A DNA stretch of 64,000 nt from Limnohabitans sp. TEGF004 (lineage in GTDB: Bacteria > Pseudomonadota > Gammaproteobacteria > Burkholderiales > Burkholderiaceae_C), in the NCBI RefSeq assembly GCF_027924965.1, contig NZ_AP027056.1:682001-746000 (forward strand), given 5' to 3'. Below the pieces are notes generated by a model that made no database searches, had not been told where the DNA came from, and was given only the letters and a program-made list of their open reading frames with translations. How positions within the stretch are numbered: the stretch's first letter is position 1; every line of letters starts with the position of its first letter. The position numbers and the translations under genes are program-made. This document shows positions 1 through 64,000 of this stretch, piece by piece.

Positions 1-1571
1 TCACGCGGTGGACGTGGCGCGTCGTTGCGTGGGCCACGGTTGTCAAACTGGCGAGGGGCGCGAGCACCTTGGCCCTGTCCATTGCCAGGCTGGCGGTTGC
101 CATCACGTGCTGGGCGTTCGCCGCTGCGTGCAGGACGGTCACCAAACTGGGCGCGTTCACCATCGCGTGCGGGACGATCGCCCACGCGGTCACGGCTCAC
201 ATGGCCGCTGGGGCGAGGTGCGCGACCTTCGGAGGCGCCACCTTGACCACCACGACCGCCACCACCATTGCGACCGCCGCCAGTGGCTTTGGTGTCGCGA
301 ATACGTTGCATCATTTCACCGCGAGCGGCTTTGGCTGCAGCCGCCATCACGTCACGGCCTGGGGGCTTGCCGATACCGCCCCACAAGGTTTGACGGCCCA
401 TGGCGATGGGTTCGGCCTTTTCGTCAGCGTCTGGGCCGAAGTCGGCCACAGGCACCACAGGCACTTGTTGTTTGGTAAAGATTTCGATGTCGCGCATGAA
501 ACCTTGTTCATCCAACGACACCAAGCTCACGGCTTCACCGCTTGAGCCAGCGCGGCCTGTGCGGCCAATGCGGTGCACATAGTCTTCGCTGATGTTGGGG
601 ATTTCGTAGTTCACCACGTGTGGCAACTCGTCAATGTCAATGCCGCGTGCGGCAATGTCGGTGGCCACCAAGGCGCGGATTTCGCCGGTCTTGAAGCCCG
701 ACAAGGCTTGGGTACGTGCAGTTTGGCTCTTGTTGCCGTGCAACGCCATGGCGCTGATGCCGTTCTTGGTCAAGAACTCGGCCACGTTGTTGGCACCAAA
801 CTTGGTGCGTGTGAACACCAGCACTTGGCTCCAGTTGTGTTCGTTGATGATGTGTGCGAGCAAAGCCTTTTTCTTGCCGCGACCCACAGGGTGAACCACT
901 TGCGTGATGCGTTGCACGGTGGTGTTGCTAGGCGTGACTTGGATGCTTTGTGGGTCTTTCAGCAGATTGTTGGCCAGTTCGCGAATTTCGTCGCTGAAGG
1001 TGGCTGAGAACAACAAGCTTTGCTTGTCTTTGGGTACTAAGGCCAAGATTTTCTTGACGTCGTGGATGAAGCCCATGTCCAACATGCGGTCGGCTTCGTC
1101 GAGTACCAAGATTTCCACTGTGGACAAATCTAGCAAGCCTTGCTGTTGCAAGTCGAGCAAGCGGCCGGGTGTGGCTACCAAAATGTCCACGCCTTTTTTG
1201 ATGCGTGCCACTTGAGGGTTCATGCCCACGCCGCCAAAGATGACGGTGGAGGTGAGTTGCAAGTATTTGCCGTAGTTACGCACCGACTCTTCCACTTGGG
1301 CCGCGAGTTCGCGAGTGGGGGTCAGTACCAAGGCGCGCACGCCATACACGCCAAATTTGTTTTCTTTGCTGCGGCTCATGGTGAGCTTGTGCAACATGGG
1401 CAAGGTGAATGCCGCTGTTTTACCGGTGCCGGTTTGGGCACCTGCCAACAAGTCGTGTCCGGCGAGAACCGCTGGAATGGCTTGGGCTTGGATGGGGGTG
1501 GGAGTTTCGTAGCCCTGTTCGGCCACAGCTTTTTGGATGGCCGGAGCCAAATTTAAATCTTCAAATTTCAT
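1..1571 (-). CDS. rhlE: DEAD-box ATP-dependent RNA helicase RhlE (3' end outside window)
   Basis: ATP-dependent RNA helicase of the RhlE group, which remodels RNA during ribosome assembly and RNA decay. Reading from the ATG at 1571, the frame stays open to the window edge (about 523 codons), so the C-terminus is missing. Visible motifs: Q motif PTPIQAQ (about residues 24-30), Walker A AQTGTGKT (45-52), PTRELA (85-90), TPGR (134-137), DEAD (158-161), SAT, and the C-terminal HRIGRTGR. After about residue 400 the protein becomes a low-complexity Gly/Arg/Asp/Pro tail typical of RhlE RNA-binding tails. No neighbour is visible downstream; the start faces a 197-bp gap. Confidence 0.93.
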
Positions 1572-1768
1572 GATGGAGCGCTTTATGTCAGCGCATGACA
1601 CCAACCCGCTTGGCCCGAAGGCCACCCAGTCAAAGGTCGGCAATATTTACAGGTGAGCTCAAAAATCACAAACAGAAGTGTTTGGAACCAGCTCCAGCAG
1701 AAGTGCTGATGTTGCGGCAACTGGCGGCGGCAACGGAATGAATTGTCGCACGAATCTGAAAATGCTTT

Positions 1769-2209
1769 TTAAGACTTCTTGCAGCTATCTAGCTTTAAGG
1801 CTTGTAGGGCTGCGGCCACATCTTTGGCATTTAGGGTCATATCAACCGTTTTCTCGCTGGTCGTTAGTCCTTGAATACGGATATTTAAATCATCAGACGC
1901 CAGTGCGTTCATGTTGCGGATACGAACGCATTTGCATGCAGTGTCTGTCAAACTGGCCCGGCCCATCGGCACGACCACTTGTTCATTGATCGAAACTTGG
2001 AAGGTTTTGAGATCCGATGTTTCTTTTGTCGTGATGGTCAACTTTTGTGCCATCAATTCCAAGCTTGGGTTGGCGACATTGCGCGCCACACATTTGTTGT
2101 CTTGATTTTTTTGAAATTTCCAACTTTGAGGCTGAAATACTTGAGCGCTGGCGACAGCGGATAGCAGGCTTAAGAAACACAGAAGTGAAATTGCTATTTT
2201 TTTAATCAT
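1769..2209 (-). CDS. small secreted/periplasmic protein of unknown function
   Basis: 146-residue protein that I do not recognise. It opens with a clear Sec signal peptide: MIKK, a hydrophobic stretch, then AVASA with likely cleavage before QVFQPQ. The mature part (about 124 residues) holds four cysteines (CVAR, TACKC, DSCKK), suggesting disulfides in the periplasm. It is a single-gene unit: rhlE starts 198 bp downstream on the same strand, and ettA is divergent upstream across a very AT-rich 168-bp gap. Composition of gene and upstream gap is more AT-rich than its neighbours. A real gene is likely because of the signal peptide; the function is unknown. Confidence 0.6.
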   Translation of the reverse strand: MIKKIAISLLCFLSLLSAVASAQVFQPQSWKFQKNQDNKCVARNVANPSLELMAQKLTITTKETSDLKTFQVSINEQVVVPMGRASLTDTACKCVRIRNMNALASDDLNIRIQGLTTSEKTVDMTLNAKDVAAALQALKLDSCKKS

Positions 2210-2340
2210 GTCAGACTCGGAAAAACTTAATCTTATCGTATTGATTTTATTATATCTATAAATATTTTATTTATGGCATTTATTTTTATTTGGTTCGATT
2301 TTTTATGTTTTTTAAGGAAGTGTTTAAGGCGAGGATAATT

Positions 2341-2397
2341 ATGGATTTATTGCATTCGCTACCCGAAAGAAAAACAAATGGCTCAGTACGTTTTTAG
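2341..2397 (+). CDS. candidate 18-codon leader ORF overlapping the ettA start
   Basis: ATG at 2341 is preceded by GAGG six bases upstream, a better ribosome-binding site than the one in front of ettA. The frame reads [18 protein letters not shown] and stops at TAG 2395-2397, overlapping the first 20 nt of ettA in another frame. It could be a leader peptide coupling ettA translation to upstream initiation. This is inference from spacing and overlap only; it may instead be a chance ORF. Confidence 0.35.
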   Translation: MDLLHSLPERKTNGSVRF

Positions 2398-4045
2398 TAT
2401 GAACCGCGTCGGCAAAATCGTGCCGCCCAAGCGTCAGATCTTGAAAGACATCTCCCTGTCCTTCTTCCCCGGAGCCAAGATTGGCGTGTTGGGCACCAAC
2501 GGTTCAGGCAAGTCCACCTTGCTCAAAATCATGGCTGGCATCGACAAAGAGATCGAGGGCGAAGCTATTCCCATGACGGGCCTGAAGATCGGATATTTGC
2601 CCCAAGAGCCTCAACTCGACCCTGAGCACACCGTGCGCCAATCGGTCGAAAGCGGCATGGGCGAGGTCAAAGAAGCGCAAGCTCGCCTCGAAGAGGTGTA
2701 TGCCGCCTACGCCGAAGAAGATGCTGACTTTGACGCTTTGGCTGCCGAGCAAGCCAAACTTGAAGCCATCATTTCTGCCTCTGGTGCGGGTGACGGCTCA
2801 GACCACTTGCTGGAAATCGCCGCCGACGCGCTGCGTCTGCCCGCATGGGACGCCATCATTGGTAAGCTCTCTGGTGGTGAAAAGCGCCGCGTGGCTCTGT
2901 GCCGGTTGCTACTGTCTAAGCCCGACATGTTGTTGCTTGACGAACCGACCAACCACTTGGACGCCGAATCGGTGGATTGGCTGGAGCAGTTCTTGGCCCG
3001 CTTCTCAGGCACTGTGGTTGCCATTACCCACGATCGTTACTTCTTGGACAACGCAGCCGAGTGGATTTTGGAACTCGACCGTGGCCACGGCATTCCATAC
3101 AAAGGCAACTACTCCACATGGTTGGAGCAAAAAGAAGCCCGTTTGGCCACCGAGCAGCGCACCGAAGACGCACGCTCCAAGGCCATGAAGAAGGAATTGG
3201 AATGGGCGCGTCAAAACCCCAAAGGTCGTCAAGCCAAGAGCAAGGCCCGTTTGGCCCGTTTTGAAGAGTTGTCCGATCACGAATACCAAAAGCGCAACGA
3301 AACACAGGAAATCTTCATTCCAGTGGCAGAGCGCTTGGGCCATGAAGTGTTTGAGTTCAAGAATGTCAGCAAGTCCTTTGGCGACCGTTTGTTGATCGAC
3401 AACCTGAGCTTCCAAGTGCCTGCAGGTGCGATCGTGGGCATCATTGGCCCCAACGGTGCAGGTAAGTCGACCTTGTTCAAGCTGATTGCTGGCAAAGAGC
3501 AGCCAGATAGCGGTGAAGTGAAGATTGGCCAAACCGTCAAGATGGCGTTTGTGGACCAGTCGCGCGACGACTTGAACGACAACAAAACCGTGTGGGAAGA
3601 CATCTCAGGTGGTTTGGACATCATGAACGTCGGCAAGTTCCAAATGCCAAGCCGTGCGTATTGCGGCCGCTTCAACTTCAACGGCGGCGATCAGCAAAAG
3701 AAAGTCGGCATGTTGTCTGGTGGTGAGCGTGGTCGCTTGCACTTGGCCAAGACCTTGATCGAAGGCGGCAACGTGTTGCTGCTCGATGAGCCATCCAACG
3801 ACTTGGACGTGGAAACCTTGCGTGCGTTGGAAGACGCGCTGTTGGAGTTCGCGGGCTCTGTGATGGTGATCAGCCATGACCGTTGGTTCCTAGACCGTAT
3901 TGCCACCCACATCTTGGCCGCTGAAGGCGATAGTCAATGGGTGTTCTTTGACGGCAACTACCAAGAGTACGAAGCCGACAAGAAGAAACGTTTGGGTGAA
4001 GAGGGGGCCAAGCCTAAGCGCGTGCGCTTCAAAGCCCTCAAATAA
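2378..4045 (+). CDS. ettA: energy-dependent translational throttle protein EttA (ABC-F ATPase)
   Basis: Cytosolic ABC-F protein that binds the ribosomal E site and gates the first peptide bond according to the ATP/ADP ratio. The 555 residues match the family length. Two ABC domains are visible: Walker A GTNGSGKS (39-46), signature LSGGEKRR (164-171), Walker [12 protein letters not shown]; then GPNGAGKS (357-364), LSGGERGR (446-453), [11 protein letters not shown] (467-477). The Arm insertion lies at about 93-135 and the charged P-site tRNA interaction motif linker at about 245-320. The ATG at 2378 has only a weak GAAAG in front, while a small ORF with a stronger site overlaps this start. A strong terminator follows. 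Confidence 0.97.
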
Positions 4046-4062
4046 CCTTTTACTTTTCTGCG

Positions 4063-4106
4063 AATGCCCAATCATCTAGGTGGTGATTGGGCATTTTTTG
4101 TTTTTT
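4063..4106 (+). terminator. rho-independent terminator after ettA
   Basis: Perfect 12-bp inverted repeat (AATGCCCAATCA at 4063-4074, TGATTGGGCATT at 4084-4095) with a 9-nt loop, followed by a T-rich run. It ends the ettA transcript. Confidence 0.9.
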
Positions 4107-4250
4107 AGATGTGTAAATTTTTCATTTAAGAAGTCTCACTTCATCATTTTTAATACTTTGATGGTTTTAATTGACGATACAATGCATACATAAGGTTGCA
4201 TATTTTGTATGTAGCTTTCCTCAGATTAGTTAAGAGAACAGGAACTTGTA

Positions 4251-4883
4251 ATGAATATGCCTCCTTCTAAAGAGCCGTATGACGGCTACTGCGGTACCAG
4301 CTATGCAGCCAAAATGTTGGGTATCTCTGTGGGTACCGTCCAAGGTTTGGTCGAAAAGAACGACCTAAAAGCCTGGAAGACCCAAGGTGGTCACCGCCGT
4401 ATTTCATTGCAGTCCATCCAAGACTACCAACGTCGCCACAATTTGGCCCCCGCGTCCATGATGCAAGGTGAAGACCGCTTGCGCGTGTTGGTGGTGGAGG
4501 ATGACGAGAGCACACGTTTGATGTTGCAAACCAACTTTGACCAATGGGGCTTGCCTTTGGATGCCGTGATGTATGCATCCGCCATGGAAGCTTTGCTGGA
4601 CATGCCCAGCTTGCAGCCACAAGTGCTGTTGACCGATTTGAAAATGCCCAATGTGGACGGTTTTGAGTTTTTGAAAACTCTCAGCGCGCATAACTTGTTC
4701 AGCAATTTAGCCGTGGTCGTCATGACCGGCATGAGCGCGGAAGAGGTGCGTGCCAAAGGCGGCTTGCCAGATGGTGTGCAACTGCTGCAAAAGCCCATCG
4801 ACATGGACTGGTTGCACGGCTTTTTCGATGCGCTGATGTCTGTGCGTCAAATCAATCGTCGCTCACGCGCTCAACCTGCTTAA
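4251..4883 (+). CDS. excisionase/MerR-type HTH fused to a response-regulator receiver domain
   Basis: 210-residue regulator with inverted architecture: an N-terminal DNA-binding domain (about 13-62; SYAAKMLGISVGTVQGLVEK and GGHRRIS are typical of excisionase/MerR winged helices) and a C-terminal receiver domain (about 77-195). The receiver keeps the acidic pair (E83, D84, D85), phosphoacceptor D129 in LLTDLKMP, T159 and K181. The output domain is therefore N-terminal, unlike OmpR or NarL proteins. No histidine kinase is adjacent, so its partner is unknown. The 144-bp AT-rich upstream region carries a TACAAT (4178-4183) that could be a -10 box. AGGA lies upstream of the ATG. The target genes cannot be read from the sequence. 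Confidence 0.85.
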   Translation: MNMPPSKEPYDGYCGTSYAAKMLGISVGTVQGLVEKNDLKAWKTQGGHRRISLQSIQDYQRRHNLAPASMMQGEDRLRVLVVEDDESTRLMLQTNFDQWGLPLDAVMYASAMEALLDMPSLQPQVLLTDLKMPNVDGFEFLKTLSAHNLFSNLAVVVMTGMSAEEVRAKGGLPDGVQLLQKPIDMDWLHGFFDALMSVRQINRRSRAQPA

Positions 4884-4944
4884 ATCTTGCACTTTGGTGC
4901 CTGAGTGACAGCTGAAGGGGGAAGAGCCAGTTAAGCTCTGCCCC

Positions 4945-5955
4945 GTGCTCAAACTCTCCGTCCTCGATCAATCCGCTGCTGCCTCTGGCCGAAGCCAAGA
5001 CACAGCCATTCGTCAAACCCTAGACCTCGCCATTCAGTGCGAGGCTTGGGGCTATCACCGCTTTTGGGTAAGCGAACACCATAGCCACCCCAGCATCGTA
5101 GGCACTGCGCCCGAAGTGTTGATGGCCGCCATTGCCGCACGCACCACGCGCATTCGGCTGGGCAGTGCAGGCGTCATGCTGCCGCACTACGCGCCGCTCA
5201 AAGTGGCTGAACAATTCCGCGTGCTTGATGCCTTGGCCCCAGGCCGCATCGATCTCGGCGTGGGCCGTGCGCCCGGCAGCGATGGCCGCACCGCGCAGCT
5301 GCTCAACCCCGACCGCCACGCCTCTGACAACTTCCCACAGCAAGTGATGGAGCTGCAAGCGTGGGTCACGGGTGAGCCCATTCCTGCAGGCCATCCCGGC
5401 CACGGCGTGTATGCCTACCCCAGCGGGCCCACATCGCCCGATGTGTGGATGTTGGGCAGCTCAGACTACGGCGCACAGCTTGCCGCGCATTTGGGCCTGC
5501 CTTATGCCTTTGCCTACTTCATCACCGAAGGGCAGGGCGTGGACAACGCGTTCAACCTGTACCGCGCCAACTACCGTCCCAACGAACGCAACCCAAAGCC
5601 TCGCGCTACTGTCTGCGTATGGGCCTTGGCCGCAGATACTGAAGACGAAGCGTGGCGTTTGTTCCAAAGCCGCGCCCGTTGGAAGATGGACCGCAACACA
5701 GGTCGCATTGGTGCTTTGTTGCCCCCTGATCAAGCTGTGCGCGACTACAACGCTTCAGAGCAAGTGGCCATGGCCGAGCTGCGTGCAGGCGCTTTGGTGG
5801 GCAGTGCCCCACAGGTGGCCGACAAACTGCGCAAGCTGGCAGAACGTTTGCAGCTCGACGAAGTGGTCATCATCACTTGGACGCATGAGCCCGCAGCGCA
5901 GGCCCGCTCGTATGAGCTGCTGGCCAAAGAGTTTTCATTGACGACATCAACCTAA
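4945..5955 (+). CDS. LLM-class flavin-dependent monooxygenase
   Basis: 336-residue luciferase-like flavin-dependent oxidoreductase of the single-domain group. The N-terminus (LSVLDQS), the VSEHHS motif near residue 33 and LGSAGVMLPHYAPLKVAEQFR near residue 75 are typical; a TIM-barrel fold using reduced FMN is expected. The GTG start has no obvious ribosome-binding site, and a small inverted repeat (AGAGC/GCTCT, 4923-4939) sits just upstream. The stop is 21 bp before the core-MetE gene, so the two are probably one operon, suggesting a flavoprotein acting on a methylated sulfur or related compound that feeds methyl transfer. The substrate cannot be inferred from sequence alone. Confidence 0.88.
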   Translation: MLKLSVLDQSAAASGRSQDTAIRQTLDLAIQCEAWGYHRFWVSEHHSHPSIVGTAPEVLMAAIAARTTRIRLGSAGVMLPHYAPLKVAEQFRVLDALAPGRIDLGVGRAPGSDGRTAQLLNPDRHASDNFPQQVMELQAWVTGEPIPAGHPGHGVYAYPSGPTSPDVWMLGSSDYGAQLAAHLGLPYAFAYFITEGQGVDNAFNLYRANYRPNERNPKPRATVCVWALAADTEDEAWRLFQSRARWKMDRNTGRIGALLPPDQAVRDYNASEQVAMAELRAGALVGSAPQVADKLRKLAERLQLDEVVIITWTHEPAAQARSYELLAKEFSLTTST

Positions 5956-5976
5956 AACCAAAACGGAGACCAAACC

Positions 5977-7017
5977 ATGTTTTCAACCGCAATCGCAGGT
6001 AGCTTGCCCAAACCCGAATGGTTGGCCGAGACCAACAAACTCTGGCCCAAGTGGCAGGCCGAAGGCGATGCGCTCTTGCAAGCCAAAGCCGATGCCACAC
6101 TGTTGTGGATCAAAGCGCAAGAAGACGCGGGCCTCGACGTGATTGGTGACGGCGAACAATCGCGCCAACACTTTGTGCACGGCTTTTTAGAGCAAGTCGA
6201 AGGCATCGACTTTGAAAACAAAGTGACGATGGGCATTCGCAACAACCGCTATGACGCGCAAGTGCCACAAGTCATCGCACCTCTGCGCCTCAAAGGCCGC
6301 GTGCACGCGTTTGAAGCGCAGCTGGCCCGCGCCCACACCAAGAAGAAACTCAAGTTCACCTTGCCTGGCCCCATGACCATCGTCGACACCGTGGCTGACC
6401 GTTTCTACGGCAAAGGTAAAGACGCCGTGCAAGGCCGCATCGACATGGCGTTTGCATTTGCCGAGTTGCTCAACCAAGAAGCCTTGGCTTTGCAAGCCGA
6501 TGGCGTGGACATCATTCAGTTTGATGAACCTGCGTTCAACGTTTACCTAGACGAAGCCGCAGACTGGGGTGTCAAAGCCCTAGAGCGTGCCGCACAAGGT
6601 TTGACCTGCACCACCGCCGTCCATATTTGCTATGGCTACGGCATCGAAGCCAACAACAACTGGAAGAAGACACTTGGCGACGAATGGCGTCAATACGAAA
6701 AAGTGTTGCCCGCCTTGGCTAAAAGCAGCATCCAGCAGGTGAGCTTGGAGTGTTACCACTCACACGTACCGCCAGAGATGATGGCGTTGCTAGAAGGCAA
6801 AGACGTGATGGTGGGCGTGATCGACGTGGCCAGCGATGTGATTGAAACGCCAGAGCAAATTGCGGACACCATTGGCATGGCTCTGAAGTACGTGCCTAAG
6901 AACCGTTTGATTGCGTGCACCAACTGCGGCTTGGCGCCTATGAGCCGCGAGGTGGCGATGAAGAAGCTGGAGGCTTTGGCGGCTGGGGCTGCGTTGGCTC
7001 GCACGCGTTACGCCTGA
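5977..7017 (+). CDS. core-MetE family cobalamin-independent methyltransferase
   Basis: 346-residue protein corresponding to the C-terminal catalytic half of MetE, without the N-terminal folate-binding half (full MetE is about 750 residues). Zinc ligands are visible: H216-x-C218 in VHICYG, E258 in SLECYH, and C314 or C317 in CTNCGLAP; QFDEPA (181-186) is the usual substrate-site motif. Such short proteins transfer methyl groups to homocysteine from non-folate donors in several described families (MesA-D). Its neighbour is an LLM flavin monooxygenase 21 bp upstream, not the DUF1852 partner known for MesD. A good AGGAG-like site (CGGAGA) precedes the ATG. Methyl donor unknown. Confidence 0.88.
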   Translation: MFSTAIAGSLPKPEWLAETNKLWPKWQAEGDALLQAKADATLLWIKAQEDAGLDVIGDGEQSRQHFVHGFLEQVEGIDFENKVTMGIRNNRYDAQVPQVIAPLRLKGRVHAFEAQLARAHTKKKLKFTLPGPMTIVDTVADRFYGKGKDAVQGRIDMAFAFAELLNQEALALQADGVDIIQFDEPAFNVYLDEAADWGVKALERAAQGLTCTTAVHICYGYGIEANNNWKKTLGDEWRQYEKVLPALAKSSIQQVSLECYHSHVPPEMMALLEGKDVMVGVIDVASDVIETPEQIADTIGMALKYVPKNRLIACTNCGLAPMSREVAMKKLEALAAGAALARTRYA

Positions 7018-7040
7018 GTTCGTTTTGTTGTTCGGGAGGC

Positions 7041-7136
7041 GAGGGGTTTGGGCATCTGTTTACGCTCATGTCCCCCGATTCAGGCAAAGCCTGAATCTCC
7101 TCCTTGACTTCGCTACAACAGATACCCAAACCCCTC
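7041..7136. repeat. long palindromic element, family 1, copy A
   Basis: Outer arms 7041-7060 and 7117-7136 are complementary at 19 of 20 positions. Inside them lies the family core: TACGCTCATGTCCCCCG (7061-7077), an inner hairpin (GATTCAGGC/GCCTGAATC around an AAA loop, 7077-7097), then CTCCTCCTTGACTTCGCT (7097-7114). It sits between convergent genes, so it may act as a two-way transcript end. Not a standard terminator: there is no T run. Confidence 0.8.
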
Positions 7137-7240
7137 TCTTCGCTCACGAAGATGCTTGCTCGCCTTTGGCTTTGCAAGCTACAGAATCCACTGCTCATTG
7201 CAGAAGTCGCTGCTGCCAAACTTTCGCGTGCAAACCCAAA

Positions 7241-7346
7241 GGCCCATGCAGCTTGGGTGTCTTGTGGAGCGAAGTCAAGGAGGAGAGAGGCGCTTAGCGC
7301 CTCTCGGGGGACATGAGCGTAACAAGGCGCCCAAGCTGCATGGGCC
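7241..7346. repeat. long palindromic element, family 1, copy B (inverted relative to copy A)
   Basis: Outer arms 7241-7265 and 7322-7346 match at 23 of 25 positions and share no sequence with the arms of copy A. Read on the minus strand the core is TTACGCTCATGTCCCCCG, an inner 9-bp hairpin (GAGAGGCGC/GCGCCTCTC, loop TAA on this strand), and CTCCTCCTTGACTTCGCT. Together with copy A it fills most of the 357-bp gap 7018-7374, where I see no gene. Confidence 0.8.
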
Positions 7347-7374
7347 GCCTCAGCCAACGAAGAAAAGACGCGAC

Positions 7375-7896
7375 TTAAGAAGCGCAGCCGCTGTCACCGC
7401 AGCTACCGATGCCGTGAATCTCTTCTTCAGGCAAGGCGTCAGGTGCTGAGACGATGCCAGTCTCAGCGTCATAGCCCACACGGCGCAAGTGCAATGCCAA
7501 AGCGGCATCCATGGTTTGCGCGTGTTGCGGAAACCAAATGCCCAGCTCGTGTGCCATTTGGCGCATCACGGCCATGTCGCCTTTTTCGCGGCCACGGCGC
7601 AAGCCTTCACGCATCACTTCGAGGATGACGTTGTGCTGCATGGTGTGGCAGTTGCTGGATGAAAACTTGGTGTCTTTCATCCACTTGTCTTCACCACCAA
7701 AGTGCTCTTCGGTGTGCTCGATCAGGGCGGCGAAGCGCTCGGTCAAGGTGTCGTCATCGGCCAGCTCGGTAGCGGCCAGCAAGTCGACAAACTCACGGTG
7801 CGTGTCGTCCATGAAGTCCAGCTCAAGGGACAAAGCGTCAGACCAAGCGAGGGTGACTTCGCGGGTGGGCAATGTGGCGGTGAGTGTGTCGGACAT
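7375..7896 (-). CDS. bacteriohemerythrin-like oxygen-binding protein
   Basis: 173-residue hemerythrin-domain protein expected to bind O2 at a non-heme di-iron site. The ligand pattern is complete: H33 (DDTHREF), H65 and E69 (spacing 4), H84 and H88 (spacing 4), H125 and D130 (HAQTMD). A C-terminal extension beyond the four-helix domain ends in CGDSGCAS, whose two cysteines could bind metal or form a disulfide. It is a single gene on the minus strand, convergent with the core-MetE gene across the palindromic elements. Likely role: oxygen storage or sensing in the cytosol. Confidence 0.9.
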   Translation of the reverse strand: MSDTLTATLPTREVTLAWSDALSLELDFMDDTHREFVDLLAATELADDDTLTERFAALIEHTEEHFGGEDKWMKDTKFSSSNCHTMQHNVILEVMREGLRRGREKGDMAVMRQMAHELGIWFPQHAQTMDAALALHLRRVGYDAETGIVSAPDALPEEEIHGIGSCGDSGCAS

Positions 7897-8008
7897 AAGA
7901 GCTTTCGAATAAAACAGAGTGCCGGTTCGCTGCGAGTGGCTTGCGAAGGCGTTTTGACTTTGCGGAGGCTAGCTTAATTGTAAAAAGCCGCCACGCTTTT
8001 GCGCTGGG

Positions 8009-9352
8009 TCAAACCCCGCGCAGCCAAGCCGCAAATCGGTGCAAATAACTGGGCTCAGCCATGAAGATGGCCAGCGTCACCGCCGCATTGGCCACGCCGG
8101 TCCACAAGAAGATGTCTGGAATTGAAAGACCAGCGCTCAGCATGGCTCCTGCAATGAGCGAGCTGGCAATCATGAAGATGGCATTGATGATGTTGTTGGC
8201 TGCAATGATGCGGGCCACTTCATGGGCTTTGCTCTCGATTTGAATGAGCGCATACATGGGCACGCTGTAAATGCCGGTGAACAAACTCAACAGCAGCAAG
8301 TCGGCCATGATGCGCCAGTGCGCGCTTTGTGCCACAAAGGCGCTGACGCCCATCAGTTCAGACACAGGCAAATTGCTAGCGGCCACATACAAGTCCACGG
8401 CAAACAGTGTCATGCCGATTGCGCCCAAAGGGCTCAGCCCCATCTCCACGCGACCGCGGCTGAGGTATTCGCACAAGAGCGAACCCGCGCCAATGCCCAC
8501 CGAGAACAATACCAATAACAGCGAAGCCACTTGTGCATCGCCGTGCAACACCTCTTTGGCAAAGCTAGGAAACTGACTTAAAAACACAGCGCCAAAAAAC
8601 CACATCCAGCTGATGCCCAGCAGCGTTTGAAACACCTTGGCGTTGGCGCGTGCCAAGCGCAGGTTGCGCATGGTTTCGGTGATGGGGTTCCAGTTGATGG
8701 CCTCATTTGGGTGCGTTGCTGTGAGCGCAGGCATGCGCCCACTCATCCAGCGGCCAAACACCGCTACGGCCACGCAAGCCACGGCCACTGAGGCGTGGCC
8801 AATGTCAGGAATAGCCACCAACAAACCACCCGCCACATTGCCCAGCAAGATGGCTACAAACGTGCCCATCTCCGTCATGCCGTTGCCACCTGTGAGTTCA
8901 TGCTCATCTAGCACGCGTGGCAGGTACGAATATTTAGCAGGCCCAAACACGGTGGAGTGCAGGCCCATCAAGAAAGTGCAGGCCAACAGCACGGCGGCTT
9001 GCTGGGTCATAAAACCCACAGCTGCGAGCAGCATGATGGCGATTTCACAGTTTTTCACCCATCGCATGATGGTTGTGTCTGAATACTTTTCAGCCAGTTG
9101 CCCACTGGTGGCGGAGAGCAACAAATAGGGGAGGATGAACAGTGCCCCAATCACCAAGCCCGCTAAAGAGACAGGCAACCAGCTCACACTGAGCTGGTAG
9201 GTCACCATCACGGTGAAAGCGAACTTGAACAGGTTGTCGTTCGCTGCGCCGCAAAACTGCGTCCAGAAGAACGGCCCAAACCGACGTTGATTTAACAGTG
9301 CGAACTGGTTGGCTTCGCGTTGGATAAAGCTGTCGTCGGTAGGGCGGTTCAT
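8009..9352 (-). CDS. MFS transporter related to LplT / acyltransferase-linked permeases
   Basis: 447-residue, roughly 12-helix inner-membrane protein. The N-terminal region (FFWTQFCGAANDNLFKFAFT) and FGPAKYSYLP near residue 145 resemble MFS permeases of the lysophospholipid transporter group, which in many betaproteobacteria are fused to or next to a phospholipid acyltransferase; no acyltransferase is present here. It begins 6 bp after the bktB stop on the same strand, so it is probably cotranscribed with the thiolase. Substrate assignment is tentative; general MFS membership is firm. Confidence 0.8.
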   Translation of the reverse strand: MNRPTDDSFIQREANQFALLNQRRFGPFFWTQFCGAANDNLFKFAFTVMVTYQLSVSWLPVSLAGLVIGALFILPYLLLSATSGQLAEKYSDTTIMRWVKNCEIAIMLLAAVGFMTQQAAVLLACTFLMGLHSTVFGPAKYSYLPRVLDEHELTGGNGMTEMGTFVAILLGNVAGGLLVAIPDIGHASVAVACVAVAVFGRWMSGRMPALTATHPNEAINWNPITETMRNLRLARANAKVFQTLLGISWMWFFGAVFLSQFPSFAKEVLHGDAQVASLLLVLFSVGIGAGSLLCEYLSRGRVEMGLSPLGAIGMTLFAVDLYVAASNLPVSELMGVSAFVAQSAHWRIMADLLLLSLFTGIYSVPMYALIQIESKAHEVARIIAANNIINAIFMIASSLIAGAMLSAGLSIPDIFLWTGVANAAVTLAIFMAEPSYLHRFAAWLRGV

Positions 9353-9358
9353 GTGGGT

Positions 9359-10540
9359 TTAAAGACGCTCAAAAATAGCAGCGATACCTTGGCCGCCACC
9401 AATACACATGGTGACCAAAGCGTACTTGCCATTGATGCGTTGCAGTTCGTACAGGGCCTTGACTGTAATCAAAGCGCCGGTCGCACCGATGGGGTGACCC
9501 AAAGAAATGCCAGAGCCGTTGGGGTTGACTTTGGCAGGGTCGAGGCCGAGTTCTTTGCTCACGGCGCAAGCTTGTGCAGCAAAGGCTTCGTTGGCTTCAA
9601 TCACGTCCATGTCGTTCGTGGTCAGGCCAGCTTTTTGCAAAGCGAGGCGAGACGCCGACACAGGGCCCATGCCCATGATTTTTGGGTCGAGGCCTGTGTG
9701 GGCGTAAGACACCAAACGTGCCAATGGCTTTGCACCACGCGCTTGCGCCGTTTTAGCGTCCATCAAAACCACAGCGGCAGCTGCGTCATTGATGCCTGAT
9801 GCGTTACCGGCGGTGACCGTACCGTTTTCTTTGATGAAAACTGGCTTCAACTTGGTCATGTCTTCGAGCTTGCAGTTGGGACGGAAGTGCTCGTCAGTTG
9901 CGTAGGCCACATCGCCTTTTTTGCTCTTGAGCATCACAGGCAGGATTTGGTCTTTGAAGTAGCCAGCCTCTGTGGCGCGTTGGGCGCGGTTGTGGCTTTC
10001 GACGGCTGCTGCATCTTGCATTTCGCGGGTGATGCCAAACTTGGCCGCCACGTTTTCAGCAGTCACACCCATGTGAATGTTTTGGAAGGGGTCGTGCAAA
10101 GCGCCCACCACCATGTCGACCATCTTGGTGTCGCCCATGCGTGCGCCCCAGCGTGCGCTGAGAGACGCGTAAGGGCCGCGGCTCATGTTTTCTGCGCCGC
10201 CGCCAATGGCGATGTCGCAGTCACCCAGCATGATGGCTTGGCTGGCAGACACGATGGCTTGCAGGCCCGAACCACACAAACGGTTCACGTTGAAAGCGGG
10301 CGTGCCTTCGGCGCAACCGCCGTTGATGGCCGCCACGCGAGACAGGTACATGTCTTTGGGTTCTGTGTTGACCACATGGCCAAACACCACATGGCCCACA
10401 TCTTTGCCTTCGACGTTAGCGCGTGCCAATGACTCGCGCACCACTTGGGCGGCCAGCTCGGTGGGGGGAATGTCTTTCAGGCTGCCGCCGTAAGTACCAA
10501 TTGCTGTACGAACACCGCTGACCACAACTACTTCACGCAT
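9359..10540 (-). CDS. bktB: acetyl-CoA acetyltransferase / beta-ketothiolase (BktB-like)
   Basis: 393-residue thiolase II that condenses or cleaves acyl-CoA units, feeding polyhydroxyalkanoate synthesis or fatty-acid and ketone metabolism. The N-terminus REVVVVSGVRTAIGTYGG and the segment HVVFGHVVNTEPKDMYL closely resemble Cupriavidus BktB from memory. Catalytic residues are present: nucleophile C89 in NRLCGSGLQ, H in SLGHPIGATG (about 349) and C in MCIGGGQG (about 379). GGAG precedes the ATG. The gene lies 62 bp downstream of the RluA-family gene; the bktB symbol rather than phaA or atoB is a best guess. Confidence 0.9.
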   Translation of the reverse strand: MREVVVVSGVRTAIGTYGGSLKDIPPTELAAQVVRESLARANVEGKDVGHVVFGHVVNTEPKDMYLSRVAAINGGCAEGTPAFNVNRLCGSGLQAIVSASQAIMLGDCDIAIGGGAENMSRGPYASLSARWGARMGDTKMVDMVVGALHDPFQNIHMGVTAENVAAKFGITREMQDAAAVESHNRAQRATEAGYFKDQILPVMLKSKKGDVAYATDEHFRPNCKLEDMTKLKPVFIKENGTVTAGNASGINDAAAAVVLMDAKTAQARGAKPLARLVSYAHTGLDPKIMGMGPVSASRLALQKAGLTTNDMDVIEANEAFAAQACAVSKELGLDPAKVNPNGSGISLGHPIGATGALITVKALYELQRINGKYALVTMCIGGGQGIAAIFERL

Positions 10541-10602
10541 TTCTGTCTCCAGTTATAAAAGTTAGAACCAAATGAGTTTGCGCCGTTTGGGCTACAGATG
10601 TC

Positions 10603-11283
10603 TTACGTTTGAGGCCCTAAAACGTAGGGGTTTGCCGCAGACCAAGCCACGGGTGCGCTGAAAAACAGCGGTTCTTCTGTAAACGGGTGTGGAAATCCAA
10701 TGTCTTGCGCGTGCAGCATCAGGCGCGGTGTGAGCGCTTTGATTTCTGGCGGCGCATACAGCGAATCGCCCAGCATGGGGTGCCCAAGGCTTTGCATGTG
10801 AACGCGCAATTGGTGTGTGCGACCAGTGAAGGGCTCTAGTTCAATCAAGCTGGCCGTGTTGCCCGCTTGCACCATGCGCCACAAGCTCAGGCTGGGTTTG
10901 CCGTCAGGATGAATGATGTGAATGGGGCGACGCTCCCAGTCGAGCATGATGTTGCCTTCAATGGCTCGCCAACCGTCTTCGTTGGTGGGCACATGCGTTT
11001 GGGTGAGCAGCGGGTTGCCTGCTACCACCGCCATGTAGCGCTTGCTCACCTGACGTGTTTCAAACAAGCGGCTGATGCGGCGCTGCGCCTCAATGCCACG
11101 CGCCATCACGATGAGGCCCGAGGTGTCTTGGTCGAGGCGGTGCACCACCAGTGCATCGGTGTAAATGTCTTGCACACGCTTGGACAGGCAGTCTTGCTTT
11201 TCAGGCCCACGGCCCGGCACAGACAGCAGGCCGCTGGGTTTTTCGAACACCAGCAGGTGTTCGTCTTCGTAAATCGGGTTCAT
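10603..11283 (-). CDS. rluA: RluA-family pseudouridine synthase
   Basis: 226-residue single-domain pseudouridine synthase without an S4 domain, matching E. coli RluA in length (which modifies 23S U746 and tRNA U32). The catalytic aspartate is D51 in VVHRLDQDTSG; the RTHQLRVHM and LGHPMLGD motifs follow. The start is 2 bp from the stop of the ferredoxin gene upstream, implying one transcript. RluA specificity is inferred from size and motif, so another RluA-family target is possible. Confidence 0.85.
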   Translation of the reverse strand: MNPIYEDEHLLVFEKPSGLLSVPGRGPEKQDCLSKRVQDIYTDALVVHRLDQDTSGLIVMARGIEAQRRISRLFETRQVSKRYMAVVAGNPLLTQTHVPTNEDGWRAIEGNIMLDWERRPIHIIHPDGKPSLSLWRMVQAGNTASLIELEPFTGRTHQLRVHMQSLGHPMLGDSLYAPPEIKALTPRLMLHAQDIGFPHPFTEEPLFFSAPVAWSAANPYVLGPQT

Positions 11284-11285
11284 GT

Positions 11286-11591
11286 TTAGGTAGCGCGAGC
11301 CTGTGTTTGCTCAAGCACCACATTTGAGGTGGGTCTAGCCACGCAGGGCAGCACATAACCCTCGGCTTTTTCTTCGGCACTCAGGCCTGGCCACTCGATG
11401 GTGTAGGTCACTTCGCCGCTCACAAGGCGGCACACGCAGGTGCGGCACGTGCCATTGCGGCAAGAGCTGGGTAGCTCGATGCGTGACATCTCGGCGGCTT
11501 CTAGCAAAGTGAGGTCACCCTCGACGTCGTATTGCAGGCCAGCGGGCTCCACCTTGACGGTGAAGATTTCAAAATTCTCTGGGGCAGTCAT
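11286..11591 (-). CDS. plant-type [2Fe-2S] ferredoxin
   Basis: 101-residue soluble electron carrier. The cluster ligands form the plant-type pattern C44-x4-C49-x2-C52 ... C83 (SSCRNGTCRTC, LPCVARP). It lies between two small genes and rluA on the same strand with gaps of 10 and 2 bp. Redox partner unknown; it could serve an oxygenase encoded elsewhere. Confidence 0.9.
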   Translation of the reverse strand: MTAPENFEIFTVKVEPAGLQYDVEGDLTLLEAAEMSRIELPSSCRNGTCRTCVCRLVSGEVTYTIEWPGLSAEEKAEGYVLPCVARPTSNVVLEQTQARAT

Positions 11592-11601
11592 GCTTAGATG
11601 G

Positions 11602-11883
11602 TTAATTCGAGGCGGTTAATTTCGCTTCCGCTTTGTCCAGCACCAACGCAAGGTTGTCTAGCAAATCGGTTTGGCTAAATGAGCAGCTTTCTTCGCTGAA
11701 CAAAGCGCTCGATTCCAGTCGGTCTACCAGCTCTAACCACACCTCTTCAAACTTGGGCGGCAGGGCTTTGAACAAAGCCTCTTGCGAGCGGGCTGTTTGT
11801 ATGAACGCACGGTCGGTCAGCGCGTTGTTGCGCAAGTCGGTCAGTGCCATACGAAGGGTGGCGAGAGCAAGGGTGGCAGACAT
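11602..11883 (-). CDS. hypothetical protein (93 aa)
   Basis: Small, mostly helical acidic protein that I do not recognise (MSATLALATLRMALTDLRNN...). There is no signal peptide or membrane segment. Its ATG overlaps the stop of the 46-residue gene upstream by one base (TAATG), and the ferredoxin gene follows after 10 bp, so it belongs to the small-protein/ferredoxin/rluA unit. Tight packing supports a real gene. Confidence 0.7.
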   Translation of the reverse strand: MSATLALATLRMALTDLRNNALTDRAFIQTARSQEALFKALPPKFEEVWLELVDRLESSALFSEESCSFSQTDLLDNLALVLDKAEAKLTASN

Positions 11884-12023
11884 TACTTGTTCTTAATCTT
11901 GCCGCGTGGCGCGACGTAAGTAGTGGGAGGGTTGGGACGATCCGAGGTGGATGTCTTAGGAGGTGACGTGTCCTTTTTAGGCTTCTTTGTCATTTTGTTG
12001 CTGTGTTGTTCGCCTTTGGCCAT
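11883..12023 (-). CDS. small basic conserved protein (46 aa)
   Basis: Very basic 46-residue protein (MAKGEQHSNKMTKKPKKD..., ending PRGKIKNK). Similar short Lys/Pro-rich proteins occur widely in Burkholderiales, from memory, with no assigned function. I chose the internal ATG at 12023 over an upstream in-frame ATG at 12074, because AAGG stands correctly spaced before it and MAKG is the usual start of this family. It is translationally coupled to the next gene through TAATG. Confidence 0.65.
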   Translation of the reverse strand: MAKGEQHSNKMTKKPKKDTSPPKTSTSDRPNPPTTYVAPRGKIKNK

Positions 12024-12075
12024 ATCACCTTCGTTGTAGTTGTCTCGGATTGAGATAGTGGAATGGTAAGTCACA

Positions 12076-12495
12076 TCAGCAAGGCTGCGCGTTCAGCGCG
12101 TCAAGCACGCGCTGTGTGGCGGTGATCAGGTCGGCCACCAAGCGCGCATTCACATCCAGCATGCCTTCGTACTCGCCGAGGTTGCGCGTGTTGTGACATT
12201 TATCAAGCACACGCCAAACCTCTGGGCCAAGGCCCAGTGTGTGGGGCAACACCTGAAACACGATAAAGCGGTTGCTGGGCCGATAGCCCTTGCGCCTGAG
12301 TGCGGCTAAGCAAAGCGCGTGCGCGGAGTTGTAGGCCAAGTCGAATTGGCTTTCTAGCGCCAGGGCTTCGTTGTGTGCATCGTGCAAGCGGGCTGTGCCG
12401 GTGCGTATCAGGCCCGCAAGCTCTGCCTCGTCAGGTGCTTCTGCTTTGAGTGCTTTGCCGGGACCACTGAGGTTCTCAAGTGCGGTGTTGTCCAT
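12076..12495 (-). CDS. HEPN-domain protein (putative toxin of HEPN/MNT pair)
   Basis: 139-residue helical protein encoded immediately after a nucleotidyltransferase with a 20-nt overlap, the standard HEPN/MNT arrangement. Near residue 101 it carries CHNTRNLGEY, resembling the RN...Y active-site segment of HEPN proteins (R104, N105, Y109 here). In the characterised HepT-MntA pair the HEPN protein is an RNase neutralised when the MNT partner AMPylates a tyrosine in this motif; by analogy Y109 is the candidate target. GGAG precedes the ATG. Toxin activity is inference; some HEPN proteins are not RNases. Confidence 0.75.
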   Translation of the reverse strand: MDNTALENLSGPGKALKAEAPDEAELAGLIRTGTARLHDAHNEALALESQFDLAYNSAHALCLAALRRKGYRPSNRFIVFQVLPHTLGLGPEVWRVLDKCHNTRNLGEYEGMLDVNARLVADLITATQRVLDALNAQPC

Positions 12496-13090
12496 CCGTT
12501 TGCTCCAACTTGCCTATTAACCAAATCTTGGGCTGCTGCATCACGCGGGTGATGAAGGCCTGATCTTGGTCTAGGCGTTGGGCAAATTCGTTGGGTGTGT
12601 ATAGCGTTGGGTTGATGTTGCGCTTGAGCTGTTGGCTGGCACTTTCCAGTGCGCCAAATACATCGGCGTAGCTAAGCGTGGTGCTCACCAGCAGCACATC
12701 CACATCGCTTTGAGCGGTGTCTTGTTGGTTGGCCATTGAGCCGTAAACAAATGCGGTGTCGATGCGATTGACCAAAGGAGCTAGGGCGCTGCGCAGCACA
12801 TCGGCCAGCCCCACGGTTTTAAGCACCAAGCCGCGCAGCTCGGTGTACACCGGTGACTGCGTGTTAGCTTGAAAGTGTTTTTGGTTACCCACCTTGGTCA
12901 CGGTGATCAAGCCGACTTGTGCCATATCTGCCAGCTCACGCTGCACCGCGCCTGTGCCTGACTGCGCGAGTGCAATCACCTCGTTCGCATAAAAGCTTCG
13001 GTCAGGCTGTCCAAACAACACGGCCAGCACGCGTTGGCGCACTTTCGGGAACAGCGCATCTGCCAGATTGGAAATGTTTGAAATACCCAT
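12476..13090 (-). CDS. winged-HTH/MNT nucleotidyltransferase (putative antitoxin)
   Basis: 204-residue protein with an N-terminal winged helix-turn-helix (about 10-80) and a minimal nucleotidyltransferase domain. The NTase motif is exact: G117-S118, ten residues, then D129-x-D131 (FVYGSMANQQD, SDVDVLL). This combination, followed by a HEPN gene, fits a self-regulating MNT antitoxin that could AMPylate the HEPN partner. Two palindromes cover the start codon and its upstream region, plausible binding sites for its own HTH. The gene follows rluE by 29 bp on the same strand. Confidence 0.82.
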   Translation of the reverse strand: MGISNISNLADALFPKVRQRVLAVLFGQPDRSFYANEVIALAQSGTGAVQRELADMAQVGLITVTKVGNQKHFQANTQSPVYTELRGLVLKTVGLADVLRSALAPLVNRIDTAFVYGSMANQQDTAQSDVDVLLVSTTLSYADVFGALESASQQLKRNINPTLYTPNEFAQRLDQDQAFITRVMQQPKIWLIGKLEQTDGQHRT

Positions 13091-13118
13091 AATGGGGTAT
13101 ATCGTACCCTATTTGGGT
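13083..13118. promoter_or_regulatory. paired operator-like palindromes over the MNT start
   Basis: Two GGGTA-type inverted repeats: ATACCC/GGGTAT (13083-13088 and 13095-13100) and ACCC/GGGT (13106-13109 and 13115-13118). Equivalent bases in the two repeats are about 20-21 bp apart, i.e. two helical turns. The first overlaps the ATG at 13088-13090. Confidence 0.5.
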
Positions 13119-13119
13119 T

Positions 13120-13653
13120 TTATCGTGTTTCTTGCCAAGTTGCCAGCGGCAGGTCCATCAAGCTGTAGGGGCCGATGTTTGTGCGTATCAGGCGCAGGGT
13201 GGGCAAACCCACAGCGGCGGTCATGCGGCGCACTTGGCGGTTGCGGCCTTCGCGGATGGTCAGCTCTATCCAAGACGTAGGTTTGGTTTGCCGCACACGG
13301 ATGGGCGGGTCGCGCTCCCACAGGTAGGCTGGCGCTTCTGCTGCACGGGCGCGGGCGGGCAGGGTCATGCCGTCGTTAAGCATCACGCCACTGCACAGGG
13401 CTTGCAGCGCGGCTTCGTCTGCAACGCCTTCGACTTGCGCGAGGTAAGTTTTTTCCATCTTGAAGCGCGGGTCGGCAATGCGGGCTTGCAGCTGGCCGTC
13501 GTCGGTGAGCAGCAGCAGGCCTTCGCTGTCGGCGTCTAAGCGGCCGGCCACATACACGCCGGGCAGGGTGATGAAATCTTTCAGGCCGCGCCATTTCCCC
13601 TCGGGGGTGAACTGGCTCAGCACCCCGTAGGGCTTGTTAAAACGAATCAGCAT
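13120..13653 (-). CDS. rluE: 23S rRNA pseudouridine synthase RluE
   Basis: 177-residue RsuA-family pseudouridine synthase without the N-terminal S4 domain, as in RluE, which modifies 23S U2457 in E. coli. Motifs: MLIRFNKPYGVLSQF start, catalytic D40 in GRLDADSEGLLLL, and EGRNRQVRRMTAAVG near the C-terminus. It is divergent from the SRAP gene (78-bp gap), and its 3' end abuts the operator region of the MNT gene. Confidence 0.9.
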   Translation of the reverse strand: MLIRFNKPYGVLSQFTPEGKWRGLKDFITLPGVYVAGRLDADSEGLLLLTDDGQLQARIADPRFKMEKTYLAQVEGVADEAALQALCSGVMLNDGMTLPARARAAEAPAYLWERDPPIRVRQTKPTSWIELTIREGRNRQVRRMTAAVGLPTLRLIRTNIGPYSLMDLPLATWQETR

Positions 13654-13731
13654 GGCAGATGAAAAGCGAACGAAGGCTAGAGCGTATCAGCCTCGGGGCT
13701 GTGCTTTGGTGCACGCGGCTACCATGGCTGC

Positions 13732-14400
13732 ATGACTGCCCATTTTGAAAGCGTGCAAAACGCCGCGATGTACCCCGATGCCTTTGATGTGGCAGCCCCC
13801 GAAATTGTCTTTGAGCGCGACCTGTGGCCGCGCAAGTTGGGCGTGTTTGTGCGCAATGCGCCTGCGGCTGAAGGCGCTGAAGTTGATGCAAAGCCGGTGC
13901 GCGAACTGGCCGTGGGCCAGTTTGGCTTTGTGCCGCAGTGGGTCAAGTCGGCATCAGACGCCAAGCTGCGCTCCACCAAGATGGTCAATGCCCGCTCTGA
14001 AACCGTCACCACATCCAACAACTTTCGCGATGCATGGCTGGCAGGCCAGCGCTGCATCGTGCCCATGACGGCGTTTTTTGAAGACGACTGGCGCAGCGGT
14101 AAAGCTGTGCCCACGCGCATCACCCGTGTGGACGGCAAGCCCATGGGTGTGGCGGGCATTTGGGAGCGTTGGGCCAAGGACGGCACAGAAATCATCAGCT
14201 TCACGCTGCTGACAGTCAATGCCAACAGCCACGCCTTGCTGCACCGCTACCAACAAAACGGCAACGAAAAACGCATGCCCGTCATCTTGGGCGAGGGCGC
14301 GTATGACGCATGGCTCAATACAAAAGCCGAGAAAGCCCGCGAATTTATGCGCGCTTACTCGGCTAACTTGTTGACGGCCAATCCCGTCGAGAAGAAGTAA
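13732..14400 (+). CDS. SRAP (YedK/HMCES-like) protein with altered catalytic residues
   Basis: 222-residue SOS-response-associated peptidase-fold protein. SRAP proteins shield abasic sites in single-stranded DNA by a thiazolidine crosslink to Cys2. Family hallmarks remain: MVNARSE (N86), RCIVPMTAFFED (E117) and EKRMPVIL near 179-186. But the conserved N-terminal MC is MT here (T2), and the position usually occupied by His just before the (K/R)PGDEKR-like segment reads Q (RYQQNGNEKR). No alternative start restores a Cys2. The crosslink chemistry is therefore probably lost. Convergent with the nitroreductase gene (adjacent stop codons). Confidence 0.85.
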   Translation: MTAHFESVQNAAMYPDAFDVAAPEIVFERDLWPRKLGVFVRNAPAAEGAEVDAKPVRELAVGQFGFVPQWVKSASDAKLRSTKMVNARSETVTTSNNFRDAWLAGQRCIVPMTAFFEDDWRSGKAVPTRITRVDGKPMGVAGIWERWAKDGTEIISFTLLTVNANSHALLHRYQQNGNEKRMPVILGEGAYDAWLNTKAEKAREFMRAYSANLLTANPVEKK

Positions 14401-15039
14401 TTACTTCACTTCGGTCACGAACTGCTCTCTTGGGCGACGCACTTTCTTGAGCGGTGCGAGCCAGTCTTGCTTAGCCAAGCGGTAGCCCAAAGGCATGATG
14501 GCCACGCTACGCAAACCGCGTGCATGCAAGTTCAAAATTTCGTCCACGGCTTTCGGGTCGAAACCTTCCATCGGCGTAGCGTCCACTTCTTCAAACGCTG
14601 CAGCGATCAAAGATGCGCCCAAGCCAATGTAGGCTTGGCGAGCGGCGTGTTCAAAGTTCACATGTTCGTCACGCACAGGGTAGTTGGCCAACAGCATTTG
14701 GCGGTAGTTTTCCCAGCCTTCGTTTGTGCCGCCGCGCTGTGCGTTGGTCAGGTCAAACATCATGTTGATGCGATCAGCGGTGTAGTTGTCCCATGCAGCA
14801 AACACCAACAGGTGAGAGCCTTCGGTGATCTGAGCTTGGCCATGTGCGCTGGCTTGAATCTTGGCGCGAACTTCGGGGTTGGTAACCAAAATAATTTCAA
14901 ACGGCTGCAAGCCGCTCGATGTGGGCGCTAAGCGAGCCGCCTCGATGATGCGCTCCACTTTGTCTTGAGGCACCACTTTGGTGGCATCCATTTTTTTAGC
15001 GGCGTAGCGCCATTGCAGTTTGTCGAGAAGAGTAGACAT
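14401..15039 (-). CDS. NAD(P)H-dependent nitroreductase family protein (NfsB-like)
   Basis: 212-residue FMN-dependent oxidoreductase resembling NfsB-type oxygen-insensitive nitroreductases. Family features: RYAAKKMD near residue 11, APTSSGLQPFEIILV (37-51) forming the FMN site, the GASLIAAAFEEVDATPMEGFD segment, and the C-terminal LGYR. Physiological substrate unknown (quinones, nitro compounds or flavin reduction are all possible). Stop codons of this gene and the SRAP gene are adjacent. Two hairpins lie upstream (15070-15097 and 15134-15156). Confidence 0.88.
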   Translation of the reverse strand: MSTLLDKLQWRYAAKKMDATKVVPQDKVERIIEAARLAPTSSGLQPFEIILVTNPEVRAKIQASAHGQAQITEGSHLLVFAAWDNYTADRINMMFDLTNAQRGGTNEGWENYRQMLLANYPVRDEHVNFEHAARQAYIGLGASLIAAAFEEVDATPMEGFDPKAVDEILNLHARGLRSVAIMPLGYRLAKQDWLAPLKKVRRPREQFVTEVK

Positions 15040-15069
15040 TGAATAAGTTCCTTTACGGTGGAAGCATAG

Positions 15070-15156
15070 CCAAGCCAGCAGTGGTTTGCTGGCTTGGGGA
15101 TATTGGGTTGAGTGGTGTCAGTAGGTGGTGCTTCATTGCCTGTTTTCAAGGCAATG
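15070..15156. promoter_or_regulatory. two hairpins upstream of the nitroreductase gene
   Basis: CCAAGCCAGCA (15070-15080) pairs perfectly with TGCTGGCTTGG (15087-15097), and CATTGCCT (15134-15141) pairs with AGGCAATG (15149-15156). They fill much of the 229-bp gap between the nitroreductase start and the next gene upstream on the same strand. They may be leader structures or the end of the upstream transcript; neither has a T run on the minus strand. Confidence 0.4.
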
Positions 15157-15268
15157 CTTGCCAAGCCTGATGGACACTAGACTTGAAGAGATATTCAAGA
15201 TGTTGTCCACAGGTTCATGCACAGATGCACGGGACAATTTGCATTAACTTTGCGATTGCTTCGATCAA

Positions 15269-15634
15269 TTATTCAGAAGCATCTCTGCGGTGCTTTTCTA
15301 ACCATGGGAAGAAGTACCAACCAAAAATACTTGCGAGCAATAGCAAGCCGGGAAAAATCGTATCTTTTTCCCAACTTTTCAGAAGTTGGCCTAATTTCAT
15401 CTGAACTCCATCTCGCAGAATGTTCACATCGTTTGCTTCGTATGGAATTTGAATTAGGGCCATGTTGTAGCCAGAGCAATAAATCATATAAAGCAGACAT
15501 ATGACTTGGAAACCCATCGTTATCGGCACCATTGTTTTTGGATACTCTTTCGATAGATAGTATTGAATGGTCAAAATGGTGAAGGCAGTGATGAGATAAG
15601 GATGACCATCAAATATTTTTGAAATTAGTTCCAT
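15269..15634 (-). CDS. small hypothetical membrane protein, AT-rich
   Basis: 121-residue protein that I do not recognise. Three hydrophobic segments are visible: about 11-28, 35-56 and 93-110 (IFPGLLLLASIFGWYFFPW), so a small inner-membrane protein is likely. Base composition is clearly more AT-rich than the flanking glnS and nitroreductase genes, a sign of possible transfer. It starts 30 bp after the glnS stop on the same strand. Function unknown. Confidence 0.6.
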   Translation of the reverse strand: MELISKIFDGHPYLITAFTILTIQYYLSKEYPKTMVPITMGFQVICLLYMIYCSGYNMALIQIPYEANDVNILRDGVQMKLGQLLKSWEKDTIFPGLLLLASIFGWYFFPWLEKHRRDASE

Positions 15635-15664
15635 TTGTAAACTGAAGATGTATAAAACTTAAGT

Positions 15665-17497
15665 TTACTTTGCCCAAGTATCCTTGAGCCCTGTGATCTT
15701 GTTAAACACCAACTTACTACCCGCATGGTCCACGCGGTCGGTCACAAAGTAGCCGTGACGTTCAAACTGAAAGTGAGCACCTGCGGGCACGTTGGCCAGT
15801 GACGGCTCCACATACGCGGTTACCACTTTCAGACTGTCGGGGTTGAGGGCGGCTAGGAAGTCTTTGCCGCCTGCGTCGGGTTGTGCGTCGGTGAACAAGC
15901 GGTCATACATGCGTACTTCGGCTTGCAGGCCGTCGCTCACGCCCACCCATGTGATGGCGGCGCTGGCCTTGACGGTGGCGCTGCCGGGCGTGCCGCTCTT
16001 GGTGTCGGGGATGACGGTGGCTTGCACTTCGGTGATGTGGCCCGCCGCATCTTTGGTGCAGCCCGTGCACTCAATGACGTAGCCGCCTTTGAGGCGCACT
16101 TTGTTGCCGGGAAGCATTTGGCCATCCGCGCCTAACCGGGGCGGATAAAGGCGTTTGTATCCCTTGGGTGGTTCTTCTAAAAAGTCGTCACGCTCAATCC
16201 ACACTTCTTTGCCAATTTTGAAATGGCGTGTGGGTACTTCAGCGCCTTCTTCTGCGTGGGGCAGTGCAGGTTGTGTGCACGGCTCTAAGTGGCCCGCACC
16301 CATCACGTCGTCCCAGTTGGTGAGCACGAGTTTGACGGGGTCCAGCACGGCCATGGCGCGGTGTGCAGTGTTTTCTAGGCTTTCGCGCAAGCAGCCTTCG
16401 AGCGTGCTGTAGTCAATCCAGCTGTCGCTCTTGGTCACGCCAATGCGTTCGGCAAACAGCTGCAGGCTCTCGGGTGTGTAGCCACGGCGGCGCAGGCCGA
16501 CGATGGTGGGCATGCGCGGATCGTCCCAGCCGTTGACCTTGCCTTCGTTCACCAGTTGCGCGAGTTTGCGTTTGCTGGTGATGACGTAGGTGAGGTTGAG
16601 GCGCGAGAACTCGTATTGCTTGGGTGCAGGTGCAGCCAGCAGGCCGCACTCGCACAGGCGGTCCATCAGCCAGTCGTAGAACGGGCGTTGGTCTTCAAAC
16701 TCCAGCGTACAAATGCTGTGTGTGATTTGCTCCAGCGCGTCTTCGATGGGGTGGGCAAAGGTGTACATCGGGTAGATGCACCAAGTGTCGCCCGTGTTGT
16801 GGTGTGTGGCGCGGCGAATGCGGTAGATGGCTGGGTCGCGCAGGTTGATGTTGGGCGAGGCCATGTCAATCTTGGCGCGCAGCACGGCTGCACCATCGTC
16901 CAACTTGCCATCGCGCATTTCACGAAACCGTGCAAGGTTTTCAGCGGGGGTGCGTGTGCGGAAAGGGCTGTTCACGCCGGGCTTAGAAAAGTCGCCACGG
17001 TTGACGCGCATTTCTTCTGGCGTTTGTTCGTCCACGTAAGCGTGACCGGCTTCAATCAAGGCCTCGGCAGCGCGGTACATGAAGTCGAAATAGTCGCTGG
17101 CTTGGTAGGCCTTGTCATTGCCCGGTTGGCTCCAGCTAAAGCCTAGCCATTGCACTGCGTCGATGATGCTGTTGACGTATTCGGTGTCTTCTTTTTCGGG
17201 GTTGGTGTCGTCAAAGCGCAGGTGGCACACGCCGCCGTAGTCACGCGCCAAACCGAAGTTGATGCAAATGCTTTTGGCGTGGCCCACGTGCAAGTAGCCG
17301 TTGGGCTCGGGTGGAAAACGCGTACGAATCTTGGCGGGGTCTGGTTCGCCTTTGGCGTGATGCGCTGCGTCCCCTGGGCTGCCCGCCCAGCGGCGGGTGG
17401 CGTAAGTGCCTTGGGCCAAATCGTTTTCGATGATTTGGCGCAAAAAGTTGCTGGGCTTGTGGTCTTGTTCTGTCGCGGGGTTGGCGGGTTTCGTCAT
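15665..17497 (-). CDS. glnS: glutaminyl-tRNA synthetase
   Basis: 610-residue class I aminoacyl-tRNA synthetase charging tRNA-Gln. The HIGH signature lies in PPEPNGYLHVGHAKSI (about 62-77; HVGH 70-73) and the KMSKR loop in VITSKRKL. The C-terminal anticodon-binding beta barrels follow, with a segment containing ECTGC that is longer than in E. coli GlnS (554 residues); the function of this C-terminal stretch is not evident. The start ATG faces uppP divergently across 54 bp. Confidence 0.97.
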   Translation of the reverse strand: MTKPANPATEQDHKPSNFLRQIIENDLAQGTYATRRWAGSPGDAAHHAKGEPDPAKIRTRFPPEPNGYLHVGHAKSICINFGLARDYGGVCHLRFDDTNPEKEDTEYVNSIIDAVQWLGFSWSQPGNDKAYQASDYFDFMYRAAEALIEAGHAYVDEQTPEEMRVNRGDFSKPGVNSPFRTRTPAENLARFREMRDGKLDDGAAVLRAKIDMASPNINLRDPAIYRIRRATHHNTGDTWCIYPMYTFAHPIEDALEQITHSICTLEFEDQRPFYDWLMDRLCECGLLAAPAPKQYEFSRLNLTYVITSKRKLAQLVNEGKVNGWDDPRMPTIVGLRRRGYTPESLQLFAERIGVTKSDSWIDYSTLEGCLRESLENTAHRAMAVLDPVKLVLTNWDDVMGAGHLEPCTQPALPHAEEGAEVPTRHFKIGKEVWIERDDFLEEPPKGYKRLYPPRLGADGQMLPGNKVRLKGGYVIECTGCTKDAAGHITEVQATVIPDTKSGTPGSATVKASAAITWVGVSDGLQAEVRMYDRLFTDAQPDAGGKDFLAALNPDSLKVVTAYVEPSLANVPAGAHFQFERHGYFVTDRVDHAGSKLVFNKITGLKDTWAK

Positions 17498-17551
17498 GCC
17501 GTGATTTTAGGGGCCCGCACCCTCGATAATTGGGCGAGTTAAAGGAGTTGT

Positions 17552-18409
17552 ATGGATATCGTTTTATTGCTCAAAGCTGCAGCCATGGGTGTGGTCGAAG
17601 GTTTGACCGAGTTTTTGCCTATTTCATCGACAGGTCACCTGATCTTGGCTGGCGCATTGCTGGGAATGGATGACGACAAAGCCAAGGTGTTTGACATCGC
17701 CATTCAGACCGGCGCGATCTTTGCCGTGATCATTGTTTACTGGCAAAAGATTTTCAGCACCGTGGTGGCGTTGCCTACGCAGGTCGAGGCCCGCCGCTTT
17801 GCTTTGAACGTGTTCATCGCCTTTGTGCCTGCCGTGGTGCTGGGCTTGTTGTTTGGAAAGTTCATCAAGGCGCATTTGTTCACGCCCACCGTGGTGGCCA
17901 GCACCTTCATCATTGGCGGCTTCATCATTTTGTGGGCCGAAGGCTGGGGCCGTGCCAAGCCTGAGGGCGAAGAAGAGCCAGCAATTGAGCCAGCGCGCAT
18001 TGAAACGGTGGAAGCCATGTCGCCCATCGACGCTTTGAAAGTAGGCTTGGTGCAGTGTTTGGCCATGATTCCGGGCACCAGCCGCAGTGGCGCGACCATC
18101 ATTGGCGGCATGTTGCTGGGCTTGTCGCGCAAAGCCGCAACAGACTTTTCGTTTTACTTGGCCATCCCCACGCTCATTGGTGCGGGTGCGTACAGCCTCT
18201 ACAAAGAACGCGAGCTGCTCAGCATGGCCGATGCGCCCGTGTTTGCCGTGGGCTTGGTATTCTCATTCATCAGCGCTTGGATTTGCGTGCGTTGGTTGCT
18301 GCGCTACATCGCCAGTCACAGCTTTGTACCATTTGCTTGGTATCGCATTGTGTTTGGCATCGTGGTGTTGGCCACCGCGTGGACTGGCACGGTGACTTGG
18401 GCCGCCTAA
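17552..18409 (+). CDS. uppP: undecaprenyl-diphosphatase UppP (BacA)
   Basis: 285-residue integral membrane enzyme dephosphorylating undecaprenyl pyrophosphate to recycle the cell-wall lipid carrier. Both family motifs are visible: [14 protein letters not shown] (about 16-29) and [10 protein letters not shown] (about 174-183). Multiple membrane helices. AAAGGAG precedes the ATG at good spacing. A cytoplasmic loop near residues 135-155 is rich in Glu. A long palindromic element follows the stop. Confidence 0.95.
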
Positions 18410-18412
18410 AGC

Positions 18413-18515
18413 ACTTGAAGCTGGTGAGTGTGGTCAGCGCCCGCGAAGGCGATTTTGAGGCGCGTAGCGACGTATGAGCCGCCGTGGGTGCTGGCCGCGC
18501 TTGCCAGCTTCAAGT
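18413..18515. repeat. long palindromic element, family 2
   Basis: 30-nt arms (18413-18442 and 18486-18515) with 24 identical complementary positions; all six remaining positions are G-U pairs in plus-strand RNA. The 43-nt centre, read on the minus strand, contains GGCTCATACGTCGCTACGCG and CCTCAAAATCGCC, resembling the centre of the element at 28755. It lies between convergent uppP and an alpha/beta hydrolase gene. Confidence 0.75.
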
Positions 18516-18518
18516 CAC

Positions 18519-19337
18519 TTAGCCAATCAAGTTCAGCAGCGCGGTTTCGACAGCCGCCGCTGCCACAAACGGATGCTCCATTGGAAATAGATGCGTGCCA
18601 TCTATCTTCATCACGCGCCCCTGCGTGACACGACGGCTGAAATCTAAACCCACTTGTTTCAACTCACGCGATTGCAAGCCGCCTATCAGGGCGGCTTTGC
18701 ATTTGAGCGGATGGCGTTTGAAATAGTTTTCTAAGTGATCGGGCAGGCCGTTGTAAATGGCGCTTTCCACGTCGCGGTCAAAGCTCAGCACGCGGCGTGT
18801 GCCTTGGGCGGTTTGTTCGTCGTGCGTGCCGTATTTCACATAGTCTTGCAGCACTTGTGGATGCCATTTGGCAAACAGTTTTTTGCTTTGAAAGTGGTCC
18901 ATCACCTCAGCTTCGCTGGCCCAAGTGGTGCGGCGTTTGCGGCTGATGGCCGCCGGTGAAAACACCTCAGCGCCAGGCACACGCTTGACCGTTTTGAGCA
19001 GCTTGGCTTTCCAGCCGCCCAGCATGGGCGAATCGAGCAACACCACGCCACGTACCAGCTCGGGATGCTTGGCAGCGACCATCATGCTGAGGATGCCGCC
19101 CAACGAGTGGCCCACCAAAAACACGGGGCCACTTTGCGCAGCCAATGGCGAGGCAAAGTCGGTCAGCTGCTGCACCAAGTGCGGCCAGTTGTCTGTGACG
19201 GGGTAGCGTGGGTCGTGGCCAAATTTATCGATGGCCTCGACGCGAAAGCCACGCGCACGAACGGCTTCGAGCATGACGCGGTAGGTGCAAGCTGGAAAAC
19301 TGTTGCCGTGCGAAAAAACGATGAGCGGTTGTGTCAT
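18519..19337 (-). CDS. alpha/beta-fold hydrolase
   Basis: 272-residue hydrolase. The nucleophile elbow GHSLGG lies near residue 93, an acid follows in the LLDSP strand region, and the terminal His is in DGTHLFPMEHP. HGNSFPA near the N-terminus forms the oxyanion loop. I chose the ATG at 19337 (MTQPLIVFSHGNSF) rather than the longer frame from 19439, because the latter overlaps the end of anbu and its extra residues look noncoding. It starts 5 bp after the anbu stop, so it is the last gene of a suhB-mutS-anbu-hydrolase unit. Substrate unknown. Confidence 0.85.
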   Translation of the reverse strand: MTQPLIVFSHGNSFPACTYRVMLEAVRARGFRVEAIDKFGHDPRYPVTDNWPHLVQQLTDFASPLAAQSGPVFLVGHSLGGILSMMVAAKHPELVRGVVLLDSPMLGGWKAKLLKTVKRVPGAEVFSPAAISRKRRTTWASEAEVMDHFQSKKLFAKWHPQVLQDYVKYGTHDEQTAQGTRRVLSFDRDVESAIYNGLPDHLENYFKRHPLKCKAALIGGLQSRELKQVGLDFSRRVTQGRVMKIDGTHLFPMEHPFVAAAAVETALLNLIG

Positions 19338-19342
19338 GCCGG

Positions 19343-20170
19343 TCAGATGAGTTTGTCGTCTGGGGTTTGAATTTTCTTCAATGCCTGCACACGCTGTGCA
19401 GGTTGCAGCAAGGGCGTGGCAGTGGCCGCACCGTTCCACACGGGATCTTCAATGCCGTCAAACACTTCGCGCAGTTTGACGCCCCATGTGTTGTGCATCA
19501 TCTGAAAGTACGGATTGTTTTCGTCAATGCAAACCACCTTGTCGCTTTCAAACTTGTCGGCTTCGTAAACCACCATATCGAGCGGCAGACCAACAGAGAG
19601 ATTGGACTTGAGTGTGGAGTCCATCGACACCAACGCACACTTGGCGGCTTCGTCCAGCGGGGTGTCTGGATGCAACACGCGGTCAAGCACGGGCTTGCCG
19701 TATTTGGATTCGCCAATTTGGAAGTAGGGTGTTTCAGCCGTGGCTTCGATGAAGTTGCCGGGTGAGTACACCTGGAACAAACGCATGCCTTCGCCTGCAA
19801 TTTGCCCACCAAAGATGAGCGACACATTGAAGTCCACACCCGAGGCTTTGAGGGCGGCTGCATCGCGCTCGTGCACACGGCGAATGGCTGCGCCTAATAC
19901 GCGCACCGCATCAAACATGCTCTTGGCGTTCCAGATGGTGATGGGTTCGCTCTCGGGGGTGTCTTTGAGTTGCTCGACTTGCAAGATCTCACGCACCGAT
20001 TGCGAGATGGACAAATTGCCTGCCGACAACAACACCATGAAACGGTCGCCCGGCTTCTCGTACACGATCATTTTGCGGAAGGTGCTGATTTGGTCGAGGC
20101 CCGCGTTGGTGCGCGAGTCGGACAAGAACACGAGGCCCGCTTTGAGTTTGATACCGACGCAGTAGGTCAT
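19343..20170 (-). CDS. Anbu-type proteasome-like peptidase
   Basis: 275-residue member of the proteasome beta-subunit superfamily, Anbu group (ancestral beta subunit). The start [24 protein letters not shown] is characteristic; after Met removal Thr2 is the expected N-terminal nucleophile. Anbu forms open-ring assemblies of uncertain substrate. It usually lies with alpha-E, circularly permuted ATP-grasp and transglutaminase-like genes; none is here. Instead its ATG overlaps the mutS stop by 4 nt (ATGA), implying translational coupling with MutS. Confidence 0.9.
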
Positions 20171-22881
20171 AACAGTTTCTTCAATTGATACAGAGCGTCC
20201 AACGCATCGCGTGGACTGAGTTTGTCGGGGTCGATCTCGGCCAGCTTGGCTTGCAGTGGGCTGGGGCCCACATCGTCTTGCAACGGCGGTGGCGCAAACA
20301 GATCGACTTGTACCTTCGATGCGTCAGCCCCCGCTTCAAGCGAGGCCAACGCATGGCGGGCATGACTGAGTACAGCAGAAGGCATGCCAGCTAAGCGAGC
20401 CACTTGAATACCGTAGCTGCGGCTGGCGGGACCGGGCTGAATTTCGTGCAAGAACACAATGCTTGCGCCACTCTCGGCCGCGCTCACATGCACGTTCACC
20501 GCAGCGCGGTGGTTGGCAGGGAATTCGGTGAGTTCAAAGTAATGCGTGGCAAACAGCGTGAAGGCTTGGGTCTTGTCATGCAAGTGGGTGGCAATGCCGC
20601 TGGCCAAGGCCAAGCCGTCAAAGGTGGATGTGCCGCGACCAATCTCGTCCATCAACACCAAGCTGTGCGGCGTGGCAGCGTGCAAGATTTGCGCGGCCTC
20701 GGTCATTTCCAGCATGAAGGTCGATTGCGCGTTGGCCAAGTCGTCGGCCGCACCAATGCGGGTGTGGATGGCGTCAATCGGGCCTAAGCGGCAAGCCGTT
20801 GCGGGCACATGGCTGCCAATGCTGGCGAGCAGCACGATGATGGCCACTTGGCGCATGTAGGTCGACTTACCGCCCATGTTGGGGCCGGTGATGACTTGCA
20901 TGCGGTGCAGATGGCCCAGCCGCGTGTCGTTGGCAATGAAGGTTTTGGCTGCGCCGCCAGCCACCACGCCATGCGTTTCAGCCAAGCGGGCTTCCACCAC
21001 GGGGTGGCGGCCTTGCTCAATTTCAATGCACGGTGTTTTCACAAACTCAGGTGCGCACCAGCCCAGCGTGAGCGAGCGTTCGGCCAAGGCGCACAGTGCG
21101 TCGAGCGTGGCCACGGCTTGCGCCAAGCGGGTGAGTGCGGGCACGAACTGCTGCAAGGTGTCGAGCAGTTGCTCGAACAAAAACTTCTCGCGGGCTAGGG
21201 CACGCTCTTGGGCGCTGAGCGCTTTGTCTTCAAAGGTTTTGAGCTCGGGCGTGATGAAGCGCTCGGCGTTCTTCAAGGTTTGGCGGCGCGTGTAGTCGGC
21301 CGGCACTTTGTCGATCTGGCCTTGCGTGACCTCGATGTAAAAGCCATGCACTTTGTTGAACTGCACGCGCAGGTTGGCAATGCCGGTGCGCTCGCGTTCG
21401 CGGGCTTCGAGTTCAAGCAAGAAGCCATCGCAGTTGTTTTGGATGGCGCGTAGCTCGTCCAGGTCAGCGTCGTAGCCGTGGCCAATGACGCCACCATCGC
21501 GCACCAAGACGGCGGGCTCGGGCAGCAATGCGCGTTCGAGCAATGCACCGCATTCGGGCGGCACGCCCATGTCTTGGGCGATTTGCACCAACAACGTGGG
21601 CGACAGAAGCGAGGGCGGCAGAGCGCTCTGCTGCGTGTCCCCCGCTCGCTGCGCGAGCTCCTCCTTGACCTTCGCAGAGCGCTCCACCGCCCTCGCTTCT
21701 GAGGCGATAGGAATCAGCGGCTGAATGCGCAACGCCTTTTGCAGCGCCTGACCTAAGGACACCAATTCACGTGGACGCACTTGGCGCAGCGACACGCGGG
21801 CGCTGATGCGCTGCACATCGCCTGAGCCTTTGAGGGCGTCGCGCAGCACTTTGTAGCTTTGCGTGCGGTTGTCTTGCAGCGCTTCAATAGCGGCCAAGCG
21901 GTGCATGGCTTGCGTGCGGTCGCGCTCTGGCGAGAGCAGCCAGTTTTTGAGCTGGCGGCTGCCCATGCCCGTCATGCAGGTGTCGAGCAACGAGAACAAG
22001 GTGGGCGAGTCTTCGCCGCGCAGTGTTTGGGTCAGCTCTAGGTTGCGACGGGTGGTGAGCGGCAGGTCGATCAGCGCATCGTTGCGTGCCACGTACACGC
22101 CGTGCATGTGTGTGAGGGCGCGACCTTGGGTATGTTCAGCGTAGGCCAGCAGTGCGGCGGCGGCGGCGTGAGCTTGCACTACGTCTTGTGCGTTCCACGC
22201 ATTGAGCGAGGCGGCTTGCAAATGCTCCAGCAGCTTGCGGCCACCCAAAGCGGCATCAAACTGAAATGCGGGGCGCACTTGAGCGGGCAGGCCAAGGTTG
22301 CTGCAAAAGTTTTTCAGCTGTTGCTCAAACGCGGGGCTAACCTCGGCGCTGTAAATGATTTCGCTGGGGGCCACGCGGGCAATCCAGTTGGGCAGCTCTG
22401 CTGTCTCACACTCGGCCAAGTGCACCAAGCCTTGCGTGACGCTGAGCCAGGCCAAGCCGCATCCGGCGCGGTCGCTTTGGTGAATGGCCAATACATAGGC
22501 TTCGGTTTTGTCGCTGAGCAAGGCGCTGTCTGTGAGCGTGCCCGGCGTGACCACGCGCACCACTTTGCGCTCGACAGGACCTTTGCTCGCACCCACATCG
22601 CCCACTTGCTCGCAAATCGCCACGGATTCGCCTAGCTTGATGAGGCGTGAGAGGTAGGTTTCGAGCGAGTGAAACGGCACACCGGCCATCACCACGGGCT
22701 CGCCGTTGGACTGGCCGCGTTGCGTGAGCGTGATGTCGAGCAGGCGCGTGACCTTCTCAGCGTCCGCAAAGAACAACTCGTAAAAGTCGCCCATGCGGTA
22801 GAACAACAGCGTCTCGGGGTGGTCAGCTTTGAGCCCCAAGTACTGCTGCATCATGGGTGTGTGCCCAGACAAATCACGCAT
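20167..22881 (-). CDS. mutS: DNA mismatch repair protein MutS, carrying an in-frame palindromic insert
   Basis: 904-residue mismatch-recognition ATPase (E. coli MutS is 853). The mismatch-contact motif GDFYELF lies near residue 32, the Walker [10 protein letters not shown] in the C-terminal half, and [14 protein letters not shown] is the Walker B/signature region. Residues about 394-426 are encoded by a 96-bp palindromic element; from memory of E. coli MutS this falls in a loop of the lever (domain III) ahead of [13 protein letters not shown] sequence, and replaces nothing essential. The gene follows suhB by 30 bp and overlaps anbu by 4 nt. Confidence 0.97.
21605..21700. repeat. long palindromic element, family 1, inside mutS
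   Basis: Exactly 96 bp. Arms 21605-21631 and 21674-21700 match at 25 of 27 positions. The core holds GTCCCCCG (21637-21644), an inner hairpin (GCTCGC/GCGAGC, 21644-21658) and CTCCTCCTTGACC (21658-21670) then TTCGC. The frame is preserved, adding 32 residues to MutS. The core matches the two copies at 7.0-7.35 kb. Confidence 0.85.
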
Positions 22882-22911
22882 CGCAGTGCCTGCCAGAAAG
22901 TGTTGAACGAG

Positions 22912-23805
22912 TTACAGCGGCGCGTCTGGCGCTTGGCGTGAAATGCTCAAAGTCTTGGCTGCTGTGCTGGCCGCGCGCTTGTCGTCTGCGCCTGCAAACT
23001 TGGAATATTTTTGCGTGATGGGCACCAACTGTGCGTAGATGCGGGGAGGCGCGGCCAAGCACTCTTCGTGCTCAAGGTAAGGGCCTTCGCCCGTGAAGTT
23101 GCTCACCAAGCCACCGGCTTCGGTGATGAGCAATGCGCCTGCGGCCATGTCCCAAGGCTTCAAGCCGAGTTCAAAGAAACCATCGCTAAAGCCCGCGGCC
23201 ACATAGGCCAAGTCGAGCGCAGCAGCACCGGGGCGGCGCAAGCCAGCCGTGCGCTGCATCACATCGCCCATGAGGCTGAGGTATTTGTTGAAGTCGTCAC
23301 CTGGGCGGAACGGGAAGCCGGTAGCGAGCAAACACTCTTCCAGGCGAGTGCGTTTGCTCACGCGGATGCGGCGGTCGTTCATGAACGCGCCACGGCCTTT
23401 GGTGGCGGTGAACAAGTCGTTGCGGGTGGGGTCGTAAATGACGGCTTGCTCTAAGCGGCCTTGCACTTGCAAGGCGATGCTCACGCAGTAGTAGGGGAAG
23501 CCGTGGATGAAGTTGGTTGTGCCATCGAGTGGGTCGATGATCCAGATGTGGTCTGCGTTGGGGTTGCCGTGCATGGTGCCTGACTCTTCGGCCAAGATGC
23601 CGTGGTCGGGGTAGGCGGTGAGCAGGGTCTCGATGATGATGCGTTCGCTGTTTTGGTCAACTTCGGTCACAAAGTCGTTCACTTGCTTCTGTGAAATACG
23701 CACAGCTTCCACGTCGAGCGCAGCGCGGTTGATGATGGCGCCTGCGGCGCGTGCAGCCTTGACGGCCACATTGAGCATGGGGTGTACAGAAGAAGAGGAC
23801 GACAT
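22912..23805 (-). CDS. suhB: inositol monophosphatase family protein SuhB
   Basis: 297-residue Mg-dependent, Li-sensitive phosphatase family member; SuhB also acts with the Nus factors in rRNA antitermination in E. coli. Metal-site motifs: E73 in [15 protein letters not shown] (91-99, D91 and D94) and [15 protein letters not shown] near the C-terminus. The tail after about 265 is a lysine/alanine-rich extension. It is the first gene of the suhB-mutS-anbu unit and divergent from trmJ. Confidence 0.93.
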
Positions 23806-23909
23806 AGATTTTGTGAAGAGCTGGCCTTGGCAGACCGAAGATGAACGCCCGGCGATGCGGGCGGCGACAATGAGGCAGATTTTACGCGCTAAGACTTACA
23901 AAACCATCT

Positions 23910-24683
23910 ATGAAAACCCGCTTCATCCTAATAAACACCAGCCACGCCGGCAATGTGGGGGCCACGGCCCGCGCCATGAAGGTGATGGGTTTCACCGATT
24001 TGGTGCTGGTCGCGCCCCGTTGGGACAACGTGCTGCGCCGCGAAGAGACCATCCAGCGTGCCAGCGGCGCCCTAGACGTGCTGGCCAATGCCCGCGTGGT
24101 GGCCACTTTGGATGAAGCAATTGATGGCCTGCACCACCTGTGCGCCACTGCCATGACGCCCCGCGACTTTGGCCCGCCCACGCTGGAACCCCGTCCGCAC
24201 TTTGCCGCCTTAGCCGCCGAGCACAAGCAGAACGCCGACTTTGGCGTGGGCTTTTTGTTTGGTTCTGAGCGCTTTGGCATGCGTAACGAAGACGTGTACC
24301 GCTGCCACACCTGCCTGAGCATTCCGACAGACCCGAAGTTTGGTTCGCTGAACTTGGGCGCGGCGGTGCAGGTGTTGGCTTATGACTGGCGGGAGGCATT
24401 GGGCGGGCTTGCCACGATGGTGCCTTCTGAAGAGATTGCGCCCGCAGCGCAAGAGCCAACGCCCTTGGCCGACGCTCAACAACTCGCAGGCTTGCTCGAT
24501 CACTGGCAACAGTCGCTGACGGACATTGGCTTTTTAGACCCAGAAGCGCCGAAGAAACTCATGCCTCGCCTGAACCAGTTGTTCAACCGCGCGCAGGTGA
24601 CGCAAGAGGAAATTCACATCTTGCGTGGCATTGCCAAAACCATGTCGCAAGCTGCCAAAACTGCGGACCAAAAACAAGCCTAA
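23910..24683 (+). CDS. trmJ: tRNA (cytidine/uridine-2'-O-)-methyltransferase TrmJ
   Basis: 257-residue SPOUT methyltransferase that 2'-O-methylates position 32 of several tRNAs. The N-terminus FILINTSHAGNVGATARAMK matches the family, with LVAPR, GSERFGM and the knot motif SLNLGAAVQVLAYDWRE (about 145-161). A C-terminal dimerisation/tRNA-binding extension follows as in E. coli TrmJ. Next gene cysE is 48 bp downstream. Confidence 0.93.
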   Translation: MKTRFILINTSHAGNVGATARAMKVMGFTDLVLVAPRWDNVLRREETIQRASGALDVLANARVVATLDEAIDGLHHLCATAMTPRDFGPPTLEPRPHFAALAAEHKQNADFGVGFLFGSERFGMRNEDVYRCHTCLSIPTDPKFGSLNLGAAVQVLAYDWREALGGLATMVPSEEIAPAAQEPTPLADAQQLAGLLDHWQQSLTDIGFLDPEAPKKLMPRLNQLFNRAQVTQEEIHILRGIAKTMSQAAKTADQKQA

Positions 24684-24731
24684 AAATGCAGCCCCAAAAG
24701 CATCTATTCAGGCAACGATAATCACGCCACT

Positions 24732-25502
24732 ATGTTTTCACGCCTACGCTCTGATGTTCAATGCATTTTGGACCGCGACCCCGCCGCTCGAAGCCGCTGG
24801 GAAGTGCTGACTTGCTACCCCGGCTTGCATGCGGTGCTGCTGCACCGCTTGGCGCATGGCTGCTGGAACATCGGCTTCAAGTGGCTGGGCCGCTTTATTT
24901 CACACATCTCGCGCTGGTTCACCGGCATTGAAATTCACCCCGCCGCCAAGATTGGCGACCGCGTGTTTTTCGACCACGCCATGGGCGTGGTGGTGGGCGA
25001 AACCGCCGAGATTGGTGACGGCTGCACGATTTACCAAGGCGTGACCTTGGGCGGCACGTCGCTCTACAAAGGCGAAAAGCGTCATCCCACCTTGGGCAAA
25101 GATGTGGTGATTGGCGCAGGCGCCAAAGTGTTGGGCGGTTTCACCGTGGGCGACGGTGCCAAAGTGGGCAGCAACGCTGTGGTGACCAAGCCCGTGCCTG
25201 CAGGTGCCACTGCGGTGGGCAACCCCGCACGCATCATCCAAGCTGAGACCGATGCGAAGCGTGAAGAAGCCGCATCCAAGATGGGCTTCTCAGCCTATGG
25301 CGTGACGCAAAACGACGACCCTGTGAGCCAAGCCATGCGTGGCTTGATTGACAACGCTACGTCACAAGAACACCAAATTGCTTTGTTGTGGAAAGCCATT
25401 GAACAGCTCTCTGCAGGTCAAGCCAAACCCGATTGCGTGCCTACAGATGCTGCTCGACAAGAGCACTTTGAGGCGGCACGCATCAACCAGCTGTTGGATT
25501 GA
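24732..25502 (+). CDS. cysE: serine O-acetyltransferase CysE
   Basis: 256-residue enzyme making O-acetylserine, the first step of cysteine synthesis. The left-handed beta-helix hexapeptides are plain ([15 protein letters not shown]..., [24 protein letters not shown]), including the catalytic H in DHAMG. The N-terminal helical domain is short, as in the EpsC/short CysE group. A C-terminal extension beyond VGNPARII may carry feedback control. Two bases separate its stop from the next start. Confidence 0.95.
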
Positions 25503-25504
25503 CG

Positions 25505-25894
25505 ATGCGTTTTTTGAATGTGTACCCCAAGCGCTTGTGGGCGACTTTGAATCCTGTTGGGGCTTTTGAGGGCCAGTTCACGTTTGACTTAGAGCAATAC
25601 GGTTTGGTGACCAGTGACATCGTGTGTGATGTGACGGTTTGTGAAGACCCGCTGATGGTTGGGCAGTGGAAGATCCTGGTGAAGCCCATGTTTGACGTGG
25701 AGATGCCGCACTTTGACAAGTTTGTGGACACGCTCAATCACTATGTGTTTGAGGTGTTGCAGTTCATGCCTAGCCGCAGCGCACCTGGCAACGATCTGCC
25801 GATGGTGAAGCTATTTTTTGATGGCATCTACTTTGATATGTCGGGTGATGAGCCGGTTGTGCAAAAGATCGGTGCAGGCAGCACCCAGAAGTAA
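25505..25894 (+). CDS. hypothetical protein (129 aa) coupled to cysE
   Basis: I do not recognise this soluble acidic protein (MRFLNVYPKRLWATLNPVG...). No signal peptide or membrane segment. The ATG at 25505 is 2 bp after the cysE stop; an in-frame TTG at 25499 is possible but would overlap cysE. Coupling to cysE and the strong terminator after it show that it closes the trmJ-cysE transcript. Confidence 0.7.
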   Translation: MRFLNVYPKRLWATLNPVGAFEGQFTFDLEQYGLVTSDIVCDVTVCEDPLMVGQWKILVKPMFDVEMPHFDKFVDTLNHYVFEVLQFMPSRSAPGNDLPMVKLFFDGIYFDMSGDEPVVQKIGAGSTQK

Positions 25895-25923
25895 AAAAGC
25901 CCGCTGAGTCAGCGGGCTTTTTT
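25893..25923. terminator. bidirectional rho-independent terminator
   Basis: GCCCGCTGA (25899-25907) pairs with TCAGCGGGC (25909-25917), flanked by A6 on the left and T6 on the right, so it can end both the cysE-unit transcript and the convergent mogA transcript. Confidence 0.92.
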
Positions 25924-25939
25924 GTGGGCGTGTGTTGCG

Positions 25940-26560
25940 TCACACGCGCTTAGATTTCAACGCAGTCTTAGGACGCCAGCCTTTGCAAAACGCATCGCGC
26001 GTTTCCATGTACGGTCCGCCAATCAAGTCGATGCAGTAGGGCACCGCAGCAAAGATACCGTCCACCACTTGTTTATCCTCTGCGTCTTTCAAACCACCCA
26101 AGGTTTCTTGGATGGATTTGGGTTGACCGGGCAAGTTGATGATGAGGCACTCGTCACGAATCACGGCCACTTGGCGTGACAGGATGGCGGTGGGCACAAA
26201 CTTCAAACTCACTTGGCGCATTTGCTCGCCAAAGCCCGGCATTTCTTTGTGTGCCACGGCCAAGGTGGCCTCGGGTGTCACGTCGCGCTTGGCTGGTCCT
26301 GTACCACCGGTGGTTAGCACCAAGTTGCAACCCGCATCGACCAGCTCAATCAGAGCTTGGCTGATGGTGGTTTGCTCGTCTGGGATGAGGCGCTCGACAT
26401 ACGCAATCGGGTTGTACAAAGCATGACCCAGCCAATCGCGCAAAGCGGGCAGGCCTTTGTCTTCGTAAGTGCCGCTAGAGGCACGGTCGCTGATGGACAC
26501 GATGCCAACCTTGATGGTGTCGCAACGGGCATCTGGGGTAGGCAAGGTGGTGTCTGTCAT
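25940..26560 (-). CDS. mog: molybdopterin adenylyltransferase MogA/MoaB family
   Basis: About 206 residues. Adenylates molybdopterin before molybdate insertion in molybdenum-cofactor synthesis. Visible motifs: KVGIVSISDRASSGTYEDKG near the N-terminus and LTTGGTGPAKRDVTPEAT (about 83-100), the MPT-binding loop. An upstream GTG at 26572 overlaps the darP stop in a GTGA arrangement and is an alternative start adding four residues. Cotranscribed with darP. Confidence 0.88.
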   Translation of the reverse strand: MTDTTLPTPDARCDTIKVGIVSISDRASSGTYEDKGLPALRDWLGHALYNPIAYVERLIPDEQTTISQALIELVDAGCNLVLTTGGTGPAKRDVTPEATLAVAHKEMPGFGEQMRQVSLKFVPTAILSRQVAVIRDECLIINLPGQPKSIQETLGGLKDAEDKQVVDGIFAAVPYCIDLIGGPYMETRDAFCKGWRPKTALKSKRV

Positions 26561-26568
26561 GGCTTGAA

Positions 26569-27243
26569 TCACGGCTTGTAAGAATCTTCGTCGTCATCGG
26601 GCGTGTGCAGCACATCGTCCACGAGGTTGAACTGCTCTTTGATGAGCTGGAAAATTTCGCGGAAAGCGCGGCTTTGGCGTGGCAACAAACCTTTGGCAAT
26701 GTCTGCTTTGGTGGTGACGTCATCCTTGCGCGCTTGACGAACCAGTGCACGGAGCTGCTGACTGTCGGTGCTGGGGTATTCGTTCATCCACTCTTGCAGA
26801 GCTGTGTCTTCGGCCATCAGGCGATCACGCCAGCTTTCGGCCAAGTGCAGGGCCAAGGTGTCTTTGGTGCTGCCCATGCGTTGCTCGTTGAGCGCGTCTT
26901 TGACGGCCTCCACAGATTCTTCGCTGAGCTTGCGCATGAGCTTGCCGACAAATTGCATTTGACGGCGCTTGCCTTCAAAATTGGTGATGCGGCGGGCTTC
27001 GGCCAGTGCTTCTCGCAGCAGGTCGGTGATGTGGCCTTGGGTGTTCAGGCGGTCCATCAACTCAGTGCGCAGTGTCAGCAGCTCGACGCCCAAGTCTTGG
27101 CGGTCGTCGCTGTCTTTTTTGCGGTCGGTGCGGCTCAGGCCCTCAGTGCCTTTGAGTTCGGCTTTGAGTTCGAGGTCGAGTTCGCTGCCTTCGGCCACAA
27201 ACTGGCCTCGGACAAAGTAACCTTTTTTGGGTTTACGTGACAT
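26569..27243 (-). CDS. darP: ribosome biogenesis factor DarP (YjgA)
   Basis: 224-residue DUF615-family protein that associates with late 50S precursors. The start MSRKPKKGYFVRGQFV at 27243 matches the family; an open frame extends upstream to 27360 but those residues are not conserved-looking. The middle is helical and charged, with WRDRLMAED and LPRQSRAFREIFQLIKE (near the C-terminus) typical of YjgA. Divergent from pmbA across 79 bp, a gene pairing common in proteobacteria. Confidence 0.9.
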   Translation of the reverse strand: MSRKPKKGYFVRGQFVAEGSELDLELKAELKGTEGLSRTDRKKDSDDRQDLGVELLTLRTELMDRLNTQGHITDLLREALAEARRITNFEGKRRQMQFVGKLMRKLSEESVEAVKDALNEQRMGSTKDTLALHLAESWRDRLMAEDTALQEWMNEYPSTDSQQLRALVRQARKDDVTTKADIAKGLLPRQSRAFREIFQLIKEQFNLVDDVLHTPDDDEDSYKP

Positions 27244-27322
27244 AAATTGGGGAGCTTTAAATAGGTCGGTTTGCCCTTCAACACAAAGAGCAAACGCAGT
27301 GGCCAGTATCATAGCCTTCGAT

Positions 27323-28711
27323 ATGACCAAAGCCTCTAAAACCCAAGCCTCATCCCACACGCCTGCTCAAGGTTTCAGCTACAGCCGCGAGCACTTCGAG
27401 TCGCTCGTCGATGCAGCCCTGAAGCACGCCAAAAAGCTGGGAGCCACTGATGCGGGGGCCGATGCGTCTGAGGGCTGCGGCTTGAGCGTGTCGGTGCGCA
27501 AAGGCGAGCTAGAAAACGTCGAGCGCAACCGCGACAAATCATTGGGCGTGACGGTGTACTTGGGCCACCGCCGCGGTAACGCCAGCACGTCCGACTTTTC
27601 GCAAGCCGCGATTGAGCGCACCGTGCAAGCGGCCTACGACATTGCCCGCTTCACCGCCGAAGACCCCGTGGCTGGCTTGCCCGACGAAAAAGACATTGCC
27701 ACCCACCACCCCGATTTGGATTTGTTCCATCCTTGGAACATCACCAGCGCAGACGCGGCCACCCTTGCACTGCGTTGCGAAGCCGCGGCCATGCAAACTG
27801 ACAAGCGCATCACCAACAGCGAAGGCGCTGCGGTGTCGGCGCAACAAAGCCATTTCTTCAGTGCCCACACTCATGGTTTTCGAGGTGGCTATGCCAGCTC
27901 ACGTCACACCATTTCGGTGGCGCCCATTGCGGGTAAGGGCGACGGCATGCAACGCGACGCGTGGTACAGCTCCATGCGCGATGCCCATGAGTTGGCTTCA
28001 CCCGAGTCAGTTGGGCGCTACGCAGCCGAGCGCGCCTTGAGCCGCTTGAAATCTCGCAAGATTGCCACGATTGAATGTCCTGTGTTGTTTGAAGCGCCCG
28101 TGGCCGCTGGTTTGCTGGGCGGTTTTGTACAAGCCGTGAGCGGCGGTGCGTTGTACCGCAAGAGCACCTTCTTGCTCGATTCGTTGGGGACCACGGTGTT
28201 CCCTAAACACATTGATATTTCAGAAGACCCGTTTGTCATGCGTGGCAAAGGCAGCTCGCCGTTTGACGACGAAGGCGTGACCGTTCGCGCACGCCGCGTG
28301 GTGGATGCTGGCCGTGTGGAAGGCTACTTCCTCAGCAGCTACACCGCGCGCAAACTGGGTATGCCCACCACAGGTAACTCAGGCGGCTCGCACAACTTGG
28401 TGATGTCTTCACGCCTCACTCAAAGCGCAGACGACCTCGATGCCATGTTGAAGAAACTAGGCACGGGCTTGTTTGTGATTGAGCTGATGGGCCAAGGCGT
28501 GAACTACGTGACGGGCGACTATTCACGTGGAGCCAGCGGCTTTTGGGTGGAGAACGGGCGCATTGCTTATCCTGTGCAAGAGATCACCATCGCGGGCAAT
28601 ATGAAAGACATGTTCCAAGGTATTGAGGCCATTGGCTCGGATGCTTACACGATGGGTGCTAAGACGATTGGTTCTGTGCTGATCAATCGCATGAAGGTGG
28701 CAGGTAGCTAG
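27323..28711 (+). CDS. pmbA: metalloprotease PmbA (TldE)
   Basis: 462-residue subunit of the TldD/TldE protease, which processes microcin-type peptides and CcdA. N-terminal region with SVSVRKGELENVERNRD and GVTVYLGHRRGNASTSD, C-terminal region with GNSGGSHNLVMS and EITIAGNMKDM, all typical. PmbA itself lacks the HEXXXH found in TldD. I chose ATG 27323 (MTKASKTQ) rather than the upstream in-frame start at 27227, which would overlap darP. Confidence 0.93.
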   Translation: MTKASKTQASSHTPAQGFSYSREHFESLVDAALKHAKKLGATDAGADASEGCGLSVSVRKGELENVERNRDKSLGVTVYLGHRRGNASTSDFSQAAIERTVQAAYDIARFTAEDPVAGLPDEKDIATHHPDLDLFHPWNITSADAATLALRCEAAAMQTDKRITNSEGAAVSAQQSHFFSAHTHGFRGGYASSRHTISVAPIAGKGDGMQRDAWYSSMRDAHELASPESVGRYAAERALSRLKSRKIATIECPVLFEAPVAAGLLGGFVQAVSGGALYRKSTFLLDSLGTTVFPKHIDISEDPFVMRGKGSSPFDDEGVTVRARRVVDAGRVEGYFLSSYTARKLGMPTTGNSGGSHNLVMSSRLTQSADDLDAMLKKLGTGLFVIELMGQGVNYVTGDYSRGASGFWVENGRIAYPVQEITIAGNMKDMFQGIEAIGSDAYTMGAKTIGSVLINRMKVAGS

Positions 28712-28754
28712 TCTTCTTTGCTCGTTGCGTTTTGGCTTTGTAGTTTGCTTCTGC

Positions 28755-28841
28755 GCGAATGCGGTGTGGCGTAACTGCCCTAGGCTCCTCTTCGCTGCGC
28801 TCAGAATGTCGCTACGGGCAGTCACGCCACACCACATTCGC
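28755..28841. repeat. long palindromic element, family 2
   Basis: 26-nt arms (28755-28780 and 28816-28841) matching at 24 positions. The two mismatches become G-U pairs in minus-strand RNA. The centre 28781-28815 contains GGCTCCTCTTCGCTGCGCTC followed by AGAATGTCGC, resembling the centre of the 18413 element. It lies between convergent pmbA and yqeY. Confidence 0.75.
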
Positions 28842-28856
28842 TTTATGCGCTCTACA

Positions 28857-28886
28857 TAAGTTTTGTCGCTGCGCTCAAAACCCTTA
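28857..28886. repeat. short hairpin related to family 2 centre
   Basis: GTTTTG (28860-28865) pairs with CAAAAC (28876-28881); the 10-nt loop TCGCTGCGCT plus CA is the same string as in the centre of the adjacent palindromic element. It may be a fragment or a minimal form of the element. Confidence 0.45.
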
Positions 28887-28953
28887 CTTCAACAGTAAAA
28901 GCAGGGGAGTCCTTCCCCCTCAGCCACAACAGTTAGACAAGAGCGGCTAAGCC

Positions 28954-29400
28954 TTAGCCCGCCAACGCAGCCTTAACAGCAGCAGACACCAGACCCATAT
29001 CAGCCTTGCCCGCCAACTGCGCCTTCACAGCGCCCATGACCTTGCCCATGTCACCAGCACCCGTGGCGCCCAGTTCAGCCACGATGGCTTTCACAGCAGC
29101 GGTGATTTCTTCGGCGCTCAAACGCTGAGGCAAATACACCTCCAGCACTTTCATTTCGGCGCTTTCGATGTCAGCCAAGTCTTGGCGCTGTGCTGATACA
29201 TACGCAGCCACCGAGTCCTTGCGTTGCTTGATCAGCTTGTCCACGATGGCGATCACCATGACGTCGTCCAGCTCCACGCGCTCGTCAACTTCTTTTTGTT
29301 TCATTGCGGCTTGCAGTAGGCGGATGGTGCCCAAGCGCACGCTGTCTTTGGCGCGCATGGCTGTTTTCATGTCTTCGGTGATTTGTGCTTTGAGGCTCAT
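28954..29400 (-). CDS. GatB/YqeY domain-containing protein
   Basis: 148-residue YqeY-family protein, homologous to the C-terminal tRNA-binding tail of GatB (amidotransferase subunit). Start MSLKAQITEDMKTAMRAKD, centre LDDVMVIAIVDKLIKQRKDS, and C-terminal GDMGKVMGAVKAQLAGKAD are characteristic. It follows rpsU, a frequent arrangement with dnaG and rpoD in proteobacteria. Exact role unproven; tRNA-related function is inferred from homology. Confidence 0.9.
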   Translation of the reverse strand: MSLKAQITEDMKTAMRAKDSVRLGTIRLLQAAMKQKEVDERVELDDVMVIAIVDKLIKQRKDSVAAYVSAQRQDLADIESAEMKVLEVYLPQRLSAEEITAAVKAIVAELGATGAGDMGKVMGAVKAQLAGKADMGLVSAAVKAALAG

Positions 29401-29429
29401 GGTGTGTTCCTTGGGAGAAAAGTTGTTCG

Positions 29430-29467
29430 AAAAAAAAGCCCGCTGAGGCGTCCCTAGCGAGCTTTTT
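29430..29467 (-). terminator. terminator after rpsU
   Basis: On the minus strand AAAAAAGCTCGCTAGG and CCTCAGCGGGCTTTTTTTT form a stem with one internal mismatch and a GACG loop, ending in a T run at 29437-29430. Confidence 0.75.
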
Positions 29468-29482
29468 TGGGGCAGAGGCTGC

Positions 29483-29695
29483 TTAGTACAGCTTCTTGGG
29501 CAACTGCATGCTGCGGATGCGCTTGTAGTTGCGTTTCACGGCTGCTGCTTTTTTGCGTTTACGTTCAGCGGTTGGCTTCTCGTAGAACTCGCGAGCGCGC
29601 AAGTCGGTCAACAGACCCAATTTTTCAATGGTGCGCTTGAAGCGACGCAGAGCGACGTCAAACGGTTCGTTTTCTTTTACACGGATGGTGGTCAT
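29483..29695 (-). CDS. rpsU: 30S ribosomal protein S21
   Basis: 70 residues: [20 protein letters not shown] to the basic C-terminus, a complete S21. I chose the ATG at 29695 over an in-frame ATG five codons upstream because GGAAA stands before it and the family starts here. S21 helps mRNA selection on the 30S subunit. A terminator separates it from yqeY. Confidence 0.96.
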
Positions 29696-29830
29696 TACCA
29701 AAATTTCCAATTATTTGCAGTCAGAGGGTGCCTAGGAAGATCGTGCCTGAGCGCCATGCCTGCGGTGTTCCCCAACATTAAGTTGATCAGGCCGTTGGGG
29801 GTTTGCCAGCAAAGACCGAAATTATAGCGA

Positions 29831-31081
29831 CTAAACCGCCGGTTTTAAATGGGCGCCCAAGGCTTTTGCGCAGGCGTGCGCGCTGGACCAAGCCCATTGG
29901 AAGTTGTAGCCGCCCAGCCAGCCGGTGATGTCCACCACTTCGCCAATGAAATACAGGCCTGGTTGCTTGGATTCCATGGTTTGCTGCGACAAATCGCGGG
30001 TGTCCACGCCGCCCACGGTGACCTCGGCTTTTTTGTAGCCCTCGGTGCCCGTGGGGGTGAGGGGCCAAGCGCTCAGGCGCTGGGCCAAGAGGTTCAGGGC
30101 TTTGTCGCTGGCTTCAATTACGGGGCGTTGCCATGCTGCGTCTTGGCTGGCCCACGTATCGGCGAGGCGTGAGGGGACCCAAGCGTTGAGTTCGTTGGCA
30201 ATGAGCTTTTTAGACTGCTGCTTGGCTGTCATCAAGGCGTCAGTCAGGTCCACCTCGGGGGCGAGGTTGATGCGTAAGTCAGTACCTGCTTGCCAATAGC
30301 TAGAGATTTGCAGCACGCCTGGGCCAGACAGCCCTCGGTGGGTGAACAGCAAATCTTCGTCAAAGCTTTGCAGGGTTTTCTTTGCGCCTGTTTCGATGCG
30401 CACAGGCAGCGAGAGGCCCGAGAGTTGGGCGTAGGGCGCCCACGCTTTGTCGTCAAAGGTGAGGGGCACAAGGCCGGGACGGGGCTCAACCAAGCGCAGG
30501 TTGAATTGCTTGGCCAGTCGATAGCCAATGTCGGTCGCGCCAATTTTGGGGATGGACAAGCCGCCGGTAGCGACCACCACAGCCGCTGCGTGCACTGTGC
30601 CTTGACTGGTGTCGACTTCGTAGCGTTGCGCATCAGGGGCGGCGTCGGAGTAGCGAATGTCTTTGAGGTTGCAAGGCTGCCAGCGGGTGACGCTGCCGCC
30701 GCTCGCCGAGCCATTGCATTCAGCCAGCAACATTTGAATCAGGTCTTCGGCGGAGCGGTCACAAAACAGCTGGCCTTTGTGCTTTTCGTGAAACGGAATG
30801 TTGTGCTTTTGCATGAGCGCCACAAAGTCTTGCGGCGTGTAGCGCGACAGCGCGCTGCGACAAAACTGAGGGTTGTCACCCAAAAAGTGTTTGTGCGGGG
30901 CGCGAACATCAAGCTCGCGGTTGGTGAAGTTGCTGCGGCCCCCGCCGGAGATGCGAATTTTTTCGGCCACTTTCTCGCTGTGGTCCAGCACCAGCACTTG
31001 TAAGCCTTGTTGCGCAGCCACGCCTGCACAAAACAAACCGGCAGCACCGGCGCCCACGATCACAACGTCAAAAATTTTCAT
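29831..31081 (-). CDS. BaiN/HI0933-family FAD-dependent oxidoreductase
   Basis: 416-residue flavoprotein. N-terminal dinucleotide-binding motif GAGAAGLFCAGVAAQQG (11-27) and the SGGGRSNFTNRELD segment near residue 46 are typical of the HI0933/YhiN family; the C-terminal GEVVDITGWLGGYNFQWAWSSA (about 380-401) closes the FAD site. Physiological substrate unknown; some relatives are called BaiN after a bile-acid gene, which is not relevant here. Monocistronic minus-strand gene after cobA. Confidence 0.88.
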   Translation of the reverse strand: MKIFDVVIVGAGAAGLFCAGVAAQQGLQVLVLDHSEKVAEKIRISGGGRSNFTNRELDVRAPHKHFLGDNPQFCRSALSRYTPQDFVALMQKHNIPFHEKHKGQLFCDRSAEDLIQMLLAECNGSASGGSVTRWQPCNLKDIRYSDAAPDAQRYEVDTSQGTVHAAAVVVATGGLSIPKIGATDIGYRLAKQFNLRLVEPRPGLVPLTFDDKAWAPYAQLSGLSLPVRIETGAKKTLQSFDEDLLFTHRGLSGPGVLQISSYWQAGTDLRINLAPEVDLTDALMTAKQQSKKLIANELNAWVPSRLADTWASQDAAWQRPVIEASDKALNLLAQRLSAWPLTPTGTEGYKKAEVTVGGVDTRDLSQQTMESKQPGLYFIGEVVDITGWLGGYNFQWAWSSAHACAKALGAHLKPAV

Positions 31082-31120
31082 GCGGCGAGTTTAGTGGTGC
31101 TGCGCTTTAGCGCTAAGCAC

Positions 31121-31909
31121 TTAGCCCGCAGAGGCTTGCAGTTCAGTGCCGTGTTGCATCGCCAGCAAGCCTTTGAATACATCGCCAATCACGATGACAG
31201 ACGGGCTCGCCAGTCGCTCGCGAATGATGGTGTCATGCAACTGCTGCAGCTCGCACACCACATGGCGCTGCGTAGGCAGGCTCACTTGGTGAATCACGGC
31301 CACAGGCGTATCGGCGCGCATGCTTTGCAGCAGGGCGTCTTGCAGATGCGCTGCGCCAGTCACGCCCATGTAAATGACCAGCGTGAGTTTGGCTTGTTGT
31401 GCAGTTTGGCCCAATGCCACCCAGTCCACGCTGTCAGCCGCACCTTGTTTGGCGTGGCCGGTGATGAACACCACGCCATGCGCGTGTTCGCGATGGGTGA
31501 GGGGAATGCCCAACGAGGTCACGCCCGCTAACCCGGAGGTGATTCCATTGATGACTGTGACCGTGATGCCTTGCGCCTGCAAGTGTTCGACTTCTTCGCC
31601 GCCACGACCAAAGATGAACGGGTCGCCGCCTTTGAGGCGCACCACGGTTTCGCCCGCCAGCGCTTCTTGGGCCATGAGTTTTTCAATGAAGGCTTGCGGG
31701 GTCGATTTGCAGCCGCCGCGCTTGCCCACATGGATGATGCGTGCCGTGGGCGAGGCATGGGCAGTGATGGCGTCGCTGACCAAATCGTCGACCAGCAATA
31801 GGGTGGCCGAGGCAATGGCTTTGACAGCTTTGAGCGTGAGTAGCTCAGGGTCGCCCGGGCCAGCGCCGACCAAGGTGACAAGGGGTTGAGATGGGTGTGT
31901 CATGGTCAA
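31121..31909 (-). CDS. cobA: uroporphyrinogen-III C-methyltransferase CobA
   Basis: 262-residue SAM-dependent enzyme methylating uroporphyrinogen III at C2 and C7 to make precorrin-2, precursor of siroheme and cobalamin. Motifs: VGAGPGDPELLTLKA (15-29), RLKGGDPFIFGRGGEE (about 92-107) and PLTHREHAHGV. It lacks the CysG oxidase/ferrochelatase half. Its ATG overlaps the ybiB stop by 4 nt, so the two are coupled. This pairing often sits near nitrate or sulfate assimilation genes, none of which is in the window. Confidence 0.94.
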   Translation of the reverse strand: MTMTHPSQPLVTLVGAGPGDPELLTLKAVKAIASATLLLVDDLVSDAITAHASPTARIIHVGKRGGCKSTPQAFIEKLMAQEALAGETVVRLKGGDPFIFGRGGEEVEHLQAQGITVTVINGITSGLAGVTSLGIPLTHREHAHGVVFITGHAKQGAADSVDWVALGQTAQQAKLTLVIYMGVTGAAHLQDALLQSMRADTPVAVIHQVSLPTQRHVVCELQQLHDTIIRERLASPSVIVIGDVFKGLLAMQHGTELQASAG

Positions 31910-32808
31910 AGGCTCAAGGCTTTCAGCACGGCTTGCACTTGCGCAGCCAGTGGGGCAGGTACGGGTAGATCTCCGCTGAGCACGGCTTGTGTGTAGCGTG
32001 CGGTGGTGGCTGCGTCTATGTCGGTGGGTAGCTCTGGCAGTTTGATGAGCGAGCCTGCTTGCGCTTCGACCAAGGCCGTGCGCATGCCGCGCACAAAAGC
32101 GTCCATTTGTGGTGTGCGGCGTGCATCGGCCACGACTTCGCCTTCGGTGCCGCGCAGAAGCAGTGCGCGTGCACCGGTCAACTCAAACGTGGCGGCCATG
32201 GAGACGGCGTATTCGGGGTGGGTGTAGCTGCTGACCAGCAAGGCGTTTGCTTCTGTCGTGGGGTTCATCAGCTTGACCAAGCTGTGCGCGGGGTTGCGCA
32301 GGCCTACGACGCGACGTACATCGAGCAAACGTTTGAGGTTGGGGTTGAGCACTTCGGTGGGGGCAAACACCACCTCACCCGCTGCGACAGCGCGTGCTTG
32401 GGTCAAGGCCTGCACGCCCATGGCGCTGAGCACTTCTTGGCTGGTGATGCGGGTAGATTCTGTGGCTGTGCCGTGCATCACCACGGCCAAGCCTTCGCGG
32501 GCCAGCAAGTGGGCGAGTAAAGGTGTGAGCACGGGTAGCTTGCGTGCGCCGTTGTAGCTGGGCAGTACGACCACAGGGCTGGTGGCGCTGATGTGCTGCA
32601 AGCGCGCATGTGTGGCATCTAGAAAGCCAGCCATTTCTTGGTCGGTTTCGCCCTTGATGCGCATGGCTATGCAAAAGGCACCCAGCTCTAAATCGGTGAC
32701 ATGACCATCCAAGATTTGGCCCATCAAATCAGCGGCTTGTGCACGGTCCAGCGCACGCGCGCCGTCGCGGCCGCGTCCGATGTCTTTGATGTAGTGGCTG
32801 ATGCTCAT
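31906..32808 (-). CDS. ybiB: YbiB-family protein (TrpD-like phosphoribosyltransferase fold)
   Basis: 300-residue relative of anthranilate phosphoribosyltransferase. YbiB of E. coli binds nucleic acid rather than making tryptophan intermediates. Fold features: YIKDIGRGRDGARALDRAQA at the N-terminus and the TEVLNPNLKRLLDVRRVVGLRNPAHSLVKLMNP segment; the usual GTGGD/KHGNR PRPP motifs of TrpD are altered (VMHGTATESTRITSQEVL). First gene of the ybiB-cobA pair. Confidence 0.85.
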   Translation of the reverse strand: MSISHYIKDIGRGRDGARALDRAQAADLMGQILDGHVTDLELGAFCIAMRIKGETDQEMAGFLDATHARLQHISATSPVVVLPSYNGARKLPVLTPLLAHLLAREGLAVVMHGTATESTRITSQEVLSAMGVQALTQARAVAAGEVVFAPTEVLNPNLKRLLDVRRVVGLRNPAHSLVKLMNPTTEANALLVSSYTHPEYAVSMAATFELTGARALLLRGTEGEVVADARRTPQMDAFVRGMRTALVEAQAGSLIKLPELPTDIDAATTARYTQAVLSGDLPVPAPLAAQVQAVLKALSL

Positions 32809-32880
32809 ACTGCGATTGTCTCGCAGGCTAGATAACTTATGGCTATATGACTAATTTAGGCGTGGATACACGTTGAAGCG

Positions 32881-33180
32881 CTAAACGAATTGGTCCAGAA
32901 GCAATCCGTTCAGCTTGTCGCTTCGGTGGATATCGGCAGGTATGTGTGTGTATTCAATAGTTCTCACAACCTCACCAGATCGCTCATCTTTGATGACCAC
33001 ATTGAGTGTTTTTTCAATGCTGTCAAACGCAAACGACACCGCAATCACGCTGGGGGCGTGTGCTTGAGATGTCGCGGAAGCGGAGGGCGTCGGGGCCGTG
33101 TTGGCGATCGACGTTACCGCGCTGATCACGGGGTCTTCCAGGTGGGCTGGCGTGCTGGCGATGGGCGGTAGGTGTGGCAT
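32881..33180 (-). CDS. FlaG-like protein outside a flagellar locus
   Basis: 99-residue protein. The first half is a disordered Ala/Ser/Thr/Pro segment; the second half (VSFAFDSIEKTLNVVIKDERSGEVVRTIEY) resembles the FlaG fold, where the family has a TGEVIRQIP-like core. No flagellar genes are near; it is divergent from an OmpR-type regulator across 136 bp. FlaG proteins influence flagellar filament length, but this assignment rests on a short motif and is moderate. Confidence 0.6.
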   Translation of the reverse strand: MPHLPPIASTPAHLEDPVISAVTSIANTAPTPSASATSQAHAPSVIAVSFAFDSIEKTLNVVIKDERSGEVVRTIEYTHIPADIHRSDKLNGLLLDQFV

Positions 33181-33316
33181 GGCGGTTCTCTGTGAGCGTT
33201 TACACCTGAACTATCGACACGCATTCACGCTAGATTAGTGACATGCCCGTCATGCGCCGAACGATGACGAAGATGTCATTTGGCCTGTCCTTTCAATTGG
33301 AACTAATCGATTCAAA

Positions 33317-34030
33317 ATGAAATCAAATCAAAAACAAGGGATGGTTGGTTTGAAAATTTTGTTGATTGAAGACGAAGCCAAGATTGCAGAATTCGTCATC
33401 AAGGGTTTGTCTGCCGCTGGCTATGACGTGACGCATGTCGATGATGGTGAACGAGGCCTCGCCGCAGTGCTTGTAGGTGCGCACGATTTGGTGATCTTGG
33501 ATGTGATGTTGCCCAAGCTCAATGGTTTTGACCTCTTGCATCAAGCAAGAGGGGCTGGCATTACAACGCCGGTCATCATCCTCAGTGCCAAAGTCGATTT
33601 ACCCGACCGCTTGATGGGTTTTGAGATGGGCGCAGATGACTACTTGCCCAAACCGTTTTTTGTGGAAGAACTGGTGGCGCGCATCAAGGCCGTGATGCAG
33701 CGCAAGATGCCTGAGCAAGTGCAGCAAATTTCATTGAGCCATCTGACGCTGGATGTGGTCAGTCACAAGGTGCAGTGGTTTGATGTCAACGCTGTCCTGA
33801 GCCAACGCGAGTTCAGTTTGTTGGCGTTTTTGATGCGCTCACCAGGACATATTTTTTCGCGTCAACAAATTCTCAAACACGTGTGGGAAATTAACTTCGA
33901 TCCAGAAACCAATGTGGTGGATGTGTGCGTGCGTCGCATCAAGCGAAAGCTTGAGCGAGGCATTAATGGGCGTGTATCGCCCATTGAATCTGTGCGCGGA
34001 GTTGGTTATCGCTTACGCGTGGAGGCTTGA
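33317..34030 (+). CDS. OmpR/PhoB-family response regulator
   Basis: 237-residue DNA-binding regulator: receiver domain (about 12-125; acidic E18-D19-E20, phosphoacceptor D62 in VILDVMLP, SAK) and a C-terminal winged helix (about 138-235; RVSPIESVRGVGYRL is the wing). Its stop is 3 bp before the histidine kinase start, forming a two-component pair. An in-frame ATG eight codons in is an alternative start but has no spaced ribosome-binding site. Confidence 0.92.
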   Translation: MKSNQKQGMVGLKILLIEDEAKIAEFVIKGLSAAGYDVTHVDDGERGLAAVLVGAHDLVILDVMLPKLNGFDLLHQARGAGITTPVIILSAKVDLPDRLMGFEMGADDYLPKPFFVEELVARIKAVMQRKMPEQVQQISLSHLTLDVVSHKVQWFDVNAVLSQREFSLLAFLMRSPGHIFSRQQILKHVWEINFDPETNVVDVCVRRIKRKLERGINGRVSPIESVRGVGYRLRVEA

Positions 34031-34033
34031 GTC

Positions 34034-35431
34034 ATGAAAAAGTCGTTCAAGGTACGTATCTTTTTGCATGTGGTTTTGATCACGGCGGTCGTGATTGTTG
34101 CCAATCGTTTGACGGCGCAGCATTTTTTAACCGATCAGTTGCAAACCCGCATCCATCAAGAAATGGGCGTGGCGCTAGAAAAATGTGAAGATCATTTTCA
34201 GCGCCCCGACGAGTTTCTAAGCTGCTTCAAGGCACTTGAAAAAGGTAGTTTGTTCAGCAATATTTCTGATTTTTATGTGCTGTGTGACAGCGCAAAAGAT
34301 ACCGTTGACATCCCTGCCTTTCCTGTGTGTCGGTCCTTGTTGAAGGCCAATGATTTTTGGCGAGGTGATGCGGCTTCGACTCAAGGTCATGTTGAGTTTT
34401 CGCATGGCGCGATCGGCTCGCAGAGTTGGTACGCGGTTCGGTTCAAAGACCGATTGAAAGGCTCTGAAATTTGGCTGGATGGGGCGGAGATTGATGCTTT
34501 GATGCTGCGTGTGTGGGCATTGCGTGATCGCAACACCATTTACGTGTTGCCAACGATTCTTGTCACGCTGCTGGCATTGACGCTCTACTTAACCTATGTG
34601 GTGATGCGGCCCATCGCTTCTATACAAAACAACATGGCCAAGCTGACCGCGAATACGTTGGATCAATCCATTGTGTTGCAAGCGCCTTTCAAAGAATTTG
34701 AAGCCTTGGTCAAAGTGTTTGATGATTTGCGTTTTCGCTTGAACGACAGCTTCACCAAAGCGCGTCGCTTTGCCTCTGATGCATCACACGAGTTGAGAAC
34801 GCCGCTCACCATTTTGCGTGGCAACGTCGAGCGCTTGATTCACGATTTTCCGATGGGTTCAGATGCTCAAATTCGCATGCGCAGCATGAGTGATGAGGTC
34901 GAGCGTTTGATTGAAATCACAGAAAAGCTTTTGCTGTTGTCTCGCGCAGATGCCAACAGTTTAAAGCAAGAGCTAACCGATGTGAATTTGAGTTTGTTGC
35001 TGACGCAGTTGGTCAAAGATGCCCATTCGTTCCAATCGAATTTGAAAATTTCTAGCACCATTGCACCTCATGTGATTTGGCGTTGCGACAAGACATTGGC
35101 TCATCAACTCATTCACAACTTGTATGCCAATGCGGTGAATTACAACCAAGCACATGGGTGGATTCATGTCACGCTTGAGCAAGAAGACGGGGCTTTTAAG
35201 TTGTCGGTTGAAAACCCAACATCAGACATCCCCGCGGACTTGAGTGAGCGGGCGTTTGATCGCTTTTACCGAGGGGATGCATCCCACGCCCGTCAGGTGG
35301 ATGGCTTGGGGTTGGGCTTGAGTATTTGTTTGGAGATCGCCAAGTTGCACAAAGCGACTTTGGCGTTGACCGTGACCGAGAAACAAACAGTCATGGCAAC
35401 CTTGTCTGCACCTTTGTCACCTTCAGTTTGA
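34034..35431 (+). CDS. membrane sensor histidine kinase
   Basis: 465-residue kinase partner of the preceding regulator. Transmembrane helix 1 (about 8-25), periplasmic sensor domain (about 26-167) with four cysteines (C51, C64, C84, C99) that could make two disulfides, helix 2 (168-190), HAMP, HisKA with H252 in SHELRTPL, and HATPase_c with LIHNLYANAVNYN and GLGLGLSI. Sensor domain not recognised; periplasmic redox or metal sensing is possible because of the cysteines, but this is speculation. An 11-bp perfect hairpin follows the stop. Confidence 0.92.
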   Translation: MKKSFKVRIFLHVVLITAVVIVANRLTAQHFLTDQLQTRIHQEMGVALEKCEDHFQRPDEFLSCFKALEKGSLFSNISDFYVLCDSAKDTVDIPAFPVCRSLLKANDFWRGDAASTQGHVEFSHGAIGSQSWYAVRFKDRLKGSEIWLDGAEIDALMLRVWALRDRNTIYVLPTILVTLLALTLYLTYVVMRPIASIQNNMAKLTANTLDQSIVLQAPFKEFEALVKVFDDLRFRLNDSFTKARRFASDASHELRTPLTILRGNVERLIHDFPMGSDAQIRMRSMSDEVERLIEITEKLLLLSRADANSLKQELTDVNLSLLLTQLVKDAHSFQSNLKISSTIAPHVIWRCDKTLAHQLIHNLYANAVNYNQAHGWIHVTLEQEDGAFKLSVENPTSDIPADLSERAFDRFYRGDASHARQVDGLGLGLSICLEIAKLHKATLALTVTEKQTVMATLSAPLSPSV

Positions 35432-35438
35432 GCTGTGT

Positions 35439-35464
35439 GCTTGATGACGAAGGCGTCATCAAGC
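35439..35464 (+). promoter_or_regulatory. perfect hairpin between histidine kinase and TerB-like gene
   Basis: GCTTGATGACG (35439-35449) pairs perfectly with CGTCATCAAGC (35454-35464), loop AAGG. No T run follows, so it is more likely an mRNA-stability or partial read-through structure than a terminator. Confidence 0.5.
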
Positions 35465-35518
35465 GGGTCTATGACGCAGTTGTCACCCAAAAACTTATCG
35501 GAGTGATTACCGTGATGC

Positions 35519-37528
35519 ATGGCCGTCGCGAACCTCAAACCCAATCTTTTAGACAACCTCAAAAATCAGGCAGGTGAGGTTGGGCTTGACGGTGCTGAGC
35601 AAATCTTTTTAACGCCTTATTTGGCGCTTGCTTGCAGCTTGCTCTACATGATGGCGTCTGACGGTGAGCTAGAAGCGCAAGAGAGCAGCCAACTCCAAGC
35701 TGTGCTGGGCGGTGATAAAGCCGTCCTCAGCTACGCCTTGCGTTATGTGCAGTCGGTTCCCATTGAGCAGTTTTTTGTAACGGCTTCAGAGCTGCTGAGC
35801 GTCAAAGACAAGTGGTGCATTTTGGCCAACGTATGCGATGCCTTGCTGGCAGATGGGCACGCGGACCATGCCGAGCTGGCCCTTTTTGCGCAAATGACAA
35901 CCGCGTTTGGCATGCGTGAAGCGCAGTTTGAACCTTATTTCAAAATACTGGCGCTCAAAAACGACAAGTCTGTTTTGGGTAAATACACGGGCGTCAGGGA
36001 AGATCGCCAGCCCATGACGCCCCACTTTGCGCTGGCGATTGCCTTGCTTTACATGTTGACGTCAGATGGCTCAATTGGCCCCCAAGAGGTAGGGCAGTTG
36101 GAGGCTGCGATTGGCGAGTTTGAGGGCTTACAAAACGTGGCGCTGAAATACGTGCGCTCGGTCAAGTTAAAGCAGTTCTTGGATGAGGCTTCAGCTTTGT
36201 TAAGGCCTGAGCAAAAAATCTACATCCTGACGAATGTGTGTGATTCGATGTTGTCAGACGGCGAAGTGGCGCATTTGGAGGACAAGCTTTTTCTGAACAT
36301 GTTGACGGCATTTGGTTTCACCGAGAAAACCTTTGCACGTTATTGGAAAGTTCTGGAAACCAAAAATTTCAAGCCATTCGATACCAGTGCATTTAAAAAT
36401 CGCGTGACCCACGAACGTCTGACCGGCAGCGATGAGGAGGAGGGGGTCACATTCAAGAACGAGTTGATCGATGCCAGTGGGACGAAGATCGATGGCTTAT
36501 CCGAGGCTGCGAACCAAGGGGTATGGGTGGGGGCTGCGGATGACTCTGAGATGAGTCAATTCATCGCCCGCACCATGAGCGACAACATCCAAAGCGTGTC
36601 AGATGATTTCGAAAGCCAAGGTAATGTCGTCAAGGTGGGTTTGAATGCCACGGACGGTTTGAACCTTCAGAAGCTCGGCGATGACGATGCGTCCAAGAAT
36701 CGTCAACGCATCGATGGCGCAGGGCTTGCTGACAATGTGCAGCAAATAGACGCGTCAACACAAGATGCCAATCGACAACTCCTTGCCCCTTCGGACGCCA
36801 TGGCCAACCGTCAGTCGATTGAGCTGGGTGGGGCTGACGCCAATGTGCAAACACTGGATGTAGAAACTTCGGATTTGCACCGCGAGGCCATCGCGCCAGA
36901 GGTTCGGTTGCAAAATATCCATGAGGTGGCGGAAGAGGTCAACCACAGGCTTGACCGTTTTGAGGTGGCCCATTCCCGTTTTTTGCAGATAGGACGCGCG
37001 CAAAAGTTCAATGATGCATTTGTCTTGATGGACGATGATGCGTCTGACATGAACCAACAGTTGGTCAACGCGTCATTTGCTCGGCTTGGGCTTGAGTTTT
37101 CCATGACGGACGCGGGTGTTGGTGCTGAGGCTTTGCCTGATGCGGCAAAAGAGCAAGGCGCAAAAGAACAAAAAGACGTGCCGCCAAACGGCCATCATGG
37201 TGCCACCCTCCCAGTGGAAGCCGCAGCCGATGTGCAGTCTTTGTCCACTGATGGTGTGCTGATTGCTCCAGTCGATCGCGCCACTTTCGCGACGAAGCGG
37301 GGTCGATCCGGCGATGCGGCGTTGTTGCGTGGTCGCGGTTTTGTCTATGTTCAGTTCATGGTTGCAGCCTTTGCGATTGCATTTGCCGCACCGATTGAGA
37401 CGCGCATGACTTTGGGGCGTTCGGTGACGGGGCCTTTGATCATGCTGCCAGTTCTGACGTCAGAGCCCATTGAGCAGTCCAACGTCTTCGAATCCGAGCT
37501 GGCTTCTGTGCGTGAACAACCACGTTGA
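35519..37528 (+). CDS. tandem TerB-like domain membrane protein with 12-residue repeats
   Basis: 669-residue protein of unknown function. Two related TerB-like helical domains: about 30-150 (LLYMMASDGELEAQE) and about 168-290 (LLYMLTSDGSIGPQE), each ending in a GF/GM-type ATAFG segment. Residues 382-477 are eight back-to-back units of exactly 12 residues, pattern [NH]-x-[QEH]-x-hydrophobic (NLQKL, NRQRI, NVQQI, NRQLL, NRQSI, NVQTL, HREAI, NIHEV). One hydrophobic segment near 608-625 probably anchors the C-terminus in the membrane. It follows the two-component genes by 87 bp. TerB domains occur in tellurite/stress systems; a stress role is only inferred. Confidence 0.8.
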   Translation: MAVANLKPNLLDNLKNQAGEVGLDGAEQIFLTPYLALACSLLYMMASDGELEAQESSQLQAVLGGDKAVLSYALRYVQSVPIEQFFVTASELLSVKDKWCILANVCDALLADGHADHAELALFAQMTTAFGMREAQFEPYFKILALKNDKSVLGKYTGVREDRQPMTPHFALAIALLYMLTSDGSIGPQEVGQLEAAIGEFEGLQNVALKYVRSVKLKQFLDEASALLRPEQKIYILTNVCDSMLSDGEVAHLEDKLFLNMLTAFGFTEKTFARYWKVLETKNFKPFDTSAFKNRVTHERLTGSDEEEGVTFKNELIDASGTKIDGLSEAANQGVWVGAADDSEMSQFIARTMSDNIQSVSDDFESQGNVVKVGLNATDGLNLQKLGDDDASKNRQRIDGAGLADNVQQIDASTQDANRQLLAPSDAMANRQSIELGGADANVQTLDVETSDLHREAIAPEVRLQNIHEVAEEVNHRLDRFEVAHSRFLQIGRAQKFNDAFVLMDDDASDMNQQLVNASFARLGLEFSMTDAGVGAEALPDAAKEQGAKEQKDVPPNGHHGATLPVEAAADVQSLSTDGVLIAPVDRATFATKRGRSGDAALLRGRGFVYVQFMVAAFAIAFAAPIETRMTLGRSVTGPLIMLPVLTSEPIEQSNVFESELASVREQPR

Positions 37529-37578
37529 GGTGATGCGTGGTGGCGATGCCTTGGGTGCAGCGCATAAACTCAAGGCCT

Positions 37579-38619
37579 ATGTTGATCCTCGGTATTGAAT
37601 CCTCTTGCGACGAAACAGGTGTGGCGCTGGTCCGCTCTGAAGGCTCGGCCTTACCCACGTTGCTATCGCACGCTCTTTATAGCCAAGTGGCCATGCATGT
37701 GGCCTATGGCGGCGTGGTGCCTGAGTTGGCCAGCCGAGACCACATTCGCCGTGTGATTCCGCTGGCGCGTGAGGTGATGGCCGAGGCGCAGCGCACCTTA
37801 CAAGATGTGGATGTGGTGGCATACACCCGCGGCCCAGGTTTGGCTGGCGCTTTGCTGGTCGGGGCTGGTGTGGCCTGTGCCTTGGGCGCTGCTTTGAACA
37901 AGCCTGTGCTTGGCGTGCATCACCTTGAGGGCCATTTGCTGTCGCCGTTTTTGAGCGAAGACCCGCCCGAGTTTCCGTTTGTCGCCCTGTTGGTGTCGGG
38001 CGGCCACACGCAGCTCATGCGTGTGGACGGGGTGGGGCACTATGAGTTGCTGGGTGAAACCATTGACGATGCTGCAGGCGAGGCCTTTGACAAGTCGGCC
38101 AAGCTCATGGGTTTGGGCTACCCCGGTGGCCCGGCGCTCTCAAAGCTGGCTGAGCAGGGTGACCCTGCTGCCTTCAAGCTACCGCGTCCCTTGCTGCACA
38201 GCGGTAATTTAGATTTTTCGTTCGCTGGCCTCAAAACTGCGGTCATGACCCAAGCCAAAAAGCTGGGTGATGACTTAGAAGCCCGAAAAGCTGATTTGGC
38301 GGCATCGACCGAGGCTGCCATCGTCGAGGTGCTTTTGAAGAAATCTCTCACAGCGCTGCGCGAAACTGGGCTGAGACGCTTGGTTGTGGCTGGCGGCGTA
38401 GGGGCCAACCGGCATTTGCGCGAGCAACTCAATGCTGCATGCAAGCGCCAAGGCGTGCGGGTGCATTACCCCGAGCTGCATTTGTGTACCGACAACGGTG
38501 CCATGATCGCCATGGCCGCTGCCATGCGCCTGCAAAGTGGCGAGGGCGGCATGGCCCAAGCCCAGCCGCGCTACAGCTTTGACGTCAAGCCACGCTGGCC
38601 GCTGGCTGAATTGGCCTGA
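37579..38619 (+). CDS. tsaD: tRNA N6-adenosine threonylcarbamoyltransferase TsaD
   Basis: 346-residue ASKHA-fold enzyme that, with TsaB and TsaE, makes t6A37 in ANN-decoding tRNAs. N-terminus [17 protein letters not shown], metal-binding [10 protein letters not shown] (about 115-124) and [12 protein letters not shown] are diagnostic. I chose the ATG at 37579; the longer frame from 37537 adds an unconserved leader. The stop codon lies in the left arm of a perfect 9-10 bp inverted repeat (38610-38630) that may end its transcript. Confidence 0.96.
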
Positions 38620-38630
38620 ATCAGGCCAAT
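38610..38630 (+). terminator. inverted repeat at the tsaD stop
   Basis: ATTGGCCTGA (38610-38619) pairs with TCAGGCCAAT (38621-38630). It includes the tsaD stop and touches the -35 box of the rpsO promoter; there is no T run, so termination strength is uncertain. Confidence 0.45.
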
Positions 38631-38659
38631 TGGCTCAAGACGGCTGCGCCTGCTATACT
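38630..38659 (+). promoter_or_regulatory. sigma-70 promoter for rpsO
   Basis: TTGGCT (38630-38635), 18-bp spacer, extended -10 TGCTATACT (-10 TATACT 38654-38659). It faces rpsO, 87 bp before the ATG. Confidence 0.65.
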
Positions 38660-38667
38660 CTGCGGGC

Positions 38668-38719
38668 TTTACCTTTTGGGGTAAACACAGCACGTTGCAC
38701 CAACTTCCACGGTGCAACG
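38668..38719 (+). promoter_or_regulatory. rpsO leader with two hairpins (candidate S15 binding site)
   Basis: TTTACC/GGTAAA (about 38668-38683) and CGTTGCACC/GGTGCAACG (38693-38701 and 38711-38719) lie in the 5' leader. S15 represses its own mRNA in several bacteria through leader structures; by analogy these may be its target. Not matched to a known S15 leader class. Confidence 0.45.
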
Positions 38720-38745
38720 CAAGTCAAATATTTAAGGAAAAAACC

Positions 38746-39009
38746 ATGTTGACAGCAAAAATTGCTGAAGTCGTTAAAGACAACGCACGCGCCGCAGGCG
38801 ATACAGGTAGTCCCGAAGTCCAAGTGGCTTTGTTGACAGCTCGTATCAACGAACTCACACCTCACTTCAAACAACACGCCAAAGACCACCACGGTCGTCG
38901 CGGTTTGTTGCGCATGGTGAGCCGTCGTCGCAAATTGCTCGACTACCTCAAGTCGAAAAACTTTGACCGTTACGCTGCTCTGATCGCCAAGCTTGGCCTG
39001 CGCAAGTAA
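38746..39009 (+). CDS. rpsO: 30S ribosomal protein S15
   Basis: 87 residues: [26 protein letters not shown]... with [22 protein letters not shown], complete. Binds 16S rRNA helices in the platform. AAGGAAAA precedes the ATG at 38746; an upstream in-frame start at 38695 would lie in the structured leader and is rejected. The pnp gene follows, the conserved rpsO-pnp order. Confidence 0.97.
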
Positions 39010-39029
39010 TCGTTAAAGTCCTAACGACA

Positions 39030-39062
39030 AACGCCTGAGTTTTCAAGAAGCTCAGGCGTTTT
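39030..39062 (+). terminator. terminator/attenuator between rpsO and pnp
   Basis: AACGCCTGAG (39030-39039) pairs with CTCAGGCGTT (39051-39060) with an 11-nt loop; only a short T run follows, so partial read-through into pnp is plausible. Confidence 0.7.
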
Positions 39063-39125
39063 GCACTTTTAAACACGCTTTTTCACCCACAGCAAGACAA
39101 CAAGGCGCAGATTCGACAGCTGTGT

Positions 39126-39157
39126 CATTCCAAAAGAGCCCCAACTTTTCTGGAATG
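39126..39157 (+). promoter_or_regulatory. pnp leader stem-loop
   Basis: CATTCCA (39126-39132) pairs with TGGAATG (39151-39157), with inner AAAG/CTTT pairing. In E. coli a leader duplex cut by RNase III lets PNPase autoregulate; this may be the equivalent structure. Confidence 0.4.
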
Positions 39158-39204
39158 GCATCGTGTGCTGCACCGGTTGATTGCTAATTTCACAAGGAAA
39201 TCAC

Positions 39205-41337
39205 ATGTCCATTTTCAATAAAGTTACCAAGACATTCCAATGGGGCCAACACACGGTCACCATGGAAACCGGCGAAGTCGCTCGCCAAGCCGGCGGCGCT
39301 GTGCTCGTCAACATGGACGACACCGTGGTGTTGGCCACTGTCGTGGGTTCGAAGATCGCCAAAGCTGGCCAAGACTTCTTCCCCTTGACCGTTGACTACA
39401 TCGAGAAAACATACGCTGCAGGCAAGATTCCTGGCAGCTTCTTCAAGCGCGAAGCCAAGCCTAGCGAACACGAGACATTGACAAGCCGTCTGATCGACCG
39501 CCCCATCCGTCCTTTGTTCCCAGAAGGTTTCTACAACGACGTGCACGTGGTGATTCACACTGTGTCGTTGAACCCAGAAGTCGATGCTGACATCGCAGCC
39601 TTGATCGCTGTGTCTGCTGCTTTGAGCATCTCTGGCATTCCTTTCAACGGCCCCATCGGTGCCGCTCGCGTGGGTTACATCAACGGCGAATACGTCTTGA
39701 ACCCAGGTCAAACACAACGCAAAGACAGCCAGATGGACCTCGTGGTCGCTGGTACCGAAGCCGCTGTGTTGATGGTGGAATCTGAAGCTCAACAGCTGTC
39801 AGAAGAAATCATGTTGGGTGCTGTGGTGTTCGGCCATGAGCAAGGCAACATCGCGATCAACGCCATCCACGAATTGGTGCGCGACGCTGGCAAACCAGCA
39901 TGGGATTGGGCTGCTCCTGCCAAGGACGAGCCACTGATCGCCAAGGTTCAAGCACACGCCGAAGAAAAACTGCGCGCTGCCTACCAAATCCGCAACAAAC
40001 AATCACGCACCTTGGCTTGCCGCCAAGCCTACGCTGCTGTGATGGAATCCCTCAAGGCCGACGGCGTTGAGTTTGATTCGGTCAAAGTCGAAAACATGTT
40101 GTTCGACATCGAAGCCCACATCGTTCGCAGCCAAATCTTGGCAGGCGAGCCTCGCATCGACGGCCGCGACACACGCACAGTGCGCCCCATCGAAATCCGT
40201 AACAGCGTGTTGCCACGCACCCACGGTTCTGCCTTGTTCACACGCGGCGAAACCCAAGCTTTGGTGGTCACTACTTTGGGTACAGAGCGCGACGCACAAC
40301 GCATCGACGCTTTGGCCGGTGAATACGAAGACCGTTTCATGATGCACTACAACATGCCTCCCTTTGCCACGGGCGAGGTGGGTCGCATGGGCTCTACAAA
40401 GCGCCGCGAAATCGGCCACGGCCGTTTGGCCAAGCGTGCTTTGGTGGCTGTGTTGCCAACCAAAGAAGAGTTTCCATACACCATGCGAGTGGTGTCTGAA
40501 ATCACAGAATCCAACGGTTCTTCATCGATGGCTTCGGTCTGCGGTGGCTGCTTGTCCATGATGGACGCTGGCGTGCCCATGAAAGCACACGTGGCTGGTA
40601 TCGCCATGGGCTTGATCAAAGACGGCAACCGTTTTGCTGTGTTGACCGACATCTTGGGTGACGAAGATCACTTGGGCGATATGGACTTCAAAGTGGCTGG
40701 TACCACCAACGGTATTACTGCTTTGCAAATGGACATCAAGATCCAAGGCATCACCAAAGAAATCATGCAAGTTGCATTGGCTCAAGCCAAAGAAGCACGC
40801 ATGCACATCTTGGACAAGATGCAAGCAGCCATGGGCGAAGCCAAGACTGAAGTGTCTGACTTTGCACCTAAGTTGTTCACCATGAAGATCAACCCCGAGA
40901 AGATCCGTGACGTGATCGGCAAAGGTGGCGCCACCATCCGTGCGTTGACCGAAGAAACCGGTTGCCAGATCAACATCGAAGAAGACGGCACGATCACCAT
41001 CGCTGCCACCGATGGCGAGAAGGCTGAAATCGCCAAGCGTCGTATCACCGAAATCACGGCTGAAGTCGAAATCGGCAAGATCTACGAAGGCCCCATCACC
41101 AAGTTGTTGGACTTCGGCGCTTTGGTCAACTTGTTGCCAGGTAAAGACGGCTTGTTGCACATCAGTCAAATCGCACACGAGCGCGTCGAGAAAGTCACTG
41201 ACTACCTCAGCGAAGGTCAAATCGTGCGCGTCAAAGTGCTCGAGACAGACGAAAAAGGTCGCGTCAAGTTGTCGATGAAGGCATTGATCGAGCGTCCACA
41301 AGCTGACCACGCACACGACGCAGCACCTCACGCCTAA
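39205..41337 (+). CDS. pnp: polyribonucleotide nucleotidyltransferase (PNPase)
   Basis: 710-residue 3'-5' phosphorolytic exoribonuclease, core of the RNA degradosome. Two RNase PH domains, then KH ([20 protein letters not shown], about 567-586) and S1 ([31 protein letters not shown], about 624-654). ATG 39205 follows AAGGAAA with good spacing; an in-frame TTG at 39181 is a weaker alternative. Codon use is very regular, consistent with high expression. Confidence 0.98.
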
Positions 41338-41362
41338 TTGGGTTTGAGAAGCGGTTGCGCAC

Positions 41363-42367
41363 ATGATGCACATCGTTGAAATCACCACGTACGGCGCCCC
41401 AGAGGTGCTGTGCGTTGGCCAGCGGCCTGTGCCGCAGGCAGGTGAGGGTGAGTTGCTGATTCGTGTCAGCGCCAGTGGCGTCAATCGCCCTGACGTGTTG
41501 CAGCGAAAGGGCCACTACCCTGTGCCTGTTGGCGCGTCTGATGTGCCTGGCCTTGAGGTGGCGGGTGTCATCGAATCAGGTGATGCGGCGGCTTTGGCTG
41601 CTGCGGGTCTGAAGGTGGGCGACCGTGTGTGTGCTTTGGTGGCTGGCGGAGGCTATGCGCAATATTGTGTGGCACCCGTGGCCCAGTGTTTGCCAGTGCC
41701 CGCAGGGTTGAGTGATGTCGAGGCAGCTTCGTTGCCCGAGACATTCTTTACCGTGTGGAGCAATGTGTTTGACCGTGCGCAATTGCAAGCGGGCGAGACA
41801 TTGCTGGTGCAAGGAGGCTCTAGCGGCATTGGCGTGACGGCGATTCAAATGGCCAAGGCCATGGGTGCGACCGTCATCGTGACTGCGGGTAACGACGACA
41901 AATGTGCTGCTTGTGTGGCACTGGGCGCAGACCATGCGATCAACTACAAAACCCACGACTTTGCGGCCGAGGCCATGCGCCTGACCCACGGCAAAGGTGT
42001 GGATGTTGTGCTCGATATGGTGGCGGGCGACTATGTGGCGCGTGAGGTGGATTGCTTGGCAGAAGATGGCCGCTTGGTCATCATTGCTTTGCAAGGTGGC
42101 ACCAAAGGCAATTTCGACGCAGGCAAAGTGCTGCGTCGCCGTTTGCACATCACGGGTTCGACTTTGCGTCCGCGGCCCGTGGCATTCAAAGCTGCGATTG
42201 CGCGCAACTTGCGTGAACGCGTTTGGCCATTGATTGAGTCTGGGCGTATCAAGCCTGTGATTCACGCCACGTTTGATGCGGCTCCAGCGGATGGTGCAGC
42301 CAACGCGCACCGTTTGATGGAGTCCAATCAGCACATTGGCAAGATTGTTTTGACTTGGAGTAAGTGA
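41363..42367 (+). CDS. NAD(P)H-quinone oxidoreductase (zinc-free MDR family, PIG3-like)
   Basis: 334-residue medium-chain dehydrogenase. [15 protein letters not shown] near residue 36 and [21 protein letters not shown] (about 149-169, NADPH-binding) mark the QOR/PIG3 group; catalytic zinc ligands of alcohol dehydrogenases are missing. It is 25 bp after pnp and its TGA overlaps the tpiA ATG by one base (TGATG), so it is coupled to tpiA. Substrate probably quinones; exact role unknown. Confidence 0.9.
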
Positions 42368-43125
42368 TGAAGCAAAAACTTATTGCAGGCAATTGGAAGA
42401 TGAATGGCAGCTTGGCTGCCAACGAAGTCTTGGTGCACGGTGTGCAGCAGGGTTTGGTGCAAGCCTTGGGCGGCAAACGCGCGCAAGTCGCGGTGTGCGT
42501 GCCTGCGGCATATTTGTCGCAAGTGCAGCAACTCGTCAAAGGTTCTGTCATTGACTTGGGTTCGCAAGATGTGTCGGCGCACGAGCAGGGTGCTTACACC
42601 GGTGAGGTTTCGGCTGCCATGTTGAAAGACTTTGCGGTGCGTTACGCCATCGTGGGGCATTCCGAGCGTCGTCAATACCACGGTGAAACCGATGAGCAAG
42701 TGGCGCACAAAGCCCAACGCGCTTTGTCGGCAGGCATCACGCCCATCGTGTGTGTGGGCGAAACTTTGGCTGAGCGCGAAGCGGGTAAAACCGAAGAGGT
42801 GGTCAAGCGACAATTGGCGGCTGTGATTCACGCCAATGGTCATTGCATCAGCGAAATCGTGGTGGCTTACGAGCCAGTGTGGGCGATTGGCACAGGCAAA
42901 ACAGCCTCGCCAGAGCAAGCGCAAGCGGTGCATGCTGTGTTGCGTGGTCAGCTCAAGGCGGCGACCGAGCATTCGGATCGCGTGCACATCTTGTACGGCG
43001 GTAGCATGAACGCGGCGAATGCGGCTGAATTGCTGGCGCAACCCGACATTGATGGCGGCCTCATTGGTGGTGCAGCCCTCAAGGTGGCAGATTTCTTAAC
43101 CATCATCGCGGCTGCGGCGCGTTGA
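42367..43125 (+). CDS. tpiA: triose-phosphate isomerase
   Basis: 252-residue TIM-barrel enzyme of glycolysis interconverting DHAP and GAP. Catalytic K in AGNWKMNG (about residue 11), H in [10 protein letters not shown], and E in [15 protein letters not shown] 42367 overlaps the preceding stop; GTG 42364 is an alternative one codon earlier. Followed by secG, the usual tpiA-secG-tRNA-Leu-nuo order. Confidence 0.97.
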
Positions 43126-43150
43126 AAGTAATAATTTTTTCGGAGTTTTT

Positions 43151-43489
43151 ATGAGTTTGATTTTGAATATCGTCCAAGTGGTTCAGTTGTTGTCTGCCTT
43201 GGGCATGATTGGTTTGATCTTGGTTCAGCACGGCAAAGGTGCAGACATGGGCGCAGCTTTCGGCAGCGGCAGCTCGGGCAGCTTGTTTGGTGCCAGCGGT
43301 GGCGCTAACTTTTTGTCACGCACCACCGGGGTGTTGGCAGCCGTGTTCTTTGTGTGTACTTTGGCCTTGGCTTACTTCGGTAACTTGCGTCCTGTCAGCT
43401 CTGGTAGTGTGCTTGAGGGTGCTGTTGTGGCGCCTGCGCCGGTGGTGGAAGTGCCAGCCTCTGGTGCTGCGCAAATTCCAACGAAGTAA
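43151..43489 (+). CDS. secG: preprotein translocase subunit SecG
   Basis: 112-residue inner-membrane protein of the SecYEG channel. Two hydrophobic segments, about 2-22 and 53-73, with the intervening HGKGADMGAAFGSGSSGSLFG loop typical of SecG. The C-terminal tail is Val/Ala/Pro-rich. CGGAG precedes the ATG. Confidence 0.95.
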   Translation: MSLILNIVQVVQLLSALGMIGLILVQHGKGADMGAAFGSGSSGSLFGASGGANFLSRTTGVLAAVFFVCTLALAYFGNLRPVSSGSVLEGAVVAPAPVVEVPASGAAQIPTK

Positions 43490-43548
43490 TCGCAAAACCT
43501 TCACGCCTCAGAGCGAATGGGGCCCTTTTTCGGGGTAAACTCTTAGGC

Positions 43549-43586
43549 TGTTCAGGAAGCGTTATCCCTCTTCGCTTTTTTGAACA
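43549..43586 (+). terminator. possible terminator between secG and tRNA-Leu
   Basis: TGTTCA (43549-43554) and TGAACA (43581-43586) enclose AAGCG/CGCTT (43557-43561, 43573-43577) with T6 after the inner stem. Moderate stem with a T run; may end the tpiA-secG transcript or shape the tRNA precursor. Confidence 0.4.
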
Positions 43587-43597
43587 AACAACCCAAA

Positions 43598-43682
43598 GCC
43601 GTCGTGGTGAAATTGGTAGACACGCTATCTTGAGGTGGTAGTGGCGAAAGCTGTGCGAGTTCGAGTCTCGCCGACGGCACCA
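43598..43682 (+). tRNA. tRNA-Leu (anticodon GAG)
   Basis: 85-nt type II tRNA. Acceptor GCCGTCG pairs with CGACGGC, anticodon loop TTGAGGT gives GAG (43632-43634), T-loop GTTCGAGTC, and the genomic CCA is encoded at 43680-43682. The long variable arm fits Leu. Conserved location between secG and nuoA in many betaproteobacteria. Confidence 0.96.
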
Positions 43683-43689
43683 TCCAAAA

Positions 43690-43731
43690 AAGTCTGCTGT
43701 AACTCTGGTGTCAACCAGTTACGGCAGACTT
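43690..43731 (+). promoter_or_regulatory. 15-bp hairpin between tRNA-Leu and nuoA
   Basis: AAGTCTGCTGTAACT (43690-43704) pairs with AGTTACGGCAGACTT (43717-43731), one position being U-G, with a 12-nt loop. No T run. It could guide tRNA 3' processing or stabilise the nuo mRNA end. Confidence 0.55.
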
Positions 43732-43770
43732 CGCAGACTAAAAACCAGATAGTCAGACCGCGAGATTGAG

Positions 43771-44130
43771 ATGAGCTTAGAACAATACCTTCCCGTCCTC
43801 TTATTTATCCTTGTGGGCTTAGGCGTGGGGGTTGCTCCTCAAGTCATCGGCTTCTTTTTGGGCCCTCGTCGCCCAGATCCGGCCAAAAACTCCCCTTACG
43901 AATGCGGCTTCGAGGCGTTTGAAGACGCGCGCATGAAGTTTGATGTGCGTTACTACTTGATCGCCATCCTCTTCATCTTGTTCGATTTGGAAATCGCATT
44001 TTTGTTCCCTTGGGCTGTGGCGCTCAAGGAAATTGGTTTCATTGGCTTCATCGACATGATGATCTTCCTTGCCATCCTCGTTGCAGGCTTTGCCTACATG
44101 TGGATCAAGGGTGCCATCGATTGGGAGTAA
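43771..44130 (+). CDS. nuoA: NADH-quinone oxidoreductase subunit A
   Basis: 119-residue membrane subunit at the Q-site end of complex I. Three hydrophobic helices; the loop [20 protein letters not shown] is the conserved signature. First gene of the 14-gene nuo operon, starting 88 bp after the tRNA. Confidence 0.97.
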
Positions 44131-44170
44131 CCCAATCGGCTCTCTGTCCTATTGGGAATAAGGAATAACT

Positions 44171-44647
44171 ATGTCACTTGAAGGCGTTTTCAAAGAAGGC
44201 TTCATCACCACGTCCTACGACTCGGTGGTGAATTGGGCCAAAACAGGCTCGTTGTGGCCAATGACATTCGGCTTGGCTTGCTGCGCGGTGGAGATGATGC
44301 ATGCGGGCGCTGCCCGTTACGACATCGACCGCTTTGGCATGTTGTTCCGTCCAAGTCCACGTCAGTCCGATTTGATGATCGTGGCTGGCACCTTGTGCAA
44401 CAAGATGGCCCCCGCTTTGCGTAAGGTGTACGACCAAATGTCTGAGCCACGTTGGGTGTTGTCTATGGGGTCATGCGCCAACGGCGGTGGCTACTACCAC
44501 TACAGCTACTCGGTGGTGCGCGGCTGTGATCGCGTGGTGCCAGTAGACGTGTACGTGCCAGGCTGTCCACCCACGGCTGAGGCTTTGTTGTATGGCATCT
44601 TGCAGCTGCAAAGCAAGATTCGCCGCGAAAACACCATCGCTCGCTGA
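44171..44647 (+). CDS. nuoB: NADH-quinone oxidoreductase subunit B
   Basis: 158-residue peripheral-arm subunit holding the N2 [4Fe-4S] cluster that donates to quinone. The tandem cysteines [10 protein letters not shown] and the later MGSCANGGG and VPGCPPT supply the ligands. Complete family length. Confidence 0.97.
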
Positions 44648-44660
44648 TTAGGAAAAACAG

Positions 44661-45272
44661 ATGAGTCATTCCATTCAAACGCTTGAAGCGGCCTTGCAAG
44701 ACGTGCTGGGTAGCAAAGTCAAGCTTCTCGAATCCGCTTTGGGCGAATTGACCTTGACGGTCTCTGCTGCTGATTACCACGGTGTGTGCCAAACCTTGCG
44801 CGACGATTCGCGTTTGGGCTTTGAGCAGTTGATGGACCTGTGTGGTCTTGATTACTCCAGCTACAAAGATGGCGCCCATTCCAAATTCACAGATGGCCCG
44901 CGCTATGCCGTGGTGAGCCATTTGTTGTCGGTCAGCCATAACTGGCGCCTGCGTGTGCGCGTGTTCGCTGTGAGCGAAGACGTGCCTGTGGTTGCTTCGG
45001 TCAACGATTTGTGGAACTCTGCCAACTGGTTCGAGCGCGAAGCGTTTGACTTGTTCGGCATCGTGTTCGAAGGTCACCTCGACTTGCGTCGCTTGTTGAC
45101 CGATTACGGTTTCGTGGGTCATCCCTTCCGTAAAGATTTTCCAACCTCGGGTCACGTGGAAATGCGTTACGACGCCGAGCAAAAACGTGTGGTGTACCAA
45201 CCCGTCACCATCGAGCCGCGCGAAATCACACCGCGCATCATTCGTGAAGACAACTACGGCGGTACGCACTGA
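44661..45272 (+). CDS. nuoC: NADH-quinone oxidoreductase subunit C
   Basis: 203-residue 30-kDa subunit of the peripheral arm, separate from NuoD (the two are fused in E. coli). Signature ERE(A)[16 protein letters not shown] is present around residue 120-140. Two bases separate it from nuoD. Confidence 0.96.
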
Positions 45273-45274
45273 CC

Positions 45275-46528
45275 ATGGCTGATATCAAGAACTACACCCT
45301 GAACTTGGGCCCTCAACATCCTGCAGCACACGGCGTGCTGCGTTTGGTGTTGGAACTCGACGGCGAAGTGGTCCAACGTGCCGATCCACACATCGGTTTG
45401 TTGCACCGCGCCACTGAGAAGCTGGCCGAGAGCAAAACCTACATTCAATCGTTGCCCTACATGGACCGTCTCGACTACGTGTCCATGATGTGTAACGAGC
45501 ATGCTTACTGCTTGGCCATCGAAAAAATGATGGGCATTGAAGTGCCTGAGCGTGCGCAGTACATCCGTGTGATGTATTCCGAAATCACCCGTTTGCTCAA
45601 CCACTTGTTGTGGTTGGGTTGCCATGGTTTCGACTGCGGCGCGATGAACATCTTGATCTACTGCTTCCGCGAACGTGAAGATTTGTTCGACATGTACGAA
45701 GCAGTCTCTGGTGCTCGTATGCATGCGGCTTACTTCCGTCCAGGCGGCGTGTACCGAGACCTGCCAGACAGCATGCCTCAGTACAAAGCCAGCAAAGTGC
45801 GCAATGCCAAGTCGGTGGCACGTTTGAACGAAGGCCGTTCAGGCTCTTTGCTCGACTTCATTGACGACTTCACGCAGCGCTTCCCCAAGTTGGTTGACGA
45901 GTACGAAACACTGCTCACCGACAACCGCATTTGGAAGCAACGCACGGTCGACATCGGTGTGGTCACGCCAGAGCGCGCGAAAAACCTTGGTTTCTCAGGT
46001 GCGATGTTGCGTGGCTCAGGCATTGCATGGGACTTGCGCAAGCACCAGCCTTATGACGTGTATGACCGCATGGACTTCGACATTCCTGTGGGCAAAACCG
46101 GTGACTGCTACGACCGTTATTTGGTGCGCGTCGAAGAAATGCGTCAGTCCAACCGCATCATCAAGCAGTGCGTGGACTGGTTGCGTGTCAACCCAGGTCC
46201 TGTCATCACCGACAACCACAAGGTGGCTGCACCTAGCCGTGAAGGCATGAAGTCCAACATGGAAGAGTTGATCCACCACTTCAAACTCTTCACTGAAGGT
46301 TTCCACGTGCCCGAAGGCGAGGCGTATGCCGCCGTTGAGCATCCCAAAGGTGAGTTTGGTATCTACCTCGTGAGTGATGGTGCCAACAAGCCTTACCGTA
46401 TGAAGATTCGCGCTCCTGGCTTTGCCCACTTGGCAGCCATGGATGAAATGGCGCGTGGCCACATGATCGCTGACACCGTGGCGGTGATTGGCACGATGGA
46501 CATTGTGTTCGGGGAAATTGACCGATGA
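45275..46528 (+). CDS. nuoD: NADH-quinone oxidoreductase subunit D
   Basis: 417-residue 49-kDa subunit forming the quinone pocket with Nuo[22 protein letters not shown] near the N-terminus is the family signature, including the His that contacts quinone; the C-terminus DIVFGEIDR is standard. Its stop overlaps the nuoE ATG by 4 nt. Confidence 0.98.
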
Positions 46529-47040
46529 GTTCTGTAAACACCCACCACAGCGCACCGCTGTCGGCCGAGGCTCAGGCGCGTTTTGCGCGTGAAGTCGCCA
46601 AATACCCAGACGACCAGAAGCAATCTGCCGTCATGGCTTGCTTGTCCATCGCCCAGCAAGAGCAGGGCTTTGTCAGCGCCGAGAGCGAGCGCGTGATTGC
46701 TGAGTTGCTTGGCATGGCCCCCATGGCTGTGCACGAAGTGACCACCTTCTACAACATGTACAACCAACAACCGGTTGGCAAGTTCAAGATCAACGTGTGT
46801 ACCAACCTGCCATGCCAATTGCGCAACGGGCAGGGCGCTTTGATGCACTTGGTCAAGACCTTGGGTATTGAAGTCGGCGAGACCACGGCTGATGGCATGT
46901 TTACCGTGCAACCCGGCGAATGCATGGGCGCTTGCGCCGATGCGCCAGTGTTGTTGGTGAACGACCGCACCATGTGCAGCTACATGAGCGACGACAAGAT
47001 CGACCAAATGGTCGCAGGCTTGCGCGCGGTGAAGGAATAA
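46525..47040 (+). CDS. nuoE: NADH-quinone oxidoreductase subunit E
   Basis: 171-residue 24-kDa subunit with a thioredoxin-like [2Fe-2S] domain (cluster N1a). Ligands in [11 protein letters not shown] and [11 protein letters not shown]. Overlaps nuoD by 4 nt; nuoF begins 2 bp after its stop. Confidence 0.97.
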
Positions 47041-47042
47041 GC

Positions 47043-48398
47043 ATGACTACCTCTAGCCAAGCTTTACAAGTTCTCTCCCAATTCCAAACGACCGCAGTGG
47101 AAACATGTTTCCACGACCGTCACATCGGCCCACAAATTTTGGCTGGTTTGAACGGCAATAACTGGTCGTTGCAAGACTACGTCGCACGCGGTGGCTACCA
47201 AGCCCTGCGCAAGATCTTGACGGAAGGTTTGACCCAAGATCAAGTCATTGCGATCGTCAAAGAATCCGGATTGCGTGGTCGCGGCGGTGCGGGCTTTCCC
47301 ACAGGTTTGAAGTGGAGCTTCATGCCTCGCCAGTTCCCAGGTCAAAAGTACTTGGTCTGTAACTCAGACGAGGGCGAGCCCGGTACTTGCAAAGACCGCG
47401 AGATCTTGCAACACAACCCCCACATCGTGATTGAAGGTATGGCCATCGCCGCTTTTGCCATGGGCATCAGCGTGGGCTACAACTACATCCACGGCGAAAT
47501 CTTCCAAACCTACGAGCGTTTTGAAGCTGCCCTCGAAGAAGCCCGCGCAGCTGGCTTCTTGGGTGACAACATCTTGGGCTCCACGTTCAGCTTCCAGTTG
47601 CACGCGGCTCACGGTTTTGGCGCTTACATCTGCGGTGAAGAAACTGCATTGCTCGAGTCGCTCGAAGGAAAAAAAGGCCAACCCCGTTTCAAACCACCGT
47701 TCCCAGCGAGCTTTGGTTTGTACGGCAAGCCCACCACCATCAACAACACCGAAACCTTCGCGGCGGTGCCTTGGATCATCAACAACGGTGGTCAGGCTTA
47801 CCTCGAATGCGGCAAGCCCAACAACGGCGGCACCAAGATCTTCTCGGTGAGCGGTGATGTCGAGCGTCCTGGCAACTACGAAGTGCCTATGGGCACACCG
47901 TTCTCCATATTGTTGGAGTTAGCCGGTGGCGTTCGCAAGGGTCGCAAGCTCAAAGCTGTGATCCCTGGCGGTTCTTCTTCGCCAGTTGTTCCTGGCGACT
48001 TGATGATGAAGCTCACCATGGACTACGACAGCATCGCCAAAGACGGCGGTTCAATGTTGGGTTCAGGTGCTGTGATCGTTTTGGACGACTCACGCTGCAT
48101 GGTCAAGAGTCTGCTGCGCTTGAGCTACTTCTACATGCACGAGTCATGCGGCCAATGCACACCTTGCCGTGAAGGTACAGGTTGGTTGTGGCGCATGGTC
48201 GACCGCATTGAGCGTGGTGAAGGCCGCGAAAGCGACTTGGCTTTGCTCGACAACGTGGCAGAGAACATCATGGGCCGCACGATTTGCGCCCTCGGAGATG
48301 CAGCAGCCATGCCCGTGCGCGGCATGATCAAGCACTTCCGCCATGAGTTTGAACACCACATCACGCACAAGACCTGCACGGTCTCTGCCTACGTTTGA
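47043..48398 (+). CDS. nuoF: NADH-quinone oxidoreductase subunit F
   Basis: 451-residue NADH- and FMN-binding subunit, the electron entry point. [15 protein letters not shown] (NADH/FMN glycine loop), [14 protein letters not shown], and [15 protein letters not shown] for the N3 [4Fe-4S] cluster. Start at ATG 47043 (MTTSSQALQ); a longer frame from 46920 lies inside nuoE and is rejected. Confidence 0.97.
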
Positions 48399-48412
48399 CA
48401 CGGATAAGTGCC

Positions 48413-50515
48413 ATGATTGAAATCGAACTCGACGGTAAAAAGATTGACGTCCAAGAAGGCTGCATGATCATGCACGCAGCTGAAAAGGCCGGCACCTACA
48501 TTCCGCACTTCTGCTATCACAAGAAACTCAGCATCGCGGCCAACTGCCGCATGTGCTTGGTCGATGTGGAAAAAGCGCCTAAGCCCATGCCTGCCTGCGC
48601 CACACCCGTGACGCAAGGCATGATTGTTCGCACCAAGAGCGAACGCGCCATCAAGGCTCAACAGTCGGTGATGGAGTTCTTGCTCATCAACCACCCACTG
48701 GATTGCCCAATTTGCGACCAAGGCGGTGAGTGCCAGTTGCAAGATTTGGCGGTCGGCTACGGCGGTACCACTTCACGTTACGAAGAAGAAAAACGTGTGG
48801 TCAATCCCAAGGACGTGGGTCCTTTGGTCAGCATGCAAGAGATGAGCCGCTGTATCCAATGCACACGCTGCGTGCGCTTTGGTCAAGAAGTGGCAGGCAT
48901 CATGGAATTGGGCATGTCCCACCGTGGTGAACACGCTCAGATTGAAACCTTCGTGGGTCAATCGGTCGACTCCGAGCTCTCAGGCAACATGATCGACATC
49001 TGCCCCGTGGGCGCGTTGACCAGCAAGCCATTCCGTTACAGCGCACGTACTTGGGAATTGAGCCGTCGCAAGTCGGTCAGCCCACACGATGCAACAGGTG
49101 CCAACCTGATCGTTCAAGTCAAGAACAACAAAGTCATGCGTGTCGTGCCTTTGGAAAACGAAGACGTCAACGAATGCTGGATTGCTGACCGCGACCGTTT
49201 CAGCTACGAAGCTTTGGAAAGCGCAGACCGCTTGACCAAGCCCATGCTCAAGCAAGGCGGCGAGTGGAAAGAAGTCGATTGGCAAACTGCCCTCGAATAC
49301 GTGGCCAACGGCTTGCAAGGCGTCAAAGCCCAGCACGGCCCACAAGCCATCGGCACTTTGGCTAGCCCACACAGCACGGCTGAAGAGTTGTTCTTGGCTG
49401 CCAACCTGACGCGTGGTTTGGGTAGCCAAAACATCGACACACGTTTGCGCGCTGCAGACTTCCAAACCGATGGCAAAGCCCGTTGGTTGGGTACTTCTGT
49501 GGCTTCTCTCACCACACTGCAACGTGCATTGGTGATTGGTTCAAACATCCGTAAAGACCAACCTTTGTTGGCCCAACGTCTGCGTCAAGCAGTGCGTAAT
49601 GGCGGCAAGGTCAATGCCTTGAACGCACAAGCCTACGACTGGGCCATGCCTGTGGCCAGCACCTTGGTGGCGGATGCCGCCAACTGGGTGCAAGCCTTGG
49701 CTGACATCGCTGCTGCCGTGGGCGCTATCACTGGCGCGGCTGCACCTGTGGCGGGTAACGCCAACAGCGCAGAAGCACAAGCCATCGCCAAGTCATTGAC
49801 AGGCGGTGAGCGCAAAGCCATTTTGTTGGGCAACGCAGCCGCACACCACGCCAAAGCCTCCAGCTTGCTCAGCTTGGCCAACTGGATCGGCGCACAAACT
49901 GGCGCAACCGTGGGTTACCTCGGCGAAGCCGCCAACACGGTGGGTGCTCAAGTGGTGGGTGCCTTGCCAAAAGCGGGTGGTCAAACTGCAGGCCAAATGT
50001 TGGCAGGTGGTTTGAAGGCGGTGGTGTTGCTTAACACCGAACCCGCTTTCGACGCTGCCAACGGCGCTGCTGCTGCACAAGCCATCGGCCAAGCCGAAAT
50101 GGTGGTCACCTTGTCTCCCTTCAAGGCCAATATGGACATCAGCGATGTGCTGCTGCCTATCTCGCCCTTCACTGAGACTGCTGGCACGTTCATCAACACC
50201 GAAGGTCGCGCACAAAGCTTCCATGGTGTGGTCAAGCCATTGGGCGAAGCGCGTCCTGCATGGAAAGTGTTGCGCGTGTTGGGTTCTATGCTCCACGTGC
50301 CTGGCTTCGAATTCGAAACCATCGAAGAAGTTCGCGCTCAAGCGATCCCTGCCGACGTGCAAGCCTTGTTGTCCAACGCATGCTCCGCGAGCGTGGACGT
50401 GAGCCCAGCTGCAGGTCAGCCTGCCTCTGCGGCGATTTATCAACTCGACAGCTTGGTGCGTCGCGCACCATCGCTGCAACTCACCGCTGACGCGAAGTTG
50501 CAAGGAGGCCTGTAA
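48413..50515 (+). CDS. nuoG: NADH-quinone oxidoreductase subunit G
   Basis: 700-residue 75-kDa subunit. N-terminal [2Fe-2S] ferredoxin domain ([15 protein letters not shown]), [4Fe-4S] binding segments [14 protein letters not shown] and [14 protein letters not shown], then a molybdopterin-oxidoreductase-like domain that lacks the cofactor in complex I. The middle (about 420-560) is Ala-rich. ATG 48413 chosen; an in-frame TTG at 48395 overlaps nuoF. Ends in TAATG with nuoH. Confidence 0.96.
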
Positions 50516-51597
50516 TGGTTGACAACATTTACAACGCAGGCTTTGGCTTGATGTCTGATGTGTGGTGGACCACACTGGCTTGGCCCGTTCTGTGGACCTT
50601 GCTTAAGATCGTGGCGGTGCTGTTGCCTTTGCTCGGTTGCGTGGCCTACCTGACTTTGTGGGAACGCAAAGCCATTGGTTACACCCAAATCCGTAAAGGC
50701 CCGAACCGCACAGGCCCTGGTGGTTTGTTGCAACCCATCGCTGACGCGCTGAAGTTGCTCACCAAAGAGATCATCATCCCTACACAAGCGACAACCAGCT
50801 TGTTCTTCTTGGGCCCGATCATGACCATCATGCCAGCCTTGGCTGCATGGGCGGTGGTGCCATTTGGTCCTGATGTCGCTTTGGCCAACGTGAACGCAGG
50901 CTTGCTGTTTTTGATGGCCATCACATCGCTTGAGGTGTACGGCGTCATCATCGCGGGTTGGGCTTCCAACTCCAAGTACGCTTTCATTGGTGCCATGCGC
51001 GCATCGGCCCAAATGGTGAGCTACGAAATTGCGATGGGCTTTTGCTTCGTGATCGTCTTGATGATTTCGAACAGCTTGAACATGACCGACATCGTCATGG
51101 GCCAAGCCAAAGGCATGATGGCTGACAAGGGCCTAGGCATCTTGTCTTGGAACTGGTTGCCTTTGTTCCCTGTGTTCATCATTTACTTCATCTCCGGCTT
51201 GGCTGAAACCAACCGCCACCCGTTTGACGTGGTGGAAGGTGAGTCTGAAATTGTGGCTGGCCACATGATCGAATACTCGGGCATGTCCTTCGCCATGTTC
51301 TTCTTGGCCGAATACGCCAACATGATTTTGGTTTCTGTGTTGACCGTGGTGATGTTCTTGGGCGGCTGGTTGTCACCCTTCGACAACGCACTGTTCAACA
51401 TGATCCCCGGCTGGATTTGGCTCGGGCTTAAGACCTTTGTGGTCGTGACCATGTTCTTGTGGGTGCGCGCCACGTTCCCACGCTATCGCTATGACCAAAT
51501 CATGCGTTTGGGTTGGAAGATCTTCATTCCACTCACCCTGATCTGGTTGTTGGTGGTGGGTGTTTGGATCCAAACACCTTGGAATATCTGGAACTAA
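50515..51597 (+). CDS. nuoH: NADH-quinone oxidoreductase subunit H
   Basis: 360-residue membrane subunit linking the quinone site with the proton-pumping arm. About eight helices; signatures [21 protein letters not shown] and [20 protein letters not shown] are intact, including the acidic residues of the E-channel. Confidence 0.97.
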
Positions 51598-51612
51598 GGC
51601 CGGAACTACACC

Positions 51613-52125
51613 ATGACAACGACTACACATTCCGCTCCTTTCTCGTTGCGCGACTTTTTGTCGAGCTTCTTGTTGCTCGAGCTTTTCAAAGGCATGGCCC
51701 TCACAGGCAAATACATGTTCTCGCGCAGCATCACCATTCAGTTTCCGGAGGAGAAGACACCTTTGTCACCTCGCTTCCGTGGCCTGCATGCTTTGCGTCG
51801 TTATGAAAACGGCGAAGAGCGTTGCATTGCTTGCAAACTGTGCGAAGCAGTGTGCCCAGCGATGGCAATCACCATCGAATCAGACCAGCGCGAAGACGGC
51901 AGCCGCCGTACCACGCGCTACGACATCGACTTGACCAAGTGCATCTTCTGCGGTTTCTGCGAAGAAAGCTGCCCTGTGGATTCGATCGTTGAAACACACA
52001 TCTTTGAGTACCACGGCGAAAAACGCGGTGACTTGTACTTCACTAAAGAAATGTTGTTGGCAGTGGGCGACCGCTACGAACCCGAAATCGCTGCTAACAA
52101 AGCAGCTGACGCCAAATACCGTTGA
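51613..52125 (+). CDS. nuoI: NADH-quinone oxidoreductase subunit I
   Basis: 170-residue 23-kDa subunit with two [4Fe-4S] clusters (N6a, N6b): [12 protein letters not shown] and [13 protein letters not shown]-terminal amphipathic helix sits on the membrane arm. The stop is 11 bp before the chosen nuoJ start. Confidence 0.97.
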
Positions 52126-52136
52126 AAGATTTCATG

Positions 52137-52850
52137 ATGGACGTTCAATCGGCTCTTTTTTACGCGTTCTCAGCAGTCATGCTGTTTGCGTCATTCCGCG
52201 TCATCACGGCGCGTAACCCTGTGCACGCCGCGCTCTATTTGGTCTTGGCTTTCTTCCAAGCCTCGGGCATCTGGATGTTGCTCAAAGCAGAATTCCTCTC
52301 CATCGCTCTCGTGCTCGTGTACGTGGGCGCGGTGATGGTCTTGTTTTTGTTCGTGGTGATGATGCTCGACATCAACATCGACAGCATTCGCCAAGGCTTC
52401 TGGAAGCATTTCCCACTCGCCGCCACTGTGGGTGCGGTGATTGCTCTGGAATTGGCCGGTGTCTTATTGGGCGGTTTCCGCATCAGCGAACCCCAAAAGC
52501 AACTGGCTGCACAAGTCATTTCTCCAGCGGCGGTTACTGCGGCGGCGCCTGTTGATGTGGCTTCTGCTGCAGATGTGGGCCACGTGGTGGTGGCGCAAGC
52601 CTCTAACACCAAGGCCCTGGGCGTGTTGCTCTACACCGAGTACCTGTACCCCGTGCAAGTGGCGGCGTTGATTTTGTTGGTGGCTTTGATTGCTGCCATC
52701 GCTTTGACTTTGCGCGCACGCAAAGACAGCAAATTCCAAAATGCGGGTGACCAAGTTCGTGTCAAGGCCCGTGACCGTGTGTCGTTGGTGAAGATGGATG
52801 CGGTCAAGCCCGCACCAGCAGCCCCCGCCGCAGAGGAGACAAAAGCATGA
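52137..52850 (+). CDS. nuoJ: NADH-quinone oxidoreductase subunit J
   Basis: 237-residue membrane subunit with five helices. I chose ATG 52137 ([14 protein letters not shown]), 8 nt after GAAAG; ATG 52134 is an equal alternative. The loop [14 protein letters not shown] is typical. A C-terminal hydrophilic extension is rich in Ala/Pro/Glu. Overlaps nuoK by 4 nt. Confidence 0.95.
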
Positions 52851-53155
52851 GCATCACCTTAGGCCATTACCTCACGCTGGGTGCGATTTTGTTCGCACTC
52901 TCTGTGATCGGCATCTTCTTGAACCGTAAAAACTTGATCGTCTTGTTGATGGCGATTGAATTGATGTTGCTCGCGGTCAACATGAACTTCGTGGCGTTCT
53001 CACACTACTTAGGTGACTTGAACGGCCAAATCTTTGTTTTCTTCATCTTGACTGTGGCGGCTGCTGAATCTGCCATCGGCTTGGCGATTCTGGTTCAGTT
53101 GTTCCGCAACAAGTCCAGCATCAACGTGGATGAACTCAACACGCTCAAGGGTTAA
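52847..53155 (+). CDS. nuoK: NADH-quinone oxidoreductase subunit K
   Basis: 102-residue MrpC-like membrane subunit with three helices; conserved glutamates in [13 protein letters not shown] and [10 protein letters not shown] contribute to the proton path. Confidence 0.97.
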
Positions 53156-53161
53156 TTCACC

Positions 53162-55195
53162 ATGTCACAAACCCTGCAAGCTTCTACATTGTTGGCAGTG
53201 CCTATGGCACCGCTGGTGGGTTCTGCCTTGGCTGGTATTTTTGGTACGCGCTTTGGCGGTAACAAAATCGGCCGCGGCTTGACCCATACGCTCACCATCT
53301 TGGGCGTGTTCATAGCCTTCGTGTTGTCTGCCATGACGCTGCAAAGCGTGGCCATGGACGGCGCGCGTTTCAATGAAACCCTCTACACCTGGATGGTGGT
53401 GGGTGATTTGAAAATGGAAATCGGCTTCATGGTCGATGGCCTGACCGCCATGATGATGTGCGTCGTGACCTTTGTGTCATTGATGGTTCACCTCTACACC
53501 ATTGGTTACATGCAAGAGGACGAAGGCTACAACCGCTTTTTCTCTTACATCTCCTTGTTCACCTTCTCGATGTTGATGCTCGTCATGAGCAACAACATGC
53601 TCCAACTGTTCTTCGGTTGGGAGGCGGTGGGCTTGGTGTCATATCTATTGATCGGTTTCTGGTTCAACAAACCAACCGCGATCTTCGCGAACATGAAAGC
53701 CTTCTTGGTCAACCGTGTGGGTGACTTTGGCTTCATCTTGGGTATTGGTTTGATCGCTGCCTACGGCGGTACTTTGAACTACACCGAAGCATTCGCTAAA
53801 GCTGCTGAATTGGGTGCGCTCACATTCCCTGGCACCGACTGGATGCTGGTGACAGTGATCTGTATCTGCTTGTTCATCGGTGCGATGGGTAAGTCGGCTC
53901 AGTTCCCACTGCACGTGTGGTTGCCTGACTCGATGGAAGGCCCAACACCGATCTCTGCGTTAATTCACGCAGCGACCATGGTGACGGCTGGCATCTTCAT
54001 GGTCACTCGCATGTCGCCTTTCTTTGAATTGTCAGACACGGCGTTGAACTTCATCTTGGTCATCGGTGCCATCACAGCCTTGTTCATGGGCTTCTTGGGT
54101 CTGATCCAAAACGACATCAAGCGCGTTGTGGCTTATTCCACACTGTCGCAACTCGGTTACATGACCGTGGCATTGGGTGCATCGGCTTACTCAGTGGCCG
54201 TGTTCCACTTGATGACCCACGCGTTCTTCAAAGCTTTGCTGTTCCTTGGTGCCGGTTCCGTCATCATGGGCATGCACCACAACCAAGACATCCGTTGGAT
54301 GGGCGGCGTGCGTAAGTACATGCCCATCACTTGGATCACATCGTTGCTAGGTTCGCTGGCGTTGATCGGCACACCGTTCTTCTCAGGTTTCTATTCCAAA
54401 GACAGCATCATCGAAGCTGTGGCTGAAAGCACCTTGCCCGGTGCTGGCTTCGCACACTTCGCTGTGTTGGCTGGCGTGTTTGTGACGGCGTTCTATTCGT
54501 TCCGCATGTACTTCCTCGTGTTCCACGGCGAAGAGCGTTACGACCAAAATCCTGACGCACACCACGACGACCATCACGCCCATGATGACCACCACGGTGA
54601 TCACGGCCATGACCACGGCCCTCACGAGTCCCCATGGGTGGTGACTGTGCCTTTGGTCTTGCTGGCTATTCCTTCTGTGTTGATTGGTTTCTACACGATT
54701 GACCCACTGTTGTACGGTGAGTTCTTCAGCGATGCCATCTTCATCAACGCAGACAAGCACCCCGTGATGCACGAGCTGGCACACGAGTACCACGGCGCTG
54801 TCGCCATGGCCTTGCATGCTTTGAGCACTGCGCCGTTCTGGTTGGCTGTGGCTGGTGTCGCATCGTCTTACTACATGTACATGATCAACCCAGCAGTGCC
54901 TGCGGCGATCAAACGTGTGTGCCACCCCATCTATGTCTTGTTCGAGAACAAGTACTACTTGGATTGGTTCAACGAAAACGTCTTGGCCCGTGGCGCTCGC
55001 GCATTAGGCACAGGCCTGTGGAAGGGCGGCGACCAAGCCATCATCGAAGGTGGTGTCGTGAACGCTTCTTGGAAGTTGGTGGGTTGGGTGTCTTCACTGA
55101 CACGTCAGTTGCAAACTGGCTACCTCTACCACTACGCCTTGGTCATGATCTTGGGCGTGTTCTTGCTGATGACGTGGTTCGTCTGGCTCAAATAA
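53162..55195 (+). CDS. nuoL: NADH-quinone oxidoreductase subunit L
   Basis: 677-residue antiporter-like subunit at the tip of the membrane arm. GWEAVGLVSYLLIGFW carries the conserved Glu, and GKSAQFPLHVWLPDSMEGPTPISALIHAATM the Lys/His series. A His/Asp-rich segment at about residues 465-485 (alternating HHDDHHAHDDHH and HGDHGHDHG) interrupts a loop; this may bind divalent metal. Confidence 0.97.
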   Translation: MSQTLQASTLLAVPMAPLVGSALAGIFGTRFGGNKIGRGLTHTLTILGVFIAFVLSAMTLQSVAMDGARFNETLYTWMVVGDLKMEIGFMVDGLTAMMMCVVTFVSLMVHLYTIGYMQEDEGYNRFFSYISLFTFSMLMLVMSNNMLQLFFGWEAVGLVSYLLIGFWFNKPTAIFANMKAFLVNRVGDFGFILGIGLIAAYGGTLNYTEAFAKAAELGALTFPGTDWMLVTVICICLFIGAMGKSAQFPLHVWLPDSMEGPTPISALIHAATMVTAGIFMVTRMSPFFELSDTALNFILVIGAITALFMGFLGLIQNDIKRVVAYSTLSQLGYMTVALGASAYSVAVFHLMTHAFFKALLFLGAGSVIMGMHHNQDIRWMGGVRKYMPITWITSLLGSLALIGTPFFSGFYSKDSIIEAVAESTLPGAGFAHFAVLAGVFVTAFYSFRMYFLVFHGEERYDQNPDAHHDDHHAHDDHHGDHGHDHGPHESPWVVTVPLVLLAIPSVLIGFYTIDPLLYGEFFSDAIFINADKHPVMHELAHEYHGAVAMALHALSTAPFWLAVAGVASSYYMYMINPAVPAAIKRVCHPIYVLFENKYYLDWFNENVLARGARALGTGLWKGGDQAIIEGGVVNASWKLVGWVSSLTRQLQTGYLYHYALVMILGVFLLMTWFVWLK

Positions 55196-55207
55196 GGAGA
55201 ATAAAAA

Positions 55208-56686
55208 ATGGGTTTATTGAGCCTTGCCATTTGGACGCCAATTCTGTTTGGTGTCATCTTGCTCGCCTTCGGGCGTGACGAACACGCCAAGGTCGTGCGC
55301 TGGATCGCGTTGATCGGTTCAGTGGTCAGTTTGGCTGTTACCTTGCCGCTGTTCAGCGGCTTCGACAACAGTTCAGCAGCCTTGCAATTTGTAGAAAAGT
55401 CGATGTGGATTGAGCGCTTCAATGTGTTCTACCACCTCGGTGTTGACGGCCTGTCGATGTGGTTTGTCTTGTTGACCGCTTTCATCAACGTGATCGTTGT
55501 GATCGCCGGTTGGGAAGTGATCACCGAGCGCGTGAACCAATACATGGGTGCGTTCTTGATCTTGAGCGGCTTGATGATCGGCGTGTTCTGCGCAGCCGAC
55601 GGCATGCTGTTCTATGTGTTCTTCGAAGCCACCTTGATTCCGATGTACTTGATCATCGGTGTGTGGGGCGGCCCCAACAAAATCTATGCAGCGTTCAAGT
55701 TCTTCTTGTACACGTTGTTGGGTTCTTTGTTGATGTTGATCGCCTTGATTTACCTTTACACCCAATCGGGTGGCAGCTTTGACTTGGCTGTGTGGCACAA
55801 ACTGCCATTGCCCATGTCTGCGCAAACCTTGTTGTTCTTTGCCTTCTTTGCTGCGTTTGCGGTGAAAGTGCCCATGTGGCCTGTACACACTTGGTTGCCT
55901 GACGTTCACGTGGAAGCGCCTACAGGTGGTTCTGCTGTGCTGGCCGCAATTATGTTGAAGCTCGGTGCCTATGGCTTCTTGCGCTTCTCAATGCCCATCG
56001 CGCCTGATGCTGCACACGAATACGCATGGCTCATGATTGCTTTGTCGCTCATCGCTGTGGTCTACGTGGGCTTGGTGGCCATGGTGCAAGAAGACATGAA
56101 AAAGCTGGTAGCTTATTCATCGGTGGCGCACATGGGCTTCGTGACCTTGGGCTTTTTCATCTTCAACGACATTGGCGTGTCTGGTGCTTTGGTGCAAATG
56201 ATTGCGCACGGCTTTGTGTCGGCTGCGATGTTCTTATCCATTGGCGTGTTGTATGACCGCATGCACTCTCGTGAAATCGCCAGCTACGGCGGCGTGGTCA
56301 ACACCATGCCCAAGTTTGCGGCCTTTGCCTTGTTGTTCGGTATGGCCAATTGCGGCTTGCCAGGTACGGCTGGTTTCGTGGGTGAGTGGATGGTCATCTT
56401 GGGCGCGATCAAATACAACTTCTGGGTTGGTTTTGCCTCTGCGTCTGCCTTGATCTTCGGCGCTGCCTACACCTTGTGGATGATCAAGCGCGTGTATCTT
56501 GGCCCAGTGGCCAATGACCACGTCAAAGAATTGACTGACATCAACAGCCGTGAGTTTGTGATGTTGGCCTTGTTGGCAATCGCTGTGTTGGCCATGGGCA
56601 TCTTCCCCAAGCCATTCACTGACGTGATGGATGTGTCCGTGGCTGAGTTACTCAAGCACGTGGCCATTTCCAAATTGCCCCAATAA
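55208..56686 (+). CDS. nuoM: NADH-quinone oxidoreductase subunit M
   Basis: 492-residue antiporter-like proton-pumping subunit. FFEATLIPMYLIIGVWGG with conserved Glu, and KVPMWPVHTWLPDVHVEAPTGGS with Lys and His, are complete. Lies 12 bp after nuoL. Confidence 0.97.
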   Translation: MGLLSLAIWTPILFGVILLAFGRDEHAKVVRWIALIGSVVSLAVTLPLFSGFDNSSAALQFVEKSMWIERFNVFYHLGVDGLSMWFVLLTAFINVIVVIAGWEVITERVNQYMGAFLILSGLMIGVFCAADGMLFYVFFEATLIPMYLIIGVWGGPNKIYAAFKFFLYTLLGSLLMLIALIYLYTQSGGSFDLAVWHKLPLPMSAQTLLFFAFFAAFAVKVPMWPVHTWLPDVHVEAPTGGSAVLAAIMLKLGAYGFLRFSMPIAPDAAHEYAWLMIALSLIAVVYVGLVAMVQEDMKKLVAYSSVAHMGFVTLGFFIFNDIGVSGALVQMIAHGFVSAAMFLSIGVLYDRMHSREIASYGGVVNTMPKFAAFALLFGMANCGLPGTAGFVGEWMVILGAIKYNFWVGFASASALIFGAAYTLWMIKRVYLGPVANDHVKELTDINSREFVMLALLAIAVLAMGIFPKPFTDVMDVSVAELLKHVAISKLPQ

Positions 56687-56700
56687 AGAGGGATTGAAAA

Positions 56701-58188
56701 ATGTTTGAAAAACTGAGCATCGCTGCGGTTTATCCCGAAATCTTGTTGGCTGTGATGGCCATCGTGATTGCGATGGTGGACTTGTTCGTCAAGTGCCCAC
56801 GTCGCACCACCACGTATGCCTTGTCGCTCATCACCATTGGTGTTGTGGCGTATTTGGAAGCCGTGGCCGCCACACAAGGCCAAACGGTTTATAGCTTTGG
56901 CAATATGGTGGTCTCTGACGCCATGGGCAGCTGGCTCAAGTGCTTCGCCGCCATCGCGGTGATGGTCACTTTGGTTTATGGCCGTCCTTACGCTGCTGAG
57001 CGCGACATGCTGCGCGGTGGCGAGTTGTTCACCTTGGGTTTGTTTGCTTTGCTGGGCATGTTCGTCATGATCTCGGGCAACAACTTCCTCGTGTTGTACC
57101 TCGGCTTGGAATTGCTGACCTTGTGCAGCTACGCCATGGTGGCCTTGCGCCGCGACAGTGCCGTGGCCAGCGAAGCTGCCATGAAGTACTTTGTGTTGGG
57201 TGCGATGGCCAGCGGCTTCTTGCTGTACGGTTTGTCCATGTTGTACGGCGCGACAGGTTCGCTCGACATCACCACCGTCTTCAAGGCTGTGGCCTCGGGC
57301 CAAATCAAGCACCAAGTGTTGGTGTTGGGCTTGGTCTTTGTGGTGTGCGGCTTGGCGTTCAAATTCGGTGTGGTGCCTTTCCACATGTGGATTCCAGACG
57401 TGTACCACGGTGCACCCACAGCCATCACTTTGATGATTGGCGGCGCGCCTAAGTTGGCTGCATTTGCCATGACCATCCGTTTGTTGGTGGAGGGCTTGTT
57501 GCCCCTAGCCGTGGATTGGCAGCAAATGTTGATGGTCTTGGCCATCTCATCCTTGCTGATTGGTAACTTGGCCGCTGTGGCACAAACCAACCTCAAGCGC
57601 ATGTTGGCTTTCTCGACCATCGCCCAAATGGGTTTTGTGTTGATCGGTTTGCTATCGGGTGTTGTCAACGGCAATACCGCCGCTGCTGCCAACGCCTATA
57701 GCTCGGCCATGTTCTACGTCATTACCTATGTGCTGACGACTTTAGCCACCTTTGGCATCATTTTGTTGTTGGCCCGTGAAGGCTTTGAGAGCGAAGAAAT
57801 TTCTGACCTCGCAGGCTTGAACCAACGCAGCCCCCTGTACGCAGGCGTCATGGCCGCGTGTATGTTCTCGTTGGCTGGTGTGCCTCCGCTGGTTGGCTTC
57901 TACGCCAAGTTGTCGGTATTGCAAGCCTTGATCGCTTCAGGCCAAGCCGGTGCGATTGTCTTGGCAGTGTTTGCTGTGATGATGTCGCTGATTGGCGCGT
58001 TCTACTACTTGCGCATCGTCAAGGTCATGTACTTTGATGCGCCTATCACGGCGACCACCGTGTCGGCTGGTAACGATGTGCGCGTGGTGTTGACCATCAA
58101 CGGCGCTTTGATTTTGATCTTGGGTATCTTGCCCGGCGGCTTGATGGCCTTGTGTGCCAACGCCATCGTGCGTACCTTGGGTACCTAA
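56701..58188 (+). CDS. nuoN: NADH-quinone oxidoreductase subunit N
   Basis: 495-residue third antiporter-like subunit. [17 protein letters not shown] with the conserved Glu and [23 protein letters not shown] with Lys and His. Last gene of the nuo operon, followed by a strong terminator. Confidence 0.97.
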
Positions 58189-58205
58189 GCATCTGATGCG
58201 CTAAC

Positions 58206-58233
58206 AAAGCCAGCTCTTGAGCTGGCTTTTTTT
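58206..58233 (+). terminator. terminator of the nuo operon
   Basis: AAAGCCAGCTC (58206-58216) pairs with GAGCTGGCTTT (58219-58229) around a TT loop and runs into T7. The T run ends at the base before the ATG of the NUDIX gene. Confidence 0.92.
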
Positions 58234-58824
58234 ATGATGACTATGAAAAACACTTCTGATGACCATTTGGTCGAACACACGCTAGACCACGTTGAGTTGA
58301 TCAAGGGCCACTTTCTGCACGCGTTTCGAGACACCGTGCGATTGCCTAGCGGTGACACGGCTACGCGTGAGTTTGTGATTCACCCAGGCGCGGTGATGAT
58401 CATCGCCATGCGCGACGATGGCCGTTTGGTGATGGAGCGTCAATACCGCTACCCCGTGCAACAAGTGATGATTGAGTTTCCTGCAGGCAAGCTTGACCCT
58501 GGCGAAGACCGCTTGGTGTGTGCCCAGCGCGAACTGCTAGAAGAAACAGGCTACCGCGCCACGGAGTGGGCCCATGCGGGCGTGCTGCATCCCGTCATCA
58601 GCTACTCCACCGAGTTCATTGATATTTGGTTTGCACGCGGATTGACCCAAGGTGAACGCCAATTAGACGAAGGTGAATTTCTGGATGTGTTTGACGCTAG
58701 TATGGATGAGCTGTTGGCTTGGTCACGCGACGGCCAGCTGACCGATGCCAAAACCTTGACGGGTTTGCTCTGGTTGCAAAACCACCTCAGCGGCGCATGG
58801 CCTCTGCAATGGCAGCGCATCTGA
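58234..58824 (+). CDS. NUDIX hydrolase (ADP-ribose pyrophosphatase-like)
   Basis: 196-residue hydrolase. The Nudix box GX5EX7REUXEEXGU is complete in GKLDPGEDRLVCAQRELLEETGY-type sequence (about residues 88-110), and the upstream MERQYRYPVQ fits the ADP-ribose/NDP-sugar subgroup (NudF-like). The first ATG abuts the nuo terminator T run; ATG 58243 (MKNTSDD) may be the true start. Substrate is inferred. Confidence 0.9.
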   Translation: MMTMKNTSDDHLVEHTLDHVELIKGHFLHAFRDTVRLPSGDTATREFVIHPGAVMIIAMRDDGRLVMERQYRYPVQQVMIEFPAGKLDPGEDRLVCAQRELLEETGYRATEWAHAGVLHPVISYSTEFIDIWFARGLTQGERQLDEGEFLDVFDASMDELLAWSRDGQLTDAKTLTGLLWLQNHLSGAWPLQWQRI

Positions 58825-58866
58825 CTGTGGCAACGTGTGTGAGACCTGCTGCGGGATAATTGAGCC

Positions 58867-59424
58867 ATGAAAGTGTTAGACCTTCAATGCGCCCAGCACC
58901 ATGTGTTTGAAGGCTGGTTTGGTTCCGAGGACGATTACCAAAGCCAGCTCGCACGTGGCTTGCTGAACTGCCCCATGTGCGGCGATGCCAGCGTGACCAA
59001 AAAACTCAGCGCGCCACGTTTGAACCTGAACACCACACGTGGTGAGCGCGATGCAACAGGCACTGCCTCGCAGGCCTCGTCTACCAATGCCAACCCTGTT
59101 GCTGATGCCTCCGCTTCTGCGCTTGCCGCGACCGAGGCCTCGGCCAACGCAGTGCCAGCGCTACCCAGCTTGCAAGAGGTGGCCAACTTAGAGCCCGCGC
59201 AGCTGCAGGCGGCTTTGCTCAAGATGGTGCGCCACGTGGTGGCTAATACCGAAGACGTGGGTAACAGCTTTCCCGAAGAAGCTCGCAAGATGCACTACGG
59301 TGAAACCGAGGCGCGCAACATTCGCGGCCATGCCACACCTGAGGAAACCGAAGAGTTGATTGACGAAGGCATTGCGGTTATGCCTTTGCCTCTGTCAGAC
59401 GTGCTCAAAGAGCCGTTGCAGTAA
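58867..59424 (+). CDS. DUF1178 family protein
   Basis: 185-residue protein of unknown function. N-terminal [13 protein letters not shown] and [19 protein letters not shown] form a small zinc-ribbon-like unit, then a variable Ala/Ser/Thr linker (about 55-100), then a helical C-terminal domain ending [16 protein letters not shown], all typical for DUF1178. Its 3' end overlaps the 3' end of miaA by 20 bp on the other strand. Confidence 0.88.
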
Positions 59425-60418
59425 ACCGCGTCACAGCAGCCAGTGTTTGCGCTAACGCATCCGGTGCATCACACGGAATGACGATGCGCTCATCCATGCC
59501 GCGCAACCAGGTGAGTTGACGCTTGGCCAATTGACGCGTAGCGGCCACACCCAACTCGTGCAGCTGCTGCAAGATGCTTTCAGGTGAGGCACCCATCGCC
59601 TGCGCACGGTCAAGCAGCTCCCAAGCTTGGCGATAGCCTACGCAGCGAATGCTCGGCAAATCAATGTGCAAGTCACCACGCGCGCGCAGGGTTTGCATCT
59701 CAGCCAAGAAACCACCATCCAGCATGAGATCAAAGCGCAGCGCGATGCGCGCATGCAGCCATGCACGGTCAACCGGTTCAAGCGACAAAAGCGGCATATT
59801 CAATGCAGGCTGAGCCGCACGTGTGGCTTCACCTTCTACGAACCATTGCGATAAAGCCTTGCCGCTCACGCGCCACACCTCCAGCGCACGTGAGATGCGT
59901 TGCGCATCGTTTGGTGCCAAGCGTGCCGCGGTGATGGCATCTACCTTGGCCAGTTCGGCGTGCATGGCAGGCCAGCCCAGGGCGAGGGCTTGCTGTTCAA
60001 TCTCAGCGCGAAGCTCAGGCTGCGCGGTGGGTAAGTCGTCAATGCCGTCGCGCAAAGCTTTCAGGTAAAGCATGGTGCCGCCCACCAGCAGCGGCAGCTT
60101 GCCGCGTGCGCGAATATCAGCCATCAAGGTGCTGGCATCACGTGCAAACTCAGCGGCGCTGTAGGCGTGCAATGGGTCACGAATGTCAATGAGGTGGTGC
60201 GGTACTTGCGCCAACTCTTCGGCATTGGGCTTGGCGGTGCCAATGTCCATGCCGCGATACACCAAGGCTGAGTCGATGCTGATAATTTCAACCGGCCATG
60301 CCTGTGCAATGGCTAAAGCTGCTGCCGTTTTACCGCTGGCAGTAGGGCCGACCAAAGCGATGGCGTCGACCGACCAGCCGTTCGCGCTGCCAGATGCACA
60401 GGTCGACGGTTTAGACAC
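59405..60418 (-). CDS. miaA: tRNA dimethylallyltransferase MiaA
   Basis: 337-residue enzyme that isopentenylates A37 of UNN-decoding tRNAs. P-loop GPTASGKT (about 23-30), [16 protein letters not shown], and [12 protein letters not shown] are diagnostic. I chose GTG 60418 because GCGGAGG stands 7 nt before it and the longer frame to 60547 lies in the upstream MFS gene. The start overlaps that gene's stop by 8 nt. Confidence 0.95.
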
Positions 60419-61601
60419 GCGGGCCTCCGCGGCGCAGCACCAACACCCAAGCCGACAAGGCCGTCGACACCGACCAGAACGCGATGCTTTGCACCATCGG
60501 TATGGCTGAACCGTCTTTGGCTGCACCGAGCCATAACCCAGTGGCAAAAGCTGCAGCCATCATCAAAAAACCGCCTAAGGCAGAAGCTGCGCCAGCCGCT
60601 TTGGGAAAGGGTCCCACCGCACCGCTTTGACCACAGGGCTGATGTATGCCGTGGGCCAAGATGAACAAATAAAACGGCCCCATCAAGCCGGTCACGCTTT
60701 GCCAGCCCAGCCATGCATTGAGAGCCATCCAGCAGCCCCCCACCAAGCTGAATGCGCCACCAATGGCCACTGTGTGCGCTACGCCGTAGCGAGCCAGCAA
60801 GCGTCGGCACAACACTGTGCCCAGCAAATACGTGAAAGCCATCGAGAACAGCAACAAGCCATATTGCCAACGCGCCAAGCCCAGCAAGTTGATGAAGACA
60901 AATGAGGATGAAGCCAAGAATGTAAAGAGCCCGCCGTAAGAGCCCAGCGACACGCAAGTGAATGCCACAAACGTGGGGTGTCGCACGATGTGCCACCACG
61001 TGTTTGCCAAGACCTTGAGGTGCAGCGCGTGTGGGTTTTTTCGGTGCACGGTTTCTTTGAACGTCAACGACACCAACACCAGCGCGATGGCACCAAAGCC
61101 CATCACCAAACTGAGAGCCGCATGCCAGCTGAACAAGTCAGTCATCAAACCACCTAAAGGCGCGCTGGCACAAGCCAAGATGCCTAGACCAGTGAGCGCT
61201 TTGGACATCACGCCTGCACCCGTTTCGGGTGTGTAGAGGTCGCGCACGATGGCGCGTGCGCACATCACCACCGCACCCATGGCCGCGCCTTGCAGCGCAC
61301 GCCACACGATGAGTTCGAGCATGCTGCTGGCTAACACGCAGCCCAGGCCTGCTAGGGTGAACGTGGCCAAGCCGCACAACAAAATAGGACGACGGCCAAA
61401 GCGATCCGACAGTGGGCCCCACACGAGCTGCGAGGTGCCGAAGGCCAAGAGCAACGCGCTGAGCGTGAGCTGGACCTGCGACAGCTCTGCACCAAACTCT
61501 GCCTTGATCGCGGGCAGGGCGGGCAAATACAAATCGGTGGCGACGGGCTGAATGCCCAGCAGCATCGACAGCAAGACGATGATGAGTGTGGGTGACATCA
61601 A
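60411..61601 (-). CDS. Bcr/CflA-family multidrug efflux MFS transporter
   Basis: 396-residue, 12-helix MFS drug:H+ antiporter. N-terminal [16 protein letters not shown] (helix 1 signature of the DHA1 Bcr/CflA group) and [12 protein letters not shown] (loop 2-3) are plain; [15 protein letters not shown] follows helix 4. Its ATG overlaps the mutL stop by 4 nt and its stop lies inside the start of miaA, so mutL-MFS-miaA form a single unit. Substrate unknown. Confidence 0.9.
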
Positions 61602-63568
61602 CGACCGCGCAAAAACAGCGCGTCGAGCTCACGCATGGTCAGTTGTCGCCAAGTGGGGCGGCCGTGGTTGCATTGATCGGAGCGCTCGGTCACTTCCATC
61701 TGGCGCAGCAAACCGTTCATTTCGTCCACTGTGAGTTTGCGGTTGGCACGCACTGCGCCGTGGCAAGCCATGGTGGCCAGCAGTTCGTTGCGCGCACGTT
61801 GCACCACGGTGCTGGCATCGTGCTGGCTCAACTCGGCCAACACGCTGCGCGCCAGTGCCACAGCATCGCCTTGTGCCAAGGTGCTGGGCACGGCACGCAC
61901 CGCGAGTGTTTTACTCGACAGGGTGGAGATTTCTAAACCGAGTTCTTGCAATGCTTCTGCACAAGCTTCGGCAGTCGCCACCTCTTGCGCGGTGGCGGGG
62001 AAGGTGGCGGGAATCAGCAGCGGTTGGCTGCTGATGCGCTGCGCGTCAATTTGTGTTTTGAGTTGTTCGTACACGATGCGTTCGTGCGCGGCGTGCATAT
62101 CGACCAACACCAAACCTTGCGCGTTCTCCGCCAAGATGTACACGCCATGCAATTGCGCAATGGCTTTGCCCAAGGGCCAAGTTTCGGGTGCTGCATCTTG
62201 CAGCGAAGGCGCTGAGGTATTGTTGGCGCTGAGGGCGTTGAAGGCCGCGTCAGTTGCAAAACTTTGAGTGGGGTGCTCTTCGGCGGGCAGACCTGAGCGC
62301 GGCGTGGACTGCCACAGCGCACCCATATCTGCCACGCGCGTGCCAGCCAAAGGCATGGCGGCTTGCTGCCAATTGGCGTTAGGCCAACCGAGGGGTGAGG
62401 ATGAAGATGTTGCGCCCAACGTATTGGCGGCAGCGGAAAATCCAGCCACGCCAGAAGCGCCAGACGTTCCCGCCATCGGCAACTCATGGTTTTGTAGCGC
62501 ATTGGCCATGAGCATGTTGGCGCGCGGCACAGCCAAAGCGTTTTCAACCGCGTGGCGCACCGCTTGGTGCACCTCACGGCCATCGCGAAAGCGCACTTCG
62601 ATTTTGGTGGGATGCACGTTGACGTCCACACGCGTGGGCTCAATCTCCACGTACAAGGCATAGATGGGTTGGCGGTGACCGTGCAGCACATCTTCATACG
62701 CGCTGCGTGCGGCGTGGGTGATGACTTTGTCGCGCACATAGCGGCCGTTCACGTAGGCAAATTGATGGTCGGCGCGTGAGCGGGCGGCGTCTGGAATCCC
62801 TGCGCGGCCCACCACGGTGACGTTGCCCGATTGGTAATGCACGGCGACAGAGTTGTCTAAAAAGTCATCGCCCAGCACATCGGCCAAGCGGCGGTCGAGT
62901 GAGCGCTGAAACTGAACATTCAGGTCTTCGCCCGAAGTGGCGTTAATGGTTTGTGCGCGCCATTGCTCGACCAACTTGCCTTCGTGCCAAATGGCAAAGC
63001 CCACCTCGGGGCGGGTGAGTGCATGGCGGCGTACGGCCTCTACGCAGTGGGCCAGTTCGGTGTTGTCAGTCTTTAAAAATTTTCGGCGTGCGGGCGTGCT
63101 GTAAAAAAGCTCTTTCACTTCTACTGTCGTGCCTTGGGCGCGAGCGGCGGGTTGCAACTCGCCGCTGCGGCCATCGAGCAACATGGCGCTGTCTTGTGTG
63201 GCGGTTCGTGACAACACTGACAGCTCAGACACCGATTGAATCGCGGCCAACGCTTCGCCGCGAAAACCCATGGTGCCCACCGATTCGAGTTCGGTGAGGC
63301 TGGTGATTTTGCTGGTGGCGTGGCGCTTCAAGGCCACGGGTAGTTCGTTGGCTGGAATGCCCACCCCGTTGTCTTCCACGCTGATGAGGCGCACACCACC
63401 TGCCAGCAAACGCAGGGTGATTTGCGTGGCGCCTGCATCTAGCGCGTTGTCCACCAGTTCGCGCACGACAGAGGCCGGGCGTTCGACCACCTCGCCAGCG
63501 GCGATTTGGCTGATCAATTCATCTGGGAGTTCGCGGATGGCGCGTGGGGGTTGGGTAGCAGGGTGCAC
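61598..63568 (-). CDS. mutL: DNA mismatch repair protein MutL
   Basis: 656-residue GHKL ATPase coordinating mismatch repair with MutS. N-terminal AAGEVVERPASVVRELVDNALDAGA, DNGVGI and GFRGEALAAI form the ATP site; FVNGR-type YVNGRYVRDKVI and VDVNVHPTKIEVRF follow; a variable Ala/Ser/Gly linker (about 350-450) precedes the C-terminal dimerisation domain. Lacks the DQHA(X)2E(X)4E endonuclease motif: the equivalent reads DMHAAHERIVYE, as in MutL of organisms with MutH or unknown nickase; this should be checked. Confidence 0.95.
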   Translation of the reverse strand: MHPATQPPRAIRELPDELISQIAAGEVVERPASVVRELVDNALDAGATQITLRLLAGGVRLISVEDNGVGIPANELPVALKRHATSKITSLTELESVGTMGFRGEALAAIQSVSELSVLSRTATQDSAMLLDGRSGELQPAARAQGTTVEVKELFYSTPARRKFLKTDNTELAHCVEAVRRHALTRPEVGFAIWHEGKLVEQWRAQTINATSGEDLNVQFQRSLDRRLADVLGDDFLDNSVAVHYQSGNVTVVGRAGIPDAARSRADHQFAYVNGRYVRDKVITHAARSAYEDVLHGHRQPIYALYVEIEPTRVDVNVHPTKIEVRFRDGREVHQAVRHAVENALAVPRANMLMANALQNHELPMAGTSGASGVAGFSAAANTLGATSSSSPLGWPNANWQQAAMPLAGTRVADMGALWQSTPRSGLPAEEHPTQSFATDAAFNALSANNTSAPSLQDAAPETWPLGKAIAQLHGVYILAENAQGLVLVDMHAAHERIVYEQLKTQIDAQRISSQPLLIPATFPATAQEVATAEACAEALQELGLEISTLSSKTLAVRAVPSTLAQGDAVALARSVLAELSQHDASTVVQRARNELLATMACHGAVRANRKLTVDEMNGLLRQMEVTERSDQCNHGRPTWRQLTMRELDALFLRGR

Positions 63569-63602
63569 AGACTCATTTTAGAGGCAGGGGATAATGCAAT
63601 TT

Positions 63603-64000
63603 ATGGAACTCATTACCTTCTTGATTGACTTCATCCTGCACGTGGACCGCTACTTGGAAGCCTTTGTGCAGGCCAACGGCACATGGGTCTATGCCTTGCT
63701 GTTTCTCATCATTTTTGTGGAGACCGGTTTGGTGGTCATGCCGTTCTTGCCCGGCGACTCGCTGCTGTTTGTGGTGGGTGCCATGTGCGGTGTGGGCTTG
63801 ATGGACTACGGCTTGTCAGTGGCCTTGCTGCTCACGGCGGCAGTGGCGGGTAACCAAACCAACTACACGATTGGCCGCTTCTTTGGGCCCAAGGTGTTTG
63901 CGTGGGAAGACTCCAAGTTTTTCAACCGCCGCGCCTTTGACCAAGCCCATGCGTTTTACGAGCGTTTCGGTGGTGTGACCTTGATTGCCGCGCGCTTCAT
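63603..64000 (+). CDS. DedA family inner-membrane protein (3' end outside window)
   Basis: The frame from ATG 63603 stays open to the window edge (about 132 codons). MELITFLIDFILHVDRYL, then hydrophobic helices, FLPGDSLLFVVGAMCG and GNQTNYTIGRFFGPKVF are standard for DedA/VTT proteins such as YqjA and DedA, now linked to lipid flipping and proton-dependent membrane homeostasis. It is divergent from mutL across 34 bp. Full length and C-terminal motifs cannot be seen. Confidence 0.9.
   Translation, partial: MELITFLIDFILHVDRYLEAFVQANGTWVYALLFLIIFVETGLVVMPFLPGDSLLFVVGAMCGVGLMDYGLSVALLLTAAVAGNQTNYTIGRFFGPKVFAWEDSKFFNRRAFDQAHAFYERFGGVTLIAARF

Follow-up and report, generated by a model that had tools for sequence, protein, structure and literature searches.

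A palindromic repeat family inserted in frame in mutS of Limnohabitans and in other conserved genes, with cores that appear to invert in place

The element in mutS and the other copies in the genome

The analysed window, a stretch of 64,000 nucleotides from the genome of Limnohabitans sp. TEGF004, carries on its minus strand a mutS gene of 904 amino acids (20167-22881), recognised from the list of open reading frames (ORFs) and from its MutS relatives. Within this gene, at 21604-21701, lies an inverted repeat to which no strand is assigned, and most of it is also matched by the covariance model of the repeat family (21613-21692). Its arms (21604-21631 and 21674-21701) are 28 nt long, 93% complementary and spaced 42 nt apart, and the core between them is asymmetric. 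The core consists of a first conserved box, GTCCCCCG, on the plus strand at 21637-21644, found from the sequence and by pattern search, an inner hairpin at 21644-21658 (plus, from sequence and folding), and a second conserved box, CTCCTCCTTGACC, at 21658-21670 (plus, from sequence and a mismatch search of the window). On the coding strand the second box is GGTCAAGGAGGAG and is read as V-K-E-E, and once the core is flipped the box holds a TGA. The insert corresponds to MutS residues 392-427 or thereabouts, and the reading frame is kept. The original prediction of a palindromic element lying in frame in mutS therefore holds; its 27-nt arms are inverted as claimed but one nucleotide longer, and the predicted gain of 32 codons is in frame but amounts to a net 33 residues in comparison with relatives of 871 amino acids.

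As DNA, the plus strand of the element folds at -39.9 kcal/mol (z -5.9, shuffles -23.8); as RNA, the mutS-sense strand reaches -78.3 kcal/mol (z -7.8, shuffles -49.2). In neither case was any of 200 shuffles equally good. The only exact occurrence of the 13-nt second box in the window is the one in mutS; copies with one mismatch are at 7097 and 7273, and when up to two mismatches are allowed the window has six matches against 1.0 expected.

Among the 120 MutS relatives listed, the best one with a species name is that of L. curvus (99%), while four proteins of 861-871 amino acids (P0058, P0061, P0063 and P0065) have a short linker and no insert, as exemplified by QPLIPATNSPLLAHIAQ in P0061, and more distant rows likewise have a short linker. 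The clean gap that had been foreseen for relatives is thus present, with the expected size and place, and the loop also varies in length between relatives at this point. When the protein is aligned to a solved MutS, 5x9w, the insert is in a stretch left unaligned (query residues 385-446, chain 375 and 401), and with 1e3m, which we take to be E. coli MutS, the second aligned stretch begins at query residue 434 (chain 393). The proposed position in a loop agrees with this gap, and the loop would belong to the lever domain. An AlphaFold model from a 42-sequence alignment had a mean pLDDT of 49.6 and a pTM of 0.34, with the insert below 50, and was set aside.

Patterns find four copies, and the covariance model (E <= 0.001, Infernal's stricter filters) finds the same four copies in this genome. 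Two of them form a converging intergenic pair, at 7046-7131 on the plus strand and 7251-7336 on the minus strand (both covariance-model matches), and these are the two elements in which the same core had been noticed before. The fourth copy is situated about 104 kb away within an ORF of 463 amino acids for glycerate 2-kinase (DUF4147 and MOFRL domains), and it uses the same reading frame as in mutS, RSAQVKEETAQRAGDTEQSALP. The glycerate 2-kinases of two congeners, G001 and G006, are without the element and read VTIRKQTAGTPKGRGGRAGEF and VTIRKQAPGTPKGRGGRAGEF, while the filled site reads VTIRKAERVAGRSAQ...HARPGRGGRAGEF and is longer by a net 25 residues, with the frame kept; filled and empty sites differ too much for a target-site duplication, as a MITE would leave, to be read. 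In Limnohabitans as a whole the covariance model matches 24 of 84 genomes. The boxes thus recur elsewhere in the genome, even in frame in a second gene, and the insert is not common to MutS throughout the Burkholderiales, which supports the earlier reading of the palindrome as an inserted repeat tolerated as peptide.

A dispersed repeat family that enters genes

All members share one layout, an outer stem, GTCCCCCG, an inner hairpin, CTCCTCCTTGA and the other side of the outer stem, and the stems change freely between copies but remain paired. Across 35 diverse copies 91.6% of the cells are paired (53.0% when shuffled), 262 cells have changed on both sides (72.6 when shuffled) and the covariation score is 0.895 (0.185 when shuffled), and none of 500 shuffles reaches any of these three values. 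Two further measures out of five were no better than the shuffles, namely the double-change pairs (20 vs 18.5) and the further pair types (57 vs 53.2). When the partner is slid out of register, pairing falls to 37-47%. The outer stems have at least 12 of 21 positions paired in 155 of the 216 unique box matches, with a bimodal distribution, and when the arms are dealt anew 17% reach 12 pairs; a few of the 61 matches below that value are true but diverged copies (e.g. L169 and L248). The conservation of the boxes is partly built in, since the copies were collected by means of them, and copies found with the model carry the variants CTCCCCCTTGAC, CTCCTCCCTGAC and CTCCTCCTTTAC.

The box pattern is present in 99 of 399 genomes of the host family and in 62 of 141 genera, with up to 68 matches per genome, a few of them overlapping, while the reversed pattern, used as a control, was found in five of the 399 genomes, once in each. 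A scan of named genomes covered at least 119 stretches, with many further matches there without stems; among the matches listed, stemmed elements occur in Variovorax, Acidovorax, Rhodoferax, Ramlibacter, Hydrogenophaga and others, and also in Xanthomonadaceae, for instance Thermomonas, Luteimonas, Stenotrophomonas rhizophila and Lysobacter. Matches to the boxes in Streptomyces, in archaea and elsewhere have no stems and were not counted as members. A Hydrogenophaga MAG also has two facing xanthine riboswitch matches (L166, 1438-1631), away from the element. Doublets are common and nearly always converging, although G163 and G248 have neighbours in the same direction; in the 18 converging pairs examined, the cores are spaced by 103-116 nt in 12 and by 123-311 nt in six. 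With genes called by a home-made program, 42 of 124 copies lie between converging genes, 41 between co-directed and seven between diverging ones, one lies at an edge and 33 lie inside an ORF, many of the last being spurious; ORFs such as L119, L085 and L120, which look spurious or where the copy lies upstream of the likely true start, were dropped by judgement. The copies thus make up a dispersed family of palindromic repeats, most of them intergenic, hosted by Burkholderiales of the Comamonadaceae type, freshwater bacteria among them, and by some Xanthomonadaceae. In the open-access literature, searched for the box sequence, REPIN/RAYT, coding palindromes and the host taxa, none of the papers listed was found to describe it.

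Beyond what was originally predicted, the family reaches other conserved genes. Coding copies are read from the strand opposite the boxes as ...AQVKEEPAxRAGDTEQS..., and a profile of this peptide matches 52 of the 399 genomes and 29 of the 141 genera, a search that is biased to one frame and includes some short ORFs and strands opposite a flipped copy. Short VKEE-reading ORFs in G153, G258 and G456 were rejected as coding copies, being the strand opposite flipped mpl genes. In Mpl (L090 named through NCBIfam, the other loci through shared motifs) the unflipped copy is found in 11 genomes of seven genera, flanked by the motifs VSARLGG and FVIEADEYD or by close variants of them, and the flipped copy in six further genomes, which makes eight genera for both orientations together. 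The scans also name PutA, where the copy sits within the P5C dehydrogenase match, as well as HrpA, MutL, CobB, a GNAT acetyltransferase, an AraC-type regulator and a DNA methylase. An ORF that we take to be ThiG had no NCBIfam match at 1e-10, and in a pseudouridine synthase and an IMPDH-like ORF the copy lies close to the start and is perhaps untranslated.

For the 55 copies of the gene-entering subtype, open antisense frames number 48, 40 and 45 and open sense frames 41, 40 and 20, so that stops limit the choice of frame only mildly. The copies judged to be in real conserved genes nevertheless share one frame (mutS, glycerate kinase, putA, mpl, mutL and two near N termini). Of 120 MutL relatives 85 are of the VKEE type, 29 are not (including diverged VKGE and VQEE) and six could not be parsed. 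The linker of P0283, P0284, P0290 and P0299 holds ...VRAEPVEA...PSTSSGRT... instead, presumably the translation of a different palindromic repeat that is common in bacteria. At the Mpl site P0193, P0204, P0205, P0216, P0228, P0230, P0174, P0178 and P0221 have other inserts, for instance ...APSGGSEPHAVGSVGATF and ...LPPEGALSPWGGPAA, which may be further coding repeats; with such inserts in 11 of 116 rows the site looks like a hotspot. One mpl locus, L307 in G248, has two tandem copies of the element, separated by a repeat of part of the host segment.

Two orientations of the core

The peptide of the MutS insert has two main forms. In their DNA the arms are alike, and the core that lies between them in the second form is that of the first turned round, which gives two open readings, VKEE...GDT and CPPLA...PPLP. 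In the mutS alleles L018 and L019 the cores agree at 37 of 39 positions as reverse complements and at 13 of 39 directly, while the flanks agree directly (28/31 and 26/30). Three other pairs have the same value of 37/39 for the reverse complement: mpl L318/L332 (direct 18/43, flanks 25/31 and 25/30), hrpA L306/L331 (direct 19/43, flanks 24/31 and 23/30) and, from different genera, mpl L302/L328 (direct 18/43, flanks only 19/31 and 19/30). From these alignments we conclude, as a new finding, that in mutS, in mpl and in hrpA the core has turned round where it stands, between the two arms.

The 74 MutS rows comprise 42 of the VKEE type, nine flipped, six remnants and 17 without the insert (three of 77 rows were dropped as short, and P0070 was scored as without since its region was unparsed), and their tree needs seven changes of orientation, with 36 of 71 inner branches open. 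In Mpl 116 of 120 rows were parsed, 87 of the VKEE type, 11 flipped, 11 with other inserts and seven empty; the flipped label needs six changes, four of them forced by starred branches. The hrpA copy is flipped in G425 and unflipped in G203, which belong to one genus. The number of flips is soft, since the MutS tree has weak resolution and flipped alleles could pass from one strain to another by recombination.

Inverting the core puts the TGA of the box in frame, and this TGA is lost in all seven clear flipped coding copies (one in mutS, five in mpl and one in hrpA), which all have TTTACC; L305, which is open in both directions, was left out of that count. The unflipped copies in long ORFs have TTGACC in 41 cases, TTTACC in ten (L305 included), and TTCACC and TTAACC in one each. 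A synonymous change of GTC to GTA that primes a copy for flipping was considered, and the idea is weakened by the occurrence of TTTAC in intergenic copies too.

The two arms of one mutS allele pair at 21.9 of 24 positions, whereas arms combined from different alleles pair at 19.5 of 24 (11 alleles, three alike), as template switching would give. Two remnants, NSPKEGDTQQSGLPP in L020 (G024) and ASTSAKRETEPSLL in L022 (G074), are by their sequence consistent with an in-frame loss of most of the core. In two draft genomes the contigs end in or beside the mutS element (L036, L038), which could be caused by mixed orientation or by the palindrome itself.

Origin of the inversions and likeness to known systems

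The explanation that we prefer, with a probability of roughly three in four, is a coding palindrome of the RPE or REP kind that, once inserted, evolves by DNA template switching. One subtype would be accepted as an in-frame peptide where conserved proteins have variable loops or linkers, and in part of Limnohabitans it would have come to occupy the MutS loop. Within a gene the long inverted arms would prompt replication errors, and template switching between them, which we infer to be the cause of the inversion, would keep the arms matched, turn the core between its two open readings and now and then remove most of it, while selection on the host gene would preserve the frame throughout. The peptide itself is probably neutral for the host protein. 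No transposition was seen, and the 11 loci with a Y1_Tnp domain and the association of Y1_Tnp with the element over 399 genomes revealed no mover.

That the element is instead a repeat of the REP/REPIN type, mobilised in trans by a RAYT (a Y1 HUH transposase) that acts on its hairpins, we consider rather unlikely, even if the hairpins, the converging doublets, the preference for 3' ends of genes and some intragenic copies are REP-like traits (PMC3733652, in the part available to us). All nine element-bearing genomes tested have a Y1_Tnp, mostly as one match, but no credible element lies within about 1.5 kb of the 11 loci, where one pattern match with three mismatches (L104) lacks stems. Y1_Tnp is present in 76 of the 99 genomes with the element and in 203 of the 300 others (Fisher p 0.10), some genomes with 4-13 pattern matches (e.g. 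G331, G417 and G266) have none at E <= 1e-4, and the boxes, inspected by eye, carry neither a GTAG nor a CGTC tag.

The strong covariation and conserved loops, together with the excess of copies between converging over diverging genes given above, might point to a functional structured RNA or a terminator at gene ends, of which the coding copies are strays. We hold this to be improbable, since presence is patchy even in close congeners, the copies occur on both gene strands and, in the part of the source that we could consult, template switching alone can keep stems paired with no need for a function (PMC8794818). Rfam 15 has no match to the element at the gathering score either, only 22 weak ones, mostly microRNA hairpins and all far below it.

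The two orientations could also be independent insertions with no inversion, since a dispersed element might enter a permissive site repeatedly, and the Mpl site does hold other inserts (11 of 116 rows). The arms vary between copies, yet alleles of the two orientations have both arms and flanks in common (28/31 and 26/30 in L018/L019), and flipped alleles are found among close relatives of unflipped ones, which makes this quite improbable. It is even harder to believe that the inversion is a reversible contingency mechanism for mismatch repair. The flipped reading of the window allele contains a TGA, so that a flip would cut MutS short near codon 415 and a second flip would restore it, and the mutL of another genus has related in-frame copies; still, no such OFF allele was found, and the flipped coding copies scored have lost the stop. 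That an ordinary length-variable loop has become a palindrome by chance is practically negligible, although the loop does vary in length, since it is contradicted by the same boxes and structure at three other places in the genome and in other genes, and by the fold of the mutS element (z -5.9).

To our knowledge, palindromes that code for protein are known mainly from Rickettsia. The present family would add a second, large example among free-living bacteria, with copies in genes for the recycling of the cell wall, for proline catabolism and for an RNA helicase, and in mutS as well as mutL. The cores inverted in place would be a natural record of how long palindromes evolve inside genes, and both the neutrality of the inserts and their mode of mutation are directly testable, since both orientations, remnants and empty sites are available for comparison.

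With the Rickettsia palindromic elements (RPE) the family has in common a palindromic repeat, there of about 100-150 bp, that sits both between genes and, in frame and with a conserved peptide, inside many conserved genes of unrelated kinds (PMC2229807, PMC10969869, both available in part). The resemblance first suggested therefore stands in the sense that the element works like an RPE; the hosts are other bacteria, and the likeness is to the RPE as described. Inversion of the core in coding genes is not mentioned for RPE in the parts of these papers that we had at hand. The REP/REPIN likeness includes hairpins, dimers, sites near 3' ends of genes and intragenic copies often in DNA repair genes (PMC3733652, likewise in part), and our element also forms inverted doublets, but it is larger and two-tiered with freely varying stems, no GTAG or CGTC tag is conserved beside the hairpin by eye, and no RAYT gene flanked by the repeat was found at the 11 Y1_Tnp loci (association p 0.10). 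The available text of that paper contains neither mutS, Burkholderi-, Comamon-, Variovorax nor Acidovorax. Correia elements of Neisseria are likewise short palindromic repeats with a reported inversion, which according to the excerpt at our disposal concerns promoters upstream of genes and not reading frames (PMC10969869). The yeast case involves no dispersed repeat family, and the inverted spacers tabulated in the accessible part of PMC8604942 comprise 2-5 substitutions and 2-5 bp as against about 40 bp here, a greater length that is the gap between this precedent and our claim. In coding genes of yeast, according to the same part of that paper, template switching at inverted repeats does homogenise the arms and invert the spacer, and it does so recurrently at some genes, in likeness to what we propose for mutS, mpl and hrpA.
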